Of a stretch of DNA of 64,000 bases, positions 1 to 64,000 are shown in pieces. The notes beneath the pieces are model-generated. The model was given only the letters and a program-made list of their open reading frames with translations, had not been told where the DNA came from and did not search any database. The DNA is taken from contig NC_017278.1 of the NCBI RefSeq assembly GCF_000236585.1, positions 1,550,001-1,614,000 on the forward strand, given 5' to 3'. How positions within the stretch are numbered: the first letter of the stretch is position 1; each line of letters starts with the position of its first letter. The position numbers were made by a program, and so were the translations under genes. Origin of the DNA: Thermus sp. CCB_US3_UF1. GTDB taxonomy: Bacteria; Deinococcota; Deinococci; Deinococcales; Thermaceae.

Positions 1-1
1 G

Positions 2-460
2 GTGGAGGAGCGCTGGGACCTGGGGCGCTTCGGCCTCGAGTACGAGGCCTTGCCCCTGGGGGAGCGCCTCCGCTACGCCCGGCCCACGGGGGAGGGGCGG
101 AAAAAGCTCTTCCAGGTGCGCACCATCTACACGGATCTGGCCTTCTTGGACGAGTTTTTGACCCCGGAGTTCGCCCTACGCCAGCGCCTGATCCCTCCTG
201 AAGACCTCCCCCGGTTCGTTGAGGCCAAGCAGGCCCTCCTCTTCCGCCTCACCAACGGGGGTTATCCGGTGGTGGAGCTCCTGGACGCCAACTACGCCAA
301 CCGGGGGGAACTCCTCCTGCGCCACGCCTACGAGGGGGTGCCCCTGGACCTGAAAAAGACCAAGGCGGTGCTGGAGAACCTGCACCGCCTCTGGGGCCGC
401 CCCGTGCACCTGGAAACCGTGGTGGGGGGGAAAGAGGTCCGGCTTTCCGCCGGAACCTAA
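2..460 (+). CDS. SpoVR family protein, C-terminal fragment
   Basis: Only the last 152 codons are in the window; the gene enters from the left edge, so the GTG at position 2 should not be taken as the start. The end of the protein (LLLRHAYEGVPLDLKKTKAVLE, then LWGRPVHLET) matches my recollection of the conserved C-terminus of SpoVR/YcgB proteins, which are usually about 450-510 residues. The family's biochemical role is unsettled; it is often next to prkA and yeaH, which would lie outside the window. Its TAA overlaps the stop of the converging TlpA-like gene by 4 bases. Confidence 0.82.
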   Translation: MEERWDLGRFGLEYEALPLGERLRYARPTGEGRKKLFQVRTIYTDLAFLDEFLTPEFALRQRLIPPEDLPRFVEAKQALLFRLTNGGYPVVELLDANYANRGELLLRHAYEGVPLDLKKTKAVLENLHRLWGRPVHLETVVGGKEVRLSAGT

Positions 461-1248
461 CGCAAGGCCCGCAGGTACCCGAGGAGAAGGGCCTCGGAAA
501 GCTCCCCCAGGTGCCGGGCCACCAGCCGCCCCTCTCGGTCAAAGAAGTAGGTGGTGGGCAGGCCCTGGACCCCCAAGGCCTCGGAAAGCCGGCCCTCCGG
601 GTCCAGGAGGACCCACTCCGGGGCCAGCCGCTCGGCCTCCAGGAAGCCCCGCACCACCGCCGGACCCTCCCCCTGGCTCACAAAGGCAAAGCGCACCTCG
701 GGGTTTTCCTGGCTCACCCGCACCATCATGGGCAGTTCGCGGCGGCACGGGGGGCACCAGGTGGCCCAGGTGTTGAGGACCAGGGGCTTGCCCTGGAAGT
801 CCCATAGGCGCACCGGCGTACCCCCCAAGGAGGCCAGGGTGAGGTCGGGAAGCCTCGTCTCCTGGGCCGCCCCGCCCCGGGTGAAAAGAACCCCCGCCAA
901 GAGCCCAGCCGCCAGGGCCGCCACCCCGGCGTAGCGCCAAAGCCGCTTGGGCAGTACCATCAGCGTGTACCCTCCTGCCGTTAGGATACCCCAGACCGGG
1001 TCAAACCCCCCTTGCCAGACGTAGAGGACGGAAAGGGGGTCCTTGGCAAACACCCCCAGGTTCTCCAAGACAAACCCCAGCCGCGCCCCCAGAAGGCCCA
1101 CCCCCACCGCGCCATGGGCCCAGGGGGAAAGCCTCCGGTCCACCCTCCGGGCCAAGACCTCGGCCACCCCCACCAGGGCCAAAAGGGCCAGGGCCACCTG
1201 GACCCTGACCCAGGGAAGGACGAAAGGACCCAGCTCCAAGGCCTCCAT
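457..1248 (-). CDS. Membrane-anchored TlpA-type thiol-disulfide protein with Lgt-like N-terminus
   Basis: 263 residues. Residues about 1-125 are hydrophobic with several membrane segments and resemble the first half of prolipoprotein diacylglyceryl transferase (GARLGFVLEN, then DPLSVLYVWQGG). Residues about 130-263 are a redoxin fold with TWATWCPPC, cysteines at 165 and 168, and the cis-proline region GLPTTYFF, as in TlpA/ResA. The redox domain should face the periplasm. Its ATG shares one base with the TGA of the upstream rhodanese gene, so it is the third gene of the oxidoreductase-rhodanese operon. It may reduce or persulfidate exported thiols. The Lgt-like part is too short for a working transferase and is the odd feature. 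Confidence 0.85.
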   Translation of the reverse strand: MEALELGPFVLPWVRVQVALALLALVGVAEVLARRVDRRLSPWAHGAVGVGLLGARLGFVLENLGVFAKDPLSVLYVWQGGFDPVWGILTAGGYTLMVLPKRLWRYAGVAALAAGLLAGVLFTRGGAAQETRLPDLTLASLGGTPVRLWDFQGKPLVLNTWATWCPPCRRELPMMVRVSQENPEVRFAFVSQGEGPAVVRGFLEAERLAPEWVLLDPEGRLSEALGVQGLPTTYFFDREGRLVARHLGELSEALLLGYLRALR

Positions 1249-1619
1249 CAGCGGACCAGGGAGAAGCCCGCCCGCTCTATGGCCAATACCCCGCCTTCCA
1301 CGTGGTAGAGGTTGGTGTAGCCCTTCTTCTTCAGATACTCCGCCGCCTGGCGGCTGCGGTTGCCGCTACGGCAGTAGAGGTAAACGGGCTTGTCCTTGGG
1401 CAACTGGTCAGCCCACTGGGCGATGGCCTCCACCGGGAGGTTGATGGCCCCCGGGACGTGTCCTTGGGCAAACTCCGCAGGGGTGCGCACGTCCACCACC
1501 ACCGCCTCCGACCCCAGGGCCCCGTAGAGGGCCTGGGGGGTCACGTCCTGGTAGCTCCCCTTGGGCCCGCAGGCGAAGAGGAGGAGGGGGAGAAGGGCGA
1601 GGAGGGCGCGGCGGGTCAT
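1248..1619 (-). CDS. Rhodanese-domain lipoprotein
   Basis: 123 residues. The N-terminus is a lipoprotein signal: basic start, leucine-rich core and lipobox LLFAC with Cys17. A single rhodanese domain follows, with VVDVRTPAEF, GHVPGAINLP and the active-site loop YCRSGNRS carrying Cys83, the residue that would hold the persulfide. It should be tethered outside the cytoplasmic membrane and move sulfane sulfur. It sits 2 bases after the disulfide oxidoreductase gene and overlaps the TlpA-like gene by one base, so the three are very likely one transcript. Confidence 0.9.
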   Translation of the reverse strand: MTRRALLALLPLLLFACGPKGSYQDVTPQALYGALGSEAVVVDVRTPAEFAQGHVPGAINLPVEAIAQWADQLPKDKPVYLYCRSGNRSRQAAEYLKKKGYTNLYHVEGGVLAIERAGFSLVR

Positions 1620-1621
1620 GG

Positions 1622-2311
1622 CTAGGCCTGCACCCCCACGGCCTTGCGGATGGCCTGGAGGAAGGCGGAAAGGGGCTGGGCCCCCAGGACCCGCTCCTTG
1701 CCGTGGTTGACGATGGTATCGGGCACCCCGTGGATGTGGTAGCGGTTGGAGAGCTCGGGGAACTCGTTGGCCTCCACCATCTCCCCAAAGACCTTGGGGG
1801 AGGCGTAGGCCATGCGGTGGGCGGTGCGCACCGCCTGCGGGCAGTAGGGGCAGGTGGGGGTGACGAAGACCTGGAGCACCACCTCCTCGGGGAGGCTATT
1901 CAGCTCCTGCACCACGTTCTCGGGGAGGCCGTGGCCGTCCCGGCCCAGCATCTCCAGGTCCTCCAGGAGGCTGGCGAACTCGTAGCCGGCGGGGATGCCC
2001 CGGTAGCGCAGGTTCAGGGCCTCCGAGCCCTTCTCCCGCAGGATCAGGGTGGGGGCCGCCTCCACCCGGTAGGCCTTGGCCTTCTCCTGGCCCTGGGGGG
2101 TGGCCAGGTCGTAGACCACCAGGTGGAGCTTGTCCGAAAGGGCCGCCAGCTCCTCCAGGAGCTGCTTGGTTTCCTTGCAGTAGAGGCAGGGTTCCTTGCC
2201 CGGGGCGATGAGGGTGGAGGTGTCGGTGAAGAGGACCATCTCCACGTCCCGCACCAGGCTAGAGAGCCGTTCCCGCACGATTTCCTGCTCCTTAGGTCCC
2301 AAAAGCGCCAT
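1622..2311 (-). CDS. Protein disulfide oxidoreductase, two-CxxC glutaredoxin-like
   Basis: 229 residues with two thioredoxin folds, each with a CxxC: CLYC at 42-45 and CPYC at 154-157. This is the arrangement of the protein disulfide oxidoreductases (PDO) of hyperthermophiles and Thermus, which act with thioredoxin reductase or peroxiredoxins in the cytoplasm. The frame is open up to an ATG at 2344, but I place the start at 2311 because GGGAGG lies 5 bases before it and the stretch between holds a palindrome. First gene of the minus-strand sulfur operon, transcribed away from the CstB-like gene. Start choice is moderately sure; function is well supported. Confidence 0.88.
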   Translation of the reverse strand: MALLGPKEQEIVRERLSSLVRDVEMVLFTDTSTLIAPGKEPCLYCKETKQLLEELAALSDKLHLVVYDLATPQGQEKAKAYRVEAAPTLILREKGSEALNLRYRGIPAGYEFASLLEDLEMLGRDGHGLPENVVQELNSLPEEVVLQVFVTPTCPYCPQAVRTAHRMAYASPKVFGEMVEANEFPELSNRYHIHGVPDTIVNHGKERVLGAQPLSAFLQAIRKAVGVQA

Positions 2312-2324
2312 GTTTTCCTCCCGG

Positions 2325-2342
2325 ATACCCCCGTAGGGGTAC
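2325..2342. promoter_or_regulatory. Candidate CsoR/CstR-family operator, minus-strand operon
   Basis: ATACCCCCGTAGGGGTAC has arms TACCCC and GGGGTA separated by 4 bases. It lies just downstream of the TATAGT -10 of the disulfide oxidoreductase operon and upstream of its likely start. Palindromes of this kind are bound by the copper or persulfide sensors CsoR and CstR. The regulator assignment is inferred from pattern and neighbouring genes. Confidence 0.5.
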
Positions 2343-2353
2343 ATCCTTTCCCT

Positions 2354-2359
2354 ACTATA
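2354..2359 (-). promoter_or_regulatory. -10 box of the disulfide oxidoreductase operon
   Basis: TATAGT on the minus strand, about 12 bases before the candidate operator and 42 before the chosen start. No good -35 is visible. Confidence 0.5.
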
Positions 2360-2410
2360 GCAGAGGAGGTTTCGGACAGATAGAGAAGGGACTCACTATG
2401 GAACGGCCCG

Positions 2411-2439
2411 TTGACACCCCTACCCCCATGGGGTATATT
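2411..2439 (+). promoter_or_regulatory. Promoter of the CstB-like operon
   Basis: TTGACA (2411-2416), a 17-base spacer, then TATATT (2434-2439): the best sigma-70 type promoter in the window. Transcription would start near 2446, giving a leader of about 34 bases with GGAGGTG before the ATG at 2480. Confidence 0.8.
2421..2435. promoter_or_regulatory. Candidate CsoR/CstR-family operator inside the CstB-like promoter
   Basis: TACCCCCATGGGGTA fills most of the space between the -35 and -10 boxes and shares two bases with the -10, so a bound repressor would block RNA polymerase. It has the same TACCCC and GGGGTA arms as the palindrome at 2325-2342, here spaced by 3 bases. Confidence 0.55.
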
Positions 2440-2479
2440 GACCCCGTGGGGACAAAGGTCCCATCCTGGAGGTGAAGCC

Positions 2480-3916
2480 ATGATCTTCCGACAGATCTAC
2501 GAAGAAGGCCTGGCCCAGATGAGCTACCTTCTGGGTTGCGCCGCCACCGGGGAGGCCTTGGTGGTGGACCCCAAGCGGGACGTGGACACCTATTTGGAGC
2601 TGGCCGAGTCCCTGGGCCTGCGCATCACCGCCATCGCCGAAACCCACATCCACGCCGACTACCTCTCCGGGGCCCGGGAGCTGGCCCGGGCCACCGGGGC
2701 CACCCTGTACCTCTCTGACGAGGGGGATGAGAACTGGAAGTACCGGGGGCTGGAGGGCTTTAACCACGTCCTCCTCAAGGACGGGGACGAGTTCCGGGTG
2801 GGGAACATCCGGGTGAGGGCGGTGCACACCCCGGGCCACACCCCCGAGCACCTCTCCTTCCTGGTGGCCGACGGGGCGGTGACGGAGGAGCCCCTCCTCT
2901 TCCTCACCGGGGACTTCGTCTTCGTGGGGGATGTGGGCCGCCCGGACCTCCTGGAGGAGGCCGCCGGCATCAAGGGCACGGCGGAGCCGGGGGCCAGGCG
3001 GATGTTCCAAAGCCTCAAGGAGAAGTTCCTCACCCTCCCCGACCACGTGCAGGTCTGGCCCGGGCACGGGGCAGGAAGCGCCTGCGGCAAGGCCCTAGGG
3101 GCCCTTCCCGCCACCACCGTGGGCTACGAGCGGCGCCACGCCTGGTGGGCCGAGTACCTGGAGCGGGAGGATGAGGAAGGTTTCGTGAGGGCCCTTCTCC
3201 AGGGCCAGCCCGAGGCCCCCACCTACTTCAAGGAGATGAAGCGCATGAACCGGGATGGGATGCCCATCCTGGGCGGCATCCCCCACCCGGGCCGGCTCAC
3301 CAAGGCCCAGTTTGAGCGCTACCTGCGCGAAGGGGCCATCCTGGTGGACACCCGGGACAAGTTCGCCTTCGCCGGGGGCCATCTCAAGGGGGCCATCAAC
3401 ATCCCCGCGGGGAAGAACTTCGCCACCTGGGCGGGCTGGCTTTTGCCCTATGACCGGCCCCTGGTCCTCCTGGCCCACCCCTCGGAGGTGGAAGCCCTGA
3501 CCCGGGCCCTGATCCGCATCGGGCTGGACGAGGTGGTGGGGTATATCCCGAGCCTCCAGGGCTACGCCGACGGGGAGCTGGAAACCGTGCCCCAGATCAC
3601 GGCCAAGGAGGCCAAGGCCCTGTGGGAGCGGGGCGAGGCGGTGGTCTTGGACGTGCGGGGCCGGGACGAGTACCTGGCCGGGCACATCCCCGGGGCCCTG
3701 AACCTCCACGCAGGGCGGGTTCTGGCCCACCTGGACAAGCTACCCAAGGCCAAGCCCCTGATCGTCCACTGCGTGGGCGGCGACCGCTCCAGCACCGCCA
3801 TCTCCGCCCTTTTGGCCCACGGCTTCCAAAACGCCCTGAACCTCACCGGGGGAATCCGGGCCTGGCAGCAAGAGGGCTTCCCCGTGGCCAAGGGGGAGGA
3901 GCTAGTGGGCGCCTAG
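2480..3916 (+). CDS. CstB-like persulfide dioxygenase-rhodanese fusion
   Basis: 478 residues in three parts. Residues 1-250 are a metallo-beta-lactamase fold with ETHIHADYLSG (His56, His58, Asp60), His120, Asp145 and His196, the mononuclear-iron persulfide dioxygenase pattern. Residues about 280-365 are a rhodanese fold with no cysteine at the catalytic loop (LVLLAHPSEVE). Residues about 375-470 are a second rhodanese with Cys431 in IVHCVGGDRSS. The order dioxygenase, dead rhodanese, live rhodanese is that of staphylococcal CstB, which turns persulfides and sulfite into thiosulfate. Start chosen for GGAGGTG and the promoter just upstream. Followed by a double rhodanese and a TauE exporter. 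Confidence 0.9.
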   Translation: MIFRQIYEEGLAQMSYLLGCAATGEALVVDPKRDVDTYLELAESLGLRITAIAETHIHADYLSGARELARATGATLYLSDEGDENWKYRGLEGFNHVLLKDGDEFRVGNIRVRAVHTPGHTPEHLSFLVADGAVTEEPLLFLTGDFVFVGDVGRPDLLEEAAGIKGTAEPGARRMFQSLKEKFLTLPDHVQVWPGHGAGSACGKALGALPATTVGYERRHAWWAEYLEREDEEGFVRALLQGQPEAPTYFKEMKRMNRDGMPILGGIPHPGRLTKAQFERYLREGAILVDTRDKFAFAGGHLKGAINIPAGKNFATWAGWLLPYDRPLVLLAHPSEVEALTRALIRIGLDEVVGYIPSLQGYADGELETVPQITAKEAKALWERGEAVVLDVRGRDEYLAGHIPGALNLHAGRVLAHLDKLPKAKPLIVHCVGGDRSSTAISALLAHGFQNALNLTGGIRAWQQEGFPVAKGEELVGA

Positions 3917-3943
3917 GGCCAGGCTCCCCTAAAGGAGGCATCC

Positions 3944-4603
3944 ATGTACGAAACCCAAGTGAAGGACCTGACGCCCGAGGAGGCCAAGCGGCTTTACGAC
4001 CAGGGGGTGACCTTCCTGGACGTGCGCGAGGTGGAGGAGTACGCCCAGGCCCGCATCCCTGGGGCGGGGCTTCTGCCCCTTTCCGAGTTCATGGCCCGCC
4101 ACGGGGAGATCCCCAAGGATAGGCCCGTGGTTCTCTACTGCCGCACGGGAAACCGCTCCTGGCAGGCCGCGGCCTGGCTTACCGCCCAGGGGTACACGAA
4201 CGTCTACAACCTGGACGGGGGAATTGTCCGCTGGTACCGGGCGGGGCTTCCCGTGGACACCACCCCCGTGGAGGTGGGTTACGGGGCCACCCCCTACCGG
4301 GAGGTGGGGCCCCTCGAGGCCAAGGGGCTCCTAGGGGAGGCCTTCGTGGTGGATGTGCGCGAGCCCTGGGAGTACGGGGAGGGCCACGTCCCGGGGGCGG
4401 TGAACATCCCCCTTTCCACCCTGCCCCAGCGGCTTGCCGAGCTCCCCCAGGACCGGCCCATCCTCCTCGTCTGCAACTCGGGGAACCGGAGCGGGGTGGC
4501 GGCGGACTTCCTGGTCCAGCAGGGCTTCCCCGGGGATAGGGTCTACAACCTGGAAGGCGGCACCTACGCCTGGATGGGCGCCGGGCTTCCCGTGGAGCGA
4601 TGA
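3944..4603 (+). CDS. Double-rhodanese sulfurtransferase
   Basis: 219 residues with two complete rhodanese domains, both with catalytic cysteines: Cys66 in YCRTGNRS and Cys177 in VCNSGNRS. No signal peptide is visible, so it should act in the cytoplasm, passing sulfane sulfur between the CstB-like enzyme and other acceptors. AAAGGAGG lies 8 bases before the ATG. Its TGA overlaps the TauE start in an ATGA. Two live domains in one chain are less common than the live/dead arrangement of classical thiosulfate:cyanide sulfurtransferases. Confidence 0.9.
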   Translation: MYETQVKDLTPEEAKRLYDQGVTFLDVREVEEYAQARIPGAGLLPLSEFMARHGEIPKDRPVVLYCRTGNRSWQAAAWLTAQGYTNVYNLDGGIVRWYRAGLPVDTTPVEVGYGATPYREVGPLEAKGLLGEAFVVDVREPWEYGEGHVPGAVNIPLSTLPQRLAELPQDRPILLVCNSGNRSGVAADFLVQQGFPGDRVYNLEGGTYAWMGAGLPVER

Positions 4604-5352
4604 CCCTAGCCCTTTTCGGCGCTCTCCTCATCGGGCTTTCCCTGGGCCTTCTGGGCTCAGGGGGGTCCATCCTCACCGTGCCCGTCCTGGTCTACCTCCT
4701 GGGGGAGGCCCCCAAGCAGGCCATCGCGGAAAGCCTCCTCATCGTGGGGGGGATCGCCCTCCTGGGGGCCCTCCCCTATGCCCTTAGGGGCCTGGTGGAC
4801 GGGCGGAACGTGCTCTTTTTCGGCCTGCCGGGGATGGCGGGGACCTACCTGGGGGCCTGGCTTTCCCGTTTCGTCTCCGGGGAGGTACAGCTTCTGGTCT
4901 TCGCCCTGGTCATGCTCCTCGCCGCCTACTTCATGGCCCGGCCCGCTCCCCTAGGGGCCCCTAAAGGGGAGCGCAAGGCCTGGAAGATCCTCCTGGATGG
5001 CCTGGCCGTGGGGGCCCTTACCGGTTTCGTGGGGGTGGGCGGGGGGTTCCTCATCGTCCCCGCCCTGGTCCTCCTGGGGGGGTTGCCCATGCACCTGGCG
5101 GTGGGCACCAGCCTCGTCATCATCGCCCTCAAGTCCTTCGCCGGCTTTTACAAGTACCTCCACCTCCTCCCCGCGTATGGGCTTTCCGTAAACTACGCCG
5201 TGGCCGGCCTTTTCATCCTGGTGGGCACCTTGGGGAGCCTCCTGGGCGGGCGGCTGGCGGTGCGCCTTCCCCAGGAGGGCCTCAAGCGGGGCTTTGCCCT
5301 CTTTCTGGTCCTCATGGGGGTCTTGATCGTGGCCCAGAGCCTTTCCGGGTAA
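4600..5352 (+). CDS. TauE/SafE family sulfite or organosulfur-anion exporter
   Basis: 250 residues, almost wholly hydrophobic with about eight membrane spans and the glycine-rich repeats typical of the family (GLSLGLLGSGGSILTVPVLV near the N-terminus, GFVGVGGGFLIVPALVLLGG in the middle). Length matches TauE/SafE proteins. Placed third in the persulfide operon with a 4-base overlap, so the likely cargo is sulfite or thiosulfate made by the upstream enzymes; the cargo is inferred from context, not sequence. Confidence 0.88.
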   Translation: MTLALFGALLIGLSLGLLGSGGSILTVPVLVYLLGEAPKQAIAESLLIVGGIALLGALPYALRGLVDGRNVLFFGLPGMAGTYLGAWLSRFVSGEVQLLVFALVMLLAAYFMARPAPLGAPKGERKAWKILLDGLAVGALTGFVGVGGGFLIVPALVLLGGLPMHLAVGTSLVIIALKSFAGFYKYLHLLPAYGLSVNYAVAGLFILVGTLGSLLGGRLAVRLPQEGLKRGFALFLVLMGVLIVAQSLSG

Positions 5353-5361
5353 ACTCTGAGG

Positions 5362-6210
5362 GTGCCCTTCCGCACCCTCTTGGTCGTCCAAGCCCAGGTG
5401 AGGCTCGAGGCCTACCGCTCCCGGGAAGCCTTCCGGGAGCGGGTGTTTTCCCTGCTCGCCCCCCTGGAGGGGACGCCAGCCCCCAGGCTGGCCGCCTTCC
5501 CCGAACTCTTCGGCCTCCCCCTCCTCCTCCATCTGGAGGGGGAGGTCCGCCCCCTGGACCTCCTCAAGGACCCCCTCCTTCCCTGGCGGCGGGCCCGGAG
5601 GGCCTACGGGGTCTTCCGGGAGGTGATGGCCGAGGCCGCCCGGGCCCTGGGCACCTACCTCCTCGCCGGCACCCTCCTTGCCCCGCCCTACGAGGAGGAG
5701 CTTGCCCGGGGAAGGTTTTCCCGGAGCCCCTTCTTCCAAAACCTGGCCCTTTTCTATAACCCGCAAGGCCGCCTCCTGGCCCAGGTGCCCAAGATGGAAC
5801 TCACCCCCCCGGAGCGGTGGCTCAAGCGGGGGGCTTTCGGCCCCCACCTGGTGGAAACCCAGGCCGGCCGGGTGGGCATCCTGATCTGCCTGGACGGCTT
5901 TCACGAAAAGCACCTCTCCCGCCTGGACGCCCTGGGGGCCGAGGTCCTCCTCCAGCCCTCGGCCAACCCCGCCCCCTGGGACCGCCCCTGGCCCCCCGAC
6001 CCCAGCCGCCAGGAGGGGGAGGTCTGGCTGGCCTCGGCCAGGGAGAGGCTTTTGGGGAGGGAAAACCTGCGCTTCCTCCTCAACCCCATGCTGAACGGGA
6101 GCCTCCTGGGCCTTACCTTTGAGGGGCGAAGCGGCCTCTATGCCCCCGGAGAGGCCCTCCTCCTGGCCCCCTCTCCCCGGGGGGACGAGGCCTTAATCCT
6201 TTGCCCCTAG
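5362..6210 (+). CDS. Carbon-nitrogen hydrolase (nitrilase superfamily)
   Basis: 282 residues. The Glu-Lys-Cys triad of nitrilase-superfamily amidases is visible: Glu48 in AAFPELF, Lys144 in VPKMEL and Cys176 in ILICLDG. The GTG start is 9 bases after the TauE stop, so it may be read from the same transcript. The substrate cannot be told from the sequence; the branch is not an obvious match to NIT2, beta-ureidopropionase or the NAD synthetase glutaminase domain. Confidence 0.82.
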   Translation: MPFRTLLVVQAQVRLEAYRSREAFRERVFSLLAPLEGTPAPRLAAFPELFGLPLLLHLEGEVRPLDLLKDPLLPWRRARRAYGVFREVMAEAARALGTYLLAGTLLAPPYEEELARGRFSRSPFFQNLALFYNPQGRLLAQVPKMELTPPERWLKRGAFGPHLVETQAGRVGILICLDGFHEKHLSRLDALGAEVLLQPSANPAPWDRPWPPDPSRQEGEVWLASARERLLGRENLRFLLNPMLNGSLLGLTFEGRSGLYAPGEALLLAPSPRGDEALILCP

Positions 6211-7124
6211 AGGCGTTCGGGGAAGAGCCGGATGGGGTAGGGGCGCATCAGGGCCTGGGCCAGCTTCTCCCAGGCCTTGTCCTTGACCTGAGCCTCCAGG
6301 GCTTCCTGCACCTCCTCCAGGGGCTTGCGGCCCGGGGGCCTCACCCCCTCCAGGAGGATGAGGTGGAAGCCGAACTCGGTGGCCACTGGGCCGGAAACCT
6401 CCCCGGGCCTAAGGGCCAAAAGGGCCTTTTCAAAGGGGGGGATGTAGGTGCCCTGGGGCTCGCAGCCCAGGCTTCCGCCCTGGTCCTTGGAACCCGGGTC
6501 CTGGGAAAGGGCCTGGGCCACCTGGGCGAAGGCCTCCCCCGCCTGCAGGCGGGAGAGGGCTTCCTTGGCGGCCTCGAGGGTGGGAAGGAGGATGTGGCGG
6601 GCGCAGTAGAGGGTGGGGTGGCGGTACTCCGGGGAAAGGAGCCACAGGGCCCTCAGGGCCGCCGGGGAAACCGCAAGCTTTTGGCGGTAGTGGGCCTCCA
6701 GGGCCTCCAGGGCCAGGGCCTCGGCCAAAAGGGCGCGGTAGGTGGCGAGGTCCGGCACCCCGGCGCTTTTCAGGGCCCCTTCCAGGGCCTCCGCGCTGGG
6801 GAAGGCCTCCTGCAGGGCCAGCACCCGGGCCTCCACCGCCCCCTCCTTGGGCCAGAAGCCCTTGGCCTTGGCCGCCAGGAGCAGGGCCCGCTCCTCCGCC
6901 AGGGCCTGGAGGTAAGGGGCACGGTAGGACTCCAGGAACTCCCGGGTTTCCTGGGTGTCGGGCAGGCCCAGCTGGCGCAGGGCGCTCCGGGCAAAAAGGC
7001 CAAAGCGCAGCTCAAACTGGGCCTTGGTGAGGGCCTCCGGGCCCACCTGGGCCACCACGGGGTCCTCCTGGGCCAAGGCGGGCAGGCTTAGGGCCAGGGC
7101 GAGGGCAAGGAAAAAGGCGCGCAT
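6207..7124 (-). CDS. Exported parvulin-type peptidyl-prolyl isomerase
   Basis: 305 residues. Signal peptide MRAFFLALALALSLPALAQ, then a helical SurA/PrsA-like N-terminal part and a rotamase domain at about 175-275 (ARHILLPT, QDPGSKDQGGSLG, PVATEFGFHLILLEG). It should help exported proteins fold in the periplasm. The frame is open further upstream, but the ATG at 7124 follows a TAGCAT -10 box by 5 bases and begins exactly at the signal peptide. Divergent from hemE with a shared palindromic promoter; its 3' end overlaps the nitrilase stop by 4 bases. Confidence 0.88.
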   Translation of the reverse strand: MRAFFLALALALSLPALAQEDPVVAQVGPEALTKAQFELRFGLFARSALRQLGLPDTQETREFLESYRAPYLQALAEERALLLAAKAKGFWPKEGAVEARVLALQEAFPSAEALEGALKSAGVPDLATYRALLAEALALEALEAHYRQKLAVSPAALRALWLLSPEYRHPTLYCARHILLPTLEAAKEALSRLQAGEAFAQVAQALSQDPGSKDQGGSLGCEPQGTYIPPFEKALLALRPGEVSGPVATEFGFHLILLEGVRPPGRKPLEEVQEALEAQVKDKAWEKLAQALMRPYPIRLFPERL

Positions 7125-7125
7125 G

Positions 7126-7143
7126 CCCCATGCTAGCATGGGG
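7126..7143. promoter_or_regulatory. Symmetric bidirectional promoter, parvulin gene and hemE
   Basis: CCCCATGCTAGCATGGGG is an 18-base perfect palindrome. Read on either strand it gives an extended -10 box, TGC TAGCAT. On the plus strand the box (7134-7139) ends 7 bases before GTG 7147; on the minus strand it (7135-7130) ends 5 bases before ATG 7124. Both mRNAs should be leaderless or nearly so. No -35 is visible either way. Confidence 0.65.
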
Positions 7144-7146
7144 GGC

Positions 7147-8163
7147 GTGAACGACCTCATCCTCAAGGCGGCCCGGGGAGAGGCCACCCCCCGCCCCCCC
7201 GTCTGGTTCATGCGCCAGGCGGGGCGCTACCAGAAGGAGTACCAGGAGATCCGCAGGCGCTACACCCTGCCCGAGATCGTGGAAAACCCCGAGGTCTGCA
7301 CCCAGGTCACCCTGCTGCCCGTGCGCCAACTGGGGGTGGACGCCGCCATCCTCTTCGCCGACATCACCACCCCCCTGCCCGGCATGGGGGTGGAGGTTTC
7401 CCTGGTGGAGGGGAAGGGGCCGGTGATCCACACCCCCATCCGGGACCAGAAGGGGGTGGAGGCCCTGAGGCCCTTGGTGCCGGAGGAAGGGGTGCCCTAC
7501 GTGATGGAAAGCATCCGCCTCCTCAAGGCCGAACTCCAGGTGCCCCTCATCGGCTTCGCCGGGGCCCCCTTCACCCTGGCCAGCTACCTGGTGGAAGGGG
7601 GCCCAAGCCGCCACTTCCTGGAGGTGAAGGCCTTCATGTACCGGGAGGAGGCCCTGTGGCACCGCCTGATGGATAAGCTCACCCAGGCCATGGCCGCCTA
7701 CCTCCGGGCCCAGGCGGAGGCGGGGGCCGACCTCCTCCAGGTCTTTGACTCCTGGGTGGGGGCCCTAAGCCCTGCCGACTACCGCCGCTACGTGAAGCCC
7801 CACATGGAAAGGCTCTTCCAGGCCCTGAAACCCCTGGGGGTTCCCGTCATCCACTTCGGGGTGGGCACCATGGGCCTCCTCCAGGAGATGCGCCAGGCCG
7901 GAGGGGATGTCCTGGGCCTGGACCACCACACCCCCCTCCCCTGGGCCCGGGAGGTCCTGGGCCCCACCCCGGTGCAGGGCAACCTGGACCCTGCGGTCCT
8001 CTTCGCCCCCAAGGAGGTGATCCGCCGGGAGGTGCGGCGCATCCTGGACGAAAACGCCGGCCGGCCCGGGCACATCTTCAACCTGGGCCACGGGATCCTG
8101 CCCAAGACCCCGGTGGAACACGTGCGGTACGTGGTAGAACTTTTGCAGGAGGAAGCGGCATGA
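7147..8163 (+). CDS. hemE: Uroporphyrinogen decarboxylase
   Basis: 338 residues. Converts uroporphyrinogen III to coproporphyrinogen III. The N-terminal signature PPVWFMRQAGRYQKEY and the second signature GFAGAPFTLASYL are clear. I start at GTG 7147, which lies 7 bases after the TAGCAT box; an in-frame ATG at 7138 overlaps that box and would be untranscribed in a leaderless message. The TGA overlaps the hemH start in an ATGA. Gene order hemE-hemH-hemY is that of the Bacillus heme operon. Confidence 0.95.
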   Translation: MNDLILKAARGEATPRPPVWFMRQAGRYQKEYQEIRRRYTLPEIVENPEVCTQVTLLPVRQLGVDAAILFADITTPLPGMGVEVSLVEGKGPVIHTPIRDQKGVEALRPLVPEEGVPYVMESIRLLKAELQVPLIGFAGAPFTLASYLVEGGPSRHFLEVKAFMYREEALWHRLMDKLTQAMAAYLRAQAEAGADLLQVFDSWVGALSPADYRRYVKPHMERLFQALKPLGVPVIHFGVGTMGLLQEMRQAGGDVLGLDHHTPLPWAREVLGPTPVQGNLDPAVLFAPKEVIRREVRRILDENAGRPGHIFNLGHGILPKTPVEHVRYVVELLQEEAA

Positions 8164-9113
8164 ACGTCCTCTTGATGGCCTACGGCACCCCTTACACCCC
8201 GGAGGAGATCGAGCCCTACTACACGGACATCCGCCGGGGAAGGCGCCCTTCGGAGGAACTCCTGGAGGAGCTGGAAGGGCGCTACGCCGCCATCGGCAAA
8301 AGCCCCCTGAACGAGATCACCCTGGCCCAGGCCGTAAGGCTCCAGGCCCTTTTGAACCTCGAGGCCCCCGCCTACCCCAAGCGCCTCCTGGGCCCCTTCG
8401 GCCCCCGCACCCCCCAGGGGCCGGCCCGGGTCTACGTGGGCACCAAGCACTGGCACCCCACCCTGGGGGAGGCGGTGGCCGCCATGCACGAGGACGGGGT
8501 GCGGCGGGCGGTGGCCATCGTGGCCGCCCCCCACTACTCCCTGAGGAGCGTGGCCGAGTACCAGGAGAAGGTGGAGGCGGCCCTCAAGGCCCTGCCCGAG
8601 CCCATAGACTTCGTCTGGGTGGAAAGCTACGAGGCCCATCCCGGCCTGATCGCCGCCTACGCCCGCCGGCTGGAGGAGGCCATCTGGCGGCTAAGGGACC
8701 CCAAGAGGGCCGCCTACATCTTCACCGCCCACTCCATTCCCCTTGCCGCCGTGGAGCGCGGGGACCCTTACCCCCGGCAGGTGGAGAGGACCGCGGAACT
8801 CATCGCCAAGCGCCTGGGCCTGCCCCGCCACCATGTGGCCTACCAGTCCGCGGGCCGGACCCCCGAGCCCTGGCTGGGGCCAGACATAAACGAGCTCCTG
8901 CGCCGGCTGCGGGAGGAGGGGTACGAGGAAGCGGTGGTCCAGGCGGTGGGCTTCCCCGCCGACCACCTGGAGGTCTACTACGACCTGGACCTCGAGGCCC
9001 AGGCCACGGCGGCGGAGGTGGGCCTTAGGCTCCTCCGCGCCCGGAGCCTGAACGCGGATCTGGACTACATCCAGGTCCTCAAGGACCTGGTGGAGGCAGC
9101 GTGGCTCAGGTAG
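8160..9113 (+). CDS. hemH: Ferrochelatase, coproporphyrin type
   Basis: 317 residues. Inserts iron into the porphyrin ring. The N-terminus MAYGTPYTPEEIEPYYTDIR is very close to the Bacillus enzyme now called coproporphyrin ferrochelatase (CpfC), and the conserved TAHSIP histidine is present. With the neighbouring hemE and hemY this points to the coproporphyrin-dependent branch, in which a HemQ/ChdC decarboxylase (not in this window) finishes the pathway. Branch assignment is inferred from similarity and gene order. Confidence 0.92.
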   Translation: MNVLLMAYGTPYTPEEIEPYYTDIRRGRRPSEELLEELEGRYAAIGKSPLNEITLAQAVRLQALLNLEAPAYPKRLLGPFGPRTPQGPARVYVGTKHWHPTLGEAVAAMHEDGVRRAVAIVAAPHYSLRSVAEYQEKVEAALKALPEPIDFVWVESYEAHPGLIAAYARRLEEAIWRLRDPKRAAYIFTAHSIPLAAVERGDPYPRQVERTAELIAKRLGLPRHHVAYQSAGRTPEPWLGPDINELLRRLREEGYEEAVVQAVGFPADHLEVYYDLDLEAQATAAEVGLRLLRARSLNADLDYIQVLKDLVEAAWLR

Positions 9114-10465
9114 CCGTGGTGGGCGGGGGCTGGGCGGGGCTGGCCGCCGCCTTGGCCCTCGAGGAGGCCGGGGCCGACTTCCTCCTCCTGGAAGCCTCCC
9201 CCCGCCTAGGGGGCAAGGTCTTCACCCACCGCAAGGACGGGTTCTTGGTGGAGGGGGGGCCGGACGCCAGCGTGCGCTACAAGCGGGAGGTCCTGGAGCT
9301 GGCCGGGCGCTTCGGCCTGGAGCCCCTAGGCACCCTGCCCGCCAAGCCCGCGGCCTACATCCTGCGCCGGGGCAGGGCTCACCCCCTTCCCGAGGGGCTC
9401 TTGCAGGTGGTGCCGGGGGACTTCCTGGGCCTCGTCCGCACCCCCTTGCTCTCCCTTGGGGGAAAGCTCCGGGCCCTTTACGACCTCCTCCTTCCCCGGG
9501 GGAGGAAGGAGGACGAAAGCCTAAGGGCGTTTGTGGAAAGGCGGCTGGGCCTCGAGGTCTACGAGGCCCTGGTCGCCCCCCTGGCGGGGGGGATCTACGG
9601 CGGGGAACCGGACGAGCTCTCCATGAGGGCCGCCTTCCCCCAGCTCCTGGCCCTAGAAGAGAAGCACCGCAGCCTCCTCCTGGGGGCCATGCGCGCGCGG
9701 CGGGCCCGCCCAAGCCGCGAGGGGGGCAGCCTCTTCTTCTCCTTCCGCGAGGGCCTGGGCGCCCTCACCGCCAGGATGGCCGCCCAGGTGGCGGAAAAGA
9801 CCCTCCTCGCCACCCCGGTCCTGGGGGTGGAGCCCCTGGGGGGGCGCTACCGCCTCCACACCCCTAGGGGCACCCTGGAGGCCGAGGCCCTCATCCTGGC
9901 CACCCCGGCCCCGGTGGCCGGGGGCCTCCTCCGGCCCTTCCTCCCCCAGGCCACCGCCCTCCTCAAGGGGATCCCCCACATCCCCGCGGCCACGGCCAGC
10001 CTGGCCTTCCGGGAGGAGCTCCCGGTGGAGGGGCACGGCCTCCTCATGGCCAAGGGGGAAGGGTACCGGGTGCGGGGCTTCACCTGGACCCACCGGAAGT
10101 GGCCGGGAAGGGCCCCCGAGGGGTTCAGCCTGGTGCGGGCCTACTTCTCCGGGGAGGTGGCCCGGCTTTCCGAGGCCGAGCTGGTGCGGGTGGCCCTGGA
10201 GGACCTCCGCCGCCACCTGGGCCAGGAGGTGCGCCCCGAGCGCACCTTCGCCTTCCGCTTCCCCGAGGGGATGCCCGCCTACCGGGTGGGCCACCGGGAG
10301 CGGATCAGGGGGCTGGAGATGGCCCTCCTCCAGGCCCCGGGGGTCTTTTTGGCCGGGAACTACCTGGAAGGGGTGGGCCTGCCCGAAGTGGTGCGCTCGG
10401 GGCAAAGGGCGGCGGAAAGGGCCCTGGGCTACCTGGCCCTGGCCCCCAAGGCCGAAAGGCTCTAG
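9101..10465 (+). CDS. hemY: Coproporphyrinogen/protoporphyrinogen oxidase
   Basis: 454 residues of an oxygen-dependent flavin oxidase. The dinucleotide-binding motif VAVVGGGWAGLAAALALEEA begins at residue 4, LLEASPRLGGKV follows, and the C-terminal FAD motif VFLAGNYLEGVGLPEVV is intact. The GTG start lies inside the hemH end (13-base overlap), so the two are translationally coupled. In the coproporphyrin branch it would be CgoX, oxidising coproporphyrinogen III before iron insertion. Confidence 0.92.
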   Translation: MAQVAVVGGGWAGLAAALALEEAGADFLLLEASPRLGGKVFTHRKDGFLVEGGPDASVRYKREVLELAGRFGLEPLGTLPAKPAAYILRRGRAHPLPEGLLQVVPGDFLGLVRTPLLSLGGKLRALYDLLLPRGRKEDESLRAFVERRLGLEVYEALVAPLAGGIYGGEPDELSMRAAFPQLLALEEKHRSLLLGAMRARRARPSREGGSLFFSFREGLGALTARMAAQVAEKTLLATPVLGVEPLGGRYRLHTPRGTLEAEALILATPAPVAGGLLRPFLPQATALLKGIPHIPAATASLAFREELPVEGHGLLMAKGEGYRVRGFTWTHRKWPGRAPEGFSLVRAYFSGEVARLSEAELVRVALEDLRRHLGQEVRPERTFAFRFPEGMPAYRVGHRERIRGLEMALLQAPGVFLAGNYLEGVGLPEVVRSGQRAAERALGYLALAPKAERL

Positions 10466-10486
10466 GCAAGGGGCGGGTGCCCGGGG

Positions 10487-10492
10487 TAGGAT
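10487..10492 (+). promoter_or_regulatory. -10 box before the GAF-GGDEF gene
   Basis: TAGGAT ends 9 bases before ATG 10502; no Shine-Dalgarno and no clear -35. Suggests a separate near-leaderless transcript after hemY. Confidence 0.45.
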
Positions 10493-10501
10493 GGCGCAAA
10501 C

Positions 10502-12742
10502 ATGGTCCTGCCCTACCCCCTGATCGCCGCGGGCTCCTTACTCCTGGGGCTTCTGGTAGGGCTTTTAGGCTATTCCGACCCCTATATCCTGCCCTGGTTC
10601 ATGGTCTTCACCGCCACCACCGCCAGCCTGTACGGCCTGGGGTGGGGAGTCGTGGCCGCGGCCCTCAGCGCCCTCCTCCTCCTCCCCTTCCCTGGCTTCA
10701 GCCCCGTAGCCCTAGCCCTCCTCCTCCTCGCCGCCTACCTGGCCCACGACCTGGGAAGGAACCTGCGCCAGGCCCAGCACCGCGCCCGGGCCCTGGCCCA
10801 GGGGCAAAGGCTCCTGGCCGAGGCCCTGGAGGCCCTTCCCCAGGCGGAAAGCCGCCAGGCCCTCCTGCAAAGCCTCCCCGAGCGCCTGGCCGCCTTGGGG
10901 GAAGGGGGGCACGTGGGGGTCTGGGTGCCAAGCCCGGGGGGCTTCCGCCTCCTGGCCAGCGTCCCCCCCTTGGGCCTTTCGGAGATCCCAGAAAGGGGCC
11001 TCGTGGGCCGGGCCTTCCGCCAAGGGGAACCCGTGCACGTGCCCGACGTGCGCCAGGAACCCGCCTACCTGGGAGTCCCCGGCCACCAGGCCCTTGCCGA
11101 GCTCGCCCTCCCCCTGAAGCGGCGGGGGGAGCCGGTGGCCGTCCTCAACCTGGAACGGGCCCACCCCTTCGCCCCTGAGGAGGTGGAGGGGCTCATCCGC
11201 TTCGCCCAGGCGGTCAGCCTGCAACTGGACCGCCTGAGCGACCTGGAGGACCGCCGGCTCCTGGCGGAACTTTCCGAGCGCCTGCAAAGCGCTTCCCGCC
11301 TCGAGGAGGCCGGGCACAAGGCCTTGGCCCTGGTGGTCCAGGCCCTGGGGTTGGAGTCGGGGGCCCTTTGGGAGGTGCGGGGGGCGCGGATGGAGGCCCT
11401 GGCCTCCTTTGGCGTGGAGGAGGAAAGCCTAAAGGCGGTCCTCCGCCAGGGCCTCCCCTACGGGATGGGCCTGGCCTGGCAGGTCTACGAGACGGGAAGC
11501 CCCCTCTTCACCGCCCGCTACGCCGAGGAGGCCCGGGTGGTGCCGGCCCTCAAGGCCTTGGGCTGGCGTACCTTCGCCGCCTTGCCCGTGCCCTCCCCCA
11601 AGGCCCCCCGGAGCCGGCGGGTCCTGGTGGTGGGGCAGCGGGCGGAGCGGCTTTGGTGCAAAGGGGAGGTGGAACTCCTCCTCCTCATAAGCCGCACCTT
11701 GGGCCTGGGTCTGGAGCGCCTTTCCGAGCGGGCGCGGCACGAGGGGGTGAACCGCCTATTCCTGGAGCTTCTGGAAAACCCCCTGGAGGGGCTTTACTCC
11801 CGGGTCCTGGAGGAAGCCATCCGCCAGGTACCGGGCTCGGAGGTGGGAAGCCTTCTGGTGCTGGAGGAGGGGGTCTACCGCTACCAGGCGGCCCTGGGGT
11901 ACGACCTGGAGGCCCTGGCCTCCGTGACCTTCACCCCAGAGGCCATGCTCCTGTGGTACGGAAAGGGCGAGGCCCAGGCCAAAGAGGGGGAGCCCCGGAT
12001 CATGAGCCTGGAGGAGCGGGACATCCCCGAGGTGAGCCACCAGACCGCCCCTAAGGAGGTCATGGACACCGCTGGCCGGGCCTGGGAGATCCAGGCCAAC
12101 CTCTGCCTCCCCATCCCCTATAAGGGGGAGGTCCTGGCCTACCTCAACCTGGACAACCTCCACGACCCCCGGGCCTTCGGCCCGGACTCCCTGGAGGCGG
12201 CCCGCTTCTTCGCCGCCCCCCTGGCCACCCTCCTGCACGAACGGCGCACCCGGAAGCTCCTGGAGGAGGCCGCCCTTACCGACCCCCTTACGGGCCTCGG
12301 GAACCGCCGGGCCTTTGACCGGGCCTTCCTGGAGGAGCTGAAGCGGGCCGAGCGCTACGGCTACCCCCTCTCCCTGGCCGTCTTGGACCTCAAGGGCTTC
12401 AAACAGGTAAACGACCGCCTGGGCCACGCCGCCGGCGACCTGGCCCTCCTCAAGGTGGCCGAGGCCCTCACCCGGGAAAGGCGCAACGGGGACCGCCTCT
12501 TCCGCTGGGGGGGGGACGAGTTCGCCGCCCTCTTCCCCCACACGGCCAAGGAAGGAGCCATCGCCGCCGCCTTCCGCTACGCCCGGGCCATTGAGGGGGT
12601 CTGCCTCCAGGGGCTCTGCCTGGGGGTGAGCATCGGGGTGGCCACCTACCCCGAGGACGGGGATGTCCCCGATGCCCTCCTCTCCGCCGCCGACACCCGC
12701 ATGTACCAGGCCAAGGCCCAGGGGCTTGCCGTGGTGGCCTAA
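10502..12742 (+). CDS. Membrane diguanylate cyclase with GAF domains
   Basis: 746 residues. The first 85 residues hold about four short membrane spans with no large outside loop, then three GAF-like modules (about 105-245, 250-415, 420-580) and a GGDEF domain (about 583-746). The active-site loop RWGGDEF is intact, with an RNGD inhibitory site at the usual place before it, so it should make c-di-GMP from GTP and be product-inhibited. Its third GAF has a close relative in the next gene. First of three consecutive c-di-GMP genes; GAF ligands are unknown. Confidence 0.9.
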   Translation: MVLPYPLIAAGSLLLGLLVGLLGYSDPYILPWFMVFTATTASLYGLGWGVVAAALSALLLLPFPGFSPVALALLLLAAYLAHDLGRNLRQAQHRARALAQGQRLLAEALEALPQAESRQALLQSLPERLAALGEGGHVGVWVPSPGGFRLLASVPPLGLSEIPERGLVGRAFRQGEPVHVPDVRQEPAYLGVPGHQALAELALPLKRRGEPVAVLNLERAHPFAPEEVEGLIRFAQAVSLQLDRLSDLEDRRLLAELSERLQSASRLEEAGHKALALVVQALGLESGALWEVRGARMEALASFGVEEESLKAVLRQGLPYGMGLAWQVYETGSPLFTARYAEEARVVPALKALGWRTFAALPVPSPKAPRSRRVLVVGQRAERLWCKGEVELLLLISRTLGLGLERLSERARHEGVNRLFLELLENPLEGLYSRVLEEAIRQVPGSEVGSLLVLEEGVYRYQAALGYDLEALASVTFTPEAMLLWYGKGEAQAKEGEPRIMSLEERDIPEVSHQTAPKEVMDTAGRAWEIQANLCLPIPYKGEVLAYLNLDNLHDPRAFGPDSLEAARFFAAPLATLLHERRTRKLLEEAALTDPLTGLGNRRAFDRAFLEELKRAERYGYPLSLAVLDLKGFKQVNDRLGHAAGDLALLKVAEALTRERRNGDRLFRWGGDEFAALFPHTAKEGAIAAAFRYARAIEGVCLQGLCLGVSIGVATYPEDGDVPDALLSAADTRMYQAKAQGLAVVA

Positions 12743-12757
12743 GTTTCCCGGAAGCGG

Positions 12758-12763
12758 TATACT
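12758..12763 (+). promoter_or_regulatory. -10 box before the GGDEF-EAL gene
   Basis: TATACT, 15 bases before ATG 12779. No matching -35 at the right distance. Indicates that the second c-di-GMP gene can be transcribed on its own. Confidence 0.5.
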
Positions 12764-12778
12764 AAACCCAGCCTCGCC

Positions 12779-15349
12779 ATGGACGGCAGCCTGCCCCGGG
12801 CCCTTTTTCCCCTGCTCCGTCAGGGGCTTGGCGGGCTTCCCGATAGCCTGGAAGCGGTGGCCCGGGCCCTTTCCGCCCACCGGGCCTACCTCTTCCGCCT
12901 CGAGGCCCGGGGGAGCACGTGGTACGCCTCCCAGCTGGCGGAGTGGGCCGGGGAAGGGACCAGCCCCCAGATCCAAAACCCCGACCTCCAGGACCTGCCC
13001 ATGGAGGAGGCAGGCTACGGCCGCTGGCTGGAAGCCTTCCTGCAGGACCAGGCCATAGGGGGCCCGGTGCGCACCTTCCCCCAGGCGGAGCGGCCCCTCC
13101 TCGAGGCCCAGGAGATCCAAAGCCTCCTGGTGGTGCCCATCCGGGTGGACGGCGCCCTTTGGGGCTTCCTGGGGGTGGACGACTGCCAGAGGGCCCGGGG
13201 CTTCACCCCGGAAGAGGAGACCCTTCTCCGGGTGATGGCCGAGGCCCTAGCCCGCACCCTGGAGCTTTGGGAAAGGACCCGCTGGCTGGGAAACCTGGTG
13301 GAAGCCTCCCCCTTCTACCTGGCCCGCCTAGGCCCAGAGGGCACCTTGCGCTACGCCAACCCCGCCCTAAGGCAGGCCTTCCCCCAGGGGCTTTCCCTGC
13401 CCGTGGAGGAAGCCCTGGCCCGCCCGGGCCGCCCCTGCACCCTCACCGCCCAGGGGGCGCGCGCGGTGGAGTGGACCCTGGTGGCCATCCCGGGGCCTGG
13501 GCCCAAGGCCCTGGAGGTCCTGGCCCTGGGGATAGACGTCTCCGAGCGGGAAGAGGCCCGCCTCCAGGAGGCCCGCTGGACCGCCTTCCGTCGCAACCTG
13601 CTAAGGGTCTACGAAACCCTGATGGCCGAGGGGCTTTCCGACTCCATCTTTGGCCTCATCCTCGAGGCCGCCTTGGACACCATCCCCAGCGCCCAGGCGG
13701 GGAGCGTCACCGTCCTCATGGAGGACGGGAGCTACCACTTCGTGGCCGCCAAGGGGTATGACCTCGAGGCCCTGCGCCAGGTGGCGCTCCGGCCCGAAGA
13801 ACCCCTTTCCCTCACCGGCCACGCCGAGGCCCAGATCTTCACCTGGCGGGACCTCCAGCGCTTCAACGCCCGACTGGACCCAGAGCGCCGCCAGGTGATG
13901 GAGGAGGCGGGCCGGGTGGGCGAGATCCAGGCCATCCTCTCCGTGCCCGTCTACCTGGCCGGGGAACGGAAGGCCTTCTTGTACCTGGATAACCTGGAGC
14001 GGGAAGACGCCTTCGGCCCCTTGGACCTGGAGCTGGCCCAGGCCTTTGCCAGCCAGCTCGGCCTCCTCCTCAGGCGGCTGGAGCTGGAGGGGCAGCTAGA
14101 GCACCTGGCTTTCCACGACCCCCTTACGGGCCTGCCCAACCGCCTCTTCTTCCTGGAGAAGCTGGCCCAGGCCCTCAAGGAGGACCCCCGGAGCCTGGCC
14201 GTCCTTTACCTGGACCTGGACGGCCTCAAGCTGGTCAACGACCTGGACGGCCACGCCGCCGGGGACGAGGTGCTGCGGGCGGTGGCGGGGAGGCTCAGGG
14301 CCGTCCTCCGCCCCCGGGACCTGGTGGCCCGCCAGGGAGGGGACGAGTTCCTGGTCCTCCTCACCGGCCTCAAGGCCCCCGAGGAGGCGGTAGGGGTAGC
14401 GGAAAGGCTGCTGGAGGTGGTCCGCCTGCCCATCCCCGTGGGGGAGCGGGTCTACCACCTCACCACCTCCTTGGGCATCGCCCTGGGGGAGGCCGGCCTC
14501 TCCCCGGGGGAGGTTCTGCAACGGGCCGACCTGGCCCTCTACCGGGCCAAGGGGGAGGGGAAGGACCGGCTGAGCTTCTTTGAAGCCCACCTGCAGGAGG
14601 CCCTGCGCCGGGAGATGGGGCTCCTGGAAGCCCTGCGGGAGGACCTGGAAAGGGGCCAGGGGCTTTGGCTTGTCTACCAGCCCATCGTGGACCTGCAGAC
14701 GGGCCAAAGGGTGGCCCTCGAGGCCCTCCTGCGCTGGCGGCTGGCCCCCCCCTCCGAGTTCATCCCCTTGGCCGAGCGCCACCGCCTCATGCTCCAGCTG
14801 GGGGCCTTCGTCCTGCGGCAGGCCTGCCGGGAAAGGGAGGGGCACGGCCTGCCCGTGCACGTGAACGTGAGCCCCCAGGAGCTCCTGGACCCCACCTACC
14901 CCCAGCGGGTGGCCGAGGTCCTGGAGGCAACGGGCTGCCCCCCCGAGGGGCTGGTCCTGGAGGTCACCGAGTCCACCCTCATCCCCGACGAGCGGGGGCG
15001 GGATGCCAGCCAAAGCCTCCAGATCCTGCGGGGCCTGGGGCTACGGGTCTACCTGGACGATTTCGGCTCCGGCCACTCCAGCCTGGAGCGCCTGGCCCAC
15101 CTCCCCGTGGACGGGGTCAAGCTGGGCCAGGCCTTCACCCAGGCCCTGGGCACCCCCCCAGACCCCTCCTCCCCCGCCGCCCGGCTGGTGGGGGCGGTTT
15201 TGGCCCTGGCCCAGGCCCTGGGCCTCACCCCCATCGCCGAGGGCATTGAGGACGCCCGGGCTTTGGCCTACCTGAAGGCCCTGGGCTTCCCCCTGGGACA
15301 AGGGTACTTCTTGGGCCGGCCCGCCCCCCTCTACAATGGGGACCAGTGA
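12779..15349 (+). CDS. Bifunctional-type GAF-PAS-GGDEF-EAL protein
   Basis: 856 residues without obvious membrane spans. Order: GAF (about 15-165), PAS-like (175-265), GAF (270-430), GGDEF (435-600; RQGGDEF with an RPRD inhibitory site) and EAL (605-850). In the EAL domain I see EALLRW, NVSPQEL, EVTES, DDFGSG, AEGIE and GQGY, but the usual Lys-Ile-Asp is KLG, so one conserved acidic residue is missing. It may both make and break c-di-GMP, or one half may be regulatory. The TGA overlaps the GTG of the HD-GYP gene. Confidence 0.9.
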   Translation: MDGSLPRALFPLLRQGLGGLPDSLEAVARALSAHRAYLFRLEARGSTWYASQLAEWAGEGTSPQIQNPDLQDLPMEEAGYGRWLEAFLQDQAIGGPVRTFPQAERPLLEAQEIQSLLVVPIRVDGALWGFLGVDDCQRARGFTPEEETLLRVMAEALARTLELWERTRWLGNLVEASPFYLARLGPEGTLRYANPALRQAFPQGLSLPVEEALARPGRPCTLTAQGARAVEWTLVAIPGPGPKALEVLALGIDVSEREEARLQEARWTAFRRNLLRVYETLMAEGLSDSIFGLILEAALDTIPSAQAGSVTVLMEDGSYHFVAAKGYDLEALRQVALRPEEPLSLTGHAEAQIFTWRDLQRFNARLDPERRQVMEEAGRVGEIQAILSVPVYLAGERKAFLYLDNLEREDAFGPLDLELAQAFASQLGLLLRRLELEGQLEHLAFHDPLTGLPNRLFFLEKLAQALKEDPRSLAVLYLDLDGLKLVNDLDGHAAGDEVLRAVAGRLRAVLRPRDLVARQGGDEFLVLLTGLKAPEEAVGVAERLLEVVRLPIPVGERVYHLTTSLGIALGEAGLSPGEVLQRADLALYRAKGEGKDRLSFFEAHLQEALRREMGLLEALREDLERGQGLWLVYQPIVDLQTGQRVALEALLRWRLAPPSEFIPLAERHRLMLQLGAFVLRQACREREGHGLPVHVNVSPQELLDPTYPQRVAEVLEATGCPPEGLVLEVTESTLIPDERGRDASQSLQILRGLGLRVYLDDFGSGHSSLERLAHLPVDGVKLGQAFTQALGTPPDPSSPAARLVGAVLALAQALGLTPIAEGIEDARALAYLKALGFPLGQGYFLGRPAPLYNGDQ

Positions 15350-18300
15350 GGCTAAGCAACCCCTGGAAAATCACCCTGGCCTACGCCCTCTTCTCCCTGG
15401 TCTGGATCCTGGGAAGCGACCGCCTCTTTTTGAGCCTCTTCCCCATGGCAGAAGAGCTCACCCGTTGGCAGACGGGCAAGGGCCTGGTCTTCGTCCTCCT
15501 TTCCTCCGGCTTCATCCACCTCCTGGCCAGCTTCCTGGAAAGGGCCCAGCGGCGGGCCGCCGAGGCCTTGGCGGCCTCGGAAAAGCGTTTCCGCGCCCTG
15601 GTGGAAAACGGCCGCGAGCTGGTCTACGTGGTGGACGCCCAGGGAAAGCTCCTCTACGCCTCCCCCAACGTGGCCCAGGTGCTGGGCTACGATCCCTTGG
15701 GCTACACCCGGGAAAGGCTATCTGCCCTGGACTTCGTCCACCCGGAAGACCGCCTCTACGCCGAGGCCGTGCTGGAGGACCTCCTCCGCCACCCCGGGGC
15801 CACCCGGGAGTACACCTTCCGCATCCTGGACGCCGCGGGCCAGGTCCGCCACGCCCGGGTCTGGGGCCGGAACCTCCTGGAAGACCCCGCGGTGGGGGGC
15901 ATTGTGCTCAACGTGCGGGACGAAAGCGAGCTGGAAGAGGAGCGGGCCCGCCTGCAAGGGCTTTTGGAAGCCCTTCCCGGCCGGGTCTACCAGGCCTTTG
16001 TCCCCGAAGGGGCCGACCCCGCCTTCCTCCCCCTGCGCTACGCCTCCCCCCAGGCCCAGCGGATCCTGGGCTACCCGCCGGAAGAGCTCCAGGAAAACCC
16101 CCAGGCCTTCTACGCCCGGGTCCACCCCGAGGACCGGGCCCAGACCCAGGAGGTCTGCCGGCGGGCCGTGGCCCGGCCAGGGGAGGTGCAGAGCGTCACC
16201 TACCGCTTCTGGCACGGAAAGAAGCAGGCCTGGGTCTGGCTCCAGGACTCCCTGGTCTATGACCCCCTAAGCCGCCTCCTCACGGGATACGGGAGCGACG
16301 TGACCGAGCTGAAGGAGGCCGAGGCCCGCTTCCGCCTCCTCTTCCAAGCCCACCCCCTGCCCATGTGGGTCTACGACCGGGAAACCTACCGCTTCCTGGA
16401 GGTGAACGAGGCGGCGGTGGCCAAGTACGGCTACGCCCGGGAGGAGTTCCTCACCATGACCATTCTGGAAATCCGCCCAGAGCGGGAGCGGCTTAGGCTC
16501 CTGGAAAACCTGAGGCGGCCAAGACCTTCCCTGGAGCGCTCGGGCCCCTGGACCCACCGCCTCAAGGACGGGCGGGAGATCCAGGTGGAGATCCACTCCC
16601 ACACCCTGGAGTACGCCGGCAGGCCGGCGGTCCTGGTGGCAGCCCTGGACATCACGGAAAAGCTCCAAGCCGAGGCCACCCGGAGGCTCTTGCAGGAGGC
16701 CCTCGAGGCCGCCCACGAGGCCGTGGTCCTCACCGACCGGGATGGCCGGATCGAGTGGGTAAACCCCGCCTTCACCCGCCTCACCGGCTACGCCCTGGAG
16801 GAGGCGCTAGGGCAAAACCCCCGCATCCTCAAGTCCGGGGTTCATCCCCGGGAGTTCTACCAGGAGATGTGGGCAACCATCCTGGCGGGACGGGTGTGGA
16901 ACGGGGAGCTGGTGAACCGCCGCAAGGACGGCACCCTCTACGCCGAGCGCATGACCATCACCCCGGTGCGGATAGGGGGGGAGATCCGCCACTTCATCGC
17001 CATCAAGCGGGACGTTACCGAGGAAAGGGCCAAGGAGCAGGCCCTGAGGGAGTCCGAGGCCCTCTTCCGCACCCTGGCGGAAACCGCCCCCGCCCTGATC
17101 CTCCTTTGGCAAGGGGAAAGGCTCACCTTTGCCAACCAGGAGGCCCTGCGGATCACCGGGTACACCCTGGAGGAGCTGCAAAGCCGGCCCGTCTGGGAGT
17201 TCGTCCACCCCGCCGACCGGGAGATGGTGCGGGCCCGGGGCCAGGCCCGCATCCGGGGGGAAAATCCCCCAGGCCGCTACACCTTCCGCATCCAGACCAG
17301 GGCGGGGGAGGTGCGCTGGCTGGACTACTCCGCCGCCCGGGTAGCGGTCGGGGGGGAGCCTGCGGTTTTAGGCGTGGCCCTGGACATCACCGAGGCCAAG
17401 GAGCGGGAGCTTTCCCTGGAAGCCTTTGCCCGGCTGAGCCTGGCCCTGCGGCAGAGCGAGGAGCTGAAGGGGATGATGGAGCACGCCCTGGAGGCCATCC
17501 TGGGCAGCATGGAGGCCCCCGTGGGCAGCATCCTCCTTTACGACCAGGACACGGGCCGCCTGGAGGAGGCGGCCAGCCGGGGCTGGCTTCAGGGCATCCC
17601 CACCCCCCAGACCCTCACCGAGGGGAGCATGGTGGCCCGGGCCTTCCAGGGCGAGGTGGTGGTGAGCCCCGACCTGAAGGCCGACCCCCGGGTGCGGGAA
17701 GGGGCCAGGCCCCTCGTCCCCGAGGGCTGGAGCGGGACGGTGGTACCCATCCTGGCTGGCCGCGAGCCCATAGGGGCCCTCACCCTGGCCTGGCCCCACC
17801 CCCGGGTGCCCACCCCCGCCGAGGTGGAGCGGGCCCAGTTCCTGGCCGAGGCCCTGGGCAACGCCGTGCGCCGGGCCAGCCTGCGGCGCAAGCTGGCCAA
17901 ACGGGTGGAGCACCTGGAGGCCTTGCGCCTCGTTGACCAGGCCATCCTGGCCTCCCTAGACTTTGGCCCAAGCCTAGAAATCCTCCTGGACCAGGTGGTC
18001 CGCACCCCCGTGGACGCCGTGGCCCTTTTCCTGTACAAACCCCAGGAAAAGGTCCTATACCTGCACGCCCACCGGGGCTTCCTCTCCCCCAAGGGCTCCC
18101 TGCCGGCCCGCATCCCCTTGGGCCAGGGCCACGTGGGCCGGGCCGCCCTCCTGGGGGAAAAGGTGGCGGTGGATGACCTCAGGCAAAACCCAGGGGCCAA
18201 CCCCAGCTTCACCCTCGAGGAGGGGCTCCAGGCCGAGCGGGCCTACCCCCTCTTCGCCAAGGGCAGGCTCCTGGGGGTTCTGGCCCTCTTCACCCGCAGG

Positions 18301-19005
18301 CCCTGGGACCTCTCCCCCGAGGACGAGGAGTTCTTGGAGGCCCTGGCGGGCCAGGGGGCCGTGGCCCTGGACAACGCCCGCACCTTCCAGGAGCTGCTCA
18401 AAAGCCAGCGGGAACTAGAGGCCGCCTACGACCTCACCCTGTGGGGCTGGGCCAAGGCGGTGGAGCTCCGGGACCAGGAAACGGCGGGGCATACGGAGCG
18501 GGTAACCGAGCTCACCCTCCGCCTGGCCCGGGCCCTAGGGGTGCCCGAGGAGGACCTGGACGACCTAAGGCGGGGGGCCATCCTGCACGACGTGGGCAAG
18601 ATCGGCATCCCCGACGCCATCCTGCGCAAGCCGGGCCCCCTCACGGAAGAGGAGTGGGCACTGATGAAAAAGCACCCCGTCTACGCCTACGAGTGGCTCT
18701 CCGGCATCCCCTTCCTGAAAAAGGCCCTGGAAATCCCCTACGGCCACCACGAGCGCTGGGACGGCTCGGGGTACCCCAGGGGCCTCAAGGGTTGGGAAAT
18801 CCCCCTCGCGGCCCGCATCTTCGCCGTGGTGGACGTCTACGACGCCCTCACCTCCGACCGCCCCTACCGCCAGGCCTGGCCCAAGGAAAAGGCCCTGGCC
18901 TACCTCCAGGAGCAGGCGGGGAAACAGTTTGACCCGGAGGTGGTGCAGGCCTTTCTCCGGCTCATGGCCCTGGAGAGCGACTCCCCCCCTCATGGGGCAA
19001 AGTAG
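15346..19005 (+). CDS. Giant PAS/GAF sensor with HD-GYP phosphodiesterase output
   Basis: 1219 residues. Two membrane spans (about 8-32 and 45-65), four or five PAS domains (about 75-700, with repeated FVHPEDR/FVHPADR-type motifs), two GAF modules (about 705-1010) and an HD-GYP domain (about 1030-1215). The output domain is complete: HDVGKIGIP and HHERWDGSGYP. HD-GYP enzymes break c-di-GMP to pGpG or GMP. GTG start shares GTGA with the previous stop, so it is co-translated with the GGDEF-EAL gene. The signals sensed are unknown. Confidence 0.9.
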   Translation: MRLSNPWKITLAYALFSLVWILGSDRLFLSLFPMAEELTRWQTGKGLVFVLLSSGFIHLLASFLERAQRRAAEALAASEKRFRALVENGRELVYVVDAQGKLLYASPNVAQVLGYDPLGYTRERLSALDFVHPEDRLYAEAVLEDLLRHPGATREYTFRILDAAGQVRHARVWGRNLLEDPAVGGIVLNVRDESELEEERARLQGLLEALPGRVYQAFVPEGADPAFLPLRYASPQAQRILGYPPEELQENPQAFYARVHPEDRAQTQEVCRRAVARPGEVQSVTYRFWHGKKQAWVWLQDSLVYDPLSRLLTGYGSDVTELKEAEARFRLLFQAHPLPMWVYDRETYRFLEVNEAAVAKYGYAREEFLTMTILEIRPERERLRLLENLRRPRPSLERSGPWTHRLKDGREIQVEIHSHTLEYAGRPAVLVAALDITEKLQAEATRRLLQEALEAAHEAVVLTDRDGRIEWVNPAFTRLTGYALEEALGQNPRILKSGVHPREFYQEMWATILAGRVWNGELVNRRKDGTLYAERMTITPVRIGGEIRHFIAIKRDVTEERAKEQALRESEALFRTLAETAPALILLWQGERLTFANQEALRITGYTLEELQSRPVWEFVHPADREMVRARGQARIRGENPPGRYTFRIQTRAGEVRWLDYSAARVAVGGEPAVLGVALDITEAKERELSLEAFARLSLALRQSEELKGMMEHALEAILGSMEAPVGSILLYDQDTGRLEEAASRGWLQGIPTPQTLTEGSMVARAFQGEVVVSPDLKADPRVREGARPLVPEGWSGTVVPILAGREPIGALTLAWPHPRVPTPAEVERAQFLAEALGNAVRRASLRRKLAKRVEHLEALRLVDQAILASLDFGPSLEILLDQVVRTPVDAVALFLYKPQEKVLYLHAHRGFLSPKGSLPARIPLGQGHVGRAALLGEKVAVDDLRQNPGANPSFTLEEGLQAERAYPLFAKGRLLGVLALFTRRPWDLSPEDEEFLEALAGQGAVALDNARTFQELLKSQRELEAAYDLTLWGWAKAVELRDQETAGHTERVTELTLRLARALGVPEEDLDDLRRGAILHDVGKIGIPDAILRKPGPLTEEEWALMKKHPVYAYEWLSGIPFLKKALEIPYGHHERWDGSGYPRGLKGWEIPLAARIFAVVDVYDALTSDRPYRQAWPKEKALAYLQEQAGKQFDPEVVQAFLRLMALESDSPPHGAK

Positions 19006-19048
19006 CCGCGGGCACCCTGCGCCGGGTCGGGTGGGGGAAAATGGCGGT

Positions 19049-20053
19049 ATGGGAAAAGCCAGGGCCCTCCTCCTCCTGGTCCCCTTGGCCTTGGCCCTCT
19101 ATGCCCTTTGGGGCCAAGGCCCTCCCTCCCTCTGGGCCGAGCCCGTCCAGGCCTCCCCCGAGGCCCTGCAGGAGGTCTACGCCAAGGCCCACCCCGCTGT
19201 GCTGCGCATTGAGGGCCCCGAGGGGGGACGGGGCACGGGCTTCTTTTACGCGGCCGGCCTGGTCCTCACCGCCTACCACGTGGTGGCCGAGGGAGGCCCC
19301 TTCACCCTGTTCCTGGCCGACCGGAGCCGGGTGGGGGCCCAGCTTTTGGGCTTCGCCGAGCCCCTGGACCTGGCCGTCCTGGCCACCCAGGCCAGGGCCC
19401 CGGCCCTCCTTCCCCTGGAAACGGCCAGGCGCCCCCAACCGGGGGAGGCCGTGCTCCACATCGGCAACGGGCGGAACCAGTTCATCGCCCCTCGGTATGG
19501 CCGCATTACCCGCCTCGAGGTGAGCCCCTCGGCCTTCCTGCCCCAAGGCCTGGTGGAAACCAGCCTCCCCCTGGCCCCGGGGGACTCGGGGGGGCCGGTC
19601 TTGGACGGGGAGGGGAAGGTCCTGGGGGTGGCGGTGGCCATCGGCCAGACCGAGGAGGGCTTCCGTAGCTTCTTCGCCCCCCTCCTGGGCCGGGCCGGGG
19701 TGGTGGCCGCCTTGGAGCGGGGGGAGCGGCGCTACTGGCCCTACCTAGGGCTGCGGGGCCCCAGGGCCCTCACCCCCGAGCTGGCCCGGGAGCTGGGCCT
19801 GCCCCCCGGAGGGGTGCTGGTGGGGGAGGTGGTTCCGGGCGGGGCGGCCCAGCGGGCGGGGCTCAGGGGCACGGAAAGCGGGGGGGTGCCCGACGTGATC
19901 CTGGCCGTGGACGGGACCCCGGTGCAAAGCTTTGAGGACCTCCTGAGGGAGGTGCGCAAGCGCCAGGTGGGGGAGAAGGTGCGCCTTACGGTCCGCCGCG
20001 GGGGGGAGGTCTTCCAGGTGGAGGCGGAGCTGGCCCCCTTCCCCGGGCGCTAG
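19049..20053 (+). CDS. DegP/HtrA-like serine protease with PDZ domain
   Basis: 334 residues. Signal anchor at 5-20, then a trypsin-like domain with a full triad: His77 in TAYHVV, Asp107 in LDLAVL and Ser180 in GDSGGP. A PDZ domain follows (about 235-334, with ILAVDGTPV). It should degrade or refold proteins in the periplasm. Start chosen at the ATG directly before the hydrophobic anchor. It follows the HD-GYP gene by 43 bases; whether it is co-transcribed is unclear. Its stop overlaps that of the converging peptidase by 4 bases. Confidence 0.87.
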   Translation: MGKARALLLLVPLALALYALWGQGPPSLWAEPVQASPEALQEVYAKAHPAVLRIEGPEGGRGTGFFYAAGLVLTAYHVVAEGGPFTLFLADRSRVGAQLLGFAEPLDLAVLATQARAPALLPLETARRPQPGEAVLHIGNGRNQFIAPRYGRITRLEVSPSAFLPQGLVETSLPLAPGDSGGPVLDGEGKVLGVAVAIGQTEEGFRSFFAPLLGRAGVVAALERGERRYWPYLGLRGPRALTPELARELGLPPGGVLVGEVVPGGAAQRAGLRGTESGGVPDVILAVDGTPVQSFEDLLREVRKRQVGEKVRLTVRRGGEVFQVEAELAPFPGR

Positions 20054-21021
20054 CCCAGCTCCCGGTAGGCCGGCACCCCGGGAAAACCCTCCGCCAGGAG
20101 GACGGCCCGGGCGATGGCCCGGGAAAGGGCGTCGGCGGCGTAGGCCCCCAGGCGCAGGAGGAGGAAGGGGTCCACCCCCCGCCCGTCCCCCAGGGCCAGG
20201 GCGAAGACCAGGTCCCCGTCCAGGGGGGTATGGGCCGGGCGCAGGGCCCGGGAGAGCCCGTCCTGGGCCATGATGGCCAGGCGCCGAGCCTGGGCCTTGG
20301 TGAGGGGGGCGTCCGTGGCCACCGCCGCCAGGGTGGTGTTCTGCCCCAGGAGAAAGGGGTAACGGTAGGTTTCCTCGCTGCCCCCATACCCCTCGAGGCG
20401 GGGCAGGAGGGCCCGTTCCCCGGGGGCCAGGAGCCCCTCGGCGTAAAGCCGGCCCGTCTTGGGGTCAAAGGGGCGGCCCAGGCTGTTCACCGCCACCAGG
20501 GCCGCCACCCGGAAGCCCTCCTCCAGGGCGTAGCCGGCAAAGCCCACCCCCCCCTTGACCCCGCCCGCCACCGCCCCTGTGCCCGCCCCCACGCTGCCCT
20601 CGGCCACCTCCCGCCCCGCGGCCAGGGCGGCCCGGTAGCCGGCCTCCGGGCCAGGCGGGCGGTGGAGGGCCCCCCGGCCCAGGTCGTAAAGGACCGCCCC
20701 AGGCACGATGGGCACAGGGCCTCCTGGGGTGGGAAACCCCTTGCCCCGCTCCCTCAGGTAGGCCACCACCCCCTCCGCCGCCGCCAGGCCGAAGGCGCTC
20801 CCCCCGGTGAGGAGGAGGGCGTGCACCCGCTCCACGGTGTTCTCTGGGGCCAGAAGGTCCGTCTCCCGGGTGCCCGGGGCCGCCCCCCGCACGTCCACCG
20901 CCCCGATGGCCCCCTCCTCCGCCAGGACCACGGTGCAGCCCGTGCGGGCCTCGAGGTCGGTGAAATGCCCCACCAAAAGGCCCTCGGGCAGGGCCTCGGC
21001 TCCCCAAAGGGCTTCCGCCAT
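20050..21021 (-). CDS. P1 family (S58) self-processing peptidase/aminohydrolase
   Basis: 323 residues. Glycine-rich core motifs of the DmpA/NylC family are present (LLTGGSAFGL, SVGAGTGAVAGG, GGVGFAGYAL). The likely self-cleavage site is Asn-Thr in GQNTTLAAVATDAPL near residue 230, making Thr the N-terminal nucleophile of the small subunit as in NylC rather than Ser as in DmpA. Substrate unknown; the family hydrolyses N-terminal amino acids or nylon oligomers. Start at 21021 is favoured by a CATACT box 7 bases upstream and by the good family N-terminus. Confidence 0.85.
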   Translation of the reverse strand: MAEALWGAEALPEGLLVGHFTDLEARTGCTVVLAEEGAIGAVDVRGAAPGTRETDLLAPENTVERVHALLLTGGSAFGLAAAEGVVAYLRERGKGFPTPGGPVPIVPGAVLYDLGRGALHRPPGPEAGYRAALAAGREVAEGSVGAGTGAVAGGVKGGVGFAGYALEEGFRVAALVAVNSLGRPFDPKTGRLYAEGLLAPGERALLPRLEGYGGSEETYRYPFLLGQNTTLAAVATDAPLTKAQARRLAIMAQDGLSRALRPAHTPLDGDLVFALALGDGRGVDPFLLLRLGAYAADALSRAIARAVLLAEGFPGVPAYRELG

Positions 21022-21028
21022 AAGGCCA

Positions 21029-21034
21029 GTATGG
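21029..21034 (-). promoter_or_regulatory. -10 box of the P1 peptidase gene
   Basis: CATACT on the minus strand, ending 7 bases before ATG 21021, with no Shine-Dalgarno: leaderless arrangement, though the first base deviates from TANNNT. Confidence 0.4.
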
Positions 21035-21066
21035 GGTAGCCTAGGGGGCAAGACAAGGAGGAACCC

Positions 21067-22128
21067 ATGTGGGAGTACCTGGTCCACGGCGAGCCCACCC
21101 CTAGAACGAAAACCCTTCTAAAAGGCTTGGGCGAGGCCCTGGAGCGCCAGGGCTTCCGCCTGAACCCCGAGGCCGAGGCCCCCAACCTGGTCCTCAACGC
21201 CATCTCCCCCGAGAACCCCAAACCCTACCGCCGCCGGGCCCAGGCCACCTTCGTGGCCTCGGTGCTGGAGGTGCCCGACTACCCCCAAGACCCCTTGCGG
21301 GAGCTTTACCCCTACCTGGTCCGGGCCCTCTCCAACGTCCTCCTGGCCTATGCCCCGGGAAGGGGGGTGAAGTTCCTCACCCTGGAGCTTGGGCACTACG
21401 AGGAACCCGAGGGGGAGGGCTTCTACGAGCGGGTGGCCGAGCGCCTGAGGCCCATCGCCTGCAGCCGCCTGGTGATCCAGAACATCTTTGAGCCCGACCT
21501 GGAGCCCGAGCTCTGGCAGGGGGATGAGCTTACGCAAAGCCTCTACTGGGCAGGGAAAAAGCTCAAGGAATGGGACCTCCTCCCCGCCCCCTTCCCCATT
21601 GAGGAGATCCTGCCCCCCGAGGACCTGCGCCACGTGAAGCGGCTTTACGGCATTGGCGGCCTCTCCTACGGCAACCTCTCCGTGCGCAAGGACCAAAGGC
21701 GCTTCTGGATGTCGGCCAGCGGGGTGGACAAGGCCAACCTGCGGGAGATTGGCCGGGACATCCTGATGGTGAAGGACTACGACCCGGAGCGCAACGCCAT
21801 CCTCCTCTCCGTCCCCCCGCACATAGAGCCCAGGCGGGTGAGCGTGGACGCCATCGAGCACTGGATGATCTACCGGGAACACCCCGGGGTGGGGGCCATC
21901 CTCCACGTGCACGCCTGGATGGAGGGGGTGCCCGCCACCCCCTTCAACTACCCCTGCGGCACCTACGAGCTGGCCCAGGCGGTGGCGGAGAAGGTGCGCC
22001 AGGCGGAGGATCCCACCCGGGCGGTGGTGGGGCTCAAGAACCACGGCCTCACCCTCACCGGGCGGAGCCTGGAGGAGATCCTGGAACGGATTGAGGGCAA
22101 GCTGATCCGCACCGTGCCCATGACATGA
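21067..22128 (+). CDS. Class II aldolase/adducin family protein with N-terminal extension
   Basis: 353 residues. The class II aldolase domain is the C-terminal half (about 185-353), with GGLSYGNLSVR, SASGVDKANL, the zinc histidines in AILHVHAW and GLKNHGLTLTG. The first 180 residues are an extension I do not recognise. AAGGAGG lies 5 bases before the ATG. The TGA overlaps the next gene in ATGA, so it forms a two-gene operon with a zinc dehydrogenase, suggesting a sugar or polyol breakdown step; no substrate can be named. Confidence 0.82.
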   Translation: MWEYLVHGEPTPRTKTLLKGLGEALERQGFRLNPEAEAPNLVLNAISPENPKPYRRRAQATFVASVLEVPDYPQDPLRELYPYLVRALSNVLLAYAPGRGVKFLTLELGHYEEPEGEGFYERVAERLRPIACSRLVIQNIFEPDLEPELWQGDELTQSLYWAGKKLKEWDLLPAPFPIEEILPPEDLRHVKRLYGIGGLSYGNLSVRKDQRRFWMSASGVDKANLREIGRDILMVKDYDPERNAILLSVPPHIEPRRVSVDAIEHWMIYREHPGVGAILHVHAWMEGVPATPFNYPCGTYELAQAVAEKVRQAEDPTRAVVGLKNHGLTLTGRSLEEILERIEGKLIRTVPMT

Positions 22129-23219
22129 AGGCCCTCCTCTACACCCCTTCCCTCCCCCGCTTCTTCGCCGCCTGGGCCCTGGGCAAGCGCTTTCCCAAAG
22201 GGCTTCTCCCCCTGAGGCTGGCCGAACTCCCCTTGCCGGAACGGGAAGGCTTCCTGAGGGTGAGGGTGCGCCTAAGCGGGGTCTGCGGCTCGGACCTGGC
22301 CCTCCTCTACGGGAAAAGCCCCCCTAGCCTGGGCCCCTTCTTCTCCTTCCCCGCGGTGTTGGGGCACGAGATCCTGGGGGAGGCCGAGGGGAGCCTGGTG
22401 GCGGTCAACCCGCTCCTGGCCTGCGCCGACCGGGGGCTTCCCCCCTGCCCCCGGTGCCAGGAGGGGGAGGAGGGGCTTTGCCAGAACCTGGCCGAGGGGG
22501 CCCTGGCCCCGGGGATGCTGGGGTACAACCGCGACCTCCCCGGGGGCTGGGGGGAGTGGGTCCTGGCCAGGCCCGAGAGGCTCTACCCCATCCCCAAGGG
22601 CGTGCCCGAGGAGCGGGCGGTCCTGGCCGAGCCCCTGGCCGTGGTCCTCCGGGGCCTCCAGAGGCTCAGGCCCTGGCCGGAGGAGGTTCTGGTCCTGGGA
22701 ATGGGCACCCTGGGCCTCCTGGCCTTGCGCCTTCTCAGGGCCCTAGGCTATGGGGGAAGGCTCTACGCCGTGGCCAAGTACCCCCACCAGGCGGAGCGGG
22801 CCCGGACCTTTGGGGCCGACGGGGTCTTCCTGGGGGCCAAGGAGGCCCTCCTGGCCCGGGCGAGGGGCTACCGCTACCTGGGCTTCACCGGGTACCGGGG
22901 GGGGTACGAGGCCGTGGTGGAGGCTTCGGGGAGCGGCAAGGGCTTCCGCGAGGCCCTGGGCCTGGCCCGGGAGGGGGGCAGGGTCCTCCTCCTGGGGGCT
23001 CCGGGGCTGGCCTGGGCCGACCTCTCCCCCTTCTGGTTCAAGGAGGTGGGCCTCCTGGGGAGCTACACCTACACCCGGGAGGAGTTTGCCCAGGCCGTGG
23101 CCCTGCTGCCGGAGCTGGGAGGCCTCGAGGGCCTGGTGGGCGGGGTCTACCCCCTTGGGGCCTGGCGGGAAGCCCTCTCCGCCCGGGGCAAGGCCCTCTT
23201 CCGGCCAAATGTGCCCTAG
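22125..23219 (+). CDS. Zinc-dependent medium-chain alcohol/polyol dehydrogenase
   Basis: 364 residues. GroES-like N-terminal half with the catalytic zinc site (GVCGSDLALL, GHEILGE), a cysteine-rich structural zinc lobe (CPRCQEGEEGLC), then a Rossmann fold (VLVLGMGTLGLLALRLL). It should oxidise an alcohol or sugar alcohol with NAD(P). Four-base overlap with the aldolase gene links the two functionally. Family clear, substrate unknown. Confidence 0.88.
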   Translation: MKALLYTPSLPRFFAAWALGKRFPKGLLPLRLAELPLPEREGFLRVRVRLSGVCGSDLALLYGKSPPSLGPFFSFPAVLGHEILGEAEGSLVAVNPLLACADRGLPPCPRCQEGEEGLCQNLAEGALAPGMLGYNRDLPGGWGEWVLARPERLYPIPKGVPEERAVLAEPLAVVLRGLQRLRPWPEEVLVLGMGTLGLLALRLLRALGYGGRLYAVAKYPHQAERARTFGADGVFLGAKEALLARARGYRYLGFTGYRGGYEAVVEASGSGKGFREALGLAREGGRVLLLGAPGLAWADLSPFWFKEVGLLGSYTYTREEFAQAVALLPELGGLEGLVGGVYPLGAWREALSARGKALFRPNVP

Positions 23220-23246
23220 AGGGGGATGGCCTCCCACCCCCTGGGC

Positions 23247-23252
23247 TATACT
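23247..23252 (+). promoter_or_regulatory. -10 box of the moxR operon
   Basis: TATACT, 27 bases before ATG 23279. No -35 match. The 20 bases between hold only G-rich sequence. Confidence 0.45.
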
Positions 23253-23278
23253 CCCGGGAAACCGCCAGGGGGTGGGGG

Positions 23279-24316
23279 ATGGCCTGGGACGAGGAACCCT
23301 TCCAAGAGGCCGGGGAAAAGCTTAGGACCCTGCTCAAGGAGGTCAAGCGGGTCATCGTGGGCCAGGACCACCTCCTGGAGAGGATGTTGGTGGCCCTCCT
23401 GGCCCGGGGCCACCTCCTCATCGAGGGGGTGCCGGGCCTGGCCAAGACCCTTGCCGTCAAGACCCTGGCCGAGGCCGTGGGGGGGAGCTTCAGGCGCATC
23501 CAGTTCACCCCGGACCTGGTGCCCGCCGACCTTCTGGGGACCCGGGTCTACAATCCCAAGGAGGGGGAGTTCCGCACCGAGCTGGGCCCCATCTTCGCCC
23601 ACCTCCTCCTGGCGGACGAGATCAACCGCGCCCCGGCCAAGGTGCAGTCGGCCCTCCTCGAGGCCATGCAGGAACGCCAGGTCACCCTGGGACGGGAAAC
23701 CTACCCCCTGCCCAAGCCCTTTTTGGTCCTGGCCACACAAAACCCCATCGAGAGCGAGGGCACCTACCCCCTGCCCGAGGCCCAGCTGGACCGCTTTCTC
23801 CTCAAGGTGGTGGTGGACTACCCCGCCTTCCACGAGGAGCTGGAGATCGTGCGCCGCATGACCACCGGGGAGGAGATCCGGGTGGAGAAGGTGCTAAGCC
23901 TGGAAGACCTCCTGGCCCTCTCCCGCCTGGCGGACCAGGTCTACGTCCACCCCAAGGTGGCCGAGCACGCCGTGGCCCTGGTCCAGGCCACCCGGGACCT
24001 GGGGCGGGCCGGGCTTAAGGACCTCAAGCCTTACGTGGCCTATGGGGCAAGCCCCCGGGCCTCCTTGGCCCTGGTGGGGGGGGCCAAGGCCTTAGCCCTC
24101 CTGCGGGGCCGGGCCCACGCCCTGCCCGAGGACGTGCGCGACCTCTTCCCCGACGCCCTGCGCCACCGCCTGGTCCTCTCCTACCAGGCCCTGGCCGAGG
24201 GCGTGGGCCCCGAAGCGGTCCTCCAGGCCGTGTTGGACCGCTTCCCACCCCCCTTCGTTCCCCTGCATGACCCCTATGGAGACGCCCGAAGCCCTCTTGG
24301 CCCGCCTGGAGCTTAA
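23279..24316 (+). CDS. MoxR-family AAA+ ATPase
   Basis: 345 residues. Walker A GVPGLAKT, Walker B LLLADEINRA, sensor motif LATQNPIESEGTYPLPEAQ and the C-terminal lid helix are all visible. MoxR proteins act as chaperone-like ATPases for partners with von Willebrand A domains, and three such partners follow directly. The frame is open far upstream, but MAWDEEPFQEAGEKL is the natural N-terminus and follows a TATACT box. Its 3' end overlaps the DUF58 gene by up to 50 bases. Confidence 0.92.
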   Translation: MAWDEEPFQEAGEKLRTLLKEVKRVIVGQDHLLERMLVALLARGHLLIEGVPGLAKTLAVKTLAEAVGGSFRRIQFTPDLVPADLLGTRVYNPKEGEFRTELGPIFAHLLLADEINRAPAKVQSALLEAMQERQVTLGRETYPLPKPFLVLATQNPIESEGTYPLPEAQLDRFLLKVVVDYPAFHEELEIVRRMTTGEEIRVEKVLSLEDLLALSRLADQVYVHPKVAEHAVALVQATRDLGRAGLKDLKPYVAYGASPRASLALVGGAKALALLRGRAHALPEDVRDLFPDALRHRLVLSYQALAEGVGPEAVLQAVLDRFPPPFVPLHDPYGDARSPLGPPGA

Positions 24317-25145
24317 GGTGGTGCGTCCCCTGGATGGGTTCCTCTTCGGGGACTACCGGGGGGTGTTCTACGGCAAGAGCCTGGAGCTGGCGGAAATCTC
24401 CCCCTTTAGCCCGGGAGATGAGGCGGAGCGCATCGACTGGCCGGCCACCGCCCGCACGGGGGAGGTCCACGTGCGCCGCTACCGGGAGGAGCGGGAACTC
24501 ACCCTCTGGCTCCTCCTGGACGGAAGCCCCTCCATGCGCTTCGGCTCCAGGAGGCGGGAAAAGTACGGCCTGGCCCTGGAGCTGGCCCTCTCCGTGGCCT
24601 ACATCGCCCTGCGCCACGGGAACCGGGTGGGGGCCCTCCTTCCCTCCGGCCTCCTTCCCCCAAGGGGGGGTAAGGCCCAGGCCCTCCTCCTGGCCCGGGA
24701 GGCCTTAAGGCCCGGGCCCGCCCGGCCCCTGGGGGAAGCCTTGGACCTCCTGGGCCGGGTGGCCCGGAGGCGGAGCCTCCTCTTCCTCCTTTCCGACTTC
24801 TTGGACCCCTTTTACCCGCCCCTGGCCCGCCTGGCCGCCCGGCACGACACGGTGGCGGTCCTGGTAGAAGACCCCCTGGAGCGGGAACTCCCCGGGGGCG
24901 GGGTCCTGAGCTTCTACGACCCGGAAACCGGGGAGGAGGTGGAGGTGAACGCCCTGGACCCCCGGGTGCGGGAAGCCTACCGCCGGCGGGCCGAGGCCCA
25001 CCGGCAGGCCCGCATGGGGGAGATCCGCAAGGCAGGGGCGGACCTTCTCCTGGCCTCCACGGAGGTGGACCTGGTCCCCCTGCTCCTCGGCTTCGTGGAA
25101 AGGAGGCGGAGATGGCCTTCCAAAGCCCCACGGGCCTCCTCCTAG
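24267..25145 (+). CDS. DUF58 protein, MoxR partner
   Basis: 292 residues. GDYRGVFYGKSLELAE and DEAERIDWPATARTG are the DUF58 signature, and WLLLDGSPSMRFG resembles a degenerate metal-ion site of a von Willebrand A fold. No signal peptide. An ATG 9 bases further in (24276) is equally possible; neither has a Shine-Dalgarno and translation is probably coupled to moxR. Overlaps moxR at its start and the next gene by 34 bases at its end. Confidence 0.85.
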   Translation: MTPMETPEALLARLELKVVRPLDGFLFGDYRGVFYGKSLELAEISPFSPGDEAERIDWPATARTGEVHVRRYREERELTLWLLLDGSPSMRFGSRRREKYGLALELALSVAYIALRHGNRVGALLPSGLLPPRGGKAQALLLAREALRPGPARPLGEALDLLGRVARRRSLLFLLSDFLDPFYPPLARLAARHDTVAVLVEDPLERELPGGGVLSFYDPETGEEVEVNALDPRVREAYRRRAEAHRQARMGEIRKAGADLLLASTEVDLVPLLLGFVERRRRWPSKAPRASS

Positions 25146-26032
25146 GCCTCCTCCTCACCCTGGTTGGCCTCCTCCTCCTCTTCCTCCTGGAGCGGGGGGG
25201 AAGGAGGCGATTGGGCCGCCTCCTGGACCCGGCCTTCGCCCCCAGGCCCAGGCCCCTTCCCCTCCCCTACCTCCTCGCCCCCTTCCTCCTCCTCCTGGCC
25301 GCGGGCCGCCCCGAGGCCACCCTGCCCTGGCGGGAGAACCTCACCCAGGTGGTCCTGGTGGTGGACACCAGCCACTCCATGGCCGCGGACGACGAGCAGC
25401 CAAACCGCCTGGAGAAGGCCAAGGCCCTGGCGCAAAGGTTCCTCCAGGGCCTGGACCCTTCGGTGAAGGCGGGCCTGGTGAGCTTTGGCCCCCAGGCGGT
25501 CTTGGTCCTCTCCCCTTCCACCGACCGCGGCGCCCTCCTGGAGGCCCTAAAGGGCCTCAAGCCCGGGGGAAATAGCCCCTTGGGCCAGGGTCTCCTCCAG
25601 GCCAAGCGGGTCCTTAGGCCCGAGGGCCCCGAGCGGGACCTGCCCGAGGCCAGGCCCCCAGCCGCCCTCCTCCTCCTCTCCGACGGGGCGGCCAACGCGG
25701 GCCAAGACCCCTTGGAGGCGGCAGCGGAGCTGGCCCGGGTGGACCTCCCCATCTTCGTCCGCCCCCTGGGGGACCCTAGGGGAACGGTGAGCCGCATCGG
25801 GGAAGGGCTTTACTTCGTGCCCGCCGACCCTGGCCGCCTCCTGCGCCTGGCCCAGGCCACCGGGGGGCAGGTCCTCCAGGAGGACTTCCGAGCCCTCTAC
25901 CGGGCCCTCAAGCCCCACCACGTCTGGCGCAGCCGTCCCCAGGAGCTGGCCCAGGCCCTGGTGGCGGCGGCCTTCCTCCTCCTGGGCTTCGGGGCTTACC
26001 GGGAGCTGGCCCTGGAAGGGAGGTGGCCGTGA
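25112..26032 (+). CDS. Membrane von Willebrand A-domain protein, BatA-like, first copy
   Basis: 306 residues. Two N-terminal membrane spans (about 8-26 and 48-66), a vWA domain with the metal site VVDTSHSM at about 85-92 and LLSDGAANAG, and a C-terminal membrane span. Architecture of BatA/BatB proteins from MoxR clusters. GGAGG lies 7 bases before the ATG. The outside-facing vWA domain probably binds a peptide or protein partner; the task of these clusters in Thermus is not known to me. Confidence 0.85.
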   Translation: MAFQSPTGLLLGLLLTLVGLLLLFLLERGGRRRLGRLLDPAFAPRPRPLPLPYLLAPFLLLLAAGRPEATLPWRENLTQVVLVVDTSHSMAADDEQPNRLEKAKALAQRFLQGLDPSVKAGLVSFGPQAVLVLSPSTDRGALLEALKGLKPGGNSPLGQGLLQAKRVLRPEGPERDLPEARPPAALLLLSDGAANAGQDPLEAAAELARVDLPIFVRPLGDPRGTVSRIGEGLYFVPADPGRLLRLAQATGGQVLQEDFRALYRALKPHHVWRSRPQELAQALVAAAFLLLGFGAYRELALEGRWP

Positions 26033-26961
26033 GCCTCCTGGCCCCCGAAGCCCTAAGCCTTTTCCTCCTCCTGGCCTTTCTCCTCCTGGGCCTTTACCGC
26101 CGGCGGCCCAAGGCCCGCCTGCCCCACCCCCTGGCCCCCCTCCTTAAGGAGGCGGCCAAGGAGGCCCGTGGGCCCTTGGCCTGGGCTCCCACCCTGGCCT
26201 TCGCCCTAGGCCTAGGGCTCCTGGCCCTGGCGGCCTCGAGGCCCCTCCTGCCCTTACCCAGCCGGGCCAGCGCCCACGCCACCATCCTGGTCATCGACGT
26301 GAGCCGGAGCATGATGGCCACCGACCTGAAGCCCAACCGCCTCGAGGCGGCCAAGGAAGCCGCCCGGAGCTTCCTCAAGGAAGCGCCCCCGGCCCTGCGG
26401 GTGGGCCTGGTGGCCTTCAGCGGCCAGGCCCAGACCGTCCACCCCCCCACCCTGGACCGCAAGCGCCTTCTGGAAAGCCTCAACAGCCTGGAGTTTGGCC
26501 GCTCCACCGCCATCGGGGAGGGGATTCTGGAGGCTTTGAAGAACCTTAGGGAGGCTGGGGGCAAAGGGGATATCCTCCTTCTCACCGACGGGCGGAACCG
26601 CACCGGGGCCGACCCCCTGCAGGCGGCGGAGGAGGCCGCGGGCATGGGGGTGCGCATCTTCGCCGTGGGCGTGGGGGTGCCGGGCTGGACCCCGGGCCCC
26701 GAGGACCCGGTGACGGGGCTGGGGTTCTTCCCCGGAGCCTACGAGGTGGACGAGGAGCTCCTCTGGTCCTTGGCGGAGTTCACCGGGGGCAAGTACTTCC
26801 TGGTGGACTCGGAAGGGGAGCTGGCCGAACTGTACCGCAACCTGGCTCGGGAGGTGCGCCTGGGGATGGAGCCCGTGGAGGCCACGGGCCTCCTCGGGGT
26901 CCTGGGGGGGCTTCTGGCCCTCCTGGGGGTGGGGCTAAGGCGCTACCTCTCCCCCGCCTAG
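26029..26961 (+). CDS. Membrane von Willebrand A-domain protein, BatA-like, second copy
   Basis: 310 residues, same layout as its neighbour: membrane spans near residues 5-20 and 50-70, vWA metal site VIDVSRSMMATD, TDGRNRTGADP, and a final membrane helix at about 288-303. I use GTG 26029 because its TGA-sharing GTGA overlap with the preceding stop and GGGAGG 6 bases upstream fit better than GTG 26023. Last gene of the moxR operon; its stop overlaps the converging small gene by 4 bases. Confidence 0.85.
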   Translation: MSLLAPEALSLFLLLAFLLLGLYRRRPKARLPHPLAPLLKEAAKEARGPLAWAPTLAFALGLGLLALAASRPLLPLPSRASAHATILVIDVSRSMMATDLKPNRLEAAKEAARSFLKEAPPALRVGLVAFSGQAQTVHPPTLDRKRLLESLNSLEFGRSTAIGEGILEALKNLREAGGKGDILLLTDGRNRTGADPLQAAEEAAGMGVRIFAVGVGVPGWTPGPEDPVTGLGFFPGAYEVDEELLWSLAEFTGGKYFLVDSEGELAELYRNLAREVRLGMEPVEATGLLGVLGGLLALLGVGLRRYLSPA

Positions 26962-27212
26962 GAGCCGCCAAAGGGGTTGGGAACCGGCTCCACCGGGAAA
27001 AGCTCCCGCGGCTCCCCTCCGGGCATGGGGAGCATGCGGAAAAATTCCCCGTTGAGGAAGAGATAAACCTGGGGCTCGCAGGCCCCCTCCCCTTGGGGGA
27101 GCTGGACCGGCAGGGGTGGGAAGCCCCCCTCCCCACCCGGTTCCCGGGCCATCCAGGCCGCCCCGGCCCCCAGGAGCCCCCCTAGGGCCAGGCCCCATAG
27201 GAAGCCTTTCAT
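26958..27212 (-). CDS. Small exported or membrane-anchored protein, unknown
   Basis: 84 residues: one hydrophobic segment (MKGFLWGLALGGLLGAGAAW), then a proline-rich outside part with a single cysteine (GACEPQVYLFLNGEF). Not a family I recognise. Support for it being real: a TACCCT box ends 6 bases before the ATG, the start begins a plausible anchor, and it fits exactly between its neighbours. It diverges from the exported peroxiredoxin gene. Confidence 0.6.
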   Translation of the reverse strand: MKGFLWGLALGGLLGAGAAWMAREPGGEGGFPPLPVQLPQGEGACEPQVYLFLNGEFFRMLPMPGGEPRELFPVEPVPNPFGGS

Positions 27213-27218
27213 GGCCTT

Positions 27219-27224
27219 AGGGTA
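27219..27224 (-). promoter_or_regulatory. -10 box of the small exported protein gene
   Basis: TACCCT on the minus strand, 6 bases before ATG 27212, no Shine-Dalgarno: leaderless pattern. Confidence 0.45.
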
Positions 27225-27281
27225 GCAGGCCCGGCCCCTGGCCGTGGGAGGTGGGCTACCTTTGAGGCTAGGCCTTCCTCC

Positions 27282-27287
27282 TAGGCT
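27282..27287 (+). promoter_or_regulatory. -10 box of the exported peroxiredoxin gene
   Basis: TAGGCT, 6 bases before ATG 27294. An AGGCTAGG unit occurs twice, 18 bases apart, in this region. Leaderless pattern. Confidence 0.5.
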
Positions 27288-27293
27288 AGGGGT

Positions 27294-27779
27294 ATGCGCG
27301 CCCTAAGCCTCCTCCTCTTCCTGGGCTTCCTCAAGGCCCAGGCCCTGGCCCCGGGGGACAAGGCCCCCCTCCTGGAAGCCCGGGACAGCTACGGCCGCCC
27401 CGTGGACTTTAGGGGCAGCTACGTGGTCCTCTGGTTCTACCCCAAGGCCAAAAGCCCCGGCTGCACCGCCCAGGCCAAGCGCTACTCCGAGCTCCACGGG
27501 GAGTTCCAGCGCCTGGGGGTGCGGGTCTACGGGGTGAGCCACGACCCCGCCGCCGAGCAGTGCAACTTCGTTGAGCGCCTGGCCCTCAAGGGGGGGATGA
27601 TCCCCGATCCCGAGGGCCGGCTGGCCCGGGCCTACGGGGTGCGGAACCTTTTCGGCTTTTACAGCCGGGATACCATCCTCCTCAACCCCGAGGGGCGCAT
27701 CGAGCGGATCTGGCGGGGGGTGAATCCCTTCAAGGACGCGGACACCGTCCTGGCCTACCTCAAGGAACGCCTGCGCTAA
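27294..27779 (+). CDS. Exported BCP-type peroxiredoxin
   Basis: 161 residues. Signal peptide MRALSLLLFLGFLKAQA, then a thioredoxin-fold peroxidase with the peroxidatic Cys57 in KSPGCTAQA and a further Cys84 in EQCNFVE. It should reduce peroxides or hydroperoxides in the periplasm, using thiol donors such as the TlpA-like protein at the left end. A second, cytoplasmic BCP lies at 35314-35778. Most BCP proteins are cytoplasmic, so the signal peptide is the notable point. Confidence 0.85.
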   Translation: MRALSLLLFLGFLKAQALAPGDKAPLLEARDSYGRPVDFRGSYVVLWFYPKAKSPGCTAQAKRYSELHGEFQRLGVRVYGVSHDPAAEQCNFVERLALKGGMIPDPEGRLARAYGVRNLFGFYSRDTILLNPEGRIERIWRGVNPFKDADTVLAYLKERLR

Positions 27780-27802
27780 AAGAGCCTCTCACCCAAGGGG
27801 CG

Positions 27803-27808
27803 TAAGAT
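27803..27808 (+). promoter_or_regulatory. -10 box of ftsX
   Basis: TAAGAT ends 7 bases before GTG 27816; leaderless pattern. Confidence 0.55.
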
Positions 27809-27815
27809 ATAGGGC

Positions 27816-28670
27816 GTGTACGCCATCCGCGAGGGCTTGCGGCAGATCCTCCGCCACCCCACCAGCAGCCTGGCCACCTTCTTTACCGCCCTGGTCTCCT
27901 TCGCCCTCCTTTACTTCCTTGGCCTCCTCCTCTGGAACCTGGAACGGGTGGTGCAAAACCTGGAACGGGAGCTGGAGGTGGCAGCCTTTTTGCAAAAAGG
28001 GGCCAACGTGGAGGCCCTCCTGGGGGCGATCCAGGGCTGGCCCGAGGTGGGGGAGGTACGCCTCATCCGCCGGGAGGAGGCCTTGGCCCAGCTGATCCTG
28101 GACTACCCCTACCTGGCCGAGGCCAAGGACCTGGTGGAAAACCCCCTGCCCGACACCCTGCGCCTCAGGCTCAAAGAGCCCGAGGCGGTGCGGAGCGTGG
28201 CCGAGCGGCTCAAGGGGCTTTCCGGGGTGGAGGGGGTGGAGTACGGGGGGGAGCTCACGGAGCGCCTGGTGCGGGTCCTCTCGGGAAGCCGGCTGGCCAT
28301 GATCCTTCTGGTGGGCCTCCTCCTCCTCAACACCTTCTTCAGCGTCATGGGCTCCATCCGCCTCTCCGTGGAAAGCCGCAAGGAAGCCCTGGCCATCATG
28401 CTCCTGGTGGGGGCCACCCGGCGCTTCATCCAAGGCCCCTTCATGGCCGAGGGCCTCATCCTCACCCTGGGGGCGGGGGGGGTGGCCGTGGCCTTCGGCG
28501 GCCTCGTTTACCGGGCCCTGGCCCAGGCGGTCCAGGGCCTTCTGCCCTTTTTGCCGGTGCTGGGCCCCGAAGACCTCCTAAGGACCGGGGGATTGGTCCT
28601 GGCCCTGGCGGGCCTCCTGGGGGCTGGGGGGGCTTTCGTGGCCAGCCGGGCCTACCTGAAGGAGGTGTAG
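27816..28670 (+). CDS. ftsX: Cell-division ABC transporter permease FtsX
   Basis: 284 residues. One membrane span near 20-42, an outside domain (about 45-165, with AAFLQKGANVEALLGAIQGW), then three spans with the FtsX/MacB core (GSIRLSVESRKEALAIMLLVGAT). FtsX with FtsE passes a mechanical signal across the membrane to EnvC/PcsB-type wall-hydrolase activators, and an EnvC-like gene follows 1 base later. Oddly ftsE is not upstream but lies on the opposite strand at 30470-31198. Confidence 0.93.
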   Translation: MYAIREGLRQILRHPTSSLATFFTALVSFALLYFLGLLLWNLERVVQNLERELEVAAFLQKGANVEALLGAIQGWPEVGEVRLIRREEALAQLILDYPYLAEAKDLVENPLPDTLRLRLKEPEAVRSVAERLKGLSGVEGVEYGGELTERLVRVLSGSRLAMILLVGLLLLNTFFSVMGSIRLSVESRKEALAIMLLVGATRRFIQGPFMAEGLILTLGAGGVAVAFGGLVYRALAQAVQGLLPFLPVLGPEDLLRTGGLVLALAGLLGAGGAFVASRAYLKEV

Positions 28671-28671
28671 G

Positions 28672-29916
28672 GTGCGGCCTTGGCTTTGGGGGCTCCTCCT
28701 CCTTTTCCTCCTGGGGCACGCCCAGGACCTGGGGGCCCAGGAACGAAAGGTGCGCTCCCTGGAGGAGCAGGTGGCCCAGGCCAGGCGCCTGGAAACCCAA
28801 AGCCAGGCGCGGATCCAGGCCCTGGACCGGGAGCTGGCCCGCCTCTCCCAAAGGGTGCAGGGGCTTTTGGCGGAGAAGGGCCGCCTCGAGGCCACCCTGG
28901 CCCGCCTGGAAAAGGAGCGCGCCGCCCTGCGTCAGGAGATCGCCCGCCTCCAAGGGGAGGTGCGCCGGACGGAGGGGCGGATCGCCAAGCTGGAGAAGGA
29001 CCTGGAGGACCTGAAAGAGCGGCTGCGGGCCCTGCTGCAAAGCCTCCACCGGGAACAAGCCGGGCGCTACCTGCCCCTTCTTCGGGCCCAGTCCTTCACC
29101 GACCTGGCGGTGCGGGCCCGCTGGGTGGGGTACATCTCGGCCCAGGACGCGGCCCTGGTGCGCACCCTACAGGGCACCCTCAAGGCCCTCAAGGAGGAGC
29201 GGGAAAGGCTTTCCCTCCTCCTTGCCGACCTTTCCGCCAAGGAGCGCACCCTGGCGGAAACCCAGGCCTCCTTGGAGCGGGAGCGGCGGAGCCTCGAGGC
29301 CACCCTAAGCGCCCTGCGGCAGGAAGGGGAGGGCAAGCGGGCCCTTCTGCGGGAAGCTTTGGCGGAGCGGCAACGCCTCCAGGCCGAACTGGGCCGGCTG
29401 CAGGCCCAAATCCTCCAGGAACGGCAAAGGCTTCGGGAACTTAGGCGCCAGGAGGAAGAACGCCGGCGGCAGGAAGCGGCCCGCCGCCAGGCAGCCGCCC
29501 GCCCCACCCAGGTGGTGGTCCCGCCCCCGCCCCTCCCCGCCGCGGTGGGCCGGCTGGCCTTCCCCGTGCCCGGGGGACGGGTCCTGGTCCCTTACGGCCA
29601 GGAGGGCCCTTTCCAGGTGATCCAGGGCCCAGCCCCGGGAAGCCCGGTGCAGGCCGCCGCCGAAGGCTACGTGGCCGGCGTCCTCTACCTGCCCAACCTG
29701 GGCTACACGGTGATGCTGGTGCACACGGAAACCCTCTCCACCGTCTACACTAACCTGCAAGAACCCCTGGTGCGGGAGGGGGAAAAGGTGGCCCGGGGCC
29801 AGCTCTTGGGCTACACAGGGGGTGGCCTCCTCATCCGCCCCGAGGAGCTGGAGTTCCGGGTAGCGGTGCGGGTGGGGGAGGCCACCCGCTTCGTGGACCC
29901 CGAGGCCTACTACTAG
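28672..29916 (+). CDS. EnvC-like amidase activator: coiled coil plus degenerate LytM domain
   Basis: 414 residues. Signal peptide (about 1-17), a long charged coiled coil in two blocks (about 25-125 and 160-275), a proline-rich linker, and a C-terminal LytM/M23 domain (about 290-414). The M23 fold is recognisable (AAAEGYVAGVLYLPNLGYTV) but the zinc ligands look lost: the first His/Asp are absent and the last HxH is LEFRV. Degenerate LytM proteins of this kind activate amidases under FtsEX control. GTG start with GGAGGTG upstream; directly behind ftsX. Confidence 0.88.
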   Translation: MRPWLWGLLLLFLLGHAQDLGAQERKVRSLEEQVAQARRLETQSQARIQALDRELARLSQRVQGLLAEKGRLEATLARLEKERAALRQEIARLQGEVRRTEGRIAKLEKDLEDLKERLRALLQSLHREQAGRYLPLLRAQSFTDLAVRARWVGYISAQDAALVRTLQGTLKALKEERERLSLLLADLSAKERTLAETQASLERERRSLEATLSALRQEGEGKRALLREALAERQRLQAELGRLQAQILQERQRLRELRRQEEERRRQEAARRQAAARPTQVVVPPPPLPAAVGRLAFPVPGGRVLVPYGQEGPFQVIQGPAPGSPVQAAAEGYVAGVLYLPNLGYTVMLVHTETLSTVYTNLQEPLVREGEKVARGQLLGYTGGGLLIRPEELEFRVAVRVGEATRFVDPEAYY

Positions 29917-30473
29917 GCCGGCTCAATCAGGCCGTAGTTCCCGTCCTTGCGGCGGTAGATGACGTTGATCTGATCGGTTTCCGCGTTGCGGAAGACGAAG
30001 AAATCGTGGCCCAAGGCCTCCATCTGGAAGGCGGCCTCCTCGGGGTCCATGGGCTTCATCTCAAAGCGCTTGACCCGCACGATCCGGGGGCCTTCCTCCT
30101 CCTCGGGCTTGCGCAGGGCCTCCAGGTCCCGCACCTCGGGGGGCGGGGGACCCTGGTAGGAGTGGCGCTTGCCGATGAAGCGGCGCTCCCGGTAGCGCTT
30201 GAGCTGGGTTTCCAGCCGGTCCACCATGCGGTCGATGGCCGCGTAGAGGTCGGGGTCCTCCTCCTCCACCCGGACCAGCCCCCCGGGGAGGTCCACCTGC
30301 ACTTCCGCCTTGGCCTTGCGCTCCACGTGGGCGCTACCCGCCAGGGAGAGGACCACCTTGGCCATGAGCTCCCCGTTCTGGTAGCGGTCCAGGCGGGAGA
30401 GCTTCCTCTCCACGTAGTCCCGGATGGCGTCGGTGATCTCCAGATTGCGGCCGATGAGCTTGTAGACGTTCAT
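29913..30473 (-). CDS. hpf: Long-form ribosome hibernation promoting factor
   Basis: 186 residues. The N-terminal domain (1-100; RNLEITDAIRDYVERKLSRL) binds the 30S decoding centre. After a linker, the C-terminal domain (about 125-186; RVKRFEMKPMDPEEA, FFVFRNAETDQINVIYRRKDG) makes 100S ribosome dimers. Start overlaps the ftsE stop in ATGA, so the two are co-transcribed, an uncommon pairing. The stop overlaps the EnvC-like stop by 4 bases. Confidence 0.95.
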   Translation of the reverse strand: MNVYKLIGRNLEITDAIRDYVERKLSRLDRYQNGELMAKVVLSLAGSAHVERKAKAEVQVDLPGGLVRVEEEDPDLYAAIDRMVDRLETQLKRYRERRFIGKRHSYQGPPPPEVRDLEALRKPEEEEGPRIVRVKRFEMKPMDPEEAAFQMEALGHDFFVFRNAETDQINVIYRRKDGNYGLIEPA

Positions 30474-31198
30474 GCGCCCTCCTTTCCGCCCCGGTCAGGG
30501 CTTTCCCTTACCCTTATGCTACCACCCTCCCCGGGACGCTCGTCCCGCACCACCTGCCCCGCCTTCAGGACCACCACCCGGGCGGGGTAAGCCTCCAGGA
30601 GCTCGCGGCTATGGGTGGCCACCACCACCGTGGCCCCCCGCTGGTGGGCCCCCTTGAGGATCTCCAGGACCTGCAGGGCGTTTTCCGGGTCCAGGTTGCC
30701 CGTGGGCTCGTCGGCTAGGATCACGGGGGGGTCCAGGAGGAGGGCCCGGGCCAGGGCCACCCGCTGGGCCTCCCCCACGGAAAGCTCCTCGGGGAAGGCC
30801 CGCTTCTTGTGGAAGAGGCCCACCCGGCGCAGGGCCAGGGTGATGCGCTCGGACCACTCCCTCCGCGGCACCCCCTGCACCTCCAGGACAAAGGCCAGGT
30901 TCTCCTCCACGGTCAGGTCGGGGAGGAGACGGTGGTCCTGGAAGACCATGCCGATCCGGCGGCGGTGCAGGGCCACCTGGTCCCCCCGCAGGTCCTTGAG
31001 GTTTTTCCCCGCCACGTACACCGCCCCTTGGGTGGGGAGGAGGCGGCGGAGGATGAGGGAGAGGAGGGTGGACTTCCCCGCCCCCGAGTGGCCCACCACG
31101 TAGACGAACTCCCCCTTCTTGACCTCGAGGCTCACGTTATAGAGGGCTTTGGTACCGGTGCGGGGGTACTCCAGGCCCACCCGGTGGAAGGCGATCAT
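30470..31198 (-). CDS. ftsE: Cell-division ABC ATPase FtsE
   Basis: 242 residues. Walker A GHSGAGKST, Q-loop MVFQDHRLL, Walker B VILADEPTGNLD and a switch histidine in VATHS. The signature is LSVGEAQR instead of LSGGEQQR. The C-terminus is about 20 residues longer than in E. coli and highly charged. FtsX lies in the converging operon. A TATAGT box ends 6 bases before the ATG. Confidence 0.93.
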   Translation of the reverse strand: MIAFHRVGLEYPRTGTKALYNVSLEVKKGEFVYVVGHSGAGKSTLLSLILRRLLPTQGAVYVAGKNLKDLRGDQVALHRRRIGMVFQDHRLLPDLTVEENLAFVLEVQGVPRREWSERITLALRRVGLFHKKRAFPEELSVGEAQRVALARALLLDPPVILADEPTGNLDPENALQVLEILKGAHQRGATVVVATHSRELLEAYPARVVVLKAGQVVRDERPGEGGSIRVRESPDRGGKEGA

Positions 31199-31204
31199 GC
31201 CCCC

Positions 31205-31210
31205 ACTATA
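31205..31210 (-). promoter_or_regulatory. -10 box of ftsE-hpf
   Basis: TATAGT on the minus strand, 6 bases before ATG 31198; leaderless pattern with a near-consensus box. Confidence 0.6.
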
Positions 31211-31266
31211 GGGGGCCCAGGGGCCAGGTGGGCCAGGGATTACGGTTTCTTCTCATGGAGAAGCGC

Positions 31267-31272
31267 TATAGT
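31267..31272 (+). promoter_or_regulatory. -10 box of the C-terminal processing protease gene
   Basis: TATAGT; transcription would start near 31279, leaving about 15 bases with GAGGGAG before ATG 31294. Confidence 0.5.
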
Positions 31273-31293
31273 GGACTTCAGGTGAGGGAGAAG

Positions 31294-32619
31294 ATGAAAA
31301 AAGGCGCGTGGTTCCTCGCGGGAATCGGGGTCTTCTTGGCCCTGGTCTACGCCCAGCTGCCCCGGCCCCAGGCGGAAGGCCTCCTGCAAAACCCCAACGG
31401 CCAGGCCCTCCTGGAGGTCTACCAAAGGATCCAACAGGACTACCTGGAGTCCCTGCCCCGGGACAGGCTCAACGCCCTCCTGGAAGGGGCCATCGGGGGC
31501 ATGATCTCCGCCCTCAAGGACCCCTTTACCAGCTACTCCCCGCCCCAGCGGGCCAGCCTGCGCCAGGAGGACCTTCGGGGGGAGTTCTTCGGCATCGGGG
31601 CCACCCTAAGCCCCGCCAACCCCGACGGCACCGGGGCCAAGATCGAGGGGGTGATGAAGGGCCTGCCCGCCCAGCGGGCGGGGATGCGGGCGGGGGACGT
31701 GATCCTGGAGGTGGACGGCCAGGACGTGACCGCCCTCCCCCTGCAGGAGGTGGTGGCCCGGATCCGGGGCCGCGAGGGGACCAAGGTCACCATCAAGGTG
31801 CGCCGGGAGGGCACCCCTGCCCCCTTGGTCTTCGAGCTGGTGCGGGAGAAGGTGGAGATCATCTCGGTTTCCACCGGCAGGATCGGGGATGTGGGCTACA
31901 TCGCCCTGGAAACCTTCGCCAACTTCAAAGTGGAGGACCAGCTCAAGAAGGCCATCGAGGACCTCAAGGCCCAGGGGATGAAGAAGCTCATCTTTGACCT
32001 GCGCGACAACGGGGGCGGCCTCCTGGACCAGGGGTGCGCCGTGGCCAGCGCCTTCCTGAAGGAAGGCCCCATCGTCTACACCCGCACCAAGAACCTCACC
32101 CGGGTCTGGTGTGAGGCCTCGGGCAGGCCCCTGTGGGACGGTCCCATGGTGGTCCTGGTCAACGGCAACTCCGCCTCCGCCAGCGAGATCGTGGCCGGGG
32201 CCCTGCAGGACTACGGCCGGGCCCGGGTGATCGGGGAGAAGACCTTCGGCAAGGGGGTGGGCCAGACCCCCTACACCCTGGCCAACGGCGGGGAGCTCAC
32301 CCTGGTCACCTTTGAGTGGCTCACCCCTAAGCGCCGCGCCCTCAACAAGGAGGGCCTGAAGCCCGACCTGGAGGTGAAGGACACCCGCTTCCCCACCCCC
32401 TTCTCCGTCCAGGGGGCCGGGGCCCCGCCGGGAGCCGAGGTGACCCTGACCCTGAACGGCAAGACGGTGAAGGTGAAGGCGGACCAGGAGGGCAAGTTCA
32501 GCTACGCCGAGCCCCAGCGCCAGCGCCCCCTGCCCGAGGAGCGGGGCCAGGCGGTCTTGGACCTGGAAAATGACGCCATCCTGAAGCGGGCCCTGGAGGT
32601 GCTGAACGCCACCCGCTAG
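31294..32619 (+). CDS. C-terminal processing peptidase (S41, CtpA-like)
   Basis: 441 residues. Signal anchor MKKGAWFLAGIGVFLALVYA, a PDZ domain (about 90-170; GLPAQRAGMRAGDVILEVDG) and an S41 protease core with the nucleophile in GNSASASEIVAGAL and the general-base lysine in EKTFGKGVGQ. A C-terminal domain of about 90 residues follows. It should trim or degrade envelope proteins from their C-termini. Start chosen for GAGGGAG upstream and the anchor. Ends before a strong hairpin facing metG. Confidence 0.92.
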   Translation: MKKGAWFLAGIGVFLALVYAQLPRPQAEGLLQNPNGQALLEVYQRIQQDYLESLPRDRLNALLEGAIGGMISALKDPFTSYSPPQRASLRQEDLRGEFFGIGATLSPANPDGTGAKIEGVMKGLPAQRAGMRAGDVILEVDGQDVTALPLQEVVARIRGREGTKVTIKVRREGTPAPLVFELVREKVEIISVSTGRIGDVGYIALETFANFKVEDQLKKAIEDLKAQGMKKLIFDLRDNGGGLLDQGCAVASAFLKEGPIVYTRTKNLTRVWCEASGRPLWDGPMVVLVNGNSASASEIVAGALQDYGRARVIGEKTFGKGVGQTPYTLANGGELTLVTFEWLTPKRRALNKEGLKPDLEVKDTRFPTPFSVQGAGAPPGAEVTLTLNGKTVKVKADQEGKFSYAEPQRQRPLPEERGQAVLDLENDAILKRALEVLNATR

Positions 32620-32631
32620 GGGGTAAGGAAG

Positions 32632-32655
32632 GGGGCCGGGGAAAATCCCGGCCCC
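32632..32655. terminator. Hairpin between the converging ctpA-like and metG genes
   Basis: Nine-base perfect stem GGGGCCGGG with CCCGGCCCC and a 6-base loop. No long T-run on either side, so it may be a bidirectional terminator or 3'-end protector. Confidence 0.6.
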
Positions 32656-32659
32656 TAGG

Positions 32660-36272
<3,613 letters not shown>

Positions 36273-36278
36273 ACCGCC

Positions 36279-36284
36279 ATTCTA
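36279..36284 (-). promoter_or_regulatory. -10 box of the adenosine-specific kinase gene
   Basis: TAGAAT on the minus strand, 6 bases before ATG 36272; leaderless pattern. Confidence 0.55.
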
Positions 36285-36321
36285 CGTGGCCGGGGCTCCA
36301 GGTAGCCTAGCGGAAAGGGTG

Positions 36322-36327
36322 TAGCAT
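36322..36327 (+). promoter_or_regulatory. -10 box of mqnC
   Basis: TAGCAT ends 7 bases before ATG 36335. An in-frame ATG at 36326 overlaps the box and is therefore unlikely to be the start. Confidence 0.55.
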
Positions 36328-36334
36328 GGGGAAC

Positions 36335-37468
36335 ATGGACGTTCTGGAGAAGGCCGTGAGGGGGGAAAGGCTTTCCGAGGCCGAGGTCCTGCACCTCTTC
36401 TACCTCCCCCTCCCCGAGCTGGCCGCCGCCGCCCACGAGGTGCGGCTGAGGAAAACCGACCCCGAGGTGGTCACCTTCCTCATTGACCGCAACATCAACT
36501 ACACCAACGTCTGCACCGTGGCCTGCGCTTTTTGCGCCTTCTACCGCACCAAGCGGCAGAAGGACGCCTACACCCTGACCTACGAGGAGATCGCCCGCAA
36601 GGTGGAAGAGCTTTACCAGGTGGGGGGAAGGCGGATCCTCATGCAAGGCGGGGTGAACCCCGAGCTTCCCCTGGACTGGTACCTGGACCTCCTCCGCTAC
36701 CTCAAAGGCCGCTTCCCCGACCTGCGCATCGACGCCTTCAGCCCCGAGGAGATCCTGGGCCTGGAGAGGCTCACGGGGCTGAAGGCCGAGGCCATCCTGG
36801 AAAGGCTCAAGGAGGCCGGCCTGGACGGGATGCCGGGCGCGGGGGCGGAGATCCTGGTGGACGAGGTGCGGCAAAAAGCGGCCCCGGCCCGCATCCGCAG
36901 TGCCGACTGGTACCGCATCGTGGACGCGGCCCAGGCCCTAGGGCTTTACACCCTGGCCAGCATGGTCATTGGGTTCGGGGAAGGCCCAAGGGAGCGCACG
37001 GCCCACCTCCTGGGGATCAGGGCCCAGCAGGATCGGGCCCTGGAACGTTACGGCAACGGCTTTGCCGCCTTCGCCCTTTGGACCCTGCAGGTGGAGCACA
37101 CCCGCCTCAAGGGCAAGGCCCCGGGGGCCACGGCCCACGAGTACCTGAAGACCCTGAGCATCGCCCGGCTAGCCCTGGACAACTTTGCCCACTTCCAGGC
37201 CTCCTGGCCCACCCTGGGCTTCAAGGTGGCCCAGGCCGCCCTCTACTACGGGGCGGATGACTTTGGCAGCACCATGCTGGAGGAGAACGTGGTCTCGGCG
37301 GCAGGGGGGCACGGGCGCACCCACGCCACGGTGTGGGAGATCGTGCGGCACATCGTGGACGCGGGCTTCCGCCCGGCGGAGCGGGACCCCCTCTACCGCA
37401 TCCTCCGCTACCCCGATCCGGAAACCATCCTCAAGGCCCCCGAGCCCCTGGAGCTACCCCTAGCCTAG
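36335..37468 (+). CDS. mqnC: Cyclic dehypoxanthine futalosine synthase
   Basis: 377 residues. Radical-SAM enzyme of the futalosine menaquinone pathway, with the cluster motif NYTNVCTVACAFCAFYR and then AYTLTYEEI and QGGVNPELPLDWY. These point to MqnC rather than its relative MqnE. It cyclises dehypoxanthine futalosine. The other mqn genes are not nearby. Start set by the TAGCAT box. Confidence 0.92.
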   Translation: MDVLEKAVRGERLSEAEVLHLFYLPLPELAAAAHEVRLRKTDPEVVTFLIDRNINYTNVCTVACAFCAFYRTKRQKDAYTLTYEEIARKVEELYQVGGRRILMQGGVNPELPLDWYLDLLRYLKGRFPDLRIDAFSPEEILGLERLTGLKAEAILERLKEAGLDGMPGAGAEILVDEVRQKAAPARIRSADWYRIVDAAQALGLYTLASMVIGFGEGPRERTAHLLGIRAQQDRALERYGNGFAAFALWTLQVEHTRLKGKAPGATAHEYLKTLSIARLALDNFAHFQASWPTLGFKVAQAALYYGADDFGSTMLEENVVSAAGGHGRTHATVWEIVRHIVDAGFRPAERDPLYRILRYPDPETILKAPEPLELPLA

Positions 37469-37498
37469 GGCGCGGGGCTTCCCGGGGGGGGCCCAGGC

Positions 37499-39498
<2,000 letters not shown>

Positions 39499-39507
39499 TC
39501 TCCCTAA

Positions 39508-39520
39508 GGCGCCATGCGCC
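39508..39520 (-). other. Small hairpin in the trpBA leader
   Basis: GGCGC and GCGCC separated by three bases, just upstream of the trpB ribosome site. Too small to call an attenuator. Confidence 0.3.
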
Positions 39521-39533
39521 CCAAAGCCTTTCC

Positions 39534-39562
39534 ATCCTAAGGCCTTCCCTCTTCACCCGCAA
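39534..39562 (-). promoter_or_regulatory. Promoter of trpBA
   Basis: On the minus strand TTGCGG (39562-39557), a 17-base spacer, then TAGGAT (39539-39534). Predicted leader is about 30 bases. Confidence 0.5.
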
Positions 39563-39660
39563 AGGCCAGGCCTTCGGTAGCGGCCATGCCTCCGCTTGAA
39601 GGCCCAGGGCGTCCTGACCCGCATACGCCTAGGGTAGAACCCCGGAAGCCCGAAGGCAAG

Positions 39661-39666
39661 TAGACT
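39661..39666 (+). promoter_or_regulatory. -10 box of thyX
   Basis: TAGACT ends 7 bases before ATG 39674; leaderless pattern. Confidence 0.55.
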
Positions 39667-39673
39667 TGGGGGC

Positions 39674-42502
<2,829 letters not shown>

Positions 42503-42514
42503 CTAGGCCGTGGA

Positions 42515-42520
42515 TATAAT
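42515..42520 (+). promoter_or_regulatory. -10 box of the BMP receptor gene
   Basis: Consensus TATAAT; a TTGAGT lies 15 bases upstream. The leader would be about 25 bases and carries GGAGGTG. Confidence 0.6.
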
Positions 42521-42550
42521 ACCCTTGGCGCATAGCCGTTGGAGGTGAAG

Positions 42551-43675
42551 ATGAAACGTATCCTCGCGCTGGTAGCGGTAATGGCCCTGGGCCTCAGCCT
42601 GGCCCAGATCCGGGTGGGTATCGCCTTTGATGCCGGCGGCAAGTTTGACCGCTCCTTCAACCAGTCTGCCTGGGAAGGGGCCCAGAAGGCGGCCAAGGAC
42701 TTCGGCGTCAGGCTCTTTGACTTTGAGCCCGCCGACCCCTCCCAGGTAGGCCAGGGCATCCGCACCTTCGCCGAAGAGGGCTTTGACCTGGTGATCGGGG
42801 TAGGCTTCGCCAACGAGCCCGCCATCACCGCCAACGCCAAGGAGTTCCCCAAGGTGAACTTCGCCGTGATCGACGCCGTGCCCGGGGAGGGGAAGCTTCC
42901 CAACGCCGTGGGCCTGGTCTTCCGCGAGCACGAGGGGAGCTTCCTGGTGGGGTACATCGCGGGCAAGCTGAGCCGCACCGGGGTGGTGGGCTTCATCGGG
43001 GGCATGGACATCCCCCTGATCCACAAGTTTGAGGCCGGCTTCCGCGCCGGGGCGGAGTACGCCTTCAAGGAGGACAAGATCCAGGGCAAGGTCCTGGTGG
43101 GCTACGTGGGCAATACCCCCGCCGCTTGGAACGACCCGGCCAAGGCCAAGGAGATCGCCGCCGCCCAGGTGCGCCAGGGGGCGGACATCATCTACGCCGC
43201 CGCCGGGGGCTCCGGCCTGGGGCTCATCGACTACGTGAAGCAGACCAAGTGCCTCAAGCAAGGGGGCGCCGTCCGCTTCGTGCGCAAGGCCGACCCCTAC
43301 GCCAAGGTGACCAAGTACGCCGACTACACCAAGGCCTGCGGCACCGACGGCACCAAGGCCACCCCCCTCTTCTTCATCGGCGTGGACGCCAACCAGAACT
43401 ACCTGGGCGACACCGACAACAACCCCGCCACCCTGAACCACGGCCTCACCTCCATGCTCAAGCGGGTGGACGTGGCCACCTACGAGGTCATCAAGAGCGT
43501 GGCGCAGAAGACCTTCAAGGGCGGGGTGCGGGAGTTCGGCCTGGTCAACAACGGGGTGGGCTACGCCCTGGACAAGTACAACAAGGCCCTGATCCCCGCA
43601 GCCGTGGTGAGCAAGCTGGAGGTGCTCAAGCGGCAGATCCTTAAGGGCCAGCTCAAGGTGCCCGAGAAGCGCTAA
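42551..43675 (+). CDS. BMP-family ABC transporter substrate-binding protein
   Basis: 374 residues. Signal peptide MKRILALVAVMALGLSLAQ without a lipobox cysteine, so it is probably released into the periplasm instead of lipid-anchored. IRVGIAFDAGGKFDRSFNQSAWEG and VGFIGGMDIPLIHKFEAGF are typical of BMP/PnrA nucleoside-binding proteins. Probable ligand is a purine nucleoside or related base. Followed by a terminator and then the cognate-type ATPase. Confidence 0.88.
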   Translation: MKRILALVAVMALGLSLAQIRVGIAFDAGGKFDRSFNQSAWEGAQKAAKDFGVRLFDFEPADPSQVGQGIRTFAEEGFDLVIGVGFANEPAITANAKEFPKVNFAVIDAVPGEGKLPNAVGLVFREHEGSFLVGYIAGKLSRTGVVGFIGGMDIPLIHKFEAGFRAGAEYAFKEDKIQGKVLVGYVGNTPAAWNDPAKAKEIAAAQVRQGADIIYAAAGGSGLGLIDYVKQTKCLKQGGAVRFVRKADPYAKVTKYADYTKACGTDGTKATPLFFIGVDANQNYLGDTDNNPATLNHGLTSMLKRVDVATYEVIKSVAQKTFKGGVREFGLVNNGVGYALDKYNKALIPAAVVSKLEVLKRQILKGQLKVPEKR

Positions 43676-43689
43676 GGGTAAGCCCGCAA

Positions 43690-43722
43690 GGCCGGGGGAA
43701 GTGGGAAACCCCCGGCCTTTTT
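43690..43722 (+). terminator. Intrinsic terminator after the BMP receptor gene
   Basis: Nine-base stem GGCCGGGGG / CCCCCGGCC with a 10-base loop, followed by five Ts. The T-run abuts the -10 box of the next gene. Confidence 0.8.
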
Positions 43723-43723
43723 G

Positions 43724-43729
43724 TATACT
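43724..43729 (+). promoter_or_regulatory. -10 box of the BMP-type ATPase gene
   Basis: TATACT, 6 bases before GTG 43736, one base after the terminator T-run. Leaderless pattern. Confidence 0.6.
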
Positions 43730-43735
43730 CCGGGC

Positions 43736-45226
43736 GTGGAGAAGGCCCTGGTCCTCAAGGACATCACCAAGCGCTTCCCCCTGGTCCTGGCCAACGACCA
43801 CATCTCCCTGGACCTGGCCTGGGGGGAGGTCCTGGCCCTGGTGGGGGAGAACGGGGCGGGCAAGTCCACCCTCATGAAGATCGTGTACGGCCTCCAACCC
43901 CCCGACCTGGGGGAGATTTGGGTGAACGGGAAGCCCTACCGGCCCAAAAGCCCCCTGGACGCCATCGCCCACGGCATCGGCATGGTCCACCAGCACTTCA
44001 TGCTGGTGGAACCCTTCACGGTGCTGGAAAACCTGGTCCTGGGCCTGGAACCGGGAAGCCCCCTCTTTTTGAACCTGGAGGAAGCCCGGAAGCGGGCCAC
44101 GGCCCTCATGGAGGAGCTGGGCTTCCAGGTCCCCCTGGACGAAAGGATCGAGAACCTGCCCGTGGGCCTACAGCAGCGGGTGGAGATCCTGAAGGCCCTC
44201 TACCGCCAGGCCAGGATCCTGATCCTGGACGAGCCCACCGCCGTCCTCACCCCCCAGGAGGCCGAGGAGCTCTTCCGCTTCCTGAGAGCCTACGTGGCCA
44301 AGGGCAACGCGGCCATCTTCATCAGCCACAAGCTGAAGGAGGTCCTCTCGGTCTCCGACCGGGTCACGGTGATCCGGGATGGGAGGGTGGTGGGCACGGT
44401 GCGCACCGCCGAGACCTCCCTCGAGGCCCTGGCCCGGATGATGGTGGGCCGGGAGGTGGTGTTGCGGGTGCACAAGGGTCCGGCCAGGCCGGGGGAGGTG
44501 GTGCTGGAGGTGGAGGGGTTTGCCGCCCCGCCCCGCCTCAAGGGGGTCAGCTTCCGGGTGCGGGCCGGGGAGATCGTGGGCATCGCCGGCGTGGAGGGAA
44601 ACGGCCAGACGGAGCTGGTGGAGGCCCTGGCCGGCCTCCGTCCCCACCGGGGCGTGGCGCGCTACCTGGGGGAGCCCCTCCCCCCCCTAGCCCGGAAGGT
44701 GCGGGAAAAGGGGATAAGCCACATCCCCGAGGACCGGCACGCCCGGGGCCTGGTCCTGGACTTCTCCGTGCGGGAGAACGCCATCCTCGGGGACCAGCAC
44801 CGCCCTCCTTTCCGGGGCTTCCTGGGCTTTCTGGACCCCAAGGCCACCGAAGCCCACGCCAAGAGCTTGGTGGAGGCCTTTGACGTCCGGCCCCGCTCCA
44901 CGGAGCTCTCCGCGCGGCGCTTCTCCGGGGGAAACCAGCAGAAGATCGTGGTGGGGCGAGAGCTCCTGCGGGGACCCCGGCTCCTCATCGCCGCCCAGCC
45001 CACCCGGGGGGTGGACGTGGGGGCCATTGAGTTCATCCACCAGCGGCTGGTGGAGGCCCGGGACCGGGGACTGGCGGTGCTTTTGGTCTCCGCCGACCTC
45101 TCCGAGGTCTTAAGCCTCGCCGACCGCATCCTGGTCCTGTACGAGGGGCGGATCGTGGGGGAACTGACTCCCGAGGAGGCCACGGAGGAACGCCTGGGCC
45201 TCATGATGGCCGGCATCCCCGCCTAG
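43736..45226 (+). CDS. Double-ATPase ABC protein, BMP/nucleoside or sugar type
   Basis: 496 residues with two ATP-binding halves. First half: Walker [10 protein letters not shown], signature [12 protein letters not shown], Walker [12 protein letters not shown]. Second half: degenerate Walker [10 protein letters not shown], signature [12 protein letters not shown], and [12 protein letters not shown], as usual for this family. It should power uptake of the ligand bound by the upstream receptor. No permease gene follows; the next gene is on the other strand, so the membrane partners must be elsewhere. GTG 43736 chosen because it follows a TATACT box. Confidence 0.9.
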
Positions 45227-46161
45227 GGTTCCCGGAACTCCCCCGCCACCTTGCCCAGGACCAGGACCTCCCCGGTCTTGAGGGCGTAGCGCACCCGCTC
45301 CCCCCGGACGTACCCCTTTTCCTCCCGGCTTTCCACGCCGCCGTAGAGGTAGGCGTACCCCTCCTTCTCCCGCAGGAGGGCCCGCTCCGCCTGGGTGGTC
45401 CGGCCGCCCTGGACGAGCTCCACCCCCCCGAGGAGCCAGAGGCGGTCCTCGTCCAGGAGGTAGCGGAGGCTTCCCGCTTTCCCCGAAAGGGGTTTCTCCC
45501 CCTCCCGGCGCACCTCGAGGGGGCCTTCCAAAAGGGCCTCCCCCGTGTCGTTCAGGTAGCGCAGGCGGCGCCCCTTTACCCAAACCCCCCCCTCGGCCAC
45601 GGCCACCTCCCCGGGAAGGGGCTTCACCTCCAGGCGGCCCTCCGCCTCCAGGTACCGGGCCTCCCCCCCGGAGAGGAAAAGCTCCTCCCTTCCTCCCCGC
45701 TCCACCACCGCCAAGGGCCCCGAGGCCCGCACCGTCTCCCCCAGGCGCACCTCCACCCCCTTGGGGTCAAAGAGGACCAGGCGCAGGTACCGCTCGGCCT
45801 TGGCCTCCCCCGCCCGCCGCAGGCGCATGAGGTAGGGGGCTTCCTCCCGCAGGAGGTCGGGGTTATAGGCGGCCTCCACCCTCTCCCCCGGCTTCAGCCC
45901 CTCCTCCAAGGCGCTCCCCTCGTCCCGGAAAAAGGTACGCCCCCCCACCCGGACCCGGTCCTGGGCCAGGTCTTCCAGGACCCCCACCCAGAGGTCCCCG
46001 TAGTCGGCGTAGAAAAGGCTTTCCTCCTCCCCGCTCACCCAGGCCACCACCCGCTTCTCCTTGCGGGTGAGCTCCACCTCGGGGCGGAAGGTTTCCTGCC
46101 CCAAGGCCCAAAGGACGAGAAGAAGGGCAAGCCCTAGGGCCAGGCGAGCAGGAAAAGCCAT
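45223..46161 (-). CDS. LptA/OstA-like exported protein, second copy
   Basis: 312 residues. Signal peptide (about 1-21), then repeated short beta strands. The C-terminal third ([43 protein letters not shown]) has the OstA/LptA strand pattern in which hydrophobic residues alternate with charged ones. LptA forms a periplasmic bridge for lipopolysaccharide. Thermus is generally described as lacking LPS, so the cargo is unknown. Third gene after the LptC-like and first LptA-like genes. Confidence 0.65.
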
Positions 46162-46172
46162 GAGCCCCAGCC

Positions 46173-47030
46173 TCAGCGTTCGCCCAGTTTCCGGAACTCC
46201 TCCACCGGGAGGCGGAAGGCCCGGCCGTAGACCCGCACCTGGTGGCGGTTCACGTTGTGGAGGAGGGTGCTTCCGGAAAGCCTAAACCCCTCCTTTTTGT
46301 TCTCGCTCACCGCCGGCCTGCCCAAGACGATGGCCTCCCCGGTGGTGTCGTCGTAGTAGAGGCTCTCCCCCACCGTGACCAGGTCCCCGTCCACCAGGCG
46401 CACCCCACCGGTGGCGATGAGGCGTTTGGGGCCGGTGAGGCTCCGCACCTCCTTGGCCCGGATGACCAGGTCCCCGTCCCGGCGCTTGCGGGTGAGGACC
46501 ACCTCCTTGGGGTCGGTAAAGACGGCGAGGCCCTTCTCCTCCTCGTAGTAGACGAAGCCTGCCCGTCCCTCCTGGTTGCCGCTTTTCAGGAGGGCGTTCT
46601 CACTGGTGGAGGTGTCGGTGTCCACCTGGAAGGCCATGCGGCTGGCCTCCACCTCCACCGGATCCTCTCCTGGCCGGGGCTCCTGGCGCATGCGGGCTGG
46701 CCCCAAAAGCTCCCCTTCCCCGGTCCTCTCCCGGTAGACCAGGGCCGGCCCCTGGGCCTCCACCCGGCCCCTTCGGACCGCCACCCCGCCCTCAAAGCGG
46801 GCCTCCCGCTCCCCTTCCGCCTCCTGCATGGTCTTGCCCTTGGGGGCGGTGAGGGTGGCCCTGGGGGCGCGGATCTCCAGGTCCTTGACCCGGCCCCGCA
46901 CCTCCCCCTCAAAGGTCCAGGGGCCGTAGCGCAGGTCCCCGGAAAGCCTCCCCCCTTCCACCTGGATCACCCGCACCCCCGAAGCCGCCAAGGCCAAACC
47001 GATAAGGGAAAGCCAAACCGCTCGTCTCAC
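46173..47030 (-). CDS. LptA/OstA-like exported protein, first copy
   Basis: 285 residues. N-terminal signal or anchor (VRRAVWLSLIGLALAASG), then OstA-like beta strands throughout, for example VIRAKEVRSLTGPKRLIATGG and VTVGESLYYDDTTGEAIVLG, close to LptA. GTG 47030 chosen: GGAGGG lies upstream and it shares GTGA with the preceding stop. Probably forms a periplasmic beta-jellyroll filament with its neighbours. Confidence 0.7.
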   Translation of the reverse strand: MRRAVWLSLIGLALAASGVRVIQVEGGRLSGDLRYGPWTFEGEVRGRVKDLEIRAPRATLTAPKGKTMQEAEGEREARFEGGVAVRRGRVEAQGPALVYRERTGEGELLGPARMRQEPRPGEDPVEVEASRMAFQVDTDTSTSENALLKSGNQEGRAGFVYYEEEKGLAVFTDPKEVVLTRKRRDGDLVIRAKEVRSLTGPKRLIATGGVRLVDGDLVTVGESLYYDDTTGEAIVLGRPAVSENKKEGFRLSGSTLLHNVNRHQVRVYGRAFRLPVEEFRKLGER

Positions 47031-47584
47031 GAACTCCCTCCTTCCACGGTACAAGGGCCAAAGGTTCCCCCAGCGGGGAACTCAAACCGGGGGGCTTGGG
47101 CCTCGAGGCGCTCCAGGGCGAAGTCGGAGCGGAAGGCCTGGGCCTCCCCGCGGAGGTTTGGGGCTTCAATGCGCACCCAAGGGGCGAAGAAGCCCTCCTT
47201 CTGGCGGATGAGGACCTCCCCCAGGCCGGGGGCGGAAAGTTCTAGGCGGTAACACCCCTTGAGGATCTCCGCCCGGGCATAGGGGGCCCGCAGGTTGTCC
47301 CCGGGCTCCACCGCCACCTCCGGGGCGAAAAGGCGCAGGTCCAGCCGGCCCTCCACCCACCGCTCCCCCAAAAGCCCCCCGCGGATGCGGAACATCCCCC
47401 CTTCCTCCACCATCTCCCGGGCCACGAAGCGCCACTCTACCCCCTCTTCCTCGGGGAAAAGGAGGAACTCCACCCCCATAAGGCGCACCGCCTCCGGTCT
47501 CAAAGAGGCCTCAGAACCCCGGTGCAAGAGGCTCAGGAAAGCAAGTCCTAAGACCAAGAAGAGGAGGAAGAGGAACCGCACCAC
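47027..47584 (-). CDS. LptC-like membrane-anchored protein
   Basis: 185 residues. One N-terminal membrane helix (about 2-20) and a beta-rich outside domain with the size and layout of LptC, the anchor that links the inner-membrane Lpt transporter to LptA. Sequence match to LptC is weak; the assignment rests on architecture and on the two LptA-like genes directly downstream. GTG start, 6 bases after TAAGGT. Confidence 0.55.
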   Translation of the reverse strand: MVRFLFLLFLVLGLAFLSLLHRGSEASLRPEAVRLMGVEFLLFPEEEGVEWRFVAREMVEEGGMFRIRGGLLGERWVEGRLDLRLFAPEVAVEPGDNLRAPYARAEILKGCYRLELSAPGLGEVLIRQKEGFFAPWVRIEAPNLRGEAQAFRSDFALERLEAQAPRFEFPAGGTFGPCTVEGGSS

Positions 47585-47590
47585 GCTTCC

Positions 47591-47596
47591 ACCTTA
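47591..47596 (-). promoter_or_regulatory. -10 box of the Lpt-like operon
   Basis: TAAGGT on the minus strand, 6 bases before GTG 47584; leaderless pattern. Confidence 0.5.
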
Positions 47597-47629
47597 TCCA
47601 GGAGGCCTTGAGAAAGATGACAAGAGCCG

Positions 47630-48652
47630 CTACCCCAGCACATCCCGCGGGTTGCCCCGCACCCGGAGGTTCACCCAGGTCTTGCGCAGGCGCAGGAGGG
47701 TCTTGAGGGGCCGGTAGAGGGGGCTGAGGGGCAGGGTGTAGACAGGAAAACGCACCCGCCTCCCGCCAAAGCCTTCCTTGAAGCGCCAGATACCCTCGGC
47801 GTGGCTCCCTTCCGGGGTGCGGGGCACGCCCCAGAGATCGTAGGTGTGGTAGCCCCGGCTTATGCCATGGCGGATGGCGGCCAGGTGCATGCCCATGGGG
47901 GCCTTGGCCTCGGGGTGGGCGCGGCTACTTCCCCCATAGAGGTAGTCCACCTTGCCGGCAAAGGCCACAAAAAGCCCTGCCGCCAAGGCCTCCCCCTCCT
48001 TGCGGGCCAGGGCGATGAAGGCCTCCCCTAGGGGCTGGTTCATCTCCCGAAGCACGGCCCGGTAGTAGTCCTCAGCGTGCTGCAGGAGCTTAGCCCGGCG
48101 GTTGGTTTCCGCAAACAAGCGGAAAAACTCCGGGAAAGCCCCCTCCCCCTCCACGGAAAGCTGGGTGCGCTTGAGGGCCAGGCGGGCGTTCCTCCGGTGC
48201 ATTTCCTTCATGCCCCTAAGGAGGGCCTCCTCCCCCTGGGTAAGGTCCAGCCACAGGGAAAATCCGGGCTGGATGGGTTCCTCGGGCAAAAGACCGGGAA
48301 AGCCAGGGACTTCCTCCTCCGCCCCCAAACCCACCTCCGGCTCCAGGACCAGATGCGCGGCCCTTACCCCTCGGGCCAGGGCCCGGGCCACGGCGGGCAG
48401 GTCCTCTAAACGCCCCAGGGCTGGTCCCCTGGGGGCATAGGCCAGGCGCAACCCTCCCGGCAAAGGGCGCAGGAGGACCTGGGCCGCCCCGAGGGGGACC
48501 TCCCCCTGGTACACGGCCAGGCGCTTAGGGGTCCAGCCGGAAAGGCGCTTCACCTCCCCCCAGCCCCAGGACTGCAAGGCGCTGGTAATGGGAAAGGAGG
48601 CCACCAAACGGTTCCAGGCCTCGGGGTCGGGGATCTCTACAAGCTCAGGCAC
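47630..48652 (-). CDS. FemAB/FemX-like aminoacyl transferase
   Basis: 340 residues with the double-GNAT layout of FemABX enzymes (MHRRNARLALKRT, FFRLFAETNRRAKLL, YLYGGSSRAHPEAKAP, YDLWGVPRTPEGSHAEGIWRFKEGFG). These add amino acids from aminoacyl-tRNA to peptidoglycan precursors. Thermus peptidoglycan has a Gly-Gly bridge, so this is a good candidate for one of the glycine additions. GTG start, 3 bases after the response regulator stop. Confidence 0.85.
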   Translation of the reverse strand: MPELVEIPDPEAWNRLVASFPITSALQSWGWGEVKRLSGWTPKRLAVYQGEVPLGAAQVLLRPLPGGLRLAYAPRGPALGRLEDLPAVARALARGVRAAHLVLEPEVGLGAEEEVPGFPGLLPEEPIQPGFSLWLDLTQGEEALLRGMKEMHRRNARLALKRTQLSVEGEGAFPEFFRLFAETNRRAKLLQHAEDYYRAVLREMNQPLGEAFIALARKEGEALAAGLFVAFAGKVDYLYGGSSRAHPEAKAPMGMHLAAIRHGISRGYHTYDLWGVPRTPEGSHAEGIWRFKEGFGGRRVRFPVYTLPLSPLYRPLKTLLRLRKTWVNLRVRGNPRDVLG

Positions 48653-48655
48653 CCC

Positions 48656-49396
48656 CTAAGCGTACAGGGCCTGGGCCAGCTCTTCCAGAAGTTCCCCTTC
48701 CTCCAAGGGCAGGCGCATCTCCCGCAGGTAGGCCTGGAGAAGGGAGGCAAAACGGGGGTCCTGGACCTTGGCCGCCCGCTCCTTCAGGGGAACAAGGGGC
48801 CAGCCGTAGGCCAGGTGGCCCAACAGGTCAAAGAGGTCGTAGTCCCCGGGAAGGATGCGCCGCAAAAGGGCCTCGGTCCACCCCTTGGCCACCAGGTTCC
48901 CCAGGAGGGCCCGGCGGCTTCCCGTCTTGAGCCAAAGGGCGCGGAAGCGGGCCTCCTCCGGCAGGGCCTGGCGCAGGCGGGCCCCCACCTCCTCCAAGGA
49001 GGCCACCCGCTCCCCCGTGGGCAGCAGATACCCCTCCCGGGCCAAAAGGCCCTCTACCGCCTCCTTGAGGCGCCGCCCGGTAATGGGCTTCTCCAGGAAA
49101 AGATCCGCCCCCAGGGCGCGGCTTGGCCCCTCCAGCTCCCGGCCACCCCCGGTGAACATGATCACCGGAACCTTGGACAGACGGCGCACCGCCCGGATGC
49201 GCCCAAGAAGGGTCAGGCCGTCCATATCGGGCATCATGATGTCCAAGAGGATCAGGTCCGGGGTTTCCTGCCGCAGGTACTCCAAGGCGGCCTTGGCCGA
49301 GTCCGCCAGCACCACCTCGTGGCCCGAACCCGAGAGGACCACCTCCAAGAGGTGGCGGATGCGGGGGTCATCGTCCACCACGAGCAACCGCGCCAC
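48656..49396 (-). CDS. Response regulator with an unrecognised C-terminal domain
   Basis: 246 residues. Receiver domain at 1-120 with LLVVDDDPRIR, the phospho-accepting Asp in LILLDIMMPDMDG, and a lysine in FLEKPI. The C-terminal ~125 residues (RALLGNLVAKGWTEALLRRILPGDYDLFDLL) are helical and not a DNA-binding, GGDEF or HD domain I recognise. Start moved to GTG 49396, since the upstream ATG at 49405 lies within a TAGCAT box. No histidine kinase is adjacent. Confidence 0.82.
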   Translation of the reverse strand: MARLLVVDDDPRIRHLLEVVLSGSGHEVVLADSAKAALEYLRQETPDLILLDIMMPDMDGLTLLGRIRAVRRLSKVPVIMFTGGGRELEGPSRALGADLFLEKPITGRRLKEAVEGLLAREGYLLPTGERVASLEEVGARLRQALPEEARFRALWLKTGSRRALLGNLVAKGWTEALLRRILPGDYDLFDLLGHLAYGWPLVPLKERAAKVQDPRFASLLQAYLREMRLPLEEGELLEELAQALYA

Positions 49397-49403
49397 GAAG
49401 GCC

Positions 49404-49409
49404 ATGCTA
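49404..49409 (-). promoter_or_regulatory. -10 box of the response regulator gene
   Basis: TAGCAT on the minus strand, 7 bases before GTG 49396; diverges from the pheA promoter about 33 bases away. Confidence 0.5.
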
Positions 49410-49441
49410 CGCCAGCGGGTTTTTCCTGTCTATCGGCGGTG

Positions 49442-49447
49442 TACCAT
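49442..49447 (+). promoter_or_regulatory. -10 box of pheA
   Basis: TACCAT ends 7 bases before ATG 49455; an ATG at 49446 overlaps it. Leaderless pattern. Confidence 0.5.
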
Positions 49448-49454
49448 GAAGGGC

Positions 49455-50276
49455 ATGAGGATCGCCTTCCAGGGCACGGAGGGGGCTTACAGCGAGGAGG
49501 CCCTCCTCAAGTCCTTCCCCGGGGCCATCCCCTTGGGCTTCCCCACCTTCCACCAGGTGTTTGAGGCGGTGGAAGGAGGGGAGGCGGACCTAGGGGTGGT
49601 GCCGGTGGAGAACACCACCGCCGGGAGCATCAACCAAACCTATGACCTCCTCCTGGAAAGCGACCTGCACGTGGTGGGGGAGATCGTCCACAAGGTGGAG
49701 CACTGCCTTCTGGCCCCCCCGGGCACCGCGCTCAAGGACCTTAAGGCAGTGAAGAGCCACCCCCAGGCCCTGGCCCAGTGCGACGGCTTCCTGGCCCGGA
49801 TGCGCCTCACCCCCATCCCGGTCTACGACACCGCCGGGGCCGCCCGGGCCCTTTCCGAGCATCCCGAGCCCGGGGTGGGGGCCATCGCCAGCCGGCGGGC
49901 GGCGGAACTCTATGGCCTTCAGGTCCTGGCGGAGAACATCGAGGACTACCCCCACAACTACACCCGCTTCTTCGTCATCGGCCGGGAGGAAGCCCCCAAA
50001 GGCGAGGGGAGCCACAAGACCAGCATCGTCTTCGCCGTGCGCCACCGCCCTGGGGGGCTTTTAGAAGCCCTCCAGGTCTTCGCCGAGGCCGGGGTGAACC
50101 TCACCAAGCTGGAGTCCCGGCCCAGGCGGGACAAGCCGTTCAGCTACCTCTTCTACCTGGACCTGGAAGGCCACCTGGAGGACCCGGGGCCGGCCCAGGC
50201 CCTCCTAGGCCTCCTGCGGCGGGCCGCCTTCCTGAAGGTCTTGGGCTCCTACCCCGCCTACCGCAACGGGGCCTAG
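49455..50276 (+). CDS. pheA: Prephenate dehydratase
   Basis: 273 residues, monofunctional (no chorismate mutase part). Catalytic domain 1-180 with AFQGTEGAYSEEA, VPVENTTAGSINQTYDLL and NYTRFFVIG (the TRF motif), then an ACT domain (190-270; HKTSIVFAVRH, LTKLESRP) that binds phenylalanine for feedback. Makes phenylpyruvate. Its stop overlaps that of the converging CBS gene by 4 bases. Confidence 0.95.
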   Translation: MRIAFQGTEGAYSEEALLKSFPGAIPLGFPTFHQVFEAVEGGEADLGVVPVENTTAGSINQTYDLLLESDLHVVGEIVHKVEHCLLAPPGTALKDLKAVKSHPQALAQCDGFLARMRLTPIPVYDTAGAARALSEHPEPGVGAIASRRAAELYGLQVLAENIEDYPHNYTRFFVIGREEAPKGEGSHKTSIVFAVRHRPGGLLEALQVFAEAGVNLTKLESRPRRDKPFSYLFYLDLEGHLEDPGPAQALLGLLRRAAFLKVLGSYPAYRNGA

Positions 50277-50905
50277 CCCGGGCGGACGTCCACCACCCGC
50301 TCCCCCGCGGCCTTCAGGCGCTCGGGCACCCCGGCCACGTCCTCCCCCACCACCCGGAGGACCAGGCGCTGGTAGCCCTCCAGATGGGCGGCGGTGGCGA
50401 TGGAGACGATGTTGGCCGGCGGCACCGCCTGGGCCATCTGGGCCAGGGCCCCGGGCACATCGGGGATGTCCACGGTGAGGCGCAGGCCCCCAAGCCTCAA
50501 GCCCAGGACCTCGATGAAGGCCCGGAGCACGTCGGTTACGGTGATGATCCCCACCAGTCGCTCCCCTTCCATCACGGGAAGGCCGCCGATCTTTTTCTCC
50601 TCCATGAGGAGGGCGGCCTTCTCCAAGGGCTCCTCCGCCCCCACGGTGATCACGGGCTTGGCCATCACCTCCTGCACCGTGAGCTTGGAAAGGAGGTAGT
50701 TCATCTCCCAGACGGAGAGGGTGGTGGCCTTGGAGGGCATGGCGTCCTTCAGGTCCTTGTCGGTCACCAGGCCCAAAAGCTTCCCGTCCTTAACCACGGG
50801 CAGACGGCGGAAACGCTTCTGCTTCAACAGGTTGATGGCTTCCAATACCGGGGTATCCGGGGCCACGGTGAGGGGGTCTTGGGTCATCCAGTCCCTGACC
50901 AGCAT
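50273..50905 (-). CDS. CBS-CBS-ACT protein, AcuB-like
   Basis: 210 residues. Two CBS motifs (about 1-60 and 75-130; MTQDPLTVAPDTPV, MAKPVITVGAEEP) and a C-terminal ACT domain (about 138-205; LRLTVDIPDVPGALAQMAQ). CBS pairs bind adenine nucleotides and ACT domains bind amino acids, so it is probably a small regulatory switch. Start chosen for GGAGGTG upstream. No acu operon surrounds it, so an acetoin role should not be assumed. Confidence 0.88.
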   Translation of the reverse strand: MLVRDWMTQDPLTVAPDTPVLEAINLLKQKRFRRLPVVKDGKLLGLVTDKDLKDAMPSKATTLSVWEMNYLLSKLTVQEVMAKPVITVGAEEPLEKAALLMEEKKIGGLPVMEGERLVGIITVTDVLRAFIEVLGLRLGGLRLTVDIPDVPGALAQMAQAVPPANIVSIATAAHLEGYQRLVLRVVGEDVAGVPERLKAAGERVVDVRPG

Positions 50906-50924
50906 GCTTTCACCTCCAAGCCTC

Positions 50925-50930
50925 AGTTTA
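50925..50930 (-). promoter_or_regulatory. -10 box of the CBS-ACT gene
   Basis: TAAACT on the minus strand, 19 bases before ATG 50905; the short leader carries GGAGGTG. Confidence 0.45.
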
Positions 50931-50953
50931 CCCCAGGTGACGGTGAACAATGT

Positions 50954-50980
50954 CCCCCGTCCAGGTTTTCTGGACGGGGG
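50954..50980 (-). terminator. Strong hairpin after the small barrel-like protein gene
   Basis: Eleven-base perfect stem (CCCCCGTCCAG / CTGGACGGGGG) with loop GTTTT, 13 bases past the minus-strand stop. No T-run follows. Confidence 0.7.
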
Positions 50981-50993
50981 AGGAAAAGGAAGG

Positions 50994-51437
50994 TTAGCGC
51001 AGGTTAGCCCCGATCACCGTACGGCCAAAGTGGCCCGGGCCTCCAAAGGGGTAAAAGTACTCCCCGTCCAGGAAAAGGCCGGTGCGGGCATCCAGGAGGA
51101 ACTCCACCCCCAAGGAGAGGTGGAGCCCCACCTCCCCTGCCCCGCCAAAGTACCCGGCCAGCCCGCCGCCGAAGTAAGGCCGGATCCCCCTAAGGTCCCG
51201 GTCCAGCTGGCCCAGATCGGGCTTGAAGAGAACCTCCCCCGCGGCCAGGACGTTGGGCCCGCCAGGGAAGAGGTCCACAAAACCCCGGAAGGCCAGGTTC
51301 CGCTCCAGGGGAGCCTCGAGGCCAAGGCCAAGCCCCGCCGGGGGCAGGGAAAGGCGGAAGGAAACCGCCCGCTGGGCCAAGGCCCCGGTACCCAAGGCCA
51401 GAAGCGCCAGAAGAAGCCAAGCTTTGCGCACACCCAT
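50994..51437 (-). CDS. Small exported beta-barrel-like protein, unknown
   Basis: 147 residues. Signal peptide (MGVRKAWLLLALLALGTGALAQ), then glycine- and aromatic-rich alternating strands (LGLGLEAPLERNLAFRGFVD, GRTVIGANLR at the end). The composition and the C-terminal strand suggest an eight-strand outer-membrane barrel. No named family recognised. GGAGG lies 5 bases before the ATG. Confidence 0.7.
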   Translation of the reverse strand: MGVRKAWLLLALLALGTGALAQRAVSFRLSLPPAGLGLGLEAPLERNLAFRGFVDLFPGGPNVLAAGEVLFKPDLGQLDRDLRGIRPYFGGGLAGYFGGAGEVGLHLSLGVEFLLDARTGLFLDGEYFYPFGGPGHFGRTVIGANLR

Positions 51438-51451
51438 CACCTCCTCCGGGG

Positions 51452-51457
51452 AGGATA
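51452..51457 (-). promoter_or_regulatory. -10 box of the barrel-like gene
   Basis: TATCCT on the minus strand, 14 bases before ATG 51437, with a Shine-Dalgarno in the leader. Confidence 0.4.
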
Positions 51458-51517
51458 CCCCGCCCAGGGGCCAAGGGGAAGGGGGGTTTCTCTCACGCAG
51501 GCTTCACCGCAAGCCGT

Positions 51518-51523
51518 TAGGCT
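51518..51523 (+). promoter_or_regulatory. -10 box of skp
   Basis: TAGGCT ends 7 bases before ATG 51531; leaderless pattern. Confidence 0.5.
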
Positions 51524-51530
51524 TTCCTCC

Positions 51531-52022
51531 ATGAAGCGCTTTTCCCTGGCCGCCCTCCTCCTGGCCCTGGGGGCCCTCCTCACCCCCATGCTGGCCCAGA
51601 ACAAGACCCTCTCCACCCGGGTGGGCTTCGTGGACGCCGACGCTCTGGTGCAGGCCCACCCCGACTACAAGAAGGTCCAGGACCTGCAGGCCCAGGCCCG
51701 CAAGGAGATCGCCCCCTTGGAGGAGAAGCTGAAACCCTTGAACCAGAAGATCGCCTCGGGGCAGGCCACGGCCAAGGAGCGGCAGGACTACGACGCCCTC
51801 CTCAAGACCTACCAGGACACGGTGAAGAAATGGCAGGACCGGCAGAACCCGGTGCTCAAGCCCATCCTGGAGGACGTGGACCAGGCCATCGCCAAGGTGG
51901 CCAAGGCCCAAGGCTTCGCCGTGGTCATGAGCCGGCAGGTGGCGGCCCAGTCGGGGCTGGTGGTCTACGCCGACGAGGACACCGACCTGACCCAGGCGGT
52001 CATCCGGGAGCTGAAGCGCTAG
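51531..52022 (+). CDS. skp: OmpH/Skp-like periplasmic chaperone
   Basis: 163 residues. Signal peptide (about 1-22), then RVGFVDADALVQAHPDYKKV, a long charged helical hairpin (about 50-115), and the closing strand GFAVVMSRQVAAQSGLVVYA with DLTQAVIREL. This is the OmpH/Skp fold, which escorts outer-membrane proteins. It lies next to, but diverges from, a small barrel-like outer-membrane candidate. Confidence 0.9.
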   Translation: MKRFSLAALLLALGALLTPMLAQNKTLSTRVGFVDADALVQAHPDYKKVQDLQAQARKEIAPLEEKLKPLNQKIASGQATAKERQDYDALLKTYQDTVKKWQDRQNPVLKPILEDVDQAIAKVAKAQGFAVVMSRQVAAQSGLVVYADEDTDLTQAVIRELKR

Positions 52023-52033
52023 CCCCGCCCCAC

Positions 52034-52067
52034 CCCCCGGGGGCCGCACCCCCGGGGGCTTTCTTTG
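52034..52067 (+). terminator. Terminator after skp
   Basis: Two copies of CCCCCGGGGG separated by 5 bases form a 10-base stem, followed by CTTTCTTTG. Confidence 0.7.
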
Positions 52068-52081
52068 CCCTTTCCAAGGGT

Positions 52082-52087
52082 TATAAT
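52082..52087 (+). promoter_or_regulatory. -10 box of ftsK
   Basis: Consensus TATAAT, 7 bases before ATG 52095; leaderless pattern. Confidence 0.65.
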
Positions 52088-52094
52088 CCTTCCG

Positions 52095-54689
52095 ATGGCC
52101 AAGCGGAAAGCCGCGAAGCCCACGCGCAACCCCGATCTGGAAACCTCCGCCGCCTTGGCCGCGGGGGCGGGCTTCTTTCTCCTTTCCCCCCTGCTGCCCC
52201 TCCCCACCGGGGCCCTGGGGGCCTTCCTTAGGGAAAGGCTCTACGAGGCCCTGGGCCTGCCGGCTTACCTTCTTCCCTTGGGCCTTTTCCTCCTCGCCGG
52301 CGCCCTCTTCCGGCAAAAGCCCCTGAAACCCCTTCTGCGCCATCTCCTCTTCCTTTTCCTTCTGGCCTTTAGCCTCCTCCCCCTCCTGGGCCCCCTTTCC
52401 GGGCACCTGGGCCAGGGGGTGCGGGCCCACCTCACCGCCCAGGCCGGGGCCTTGGGCCTCCTCCTCCCCCTCCTCCTGGCCAGCCTGGTCCTGGACCTGT
52501 GGCGGGGGAAGCCGCCCCTGGCCCTTCTCCTCCAGGGGCTGCGCCTGGGGGTAGCGGGGGTGCGGCGGACCCGCTACCGGTTGAAGGCCCTCCTCCTCCG
52601 GAGGCAGATCGCCCACCTGGCCCGGCTTTATCCGGAGCACAAGGCCTTGGAGGCCTTGGCGCAAAGCCTCGCCCCGGAAGAACTCCCCGGGGTGGAGCAG
52701 GCCCTCAAGGCCTTCCTGGAGGAGCGGCTTGGGGAGGTAAAACGGCAGATGGAAGGGGACGCCAGGCCCCTGGAGCCCAGGCTAAAGGGCCTCTTGGAGG
52801 CCTTGAAGCACTCCCTCCCCGGGGAGGGCCCCCTGCGCCAGGCCCTGGAGGAACGGCGGGCAGCCCTTTTCCTCGAGGCCCAAGGGCTCCTGGCCCGGTA
52901 CCAAAGCCTCTCCACCCCGCCCCGGCTGGGGAGGGGGCTCCCCGGCCTTCTCCAGGCCATGCGCCTAAGGGAGGAACGGAAGGCCCGCTGGGAAGCCCTG
53001 GCCGGCCTGGTGGCCGACCTGGAAGGGCGGCAGGAGGCCTTGGCGGCTTGGTTTCCCTTCCTCACCAAGCCCCAGGAGGCCCAGGCCGAGGCCCTGAGGG
53101 CCCTCCTCACCGGCACCCCACCGCCAAGCCCCAAGGAGGCCCCGGCCCCGGAACCCTTGGATCTGGACCTGGTCTTCCCCGAGCCGGAACCGGCACCCCC
53201 CAAAGCCGCCCCTCCCCCACCCCCCCAAGCCCCCACCCCCCGGGGTGCCGCCCTGGCCCTCCCCACCCCCGACCTCCTGGACCCGCCCGAGGCCAAGGGG
53301 GCCACCCGGGGCCTGGAGGAGGAGGCCGAGCGGCTCAAGCGGGCCATCGGGGAAACCCTGCGCCACTTTGGGGTGCAGGCCGAGGTGGTGGGCCACGCCC
53401 GCGGGCCCAGCGTGACCCGCTACGAGCTCCTCCCCGCCCCCGGGGAGAAGATCAGCCGCATCCAGAGCCTGCAGAACGACCTGGCCCGGGCCCTGGCCGT
53501 GGGGGCGGTGCGGGTGGAGGCCCCCATCCCGGGGAAGAACACCGTGGGCCTGGAGGTGCCCAACCCCAGGCGGGAGCTGGTGCGCTTTTCCGAGGCCGTC
53601 CTCTCCCCGGGCTTCCAAAACGCCAAGGCCCTCCTCCCCCTGGTTCTGGGAAAGAGCATTGAGGGGGAGATCTGGGTCAGGGACCTGGCCAAGATGCCCC
53701 ACCTCCTCATCGCCGGCTCCACGGGAAGCGGCAAGAGCGTGGCCATCAACGTCCTCATCGCCAGCCTCCTCTTCAAGCACCTGCCCACCACCCTCCGCCT
53801 CCTCCTCATTGACCCCAAGATGGTGGAGCTCACCCCCTACGAGGGCATCCCCCACCTGGTGCGCCCGGTGGTCACGAGCCCCGAGGAGGCCGCCGGGGTC
53901 CTCCAGGGGGCGGTGGCCCACATGGAACGCCGCTACCGCCTCATGAGCCAGGTGGGGGCGCGGAACCTGGAGCAGTACAACGCCAAGATGGAAAGGGAGG
54001 GCGGGGAAACCCTTCCCTACCTGGTCATCGTGGTGGACGAGCTGGCGGACCTGATGATGACCGCCCCCAAGGAGGTGGAGGCGGCCATCCTCCGCCTGGC
54101 CCAGATGAGCCGGGCCACGGGGATGCACCTCATCCTGGCCACCCAGCGGCCCAGCGTGGACATCCTCACCTCCCTCATCAAGGTGAACATCCCCGCCCGC
54201 CTGGCCTTCGCCGTGGCCAGCGGCTTTGATTCCCGCACCATCCTGGACACCCAGGGGGCGGAGAAGCTCATCGGCCAGGGGGATGCCCTCTTCCTCCAGC
54301 CGGGCCTGCCCAAGCCGGTGCGCCTGCAGGTGCCCTACCTCTCCGAGGAGGAGGTGGCCCGCCTGAGCGGCTTCCTGCGGGGGCAGAGCCTCGAGGACCG
54401 CTTCGCCGAGCTGTACGGGGCCGACTTTGAGCCCCCCAAGGCCCCGGAAGGGGCTGGACCCGGGGAGGTGGACTTCTCCGACCCCCTCCTGCGCAAGGCG
54501 GCGGAGATCGTGGTGGAGGAGGGGTACGGCTCGGTAAGCCGCCTGCAGCGGCGGCTTTCCATCGGCCACGCCCGGGCCGGCAAGCTCATGGACGCCCTGG
54601 AGGCCATGGGCATCGTGGGGCCTTCCAAGGGCTCCAAGCCCCGGGAGGTCCTGGTCAGCAAGGAGCAGCTCAAGGACTTTTTCGGCTAA
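52095..54689 (+). CDS. ftsK: DNA translocase FtsK/SpoIIIE family
   Basis: 864 residues. Four membrane spans in the first 140 residues, a charged helical and proline-rich linker (about 170-400), then the motor: alpha domain ([17 protein letters not shown]), Walker [11 protein letters not shown], Walker [13 protein letters not shown] and [12 protein letters not shown] winged-helix gamma domain closes it (about 795-864; [20 protein letters not shown]), which reads polar chromosome sequences. Pumps DNA at the septum. Start set by a TATAAT box. Confidence 0.95.
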
Positions 54690-56057
<1,368 letters not shown>

Positions 56058-56079
56058 GGGCTTCTCACCTGGGACGTGG

Positions 56080-56085
56080 TAGAGT
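56080..56085 (+). promoter_or_regulatory. -10 box of the DsbA-like gene
   Basis: TAGAGT, 6 bases before ATG 56092; leaderless pattern. Confidence 0.5.
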
Positions 56086-56091
56086 AGGCCC

Positions 56092-56730
56092 ATGCAGCGC
56101 GCCATGGTTCTCGTAGGGGTGGGCCTGGCCCTCCTGTGCCTGGGCTGGATCCTCCTGGGCCCCAAGGGGAAGGCCGGGCTGGACCCCGCCCAGGGGGCCC
56201 GGTTTGCCCTGGGCCGGGAGGACGCCCCGGTGGTGGTGGTGGACTTCTCCAACTACCTCTGCCCCCATTGCCAGAACCACGCCCTCCAGGTCCTCCCCCG
56301 GATCAAGGCCGAGTACATCGACACGGGCAAGGTACGCTACCTCTTCCGCGATTTCCCCTTCCCCGGCCAGGCCGGCGTGATCCGGGCAGGGGAGGCCGCC
56401 GCCTGTGCCGCCGACCAGGGCCGCTACTACGAGTACCACGAGGTCCTCTTCCGGGCCGCCACCTCCTGGGGCAACCTGGAAGGCGCCGCCCTGGACCGCT
56501 ACCTGGCCGACCTGGCCGGGCAGATGGGCCTGGACCAGGAAGCCTTTGCCGGGTGCCTGGCCTCGGGGCGGCACCGGGAAGGGGTCCTGGCCGACCAGAA
56601 GCTGGCCACCGACCTGGGCCTCACCGGCACCCCCACCTTCTTCGTCAACGGGGAGAAGTACGGGGGGTACATGGACTTCGCCAAGTGGAGGGAAGCCCTG
56701 GACAAGGCCCTGGCCGGCGGCGGAAAGTAA
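56092..56730 (+). CDS. DsbA-family thiol-disulfide protein, membrane-anchored
   Basis: 212 residues. N-terminal anchor (about 5-22), then a DsbA/BdbD thioredoxin fold with NYLCPHCQNH (CxxC) and the cis-proline loop GLTGTPTFFVNG. It should oxidise or isomerise cysteines of exported proteins. Two further cysteines (ACAADQG, AGCLASG) could form a structural disulfide. Monocistronic between two -10/terminator boundaries. Confidence 0.88.
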   Translation: MQRAMVLVGVGLALLCLGWILLGPKGKAGLDPAQGARFALGREDAPVVVVDFSNYLCPHCQNHALQVLPRIKAEYIDTGKVRYLFRDFPFPGQAGVIRAGEAAACAADQGRYYEYHEVLFRAATSWGNLEGAALDRYLADLAGQMGLDQEAFAGCLASGRHREGVLADQKLATDLGLTGTPTFFVNGEKYGGYMDFAKWREALDKALAGGGK

Positions 56731-56741
56731 TCCGGGCGGTG

Positions 56742-56780
56742 TAGGGCCAGGGGAAGCACACCCCTGGCCCTAGGCGTTTT
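56742..56780 (+). terminator. Terminator after the DsbA-like gene
   Basis: Twelve-base perfect stem (TAGGGCCAGGGG / CCCCTGGCCCTA) with a 7-base loop, followed by GGCGTTTT. Confidence 0.8.
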
Positions 56781-56786
56781 CTTTGC

Positions 56787-56792
56787 TAGCCT
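56787..56792 (+). promoter_or_regulatory. -10 box of the CPA2 antiporter gene
   Basis: TAGCCT, 6 bases before ATG 56799; leaderless pattern. Confidence 0.5.
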
Positions 56793-56798
56793 TGGGGC

Positions 56799-58334
56799 AT
56801 GGAAGCCCTCTGGGTGGCCTGCGCCTTCGCCCTGGGCCTCTTGGCCAACCGCCTGGGCCTGCCCCCCCTGGTGGGCTACCTGGGTGCGGGCTTCGCCCTG
56901 CGGGGGCTCGGCCTGGGAGAAACCGAGTTCCTGCGCCATGCGGCGGAGATAGGGGTCCTGCTCCTCCTCTTCAGCGTGGGGCTCAAGCTTCGCCTGCAGG
57001 ACCTTCTGGAGGTCCGGGTTCTGGGGGCAGGGGGGCTACACCTCCTCCTCTTTGCCCTGGCCGCCCTGGCCCTGGTGGGCCACCCCCCCCTGGCCCTGGC
57101 CCTGGCCTTTTCCAGCACGGTTTTGGTGGCCAAGCTCCTGGAGGACAAAAAGGAGCTCACCACCTACCATGGCCGCCTGGCCGTGGGCATCCTGGTCCTG
57201 CAGGACCTGGTGGCCGTGGGCCTCCTCACCCTGTACGGGGGGGCAGGCGTGAGTCCCTGGGCCGCCTTCCTCCTCCTCTTCCCCCTCCTGCGCCGGGGGG
57301 TGGGGTGGCTTTTGGAAAAGAGCGGACACGAGGAGCTTTTGGTCCTTTTTGGCCTGGCCCTGGCCCTTCTGGGAGGGGAGGGGTTCCGGCAGGTGGGCCT
57401 CTCCCCGGAGCTGGGGGCCCTCCTCACGGGAACCCTGCTCTCCGGCCACCCCAAGGGGGCGGAGATGGGCAAGGCCCTGTGGAGCCTGAAGGAAGCCTTT
57501 TTGGTGGCCTTTTTCCTAGAGATTGGCCTGCGGGAGGGGCTAGGGGGGGTGGACGTGGCCGCGGTGGGGGGGTTGCTCCTCCTCTCCCTCCTCAAAACCC
57601 CCCTCTTCTTCGCCCTCTTCCTCCTCCTGGGCCTGCGGGCCCGCACGGGCTTCGTGGCGGGGCTCTACCTGGGCAACTACTCGGAGTTCGCCCTCATCGT
57701 GGGGGTGGTCCTGGAACGGGCAGGCTTCCTGCCCTTGGGCCTCACCACCTTGGCCCTGACCGTGGCCCTATCCATGGCCCTCTCCGCCCCGGTGGCCCGG
57801 TACAGCCATGTCCTCTACAAGCGGCTGGAGCCTTGGCTCCTGCGCCTGGAACGGAAGGGCCTCCACCCGGACCAGGAGCCCGAGCGCCTGGACGGGGCCA
57901 CGGTCCTGGTGGTGGGGATGGGGCGTACCGGGGGGGCGGTCTACCGGGTGCTGGAGGGAGCCGGGGAGCGGCCCCTGGGCCTGGACGCCGACCCGGAGAA
58001 GGTGGAGCGGCACCGGGCCAAGGGGCGGCGGGTCCTTTACGGGGACGCCGAGGACCCGGAGCTTTGGGAGCGGCTGGACCTAAAGGGCCTCAAGGCCGTG
58101 GTCCTGGCCTTGCCGGACCTCGAGGCCAAGCTCCTGGCGGCCCGCTGGCTCAAGGAGCGGGGCTTTCCCGGGATCCTCGCGGCCACCAGCTTCCACCTGG
58201 AGGAGGACCCCGTGCTCCAGGGGGCGGGGGTCAACCTCCTCTTCCACCCCTTCCGCGAGGCAGGGGAGCGGCTGGCGGAGAGGGTGCTGGAGGCGGTGGC
58301 TATAATGGGTGAGGTGAGCCATGGCCGGTCATAG
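56799..58334 (+). CDS. CPA2 (KefB-type) cation/proton antiporter with RCK domain
   Basis: 511 residues. About 11-12 membrane spans through residue 345 (GYLGAGFALRG, FSSTVLVAKLLEDKKE and GILVLQDLVAVGLL are CPA2 hallmarks). A cytoplasmic TrkA-N/RCK domain follows (about 365-505; VLVVGMGRTGGAVYRVLEGAG) that binds NAD(H) or a related nucleotide. Exchanges K+ or Na+ for protons. The 3' end overlaps yebC by 14 bases. Confidence 0.9.
   Translation: MEALWVACAFALGLLANRLGLPPLVGYLGAGFALRGLGLGETEFLRHAAEIGVLLLLFSVGLKLRLQDLLEVRVLGAGGLHLLLFALAALALVGHPPLALALAFSSTVLVAKLLEDKKELTTYHGRLAVGILVLQDLVAVGLLTLYGGAGVSPWAAFLLLFPLLRRGVGWLLEKSGHEELLVLFGLALALLGGEGFRQVGLSPELGALLTGTLLSGHPKGAEMGKALWSLKEAFLVAFFLEIGLREGLGGVDVAAVGGLLLLSLLKTPLFFALFLLLGLRARTGFVAGLYLGNYSEFALIVGVVLERAGFLPLGLTTLALTVALSMALSAPVARYSHVLYKRLEPWLLRLERKGLHPDQEPERLDGATVLVVGMGRTGGAVYRVLEGAGERPLGLDADPEKVERHRAKGRRVLYGDAEDPELWERLDLKGLKAVVLALPDLEAKLLAARWLKERGFPGILAATSFHLEEDPVLQGAGVNLLFHPFREAGERLAERVLEAVAIMGEVSHGRS
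58301..58306 (+). promoter_or_regulatory. Internal promoter for yebC
   Basis: Consensus TATAAT inside the end of the antiporter gene, 14 bases before the yebC ATG; GGTGAGG precedes the start. Confidence 0.55.
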
Positions 58335-59055
58335 CAAGTGGGCACAGATCAAGCGCAAGAAGGCCGCCAACGACCTCAAGCGCGGCAAGATCATCTCCAA
58401 GCACCTGAGGGCCATCCAGGCCGCGGCCCGGGCCGGGGGAAGCCCCTACCCCGAGGCCAACGTCCAGCTCAGGAACGCCATTGAGGCCGCCCGGGCCGAC
58501 GACGTGCCCATGGAGAACATCGAGCGCCTCCTGCAGAAGCTCCAAGGGGGCGGGGAAGGCGCCGAGCAGTACGAGGAGATCGTCTACGAGGGCTACGCCC
58601 CGGGTGGGGTGGCGGTCCTGGTCTACGCCCTCACGGACAACCGCAACCGCACCGCCGGGGAGGTACGCCACGTCTTCGGCAAGTACGGGGGCTCTTTGGG
58701 CACCTCGGGGAGCGTGGCCTGGCAGTTTGAGCGCAAGGGGGTCATCGTAGCCGAGAACAGCGAAAGGGCTCAGGAGGCGGCCATTGAGCTGGGCGCCCTG
58801 GACCTGGAGGAGGAAGGGGAAAGCCTCACCGTCTACACCGATCCCGCCGAGGCCTACCGCATGGCCGAGGCCCTGAAGGCCCGGGGGGTGGGGGTGGAGG
58901 CCGTGGAGGTGGTGCAACACCCCCAGAACACCGTGGCCCTCAGCCCCGAGGAGGCCGCCAAGGTCTTGCGGCTGGTGGAGGCCCTAGAGGACCTGGACGA
59001 CGTGCAGCACGTCTACACCAACCTGGACCCCGCGAGCCTCCAGGTGGAGGCTTAG
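58321..59055 (+). CDS. YebC/PmpR family regulator
   Basis: 244 residues. MAGHSKWAQIKRKKAANDLKR and GKIISKHLRAIQAAARAGG are family hallmarks, as are NTVALSPEEAAKVLRLVEAL and DDVQHVYTN near the end. YebC proteins have been described as DNA-binding regulators and, more recently, as factors helping ribosomes through difficult proline stretches. Which applies here is not visible from sequence. Confidence 0.93.
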   Translation: MAGHSKWAQIKRKKAANDLKRGKIISKHLRAIQAAARAGGSPYPEANVQLRNAIEAARADDVPMENIERLLQKLQGGGEGAEQYEEIVYEGYAPGGVAVLVYALTDNRNRTAGEVRHVFGKYGGSLGTSGSVAWQFERKGVIVAENSERAQEAAIELGALDLEEEGESLTVYTDPAEAYRMAEALKARGVGVEAVEVVQHPQNTVALSPEEAAKVLRLVEALEDLDDVQHVYTNLDPASLQVEA

Positions 59056-59056
59056 C

Positions 59057-59085
59057 CCCCGTGCGGGCTTTAGGCCCGCATGGGG
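59057..59085 (+). terminator. Hairpin after yebC
   Basis: Twelve-base stem with one G-T pair (59057-59068 with 59074-59085), core TGCGGGC / GCCCGCA. No T-run. Its 3' arm runs into a repeat shared with 60784-60796. Confidence 0.65.
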
Positions 59086-59088
59086 TGG
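59076..59088 (+). repeat. Left copy of a direct repeat flanking the ABC exporter
   Basis: CCGCATGGGGTGG, identical to 60784-60796; the match continues for two of three further bases. The two copies are 1,708 bases apart and both close the 3' arm of a hairpin. Confidence 0.6.
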
Positions 59089-59175
59089 TATCACAACCGG
59101 TTTGCGCTGGGGTTCTGCGGGTGCTGCACCGGGTGGCGAGCCCCGGCCCCGCCGACTTTATGCTGGACGAGGTGA
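59080..59175 (+). CDS. Possible 31-residue Cys-rich micro-ORF before the ABC exporter
   Basis: ATG at 59080 to TGA at 59173-59175, ending 6 bases before the exporter ATG. The peptide begins MGWYHNRF, has a CGCC cluster (Cys13, 15, 16), a proline-rich stretch and a last Cys28. Nothing proves it is translated, and its start lies inside the hairpin/repeat. Proximity to an exporter and cysteine content make a secreted or modified peptide conceivable, but it could be chance. Confidence 0.22.
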   Translation: MGWYHNRFALGFCGCCTGWRAPAPPTLCWTR

Positions 59176-59181
59176 TGCCCG

Positions 59182-60708
59182 ATGAAGACGTTATGGACCC
59201 TCCTGGAGGGGCGCAGGGGCGAGTTCCTGCTGCTGGTGGCGGTTAGCAGCCTGGTGAGCGCGACCGAGGCCCTGCTCCATCCGTTGATGCTCAAGTGGCT
59301 CTTCGACGAGGCGGTGATCGCGCAAGACTTCCGGCGCTTCGCCCTCCTGGGATTCGCCTACCTCGCTGTGGGACTGGGCCTGATCGCTCTCTTCTGGGTC
59401 GCCTCCCTCTGGCAGAAGGCCCTTATCAACCAGGTGGTGCTTGATTTGGAGGGGCGGCTGCTGGCCCAGGCCCTGCGAATAGACTGGAAAGACTTCAGTC
59501 GTGAGGGAGCCGGGGCCTTTGTGAGCAGGGTTCACCGGGATGTCCTCGAGGGGCTGGCCCCTGCGATTTCCCTCTTGGTTGACCTAGCCCGCCAGGCCCT
59601 GGCGGCCCTAACCTTCCTGGGGGTGCTGCTGTACCTGTCGTGGCAGGCTACCCTGGCCCTGGCGATCCTGGTCCCGCCGCTATTGTGGGTCGCGCAGCGG
59701 GTTGGGACGGGGATTCGCCGGGCGACTGAGTACGAGCGGGAGTCGGAGGCCCGCTACCTCGAGGTCCTCTCCCAATCGCTAAAGGCCTTCCGGGCTCTAC
59801 GCGGCCTACCCCGTCTTCTCAGCCCGACTCTGGCGGCCAACCGGGAGGCCCTGCGCGCCCACCTCGAAGACACCTACCGCAGCCACCGGCTGATGTGGGC
59901 CCAACAGGCCTGGAGCGACGTGTTCATGAACCTGGCCAACACGCTCGCGCTGGTCGTGGGCGGCTACTTCGTCCTGATCCGCGTGCTGAGCTTCGGCGGG
60001 TTCTTGGCCTTCGTCAACGCCTTTTGGCGGGCGGTGGACAACACCTTTTCCCTGTTGCGCCGGGTGCCCGAGTTCCACCGCTACGGGCAGATCCTCGAGC
60101 GCTTGCACGGACTGCTCTCCTCCGCACCCGACCCCTACGTGCAGCCGGCCGCCGAAGCCCGGCTCGAGGGGGTGCGGCTGGGCTACGCGGGCGGGGCCCC
60201 GCTGGAGCTGCCGCGGGTGGAAATCCGCCCGGGTGAGCGCGTGCTCCTCGTAGGGCCTAACGGCGTGGGCAAGACCACCCTGCTGCACGTGCTTTCTGGG
60301 TATCTAGCCCCCGAGAGGGGTAAGGTGGAGCGGCCCGCGCGGGTGGCCGCGCTCACCGCTCCCCCGGAACTGCCGCCCTTGACGGTACGCGAGCTAGTTC
60401 CCGACGCCGGGATCCGTAAGGAACTGGGGCTAGAGGGCCTGGAGGACCGCCGCCCGGAGGCCCTGTCCTCGGGGCAGCGGCAGAGGGCCGCCATCGGCGC
60501 CCTGCTTTGCGAAGAGGCCGACCTCTACCTTCTGGACGAGCCCTTGGCCAACCTGGACCTCGAGAGCCGCGAGGGGGTGCTCGATCTCATCCTGCGCCGG
60601 ACCGCGGGAAAGGCCCTGGTCGTGGTACTGCACGGGGATGAGGCGTTGCACAGCCGCTTCGACCGGGTGGTGGAACTGGCGGGGCCGCAGGGGGTGGACT
60701 CCCGGTAG
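59182..60708 (+). CDS. ABC exporter, fused membrane and ATPase domains, likely acquired
   Basis: 508 residues. Type-I exporter fold with about six membrane spans (1-290), then a short ATPase: Walker A GPNGVGKTT, signature LSSGQRQR, Walker B LYLLDEPLANLD, switch His in VLHGDEALH. The ATPase half is compact, about 200 residues. Codon use differs by eye from all neighbours: more CTG, GCG, GAT, TTG and CTA, fewer CTC/GGG runs. Half-transporter, so probably a homodimer. Cargo unknown. Sits alone between yebC and secA inside a direct repeat. Confidence 0.85.
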   Translation: MKTLWTLLEGRRGEFLLLVAVSSLVSATEALLHPLMLKWLFDEAVIAQDFRRFALLGFAYLAVGLGLIALFWVASLWQKALINQVVLDLEGRLLAQALRIDWKDFSREGAGAFVSRVHRDVLEGLAPAISLLVDLARQALAALTFLGVLLYLSWQATLALAILVPPLLWVAQRVGTGIRRATEYERESEARYLEVLSQSLKAFRALRGLPRLLSPTLAANREALRAHLEDTYRSHRLMWAQQAWSDVFMNLANTLALVVGGYFVLIRVLSFGGFLAFVNAFWRAVDNTFSLLRRVPEFHRYGQILERLHGLLSSAPDPYVQPAAEARLEGVRLGYAGGAPLELPRVEIRPGERVLLVGPNGVGKTTLLHVLSGYLAPERGKVERPARVAALTAPPELPPLTVRELVPDAGIRKELGLEGLEDRRPEALSSGQRQRAAIGALLCEEADLYLLDEPLANLDLESREGVLDLILRRTAGKALVVVLHGDEALHSRFDRVVELAGPQGVDSR

Positions 60709-60765
60709 CGCCCGCCTTCACCCAGGCTTTAAAGCTGCGAACAACTCTCTACTCTCTACCGGGGC

Positions 60766-60793
60766 CCCCATACGGTCGCAAGACCGCATGGGG
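60766..60793. terminator. Hairpin between the ABC exporter and secA ends
   Basis: CCCCAT / ATGGGG outer stem, one mismatch, CGGTC / GACCG inner stem, GCAA tetraloop. It follows both converging genes and could end either transcript. Confidence 0.65.
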
Positions 60794-60796
60794 TGG
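60784..60796 (+). repeat. Right copy of a direct repeat flanking the ABC exporter
   Basis: CCGCATGGGGTGG, identical to 59076-59088. Confidence 0.6.
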
Positions 60797-60804
60797 CATA
60801 AGGC

Positions 60805-63801
60805 CTACCCCTTCTTGCGCTTCTTCTCCTCCCGCATGAGCCTTCGGCGCTCGGCCCGGGAAAGGCCGGGCTGGGGCGGTGGGGTGGTGGGGCGCTTCTT
60901 CTCCACGCCGAAGGGCCGGGCCTCCTCCTGGGGAGCGGGCACGGGCACGTAAGGAGCCTCCCGCACCGGGCGCACCGGCTCCGCCTCCACCTTGAGGCGG
61001 AAGAGGAACTTGGCCACCTCCCCCTTGATGAAGCCCACCATGTCGTTGAACAGGCGGGTGGCCTCGATCTTGTACTCCTGGAAGGGGTCCTTCTGACCAT
61101 AGCCCCGGAGGAAGATGCCCTGGCGGAGCACGTCCAGGTTGTGCAGGTGCTCCTTCCAGGCGGAGTCCACCACGTTGAGGATGACGAAGCGCTCCACCGC
61201 CCGCATGAGGGGAGGGCTGAGCTCGGCCTCCCGGGCCTCGTAGGCCTTGAGGGCGGCTTCCACCAGGCGCTCCACCCCCTCCTCCGGCTTGAGCCGCCGC
61301 AACTCCTCAAAGGGGAAGTCCCCAAGCTGGGGCGCGGTGTCCAGGAGGCCGGCCTTCAGGCCCTCGAGGTCCCAGTCCTCGGGGTGCACCTGGGGGTTGA
61401 GGAAGTTCTCCGCCAGGCCCGCCACCGACTCCTCCACCATGCCCAAGGCGGCCTCCCGCACCTCCTCGTCCTTCCCCAGGAGGATGAGGCGGCGCTGGGC
61501 GTAGATCACCTCCCGCTGGCGGGCCATGACGTCGTCAAACTGCAAAAGCTGTTTGCGGATGGCGAAGTTGCGGTCCTCCACCCGCTTTTGCGCCCGCTCA
61601 ATGGACCGGGTGACCATGGGGTGCTCAATGGGCTCAGAATCGTCAAAGCCCATGCGGTCCAGCATGGCGATGACCCGATCGGAGGCGAAAAGGCGCATGA
61701 GGTCGTCGTCAAAGCTCACGTAGAAACGGCTGCCCCCGGGGTCCCCCTGGCGGCCAGCGCGGCCACGGAGCTGGTTGTCAATGCGGCGGGACTCGTGCCG
61801 CTCCGTGCCCAGGATGAAAAGCCCTCCCAGGGCCCGCACCCGCTCCTCGTCGGCCTTGCACTCCTCGCGGATCTGGCGGATCCGTTCCAGGAGTTCCCCC
61901 CTGACGCCCAGCTCCTGGGCCAGGGCCTGGGCCTCCGCCTCCTGGCCGGCCACCATCTTCTTGATGAAGAGCTCCACCTTCCACTCGTAGCGGTCAAACC
62001 CTTCCTTTTCCAAGAGGGCCGCGGCCAGGTACTCGGGGTTCCCCCCCAGCTTGATGTCCGTACCCCGGCCCGCCATGTTGGTGGCGATGGTGACGGTTTT
62101 GGAGCGCCCCGCCTGGGCCACGATCTCCGCCTCTTTGGCGTGGTGCTTGGCGTTGAGCACCTGGTGGGGGATGCCCTGGCGGAGGACGCCCAGGGTGTGC
62201 ACCGCCCGCTTCAGGCCCTCCCAGGCCGCCCGCAGGTTCCCCTTGGGGGGGATGAGTTCCTCAAAGGGGGCCAGGTCCTCGTCCTTGAGCTGGGTGGGCT
62301 TTTCCAGAAGCTTCCTCAGGCGCTCCCAGGCCTCCCCCGTCTGCTTGGCGCTGGCCTTCTTGAAAAGCTCCAGGCGCATCTCCAGGCGGGGCAGGTAGAG
62401 GCGGGGCTCCTTGAGCATCTGGGAAAGGCGCTCGGACTTTTCAATGCTGATGGTGCCCACCAAGACCGGCTGCCCCCGCTCGTACTTCTCGGCGATCTCC
62501 TCCACCACCGCGTAGAACTTCCCCTTCTCCGTGCGGTAGACCACGTCGGGGTGGTCCTGGCGGATCATGGGGCGGTTGGTGGGGACCACCACCACGTCCA
62601 TGCCGTAGATCTCCTGGAACTCCTTCTCCTCGGTCTTGGCGGTGCCGGTCATGCCCGCCCGCTTCTCGTAGAGGCGGAAGAAGTTCTGGTAGGTGATGGT
62701 GGCCAGGGTCTGGTTCTCCCGCTCGATCCGGACCCCTTCCTTGGCCTCAATGGCCTGGTGCAACCCCTCCCCGTAGCGGCGCCCGGGCATGAGCCGGCCC
62801 GTGAACTCGTCCACGATGATGACCTGGCCGTCCTGGACGATGTAGTCCCGGTCCCGGTGGTAGAGGTCCTTGGCCCGGATGGCCTGGATGAGCATGTGGG
62901 CCAGCTCCATGTTTTCCGGGCTGAAAAGCCCCTCCACCCCAAGGAGCTTCTCCGCCTTGGCGATGCCCTGGAGGGTGAGGTGCACGGAGCGGTTTTTCTC
63001 CTCGATGGTGTAGTCCCCCGTGGGCTCCTTGCGCACCCCGGGCTCAGGGGGAAGGCCTCTTTCCAGCTTTTTGGCGATCTCGGCCATCTTGTAGTAGAGG
63101 TCGGTGGCCTTCTCCGCCGGGCCGGAGATGATGAGGGGGGTGCGGGCCTCGTCGATGAGGATGGAGTCCACCTCGTCGATGATGGCGTAGTGCAGGGGGG
63201 TATCGTGGCGGAGCACCAGCTGGTCTGGGCTGATGGCCATGTTGTCCCGCAGGTAGTCAAAGCCCAGCTCGGAGTTGGTCACGTAGGTGACGTCGCAGAG
63301 GTAGGCCCGGCGGCGCTCCTCCGGGGTGGAGGTGTGCTGGATGACCCCCACGCTGAGGCCGAGGCCCCGGTAGACGGGCCCCATCCACTCCGCGTCCCGC
63401 TTGGCCAGGTAGTCGTTCACCGTGACCACGTGGACGCCCTTGCCGGTGAGGGCGTTGAGGGCCACGGCCAAGGTGGCCACCAGGGTCTTCCCCTCCCCGG
63501 TCTTCATCTCGGCGATCTTGCCCTCGTGGAGGACCGCCCCGCCGATGAGCTGCACGTCAAAGTGGCGCATGCCCAGGTAGCGCTTGGCCGATTCCCGGGT
63601 GAGGGCGAAGGCCATGGGGAGAAGCTCCTCCAGGGAAGCACCCTGCTGGTGCTTCTCCTTGAGCTCCCGGTAGGCCGCGGCCAGGTCGGGGATCCGCTCC
63701 ACCTCGGCCTCGAGGCGGTTGGTGGGCTCCACCACCTGCTTCTGGTAGCGGGCGATCTCCCGCTCGTTGTTGTCAAAAAGCTTCCGTATGAGGCCCAGCA
63801 T
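60805..63801 (-). CDS. secA: Preprotein translocase ATPase SecA
   Basis: 998 residues. Motor of Sec export. Walker A in [30 protein letters not shown], the [15 protein letters not shown] segment, [14 protein letters not shown] and [10 protein letters not shown] are all intact. It is longer than the E. coli protein (901), and the usual C-terminal zinc motif is replaced by a basic tail ending REEKKRKKG, so SecB-type binding is not expected. A TACAAT box lies 10 bases before the ATG. Confidence 0.97.
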
Positions 63802-63811
63802 CCTAGGGCCG

Positions 63812-63817
63812 ATTGTA
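63812..63817 (-). promoter_or_regulatory. -10 box of secA
   Basis: TACAAT on the minus strand, 10 bases before ATG 63801; predicted leader of only a few bases. Confidence 0.5.
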
Positions 63818-63840
63818 CTCCCTGGGGATGAGAAACCCCT

Positions 63841-64000
63841 TTAGGCTTCCTCCAGGGGCCAGTAGGCGGTGGCCCCCAGGCCCAGGGGGCTTGGGGGAAG
63901 GCCCGCCCGGTAACGGCGCCAGGCGGCCAGGGCCACCATGGCTCCGTTGTCCTGGGAGAGGCCCCTGGGGGGGAAGTGGACCTGGAGGCCTGCCTGGCGG
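63841..64000 (-). CDS. tsaD: tRNA threonylcarbamoyladenosine transferase TsaD, C-terminal end
   Basis: The last ~52 codons are in the window, ending at a TAA. The frame reads QVHFPPRGLSQDNGAMVALA, matching the conserved C-terminal DNGAMVA segment of TsaD/Kae1, which transfers the threonylcarbamoyl group to A37 of ANN-decoding tRNAs. The remainder lies beyond the right edge. It precedes secA by 39 bases on the same strand. Confidence 0.8.
   Translation of the reverse strand, partial: RQAGLQVHFPPRGLSQDNGAMVALAAWRRYRAGLPPSPLGLGATAYWPLEEA

Follow-up and report, generated by a model that had tools for sequence, protein, structure and literature searches.

Two palindromes on the facing promoters of a divergent persulfide locus in a Thermus chromosome are probably operators of a CsoR-family repressor of both arms, most likely the orthologue of TTHA1953, the proven two-cysteine (C39, C68) Sox-pathway repressor of T. 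thermophilus HB8 (PMC10318464); we infer binding, repression, signal and joint control. The window, that is, the whole stretch of DNA analyzed, is 64 kb long (G000:C2:1550001-1614000). Judged by their sequence, the palindromes are CsoR-family type 2 operators, a class in which two short G/C tracts with 2-4 bases between them are flanked by TAC/GTA inverted repeats, commonly as TAC-X9-GTA, and for which the S. lividans (Streptomyces) CsoR consensus is ATATACCCCTNAGGGGTATAT (PMC3902906). Site 2 fits the TAC-X9-GTA geometry exactly and site 1, with TAC-X10-GTA, is one base longer. The initial annotation of this DNA had claimed a CsoR-family form for both palindromes, which agrees with the published type 2 geometry, but it made no mention of the one-base-pair difference between the two sites, which is conserved.

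Two operons diverge here across ~170 bp, a cstB arm running rightward and a disulfide-oxidoreductase arm running leftward (Table 1), and our literature search turned up nothing published on this divergon in Thermus. Pfam, NCBIfam and PDB matches show a CstB-rhodanese-TauE operon under site 2, the CstB-like operon of the initial annotation, and a thiol-redox operon under site 1. The CstB-like protein is composed of a metallo-beta-lactamase (persulfide dioxygenase) domain, a rhodanese-like domain and a rhodanese domain with the motif HCVGGDRS, and it is matched over nearly its full length by PDB 3r2u and 3tp9 (3r2u over residues 1-460, E 5e-105), the former of which we take to be S. aureus CstB. 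The domain order and near full-length alignment that define the CstB family are thus both present.

Table 1. Coordinates in the window of the genes, palindromes and predicted promoter elements of the divergent locus
Feature	Position	Strand	Remarks
TlpA/ResA-like thiol-disulfide protein, membrane-anchored, 263 aa	457..1248	-	Pfam Redoxin/AhpC-TSA
Single-domain rhodanese, 123 aa, apparent lipoprotein-type signal	1248..1619	-	Pfam PF00581
Protein disulfide oxidoreductase (glutaredoxin/thioredoxin-like), 229 aa	1622..2311	-	NCBIfam TIGR02187, 249 bits vs cut-off 185; PDB 1a8l
Site 1, operator-like palindrome, 16 bp	2326..2341	.	TACCCCCGTAGGGGTA = TACCCC-CGTA-GGGGTA (TAC-X10-GTA)
-10 element TATAGT, predicted facing promoter	2354..2359	-	extended type TGCTATAGT; columns 94% identical
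-35 element TTGACA, predicted cstB promoter	2411..2416	+	5/6 columns fully conserved
Site 2, operator-like palindrome, 15 bp	2421..2435	.	TACCCCCATGGGGTA = TACCCC-CAT-GGGGTA (TAC-X9-GTA)
-10 element TATATT, predicted cstB promoter	2434..2439	+	17 bp past -35; overlaps the final 2 bp of site 2
Third conserved inverted repeat GGGAC-AAAG-GTCCC	2449..2462	.	~+3 to +17 of predicted cstB transcript; arms 98% identical in Thermus
CstB-like protein, 478 aa	2480..3916	+	Pfam PF00753 and two PF00581 stretches
Two-domain rhodanese, 219 aa	3944..4603	+	Pfam PF00581 twice
TauE/SafE sulfite exporter family membrane protein, 250 aa	4600..5352	+	Pfam PF01925

Both promoters, with their start sites, are predictions from the sequence, and relative to them the palindromes lie where the initial annotation had placed them, one within the cstB -35/-10 region and one just past the facing -10. 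In the near-consensus cstB promoter (TTGACA-17-TATATT), site 2 occupies the 17-bp spacer, and 44 bp separate its end from the cstB ATG (2480). Site 1 covers ~+6 to +21 of the predicted minus-strand transcript and is followed there by the ribosome site and the ATG (2311) of the protein-disulfide-oxidoreductase gene. Placement at a (predicted) promoter such that binding would repress, characteristic of type 2 operators, is seen at both sites.

The locus is at least partly present in all 27 Thermus genomes searched, and both sites are intact in 24 of the 26 loci with a readable intergenic region, so the conservation in related Thermus on which the initial annotation had staked its reading was found. 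Site 2 retains TACCC-N5-GGGTA in every one of these 26 loci; the 16-bp form of site 1 is lost only in two loci, L032 and, from a fragmentary assembly, L034. The nearest sister genus (G049, L206) carries both sites as well, at 16 bp and 15 bp, and the difference in spacing (X10 against X9) is itself conserved. Averaged over columns, identity to the reference amounts to 0.99 in the arms of site 1 and 1.00 in those of site 2, compared with 0.54 for the other intergenic bases. The distance between the site centers ranges from 90.5 to 118.5 bp across loci with no helical phasing, which makes independent sites likelier than a DNA loop between sites 1 and 2, and we disfavor looping on these grounds. 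One locus (L035, genome G010) is peculiar in that cstB is reduced to ~48 codons and the frames of the following rhodanese and TauE genes are broken, while its operators and promoters are undamaged; SoxY, too, is undetectable in G010, a state that looks like recent loss of sulfur-oxidation genes.

Chance is a poor source for such a pair. In shuffled windows a mean of 0.02 exact palindrome matches is expected, and none of 100 shuffles reached two. Pattern matching over the whole genome gave six exact copies against one for a reversed control pattern; of the four copies outside the locus, three fall in apparent coding frames and one is intergenic, in a 46-bp gap between codirectional bioY-like and smpB-like genes. 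A single palindrome is accordingly weak evidence, since there are six copies genome-wide against one for the control and the other four are mostly in coding frames. Unlike a single copy, however, a pair within 110 bp on facing promoters, conserved genus-wide, is remarkable. The search for further copies suggested by the initial annotation thus yielded six exact ones but gave no indication of a wider regulon: we rejected that extension because three of the four additional copies are coding and because matches to the relaxed patterns TACCC-N5,6-GGGTA and TACC-N6..9-GGTA are not above the reversed control. For the same reasons, the strict motif singles out this locus alone.

The genome contains exactly two CsoR-family genes (L001 and L002), both outside the window, in agreement with the statement in the initial annotation that no such regulator is encoded within it. 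A search of the genome for a CsoR-family gene with two thiol cysteines, also proposed there, found one, L001, which is the TTHA1953 orthologue (G000:C2:8464-8700); it adjoins dnaX, possesses Cys39 and Cys68 and has Phe where CsoR has a copper-site histidine. L002 is the copper CsoR (TTHA1719 orthologue), adjoins copZ and has the Cys-His-His pattern. The TTHA1953 orthologue was found in 26 of the 27 Thermus genomes; the remaining assembly is 65% complete. In a tree of Thermaceae members, which should be taken with care because the proteins are short, three clades appear, namely CsoR, CstR-like and TTHA1953, with the last two as sisters (95/87). Members of the CstR-like clade occur in Meiothermus, Calidithermus and their relatives, but no protein of that clade was found in the 27 Thermus genomes or in G049, in which only the CsoR and TTHA1953 clades appear. 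The earlier proposal of a regulator of CsoR/CstR type therefore stands in part. A two-cysteine CsoR-family protein without the copper-site histidine exists (L001), and the target genes of a CstR regulon (CstB-type PDO, rhodanese, TauE) are in place, but no regulator of the CstR clade was found. In several Meiothermus and Calidithermus loci cstR lies ~220 bp ahead of cstB, and almost all of these CstR-bearing relatives have two similar 15-bp boxes flanking the -35 of cstB; because the same boxes occur with an adjacent cstR in these relatives, this kind of operator is older than Thermus and goes together with a CstR elsewhere. The cstR-cstB regions of Meiothermus taiwanensis (L080), Calidithermus chliarophilus (L081) and Meiothermus hypogaeus (L083) are nearly alike, at 99.7-100% identity upstream and 99.6-99.7% in cstB, a likeness that suggests recent horizontal transfer of a putative sulfur island including its own regulator. 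Some Meiothermus-type genomes (L237 in G031, L260 in G035 and L255 in G032) have additional TTHA1953-related paralogues lacking one or both sensor cysteines, and these are possible divergent sensors.

A fitting CsoR-family motif does not by itself name the protein that binds it. In HB8 it is the reduced form of TTHA1953 that binds DNA, affinity being lost once the disulfide forms, and the published REPSA consensus of TTHA1953 is the 20-bp TACNNTACNNNNGTANNGTA (PMC10318464). By our own reading, this consensus decomposes into two TAC-X9-GTA units offset by 5 bp (positions 1-15 and 6-20). A TAC-X9-GTA element, in this genome TACCCAGGCGGTGTA, is conserved in Thermus sox promoters, where a fixed pattern found it in 20 loci; it is likely the site bound by TTHA1953 in HB8, and in L266 it extends to TACCCTGGCGGTGTACCGTA, with 10 of the 12 fixed positions of the TTHA1953 consensus. 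The unit shared by the consensus and the sox promoters is found in site 2 and not in site 1, and neither site is among the genomic matches to the full 20-bp consensus with three or fewer mismatches. The decomposition suggests how such a target could have escaped the published motif search, its 20-bp consensus being two overlapping family-standard 15-bp sites. Other published findings speak against the fit: the validated TTHA1953 sites have no G/C run over three bases; a site with a C4 tract in the TTHA0653/4 promoter, which may or may not correspond to this locus, was unprotected by TTHA1953; a one-base spacing change in the REPSA context, comparable to the X10 of site 1, cut binding 10-15 fold; and NaHS failed to release TTHA1953 from DNA (PMC10318464). 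By analogy, NaHS is a poor proxy for persulfide, because elemental sulfur and polysulfide act on the CstR-like YrkD of Bacillus licheniformis, whereas NaHS does not (PMC9918477).

Two side observations concern putative TTHA1953 sites. In Thermus, a highly conserved block, GGTACAAATGTCCTTGGGTGTACCCAGGCGGTGTA, overlaps the -10 and start site predicted for the sox operon (L275, L266-L288) and includes a TAC-X9-GTA unit and a GGTACA..TGTACC repeat. A match to the TTHA1953 consensus with one mismatch (TACTCTACCGGGGTTAGGTA, L148 position 1501) lies just upstream of a gene for a small secreted protein in this genome and is a candidate further target.

It is conceivable that a regulator from outside the CsoR family, so far unrecognized, uses the palindromes in Thermus, given that no published Thermus CsoR-family consensus fits both sites exactly and that the CstR clade of the sister genera is missing. 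We consider this unlikely, however, because the motif is a canonical CsoR-family operator and related genera pair such boxes with an adjacent CsoR-family gene; an unsystematic look for a candidate of another family found none.

Alternatively, one could envision the copper sensor CsoR (L002) binding the palindromes, with the divergon responding to copper or to other thiophilic metals, by which sulfane sulfur pools are disturbed as well. L002 is the other CsoR-family protein in the genome, and proteins of this family bind G/C-tract palindromes (PMC3902906). However, copZ-csoR promoters with a locatable operator have CCCACCCC..GGGGTGGG with no TAC-X9/10-GTA, and the TtCsoR (TTHA1719) operator core, CCCCACCCC-N-GGGGTGGGG, is present at copZ promoters and absent from sites 1 and 2. 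In addition, helix 1 of CsoR reads RLLSAKGHLEG, as opposed to the RLxR-EGQ common to TTHA1953, CstR and S. lividans CsoR, and TtCsoR did not bind the TTHA1953 consensus (PMC10318464). Finally, one genome (G005, 99% complete) has the two-cysteine protein only, with no detectable CsoR, yet retains both sites (L030). Control by copper CsoR is thus improbable, and the TTHA1953 orthologue is favored over it because of the G005 genome, because copper CsoR promoters have another motif and its helix 1 differs, and because the TTHA1953 consensus consists of TAC-X9-GTA units and the sox promoters carry a conserved TAC-X9-GTA element.

A further reading is that only one site works as an operator in Thermus, the other being a relic of the lost CstR, and the one-base-pair difference in spacing, the missing CstR clade and the damage to site 1 in L032 and L034 could all be taken in its favor; but across nearly all Thermus genomes and in G049 each site retains its arms and its particular spacing, which is unexpected of a relic and makes this quite improbable. 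Least probable is that the palindromes are RNA hairpins at transcript 5' ends acting on stability or translation rather than DNA operators: site 1 does lie in the predicted disulfide-oxidoreductase 5' leader, where it would form a C(UACG)G hairpin in this genome, and the GGGAC..GTCCC repeat is also near a predicted 5' end, but site 2 lies between -35 and -10, upstream of the predicted start and hence not in RNA, which largely refutes the hairpin for that site, both boxes in Meiothermus are upstream of the start, and the loop of site 1 varies while its TACCC/GGGTA arms are fixed, so that we rejected a hairpin at site 1 as the main explanation.

If control is indeed by the TTHA1953 orthologue, the reduced protein would bind sites 1 and 2 and shut both arms of the divergon. 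At site 2 it would cover the core promoter of cstB and exclude RNA polymerase, and at site 1, just downstream of the facing start, it would block initiation or clearance. Persulfide or polysulfide (sulfane sulfur) would then modify or link Cys39 and Cys68, causing TTHA1953 to leave the DNA and permitting synthesis of the dioxygenase, rhodaneses, exporter and thiol-redox proteins, which would lower sulfane sulfur and close the loop. The left arm would be expected to open before the right if X10 is the weaker of the two spacings. We can go further only tentatively, to a possible though rather doubtful history in which Thermus lost CstR and kept its operators, and the paralogue TTHA1953 took over as an unlinked thiol switch for both Sox and persulfide detoxification, with the X10/X9 difference grading the response so that the disulfide-oxidoreductase arm precedes CstB. 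Control of the divergon by TTHA1953 would enlarge the regulon of the only characterized Thermus Sox repressor to include persulfide detoxification, would supply a candidate physiological inducer for TTHA1953, and would clearly illustrate how operators can persist after the loss of the regulator they first served, with a paralogue in its place.

Operators of two-cysteine CsoR-family proteins on PDO-rhodanese-TauE genes are already known from Staphylococcus, Streptomyces and Bacillus; the twist in Thermus is an unlinked candidate regulator from the sister clade of CstR. The S. aureus cst operon comprises cstR, tauE, cstA, cstB and sqr (PMC5480029). The Thermus locus resembles it in having genes for a CstB-type dioxygenase-rhodanese, a rhodanese and TauE and, as we infer here, in two-cysteine repressor logic, but differs in that it has no linked regulator, no CstR-clade protein was found in Thermus, there is no sqr in the operon and genes for a protein disulfide oxidoreductase, a rhodanese lipoprotein and a TlpA-like protein make up the facing arm. 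The TTHA1953 system of HB8 has in common with the Thermus locus studied here the orthologue with Cys39/Cys68 beside dnaX, the TAC-X9-GTA unit (at site 2) and sulfur genes as targets; its published targets, however, are Sox and cytochrome genes, without long G/C tracts, and the divergon is not among them (PMC10318464). In Streptomyces coelicolor, ScCsoR, a two-cysteine CsoR-like repressor released by polysulfide, acts on PDO, rhodanese and sulfite transporter genes through two ATACC-n6-GGTAT sites at -48 and -9 (PMC7533328). Paired palindromes at the PDO promoter region and the PDO-rhodanese-TauE content are shared with Thermus, but there the spacing is X8 instead of X9/X10, the regulator gene is linked and the pair serves one promoter instead of two facing ones. 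The YrkD cluster of B. licheniformis is similar in that a CstR-like repressor with two binding regions controls PDO, rhodanese and TauE genes, and different in that the repressor's own gene heads the cluster and NreBC adds sulfide control (PMC9918477). The copZ-csoR-copA operator of T. thermophilus CsoR (TTHA1719) is likewise a G/C-tract palindrome of the CsoR family; it differs in having no TAC-X9/10-GTA and in serving a protein with a Cys-His-His copper site and another helix-1 motif.

No known RNA elements were found in the 64-kb window. The third inverted repeat, GGGAC-N4-GTCCC (2449-2462), was absent from the initial annotation and is conserved like the operators within Thermus; it is present too in G049 and in a Truepera MAG (L085). 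Its variants comprise two G-T wobbles and two broken pairs, and it could form a hairpin or be bound by a second regulator.
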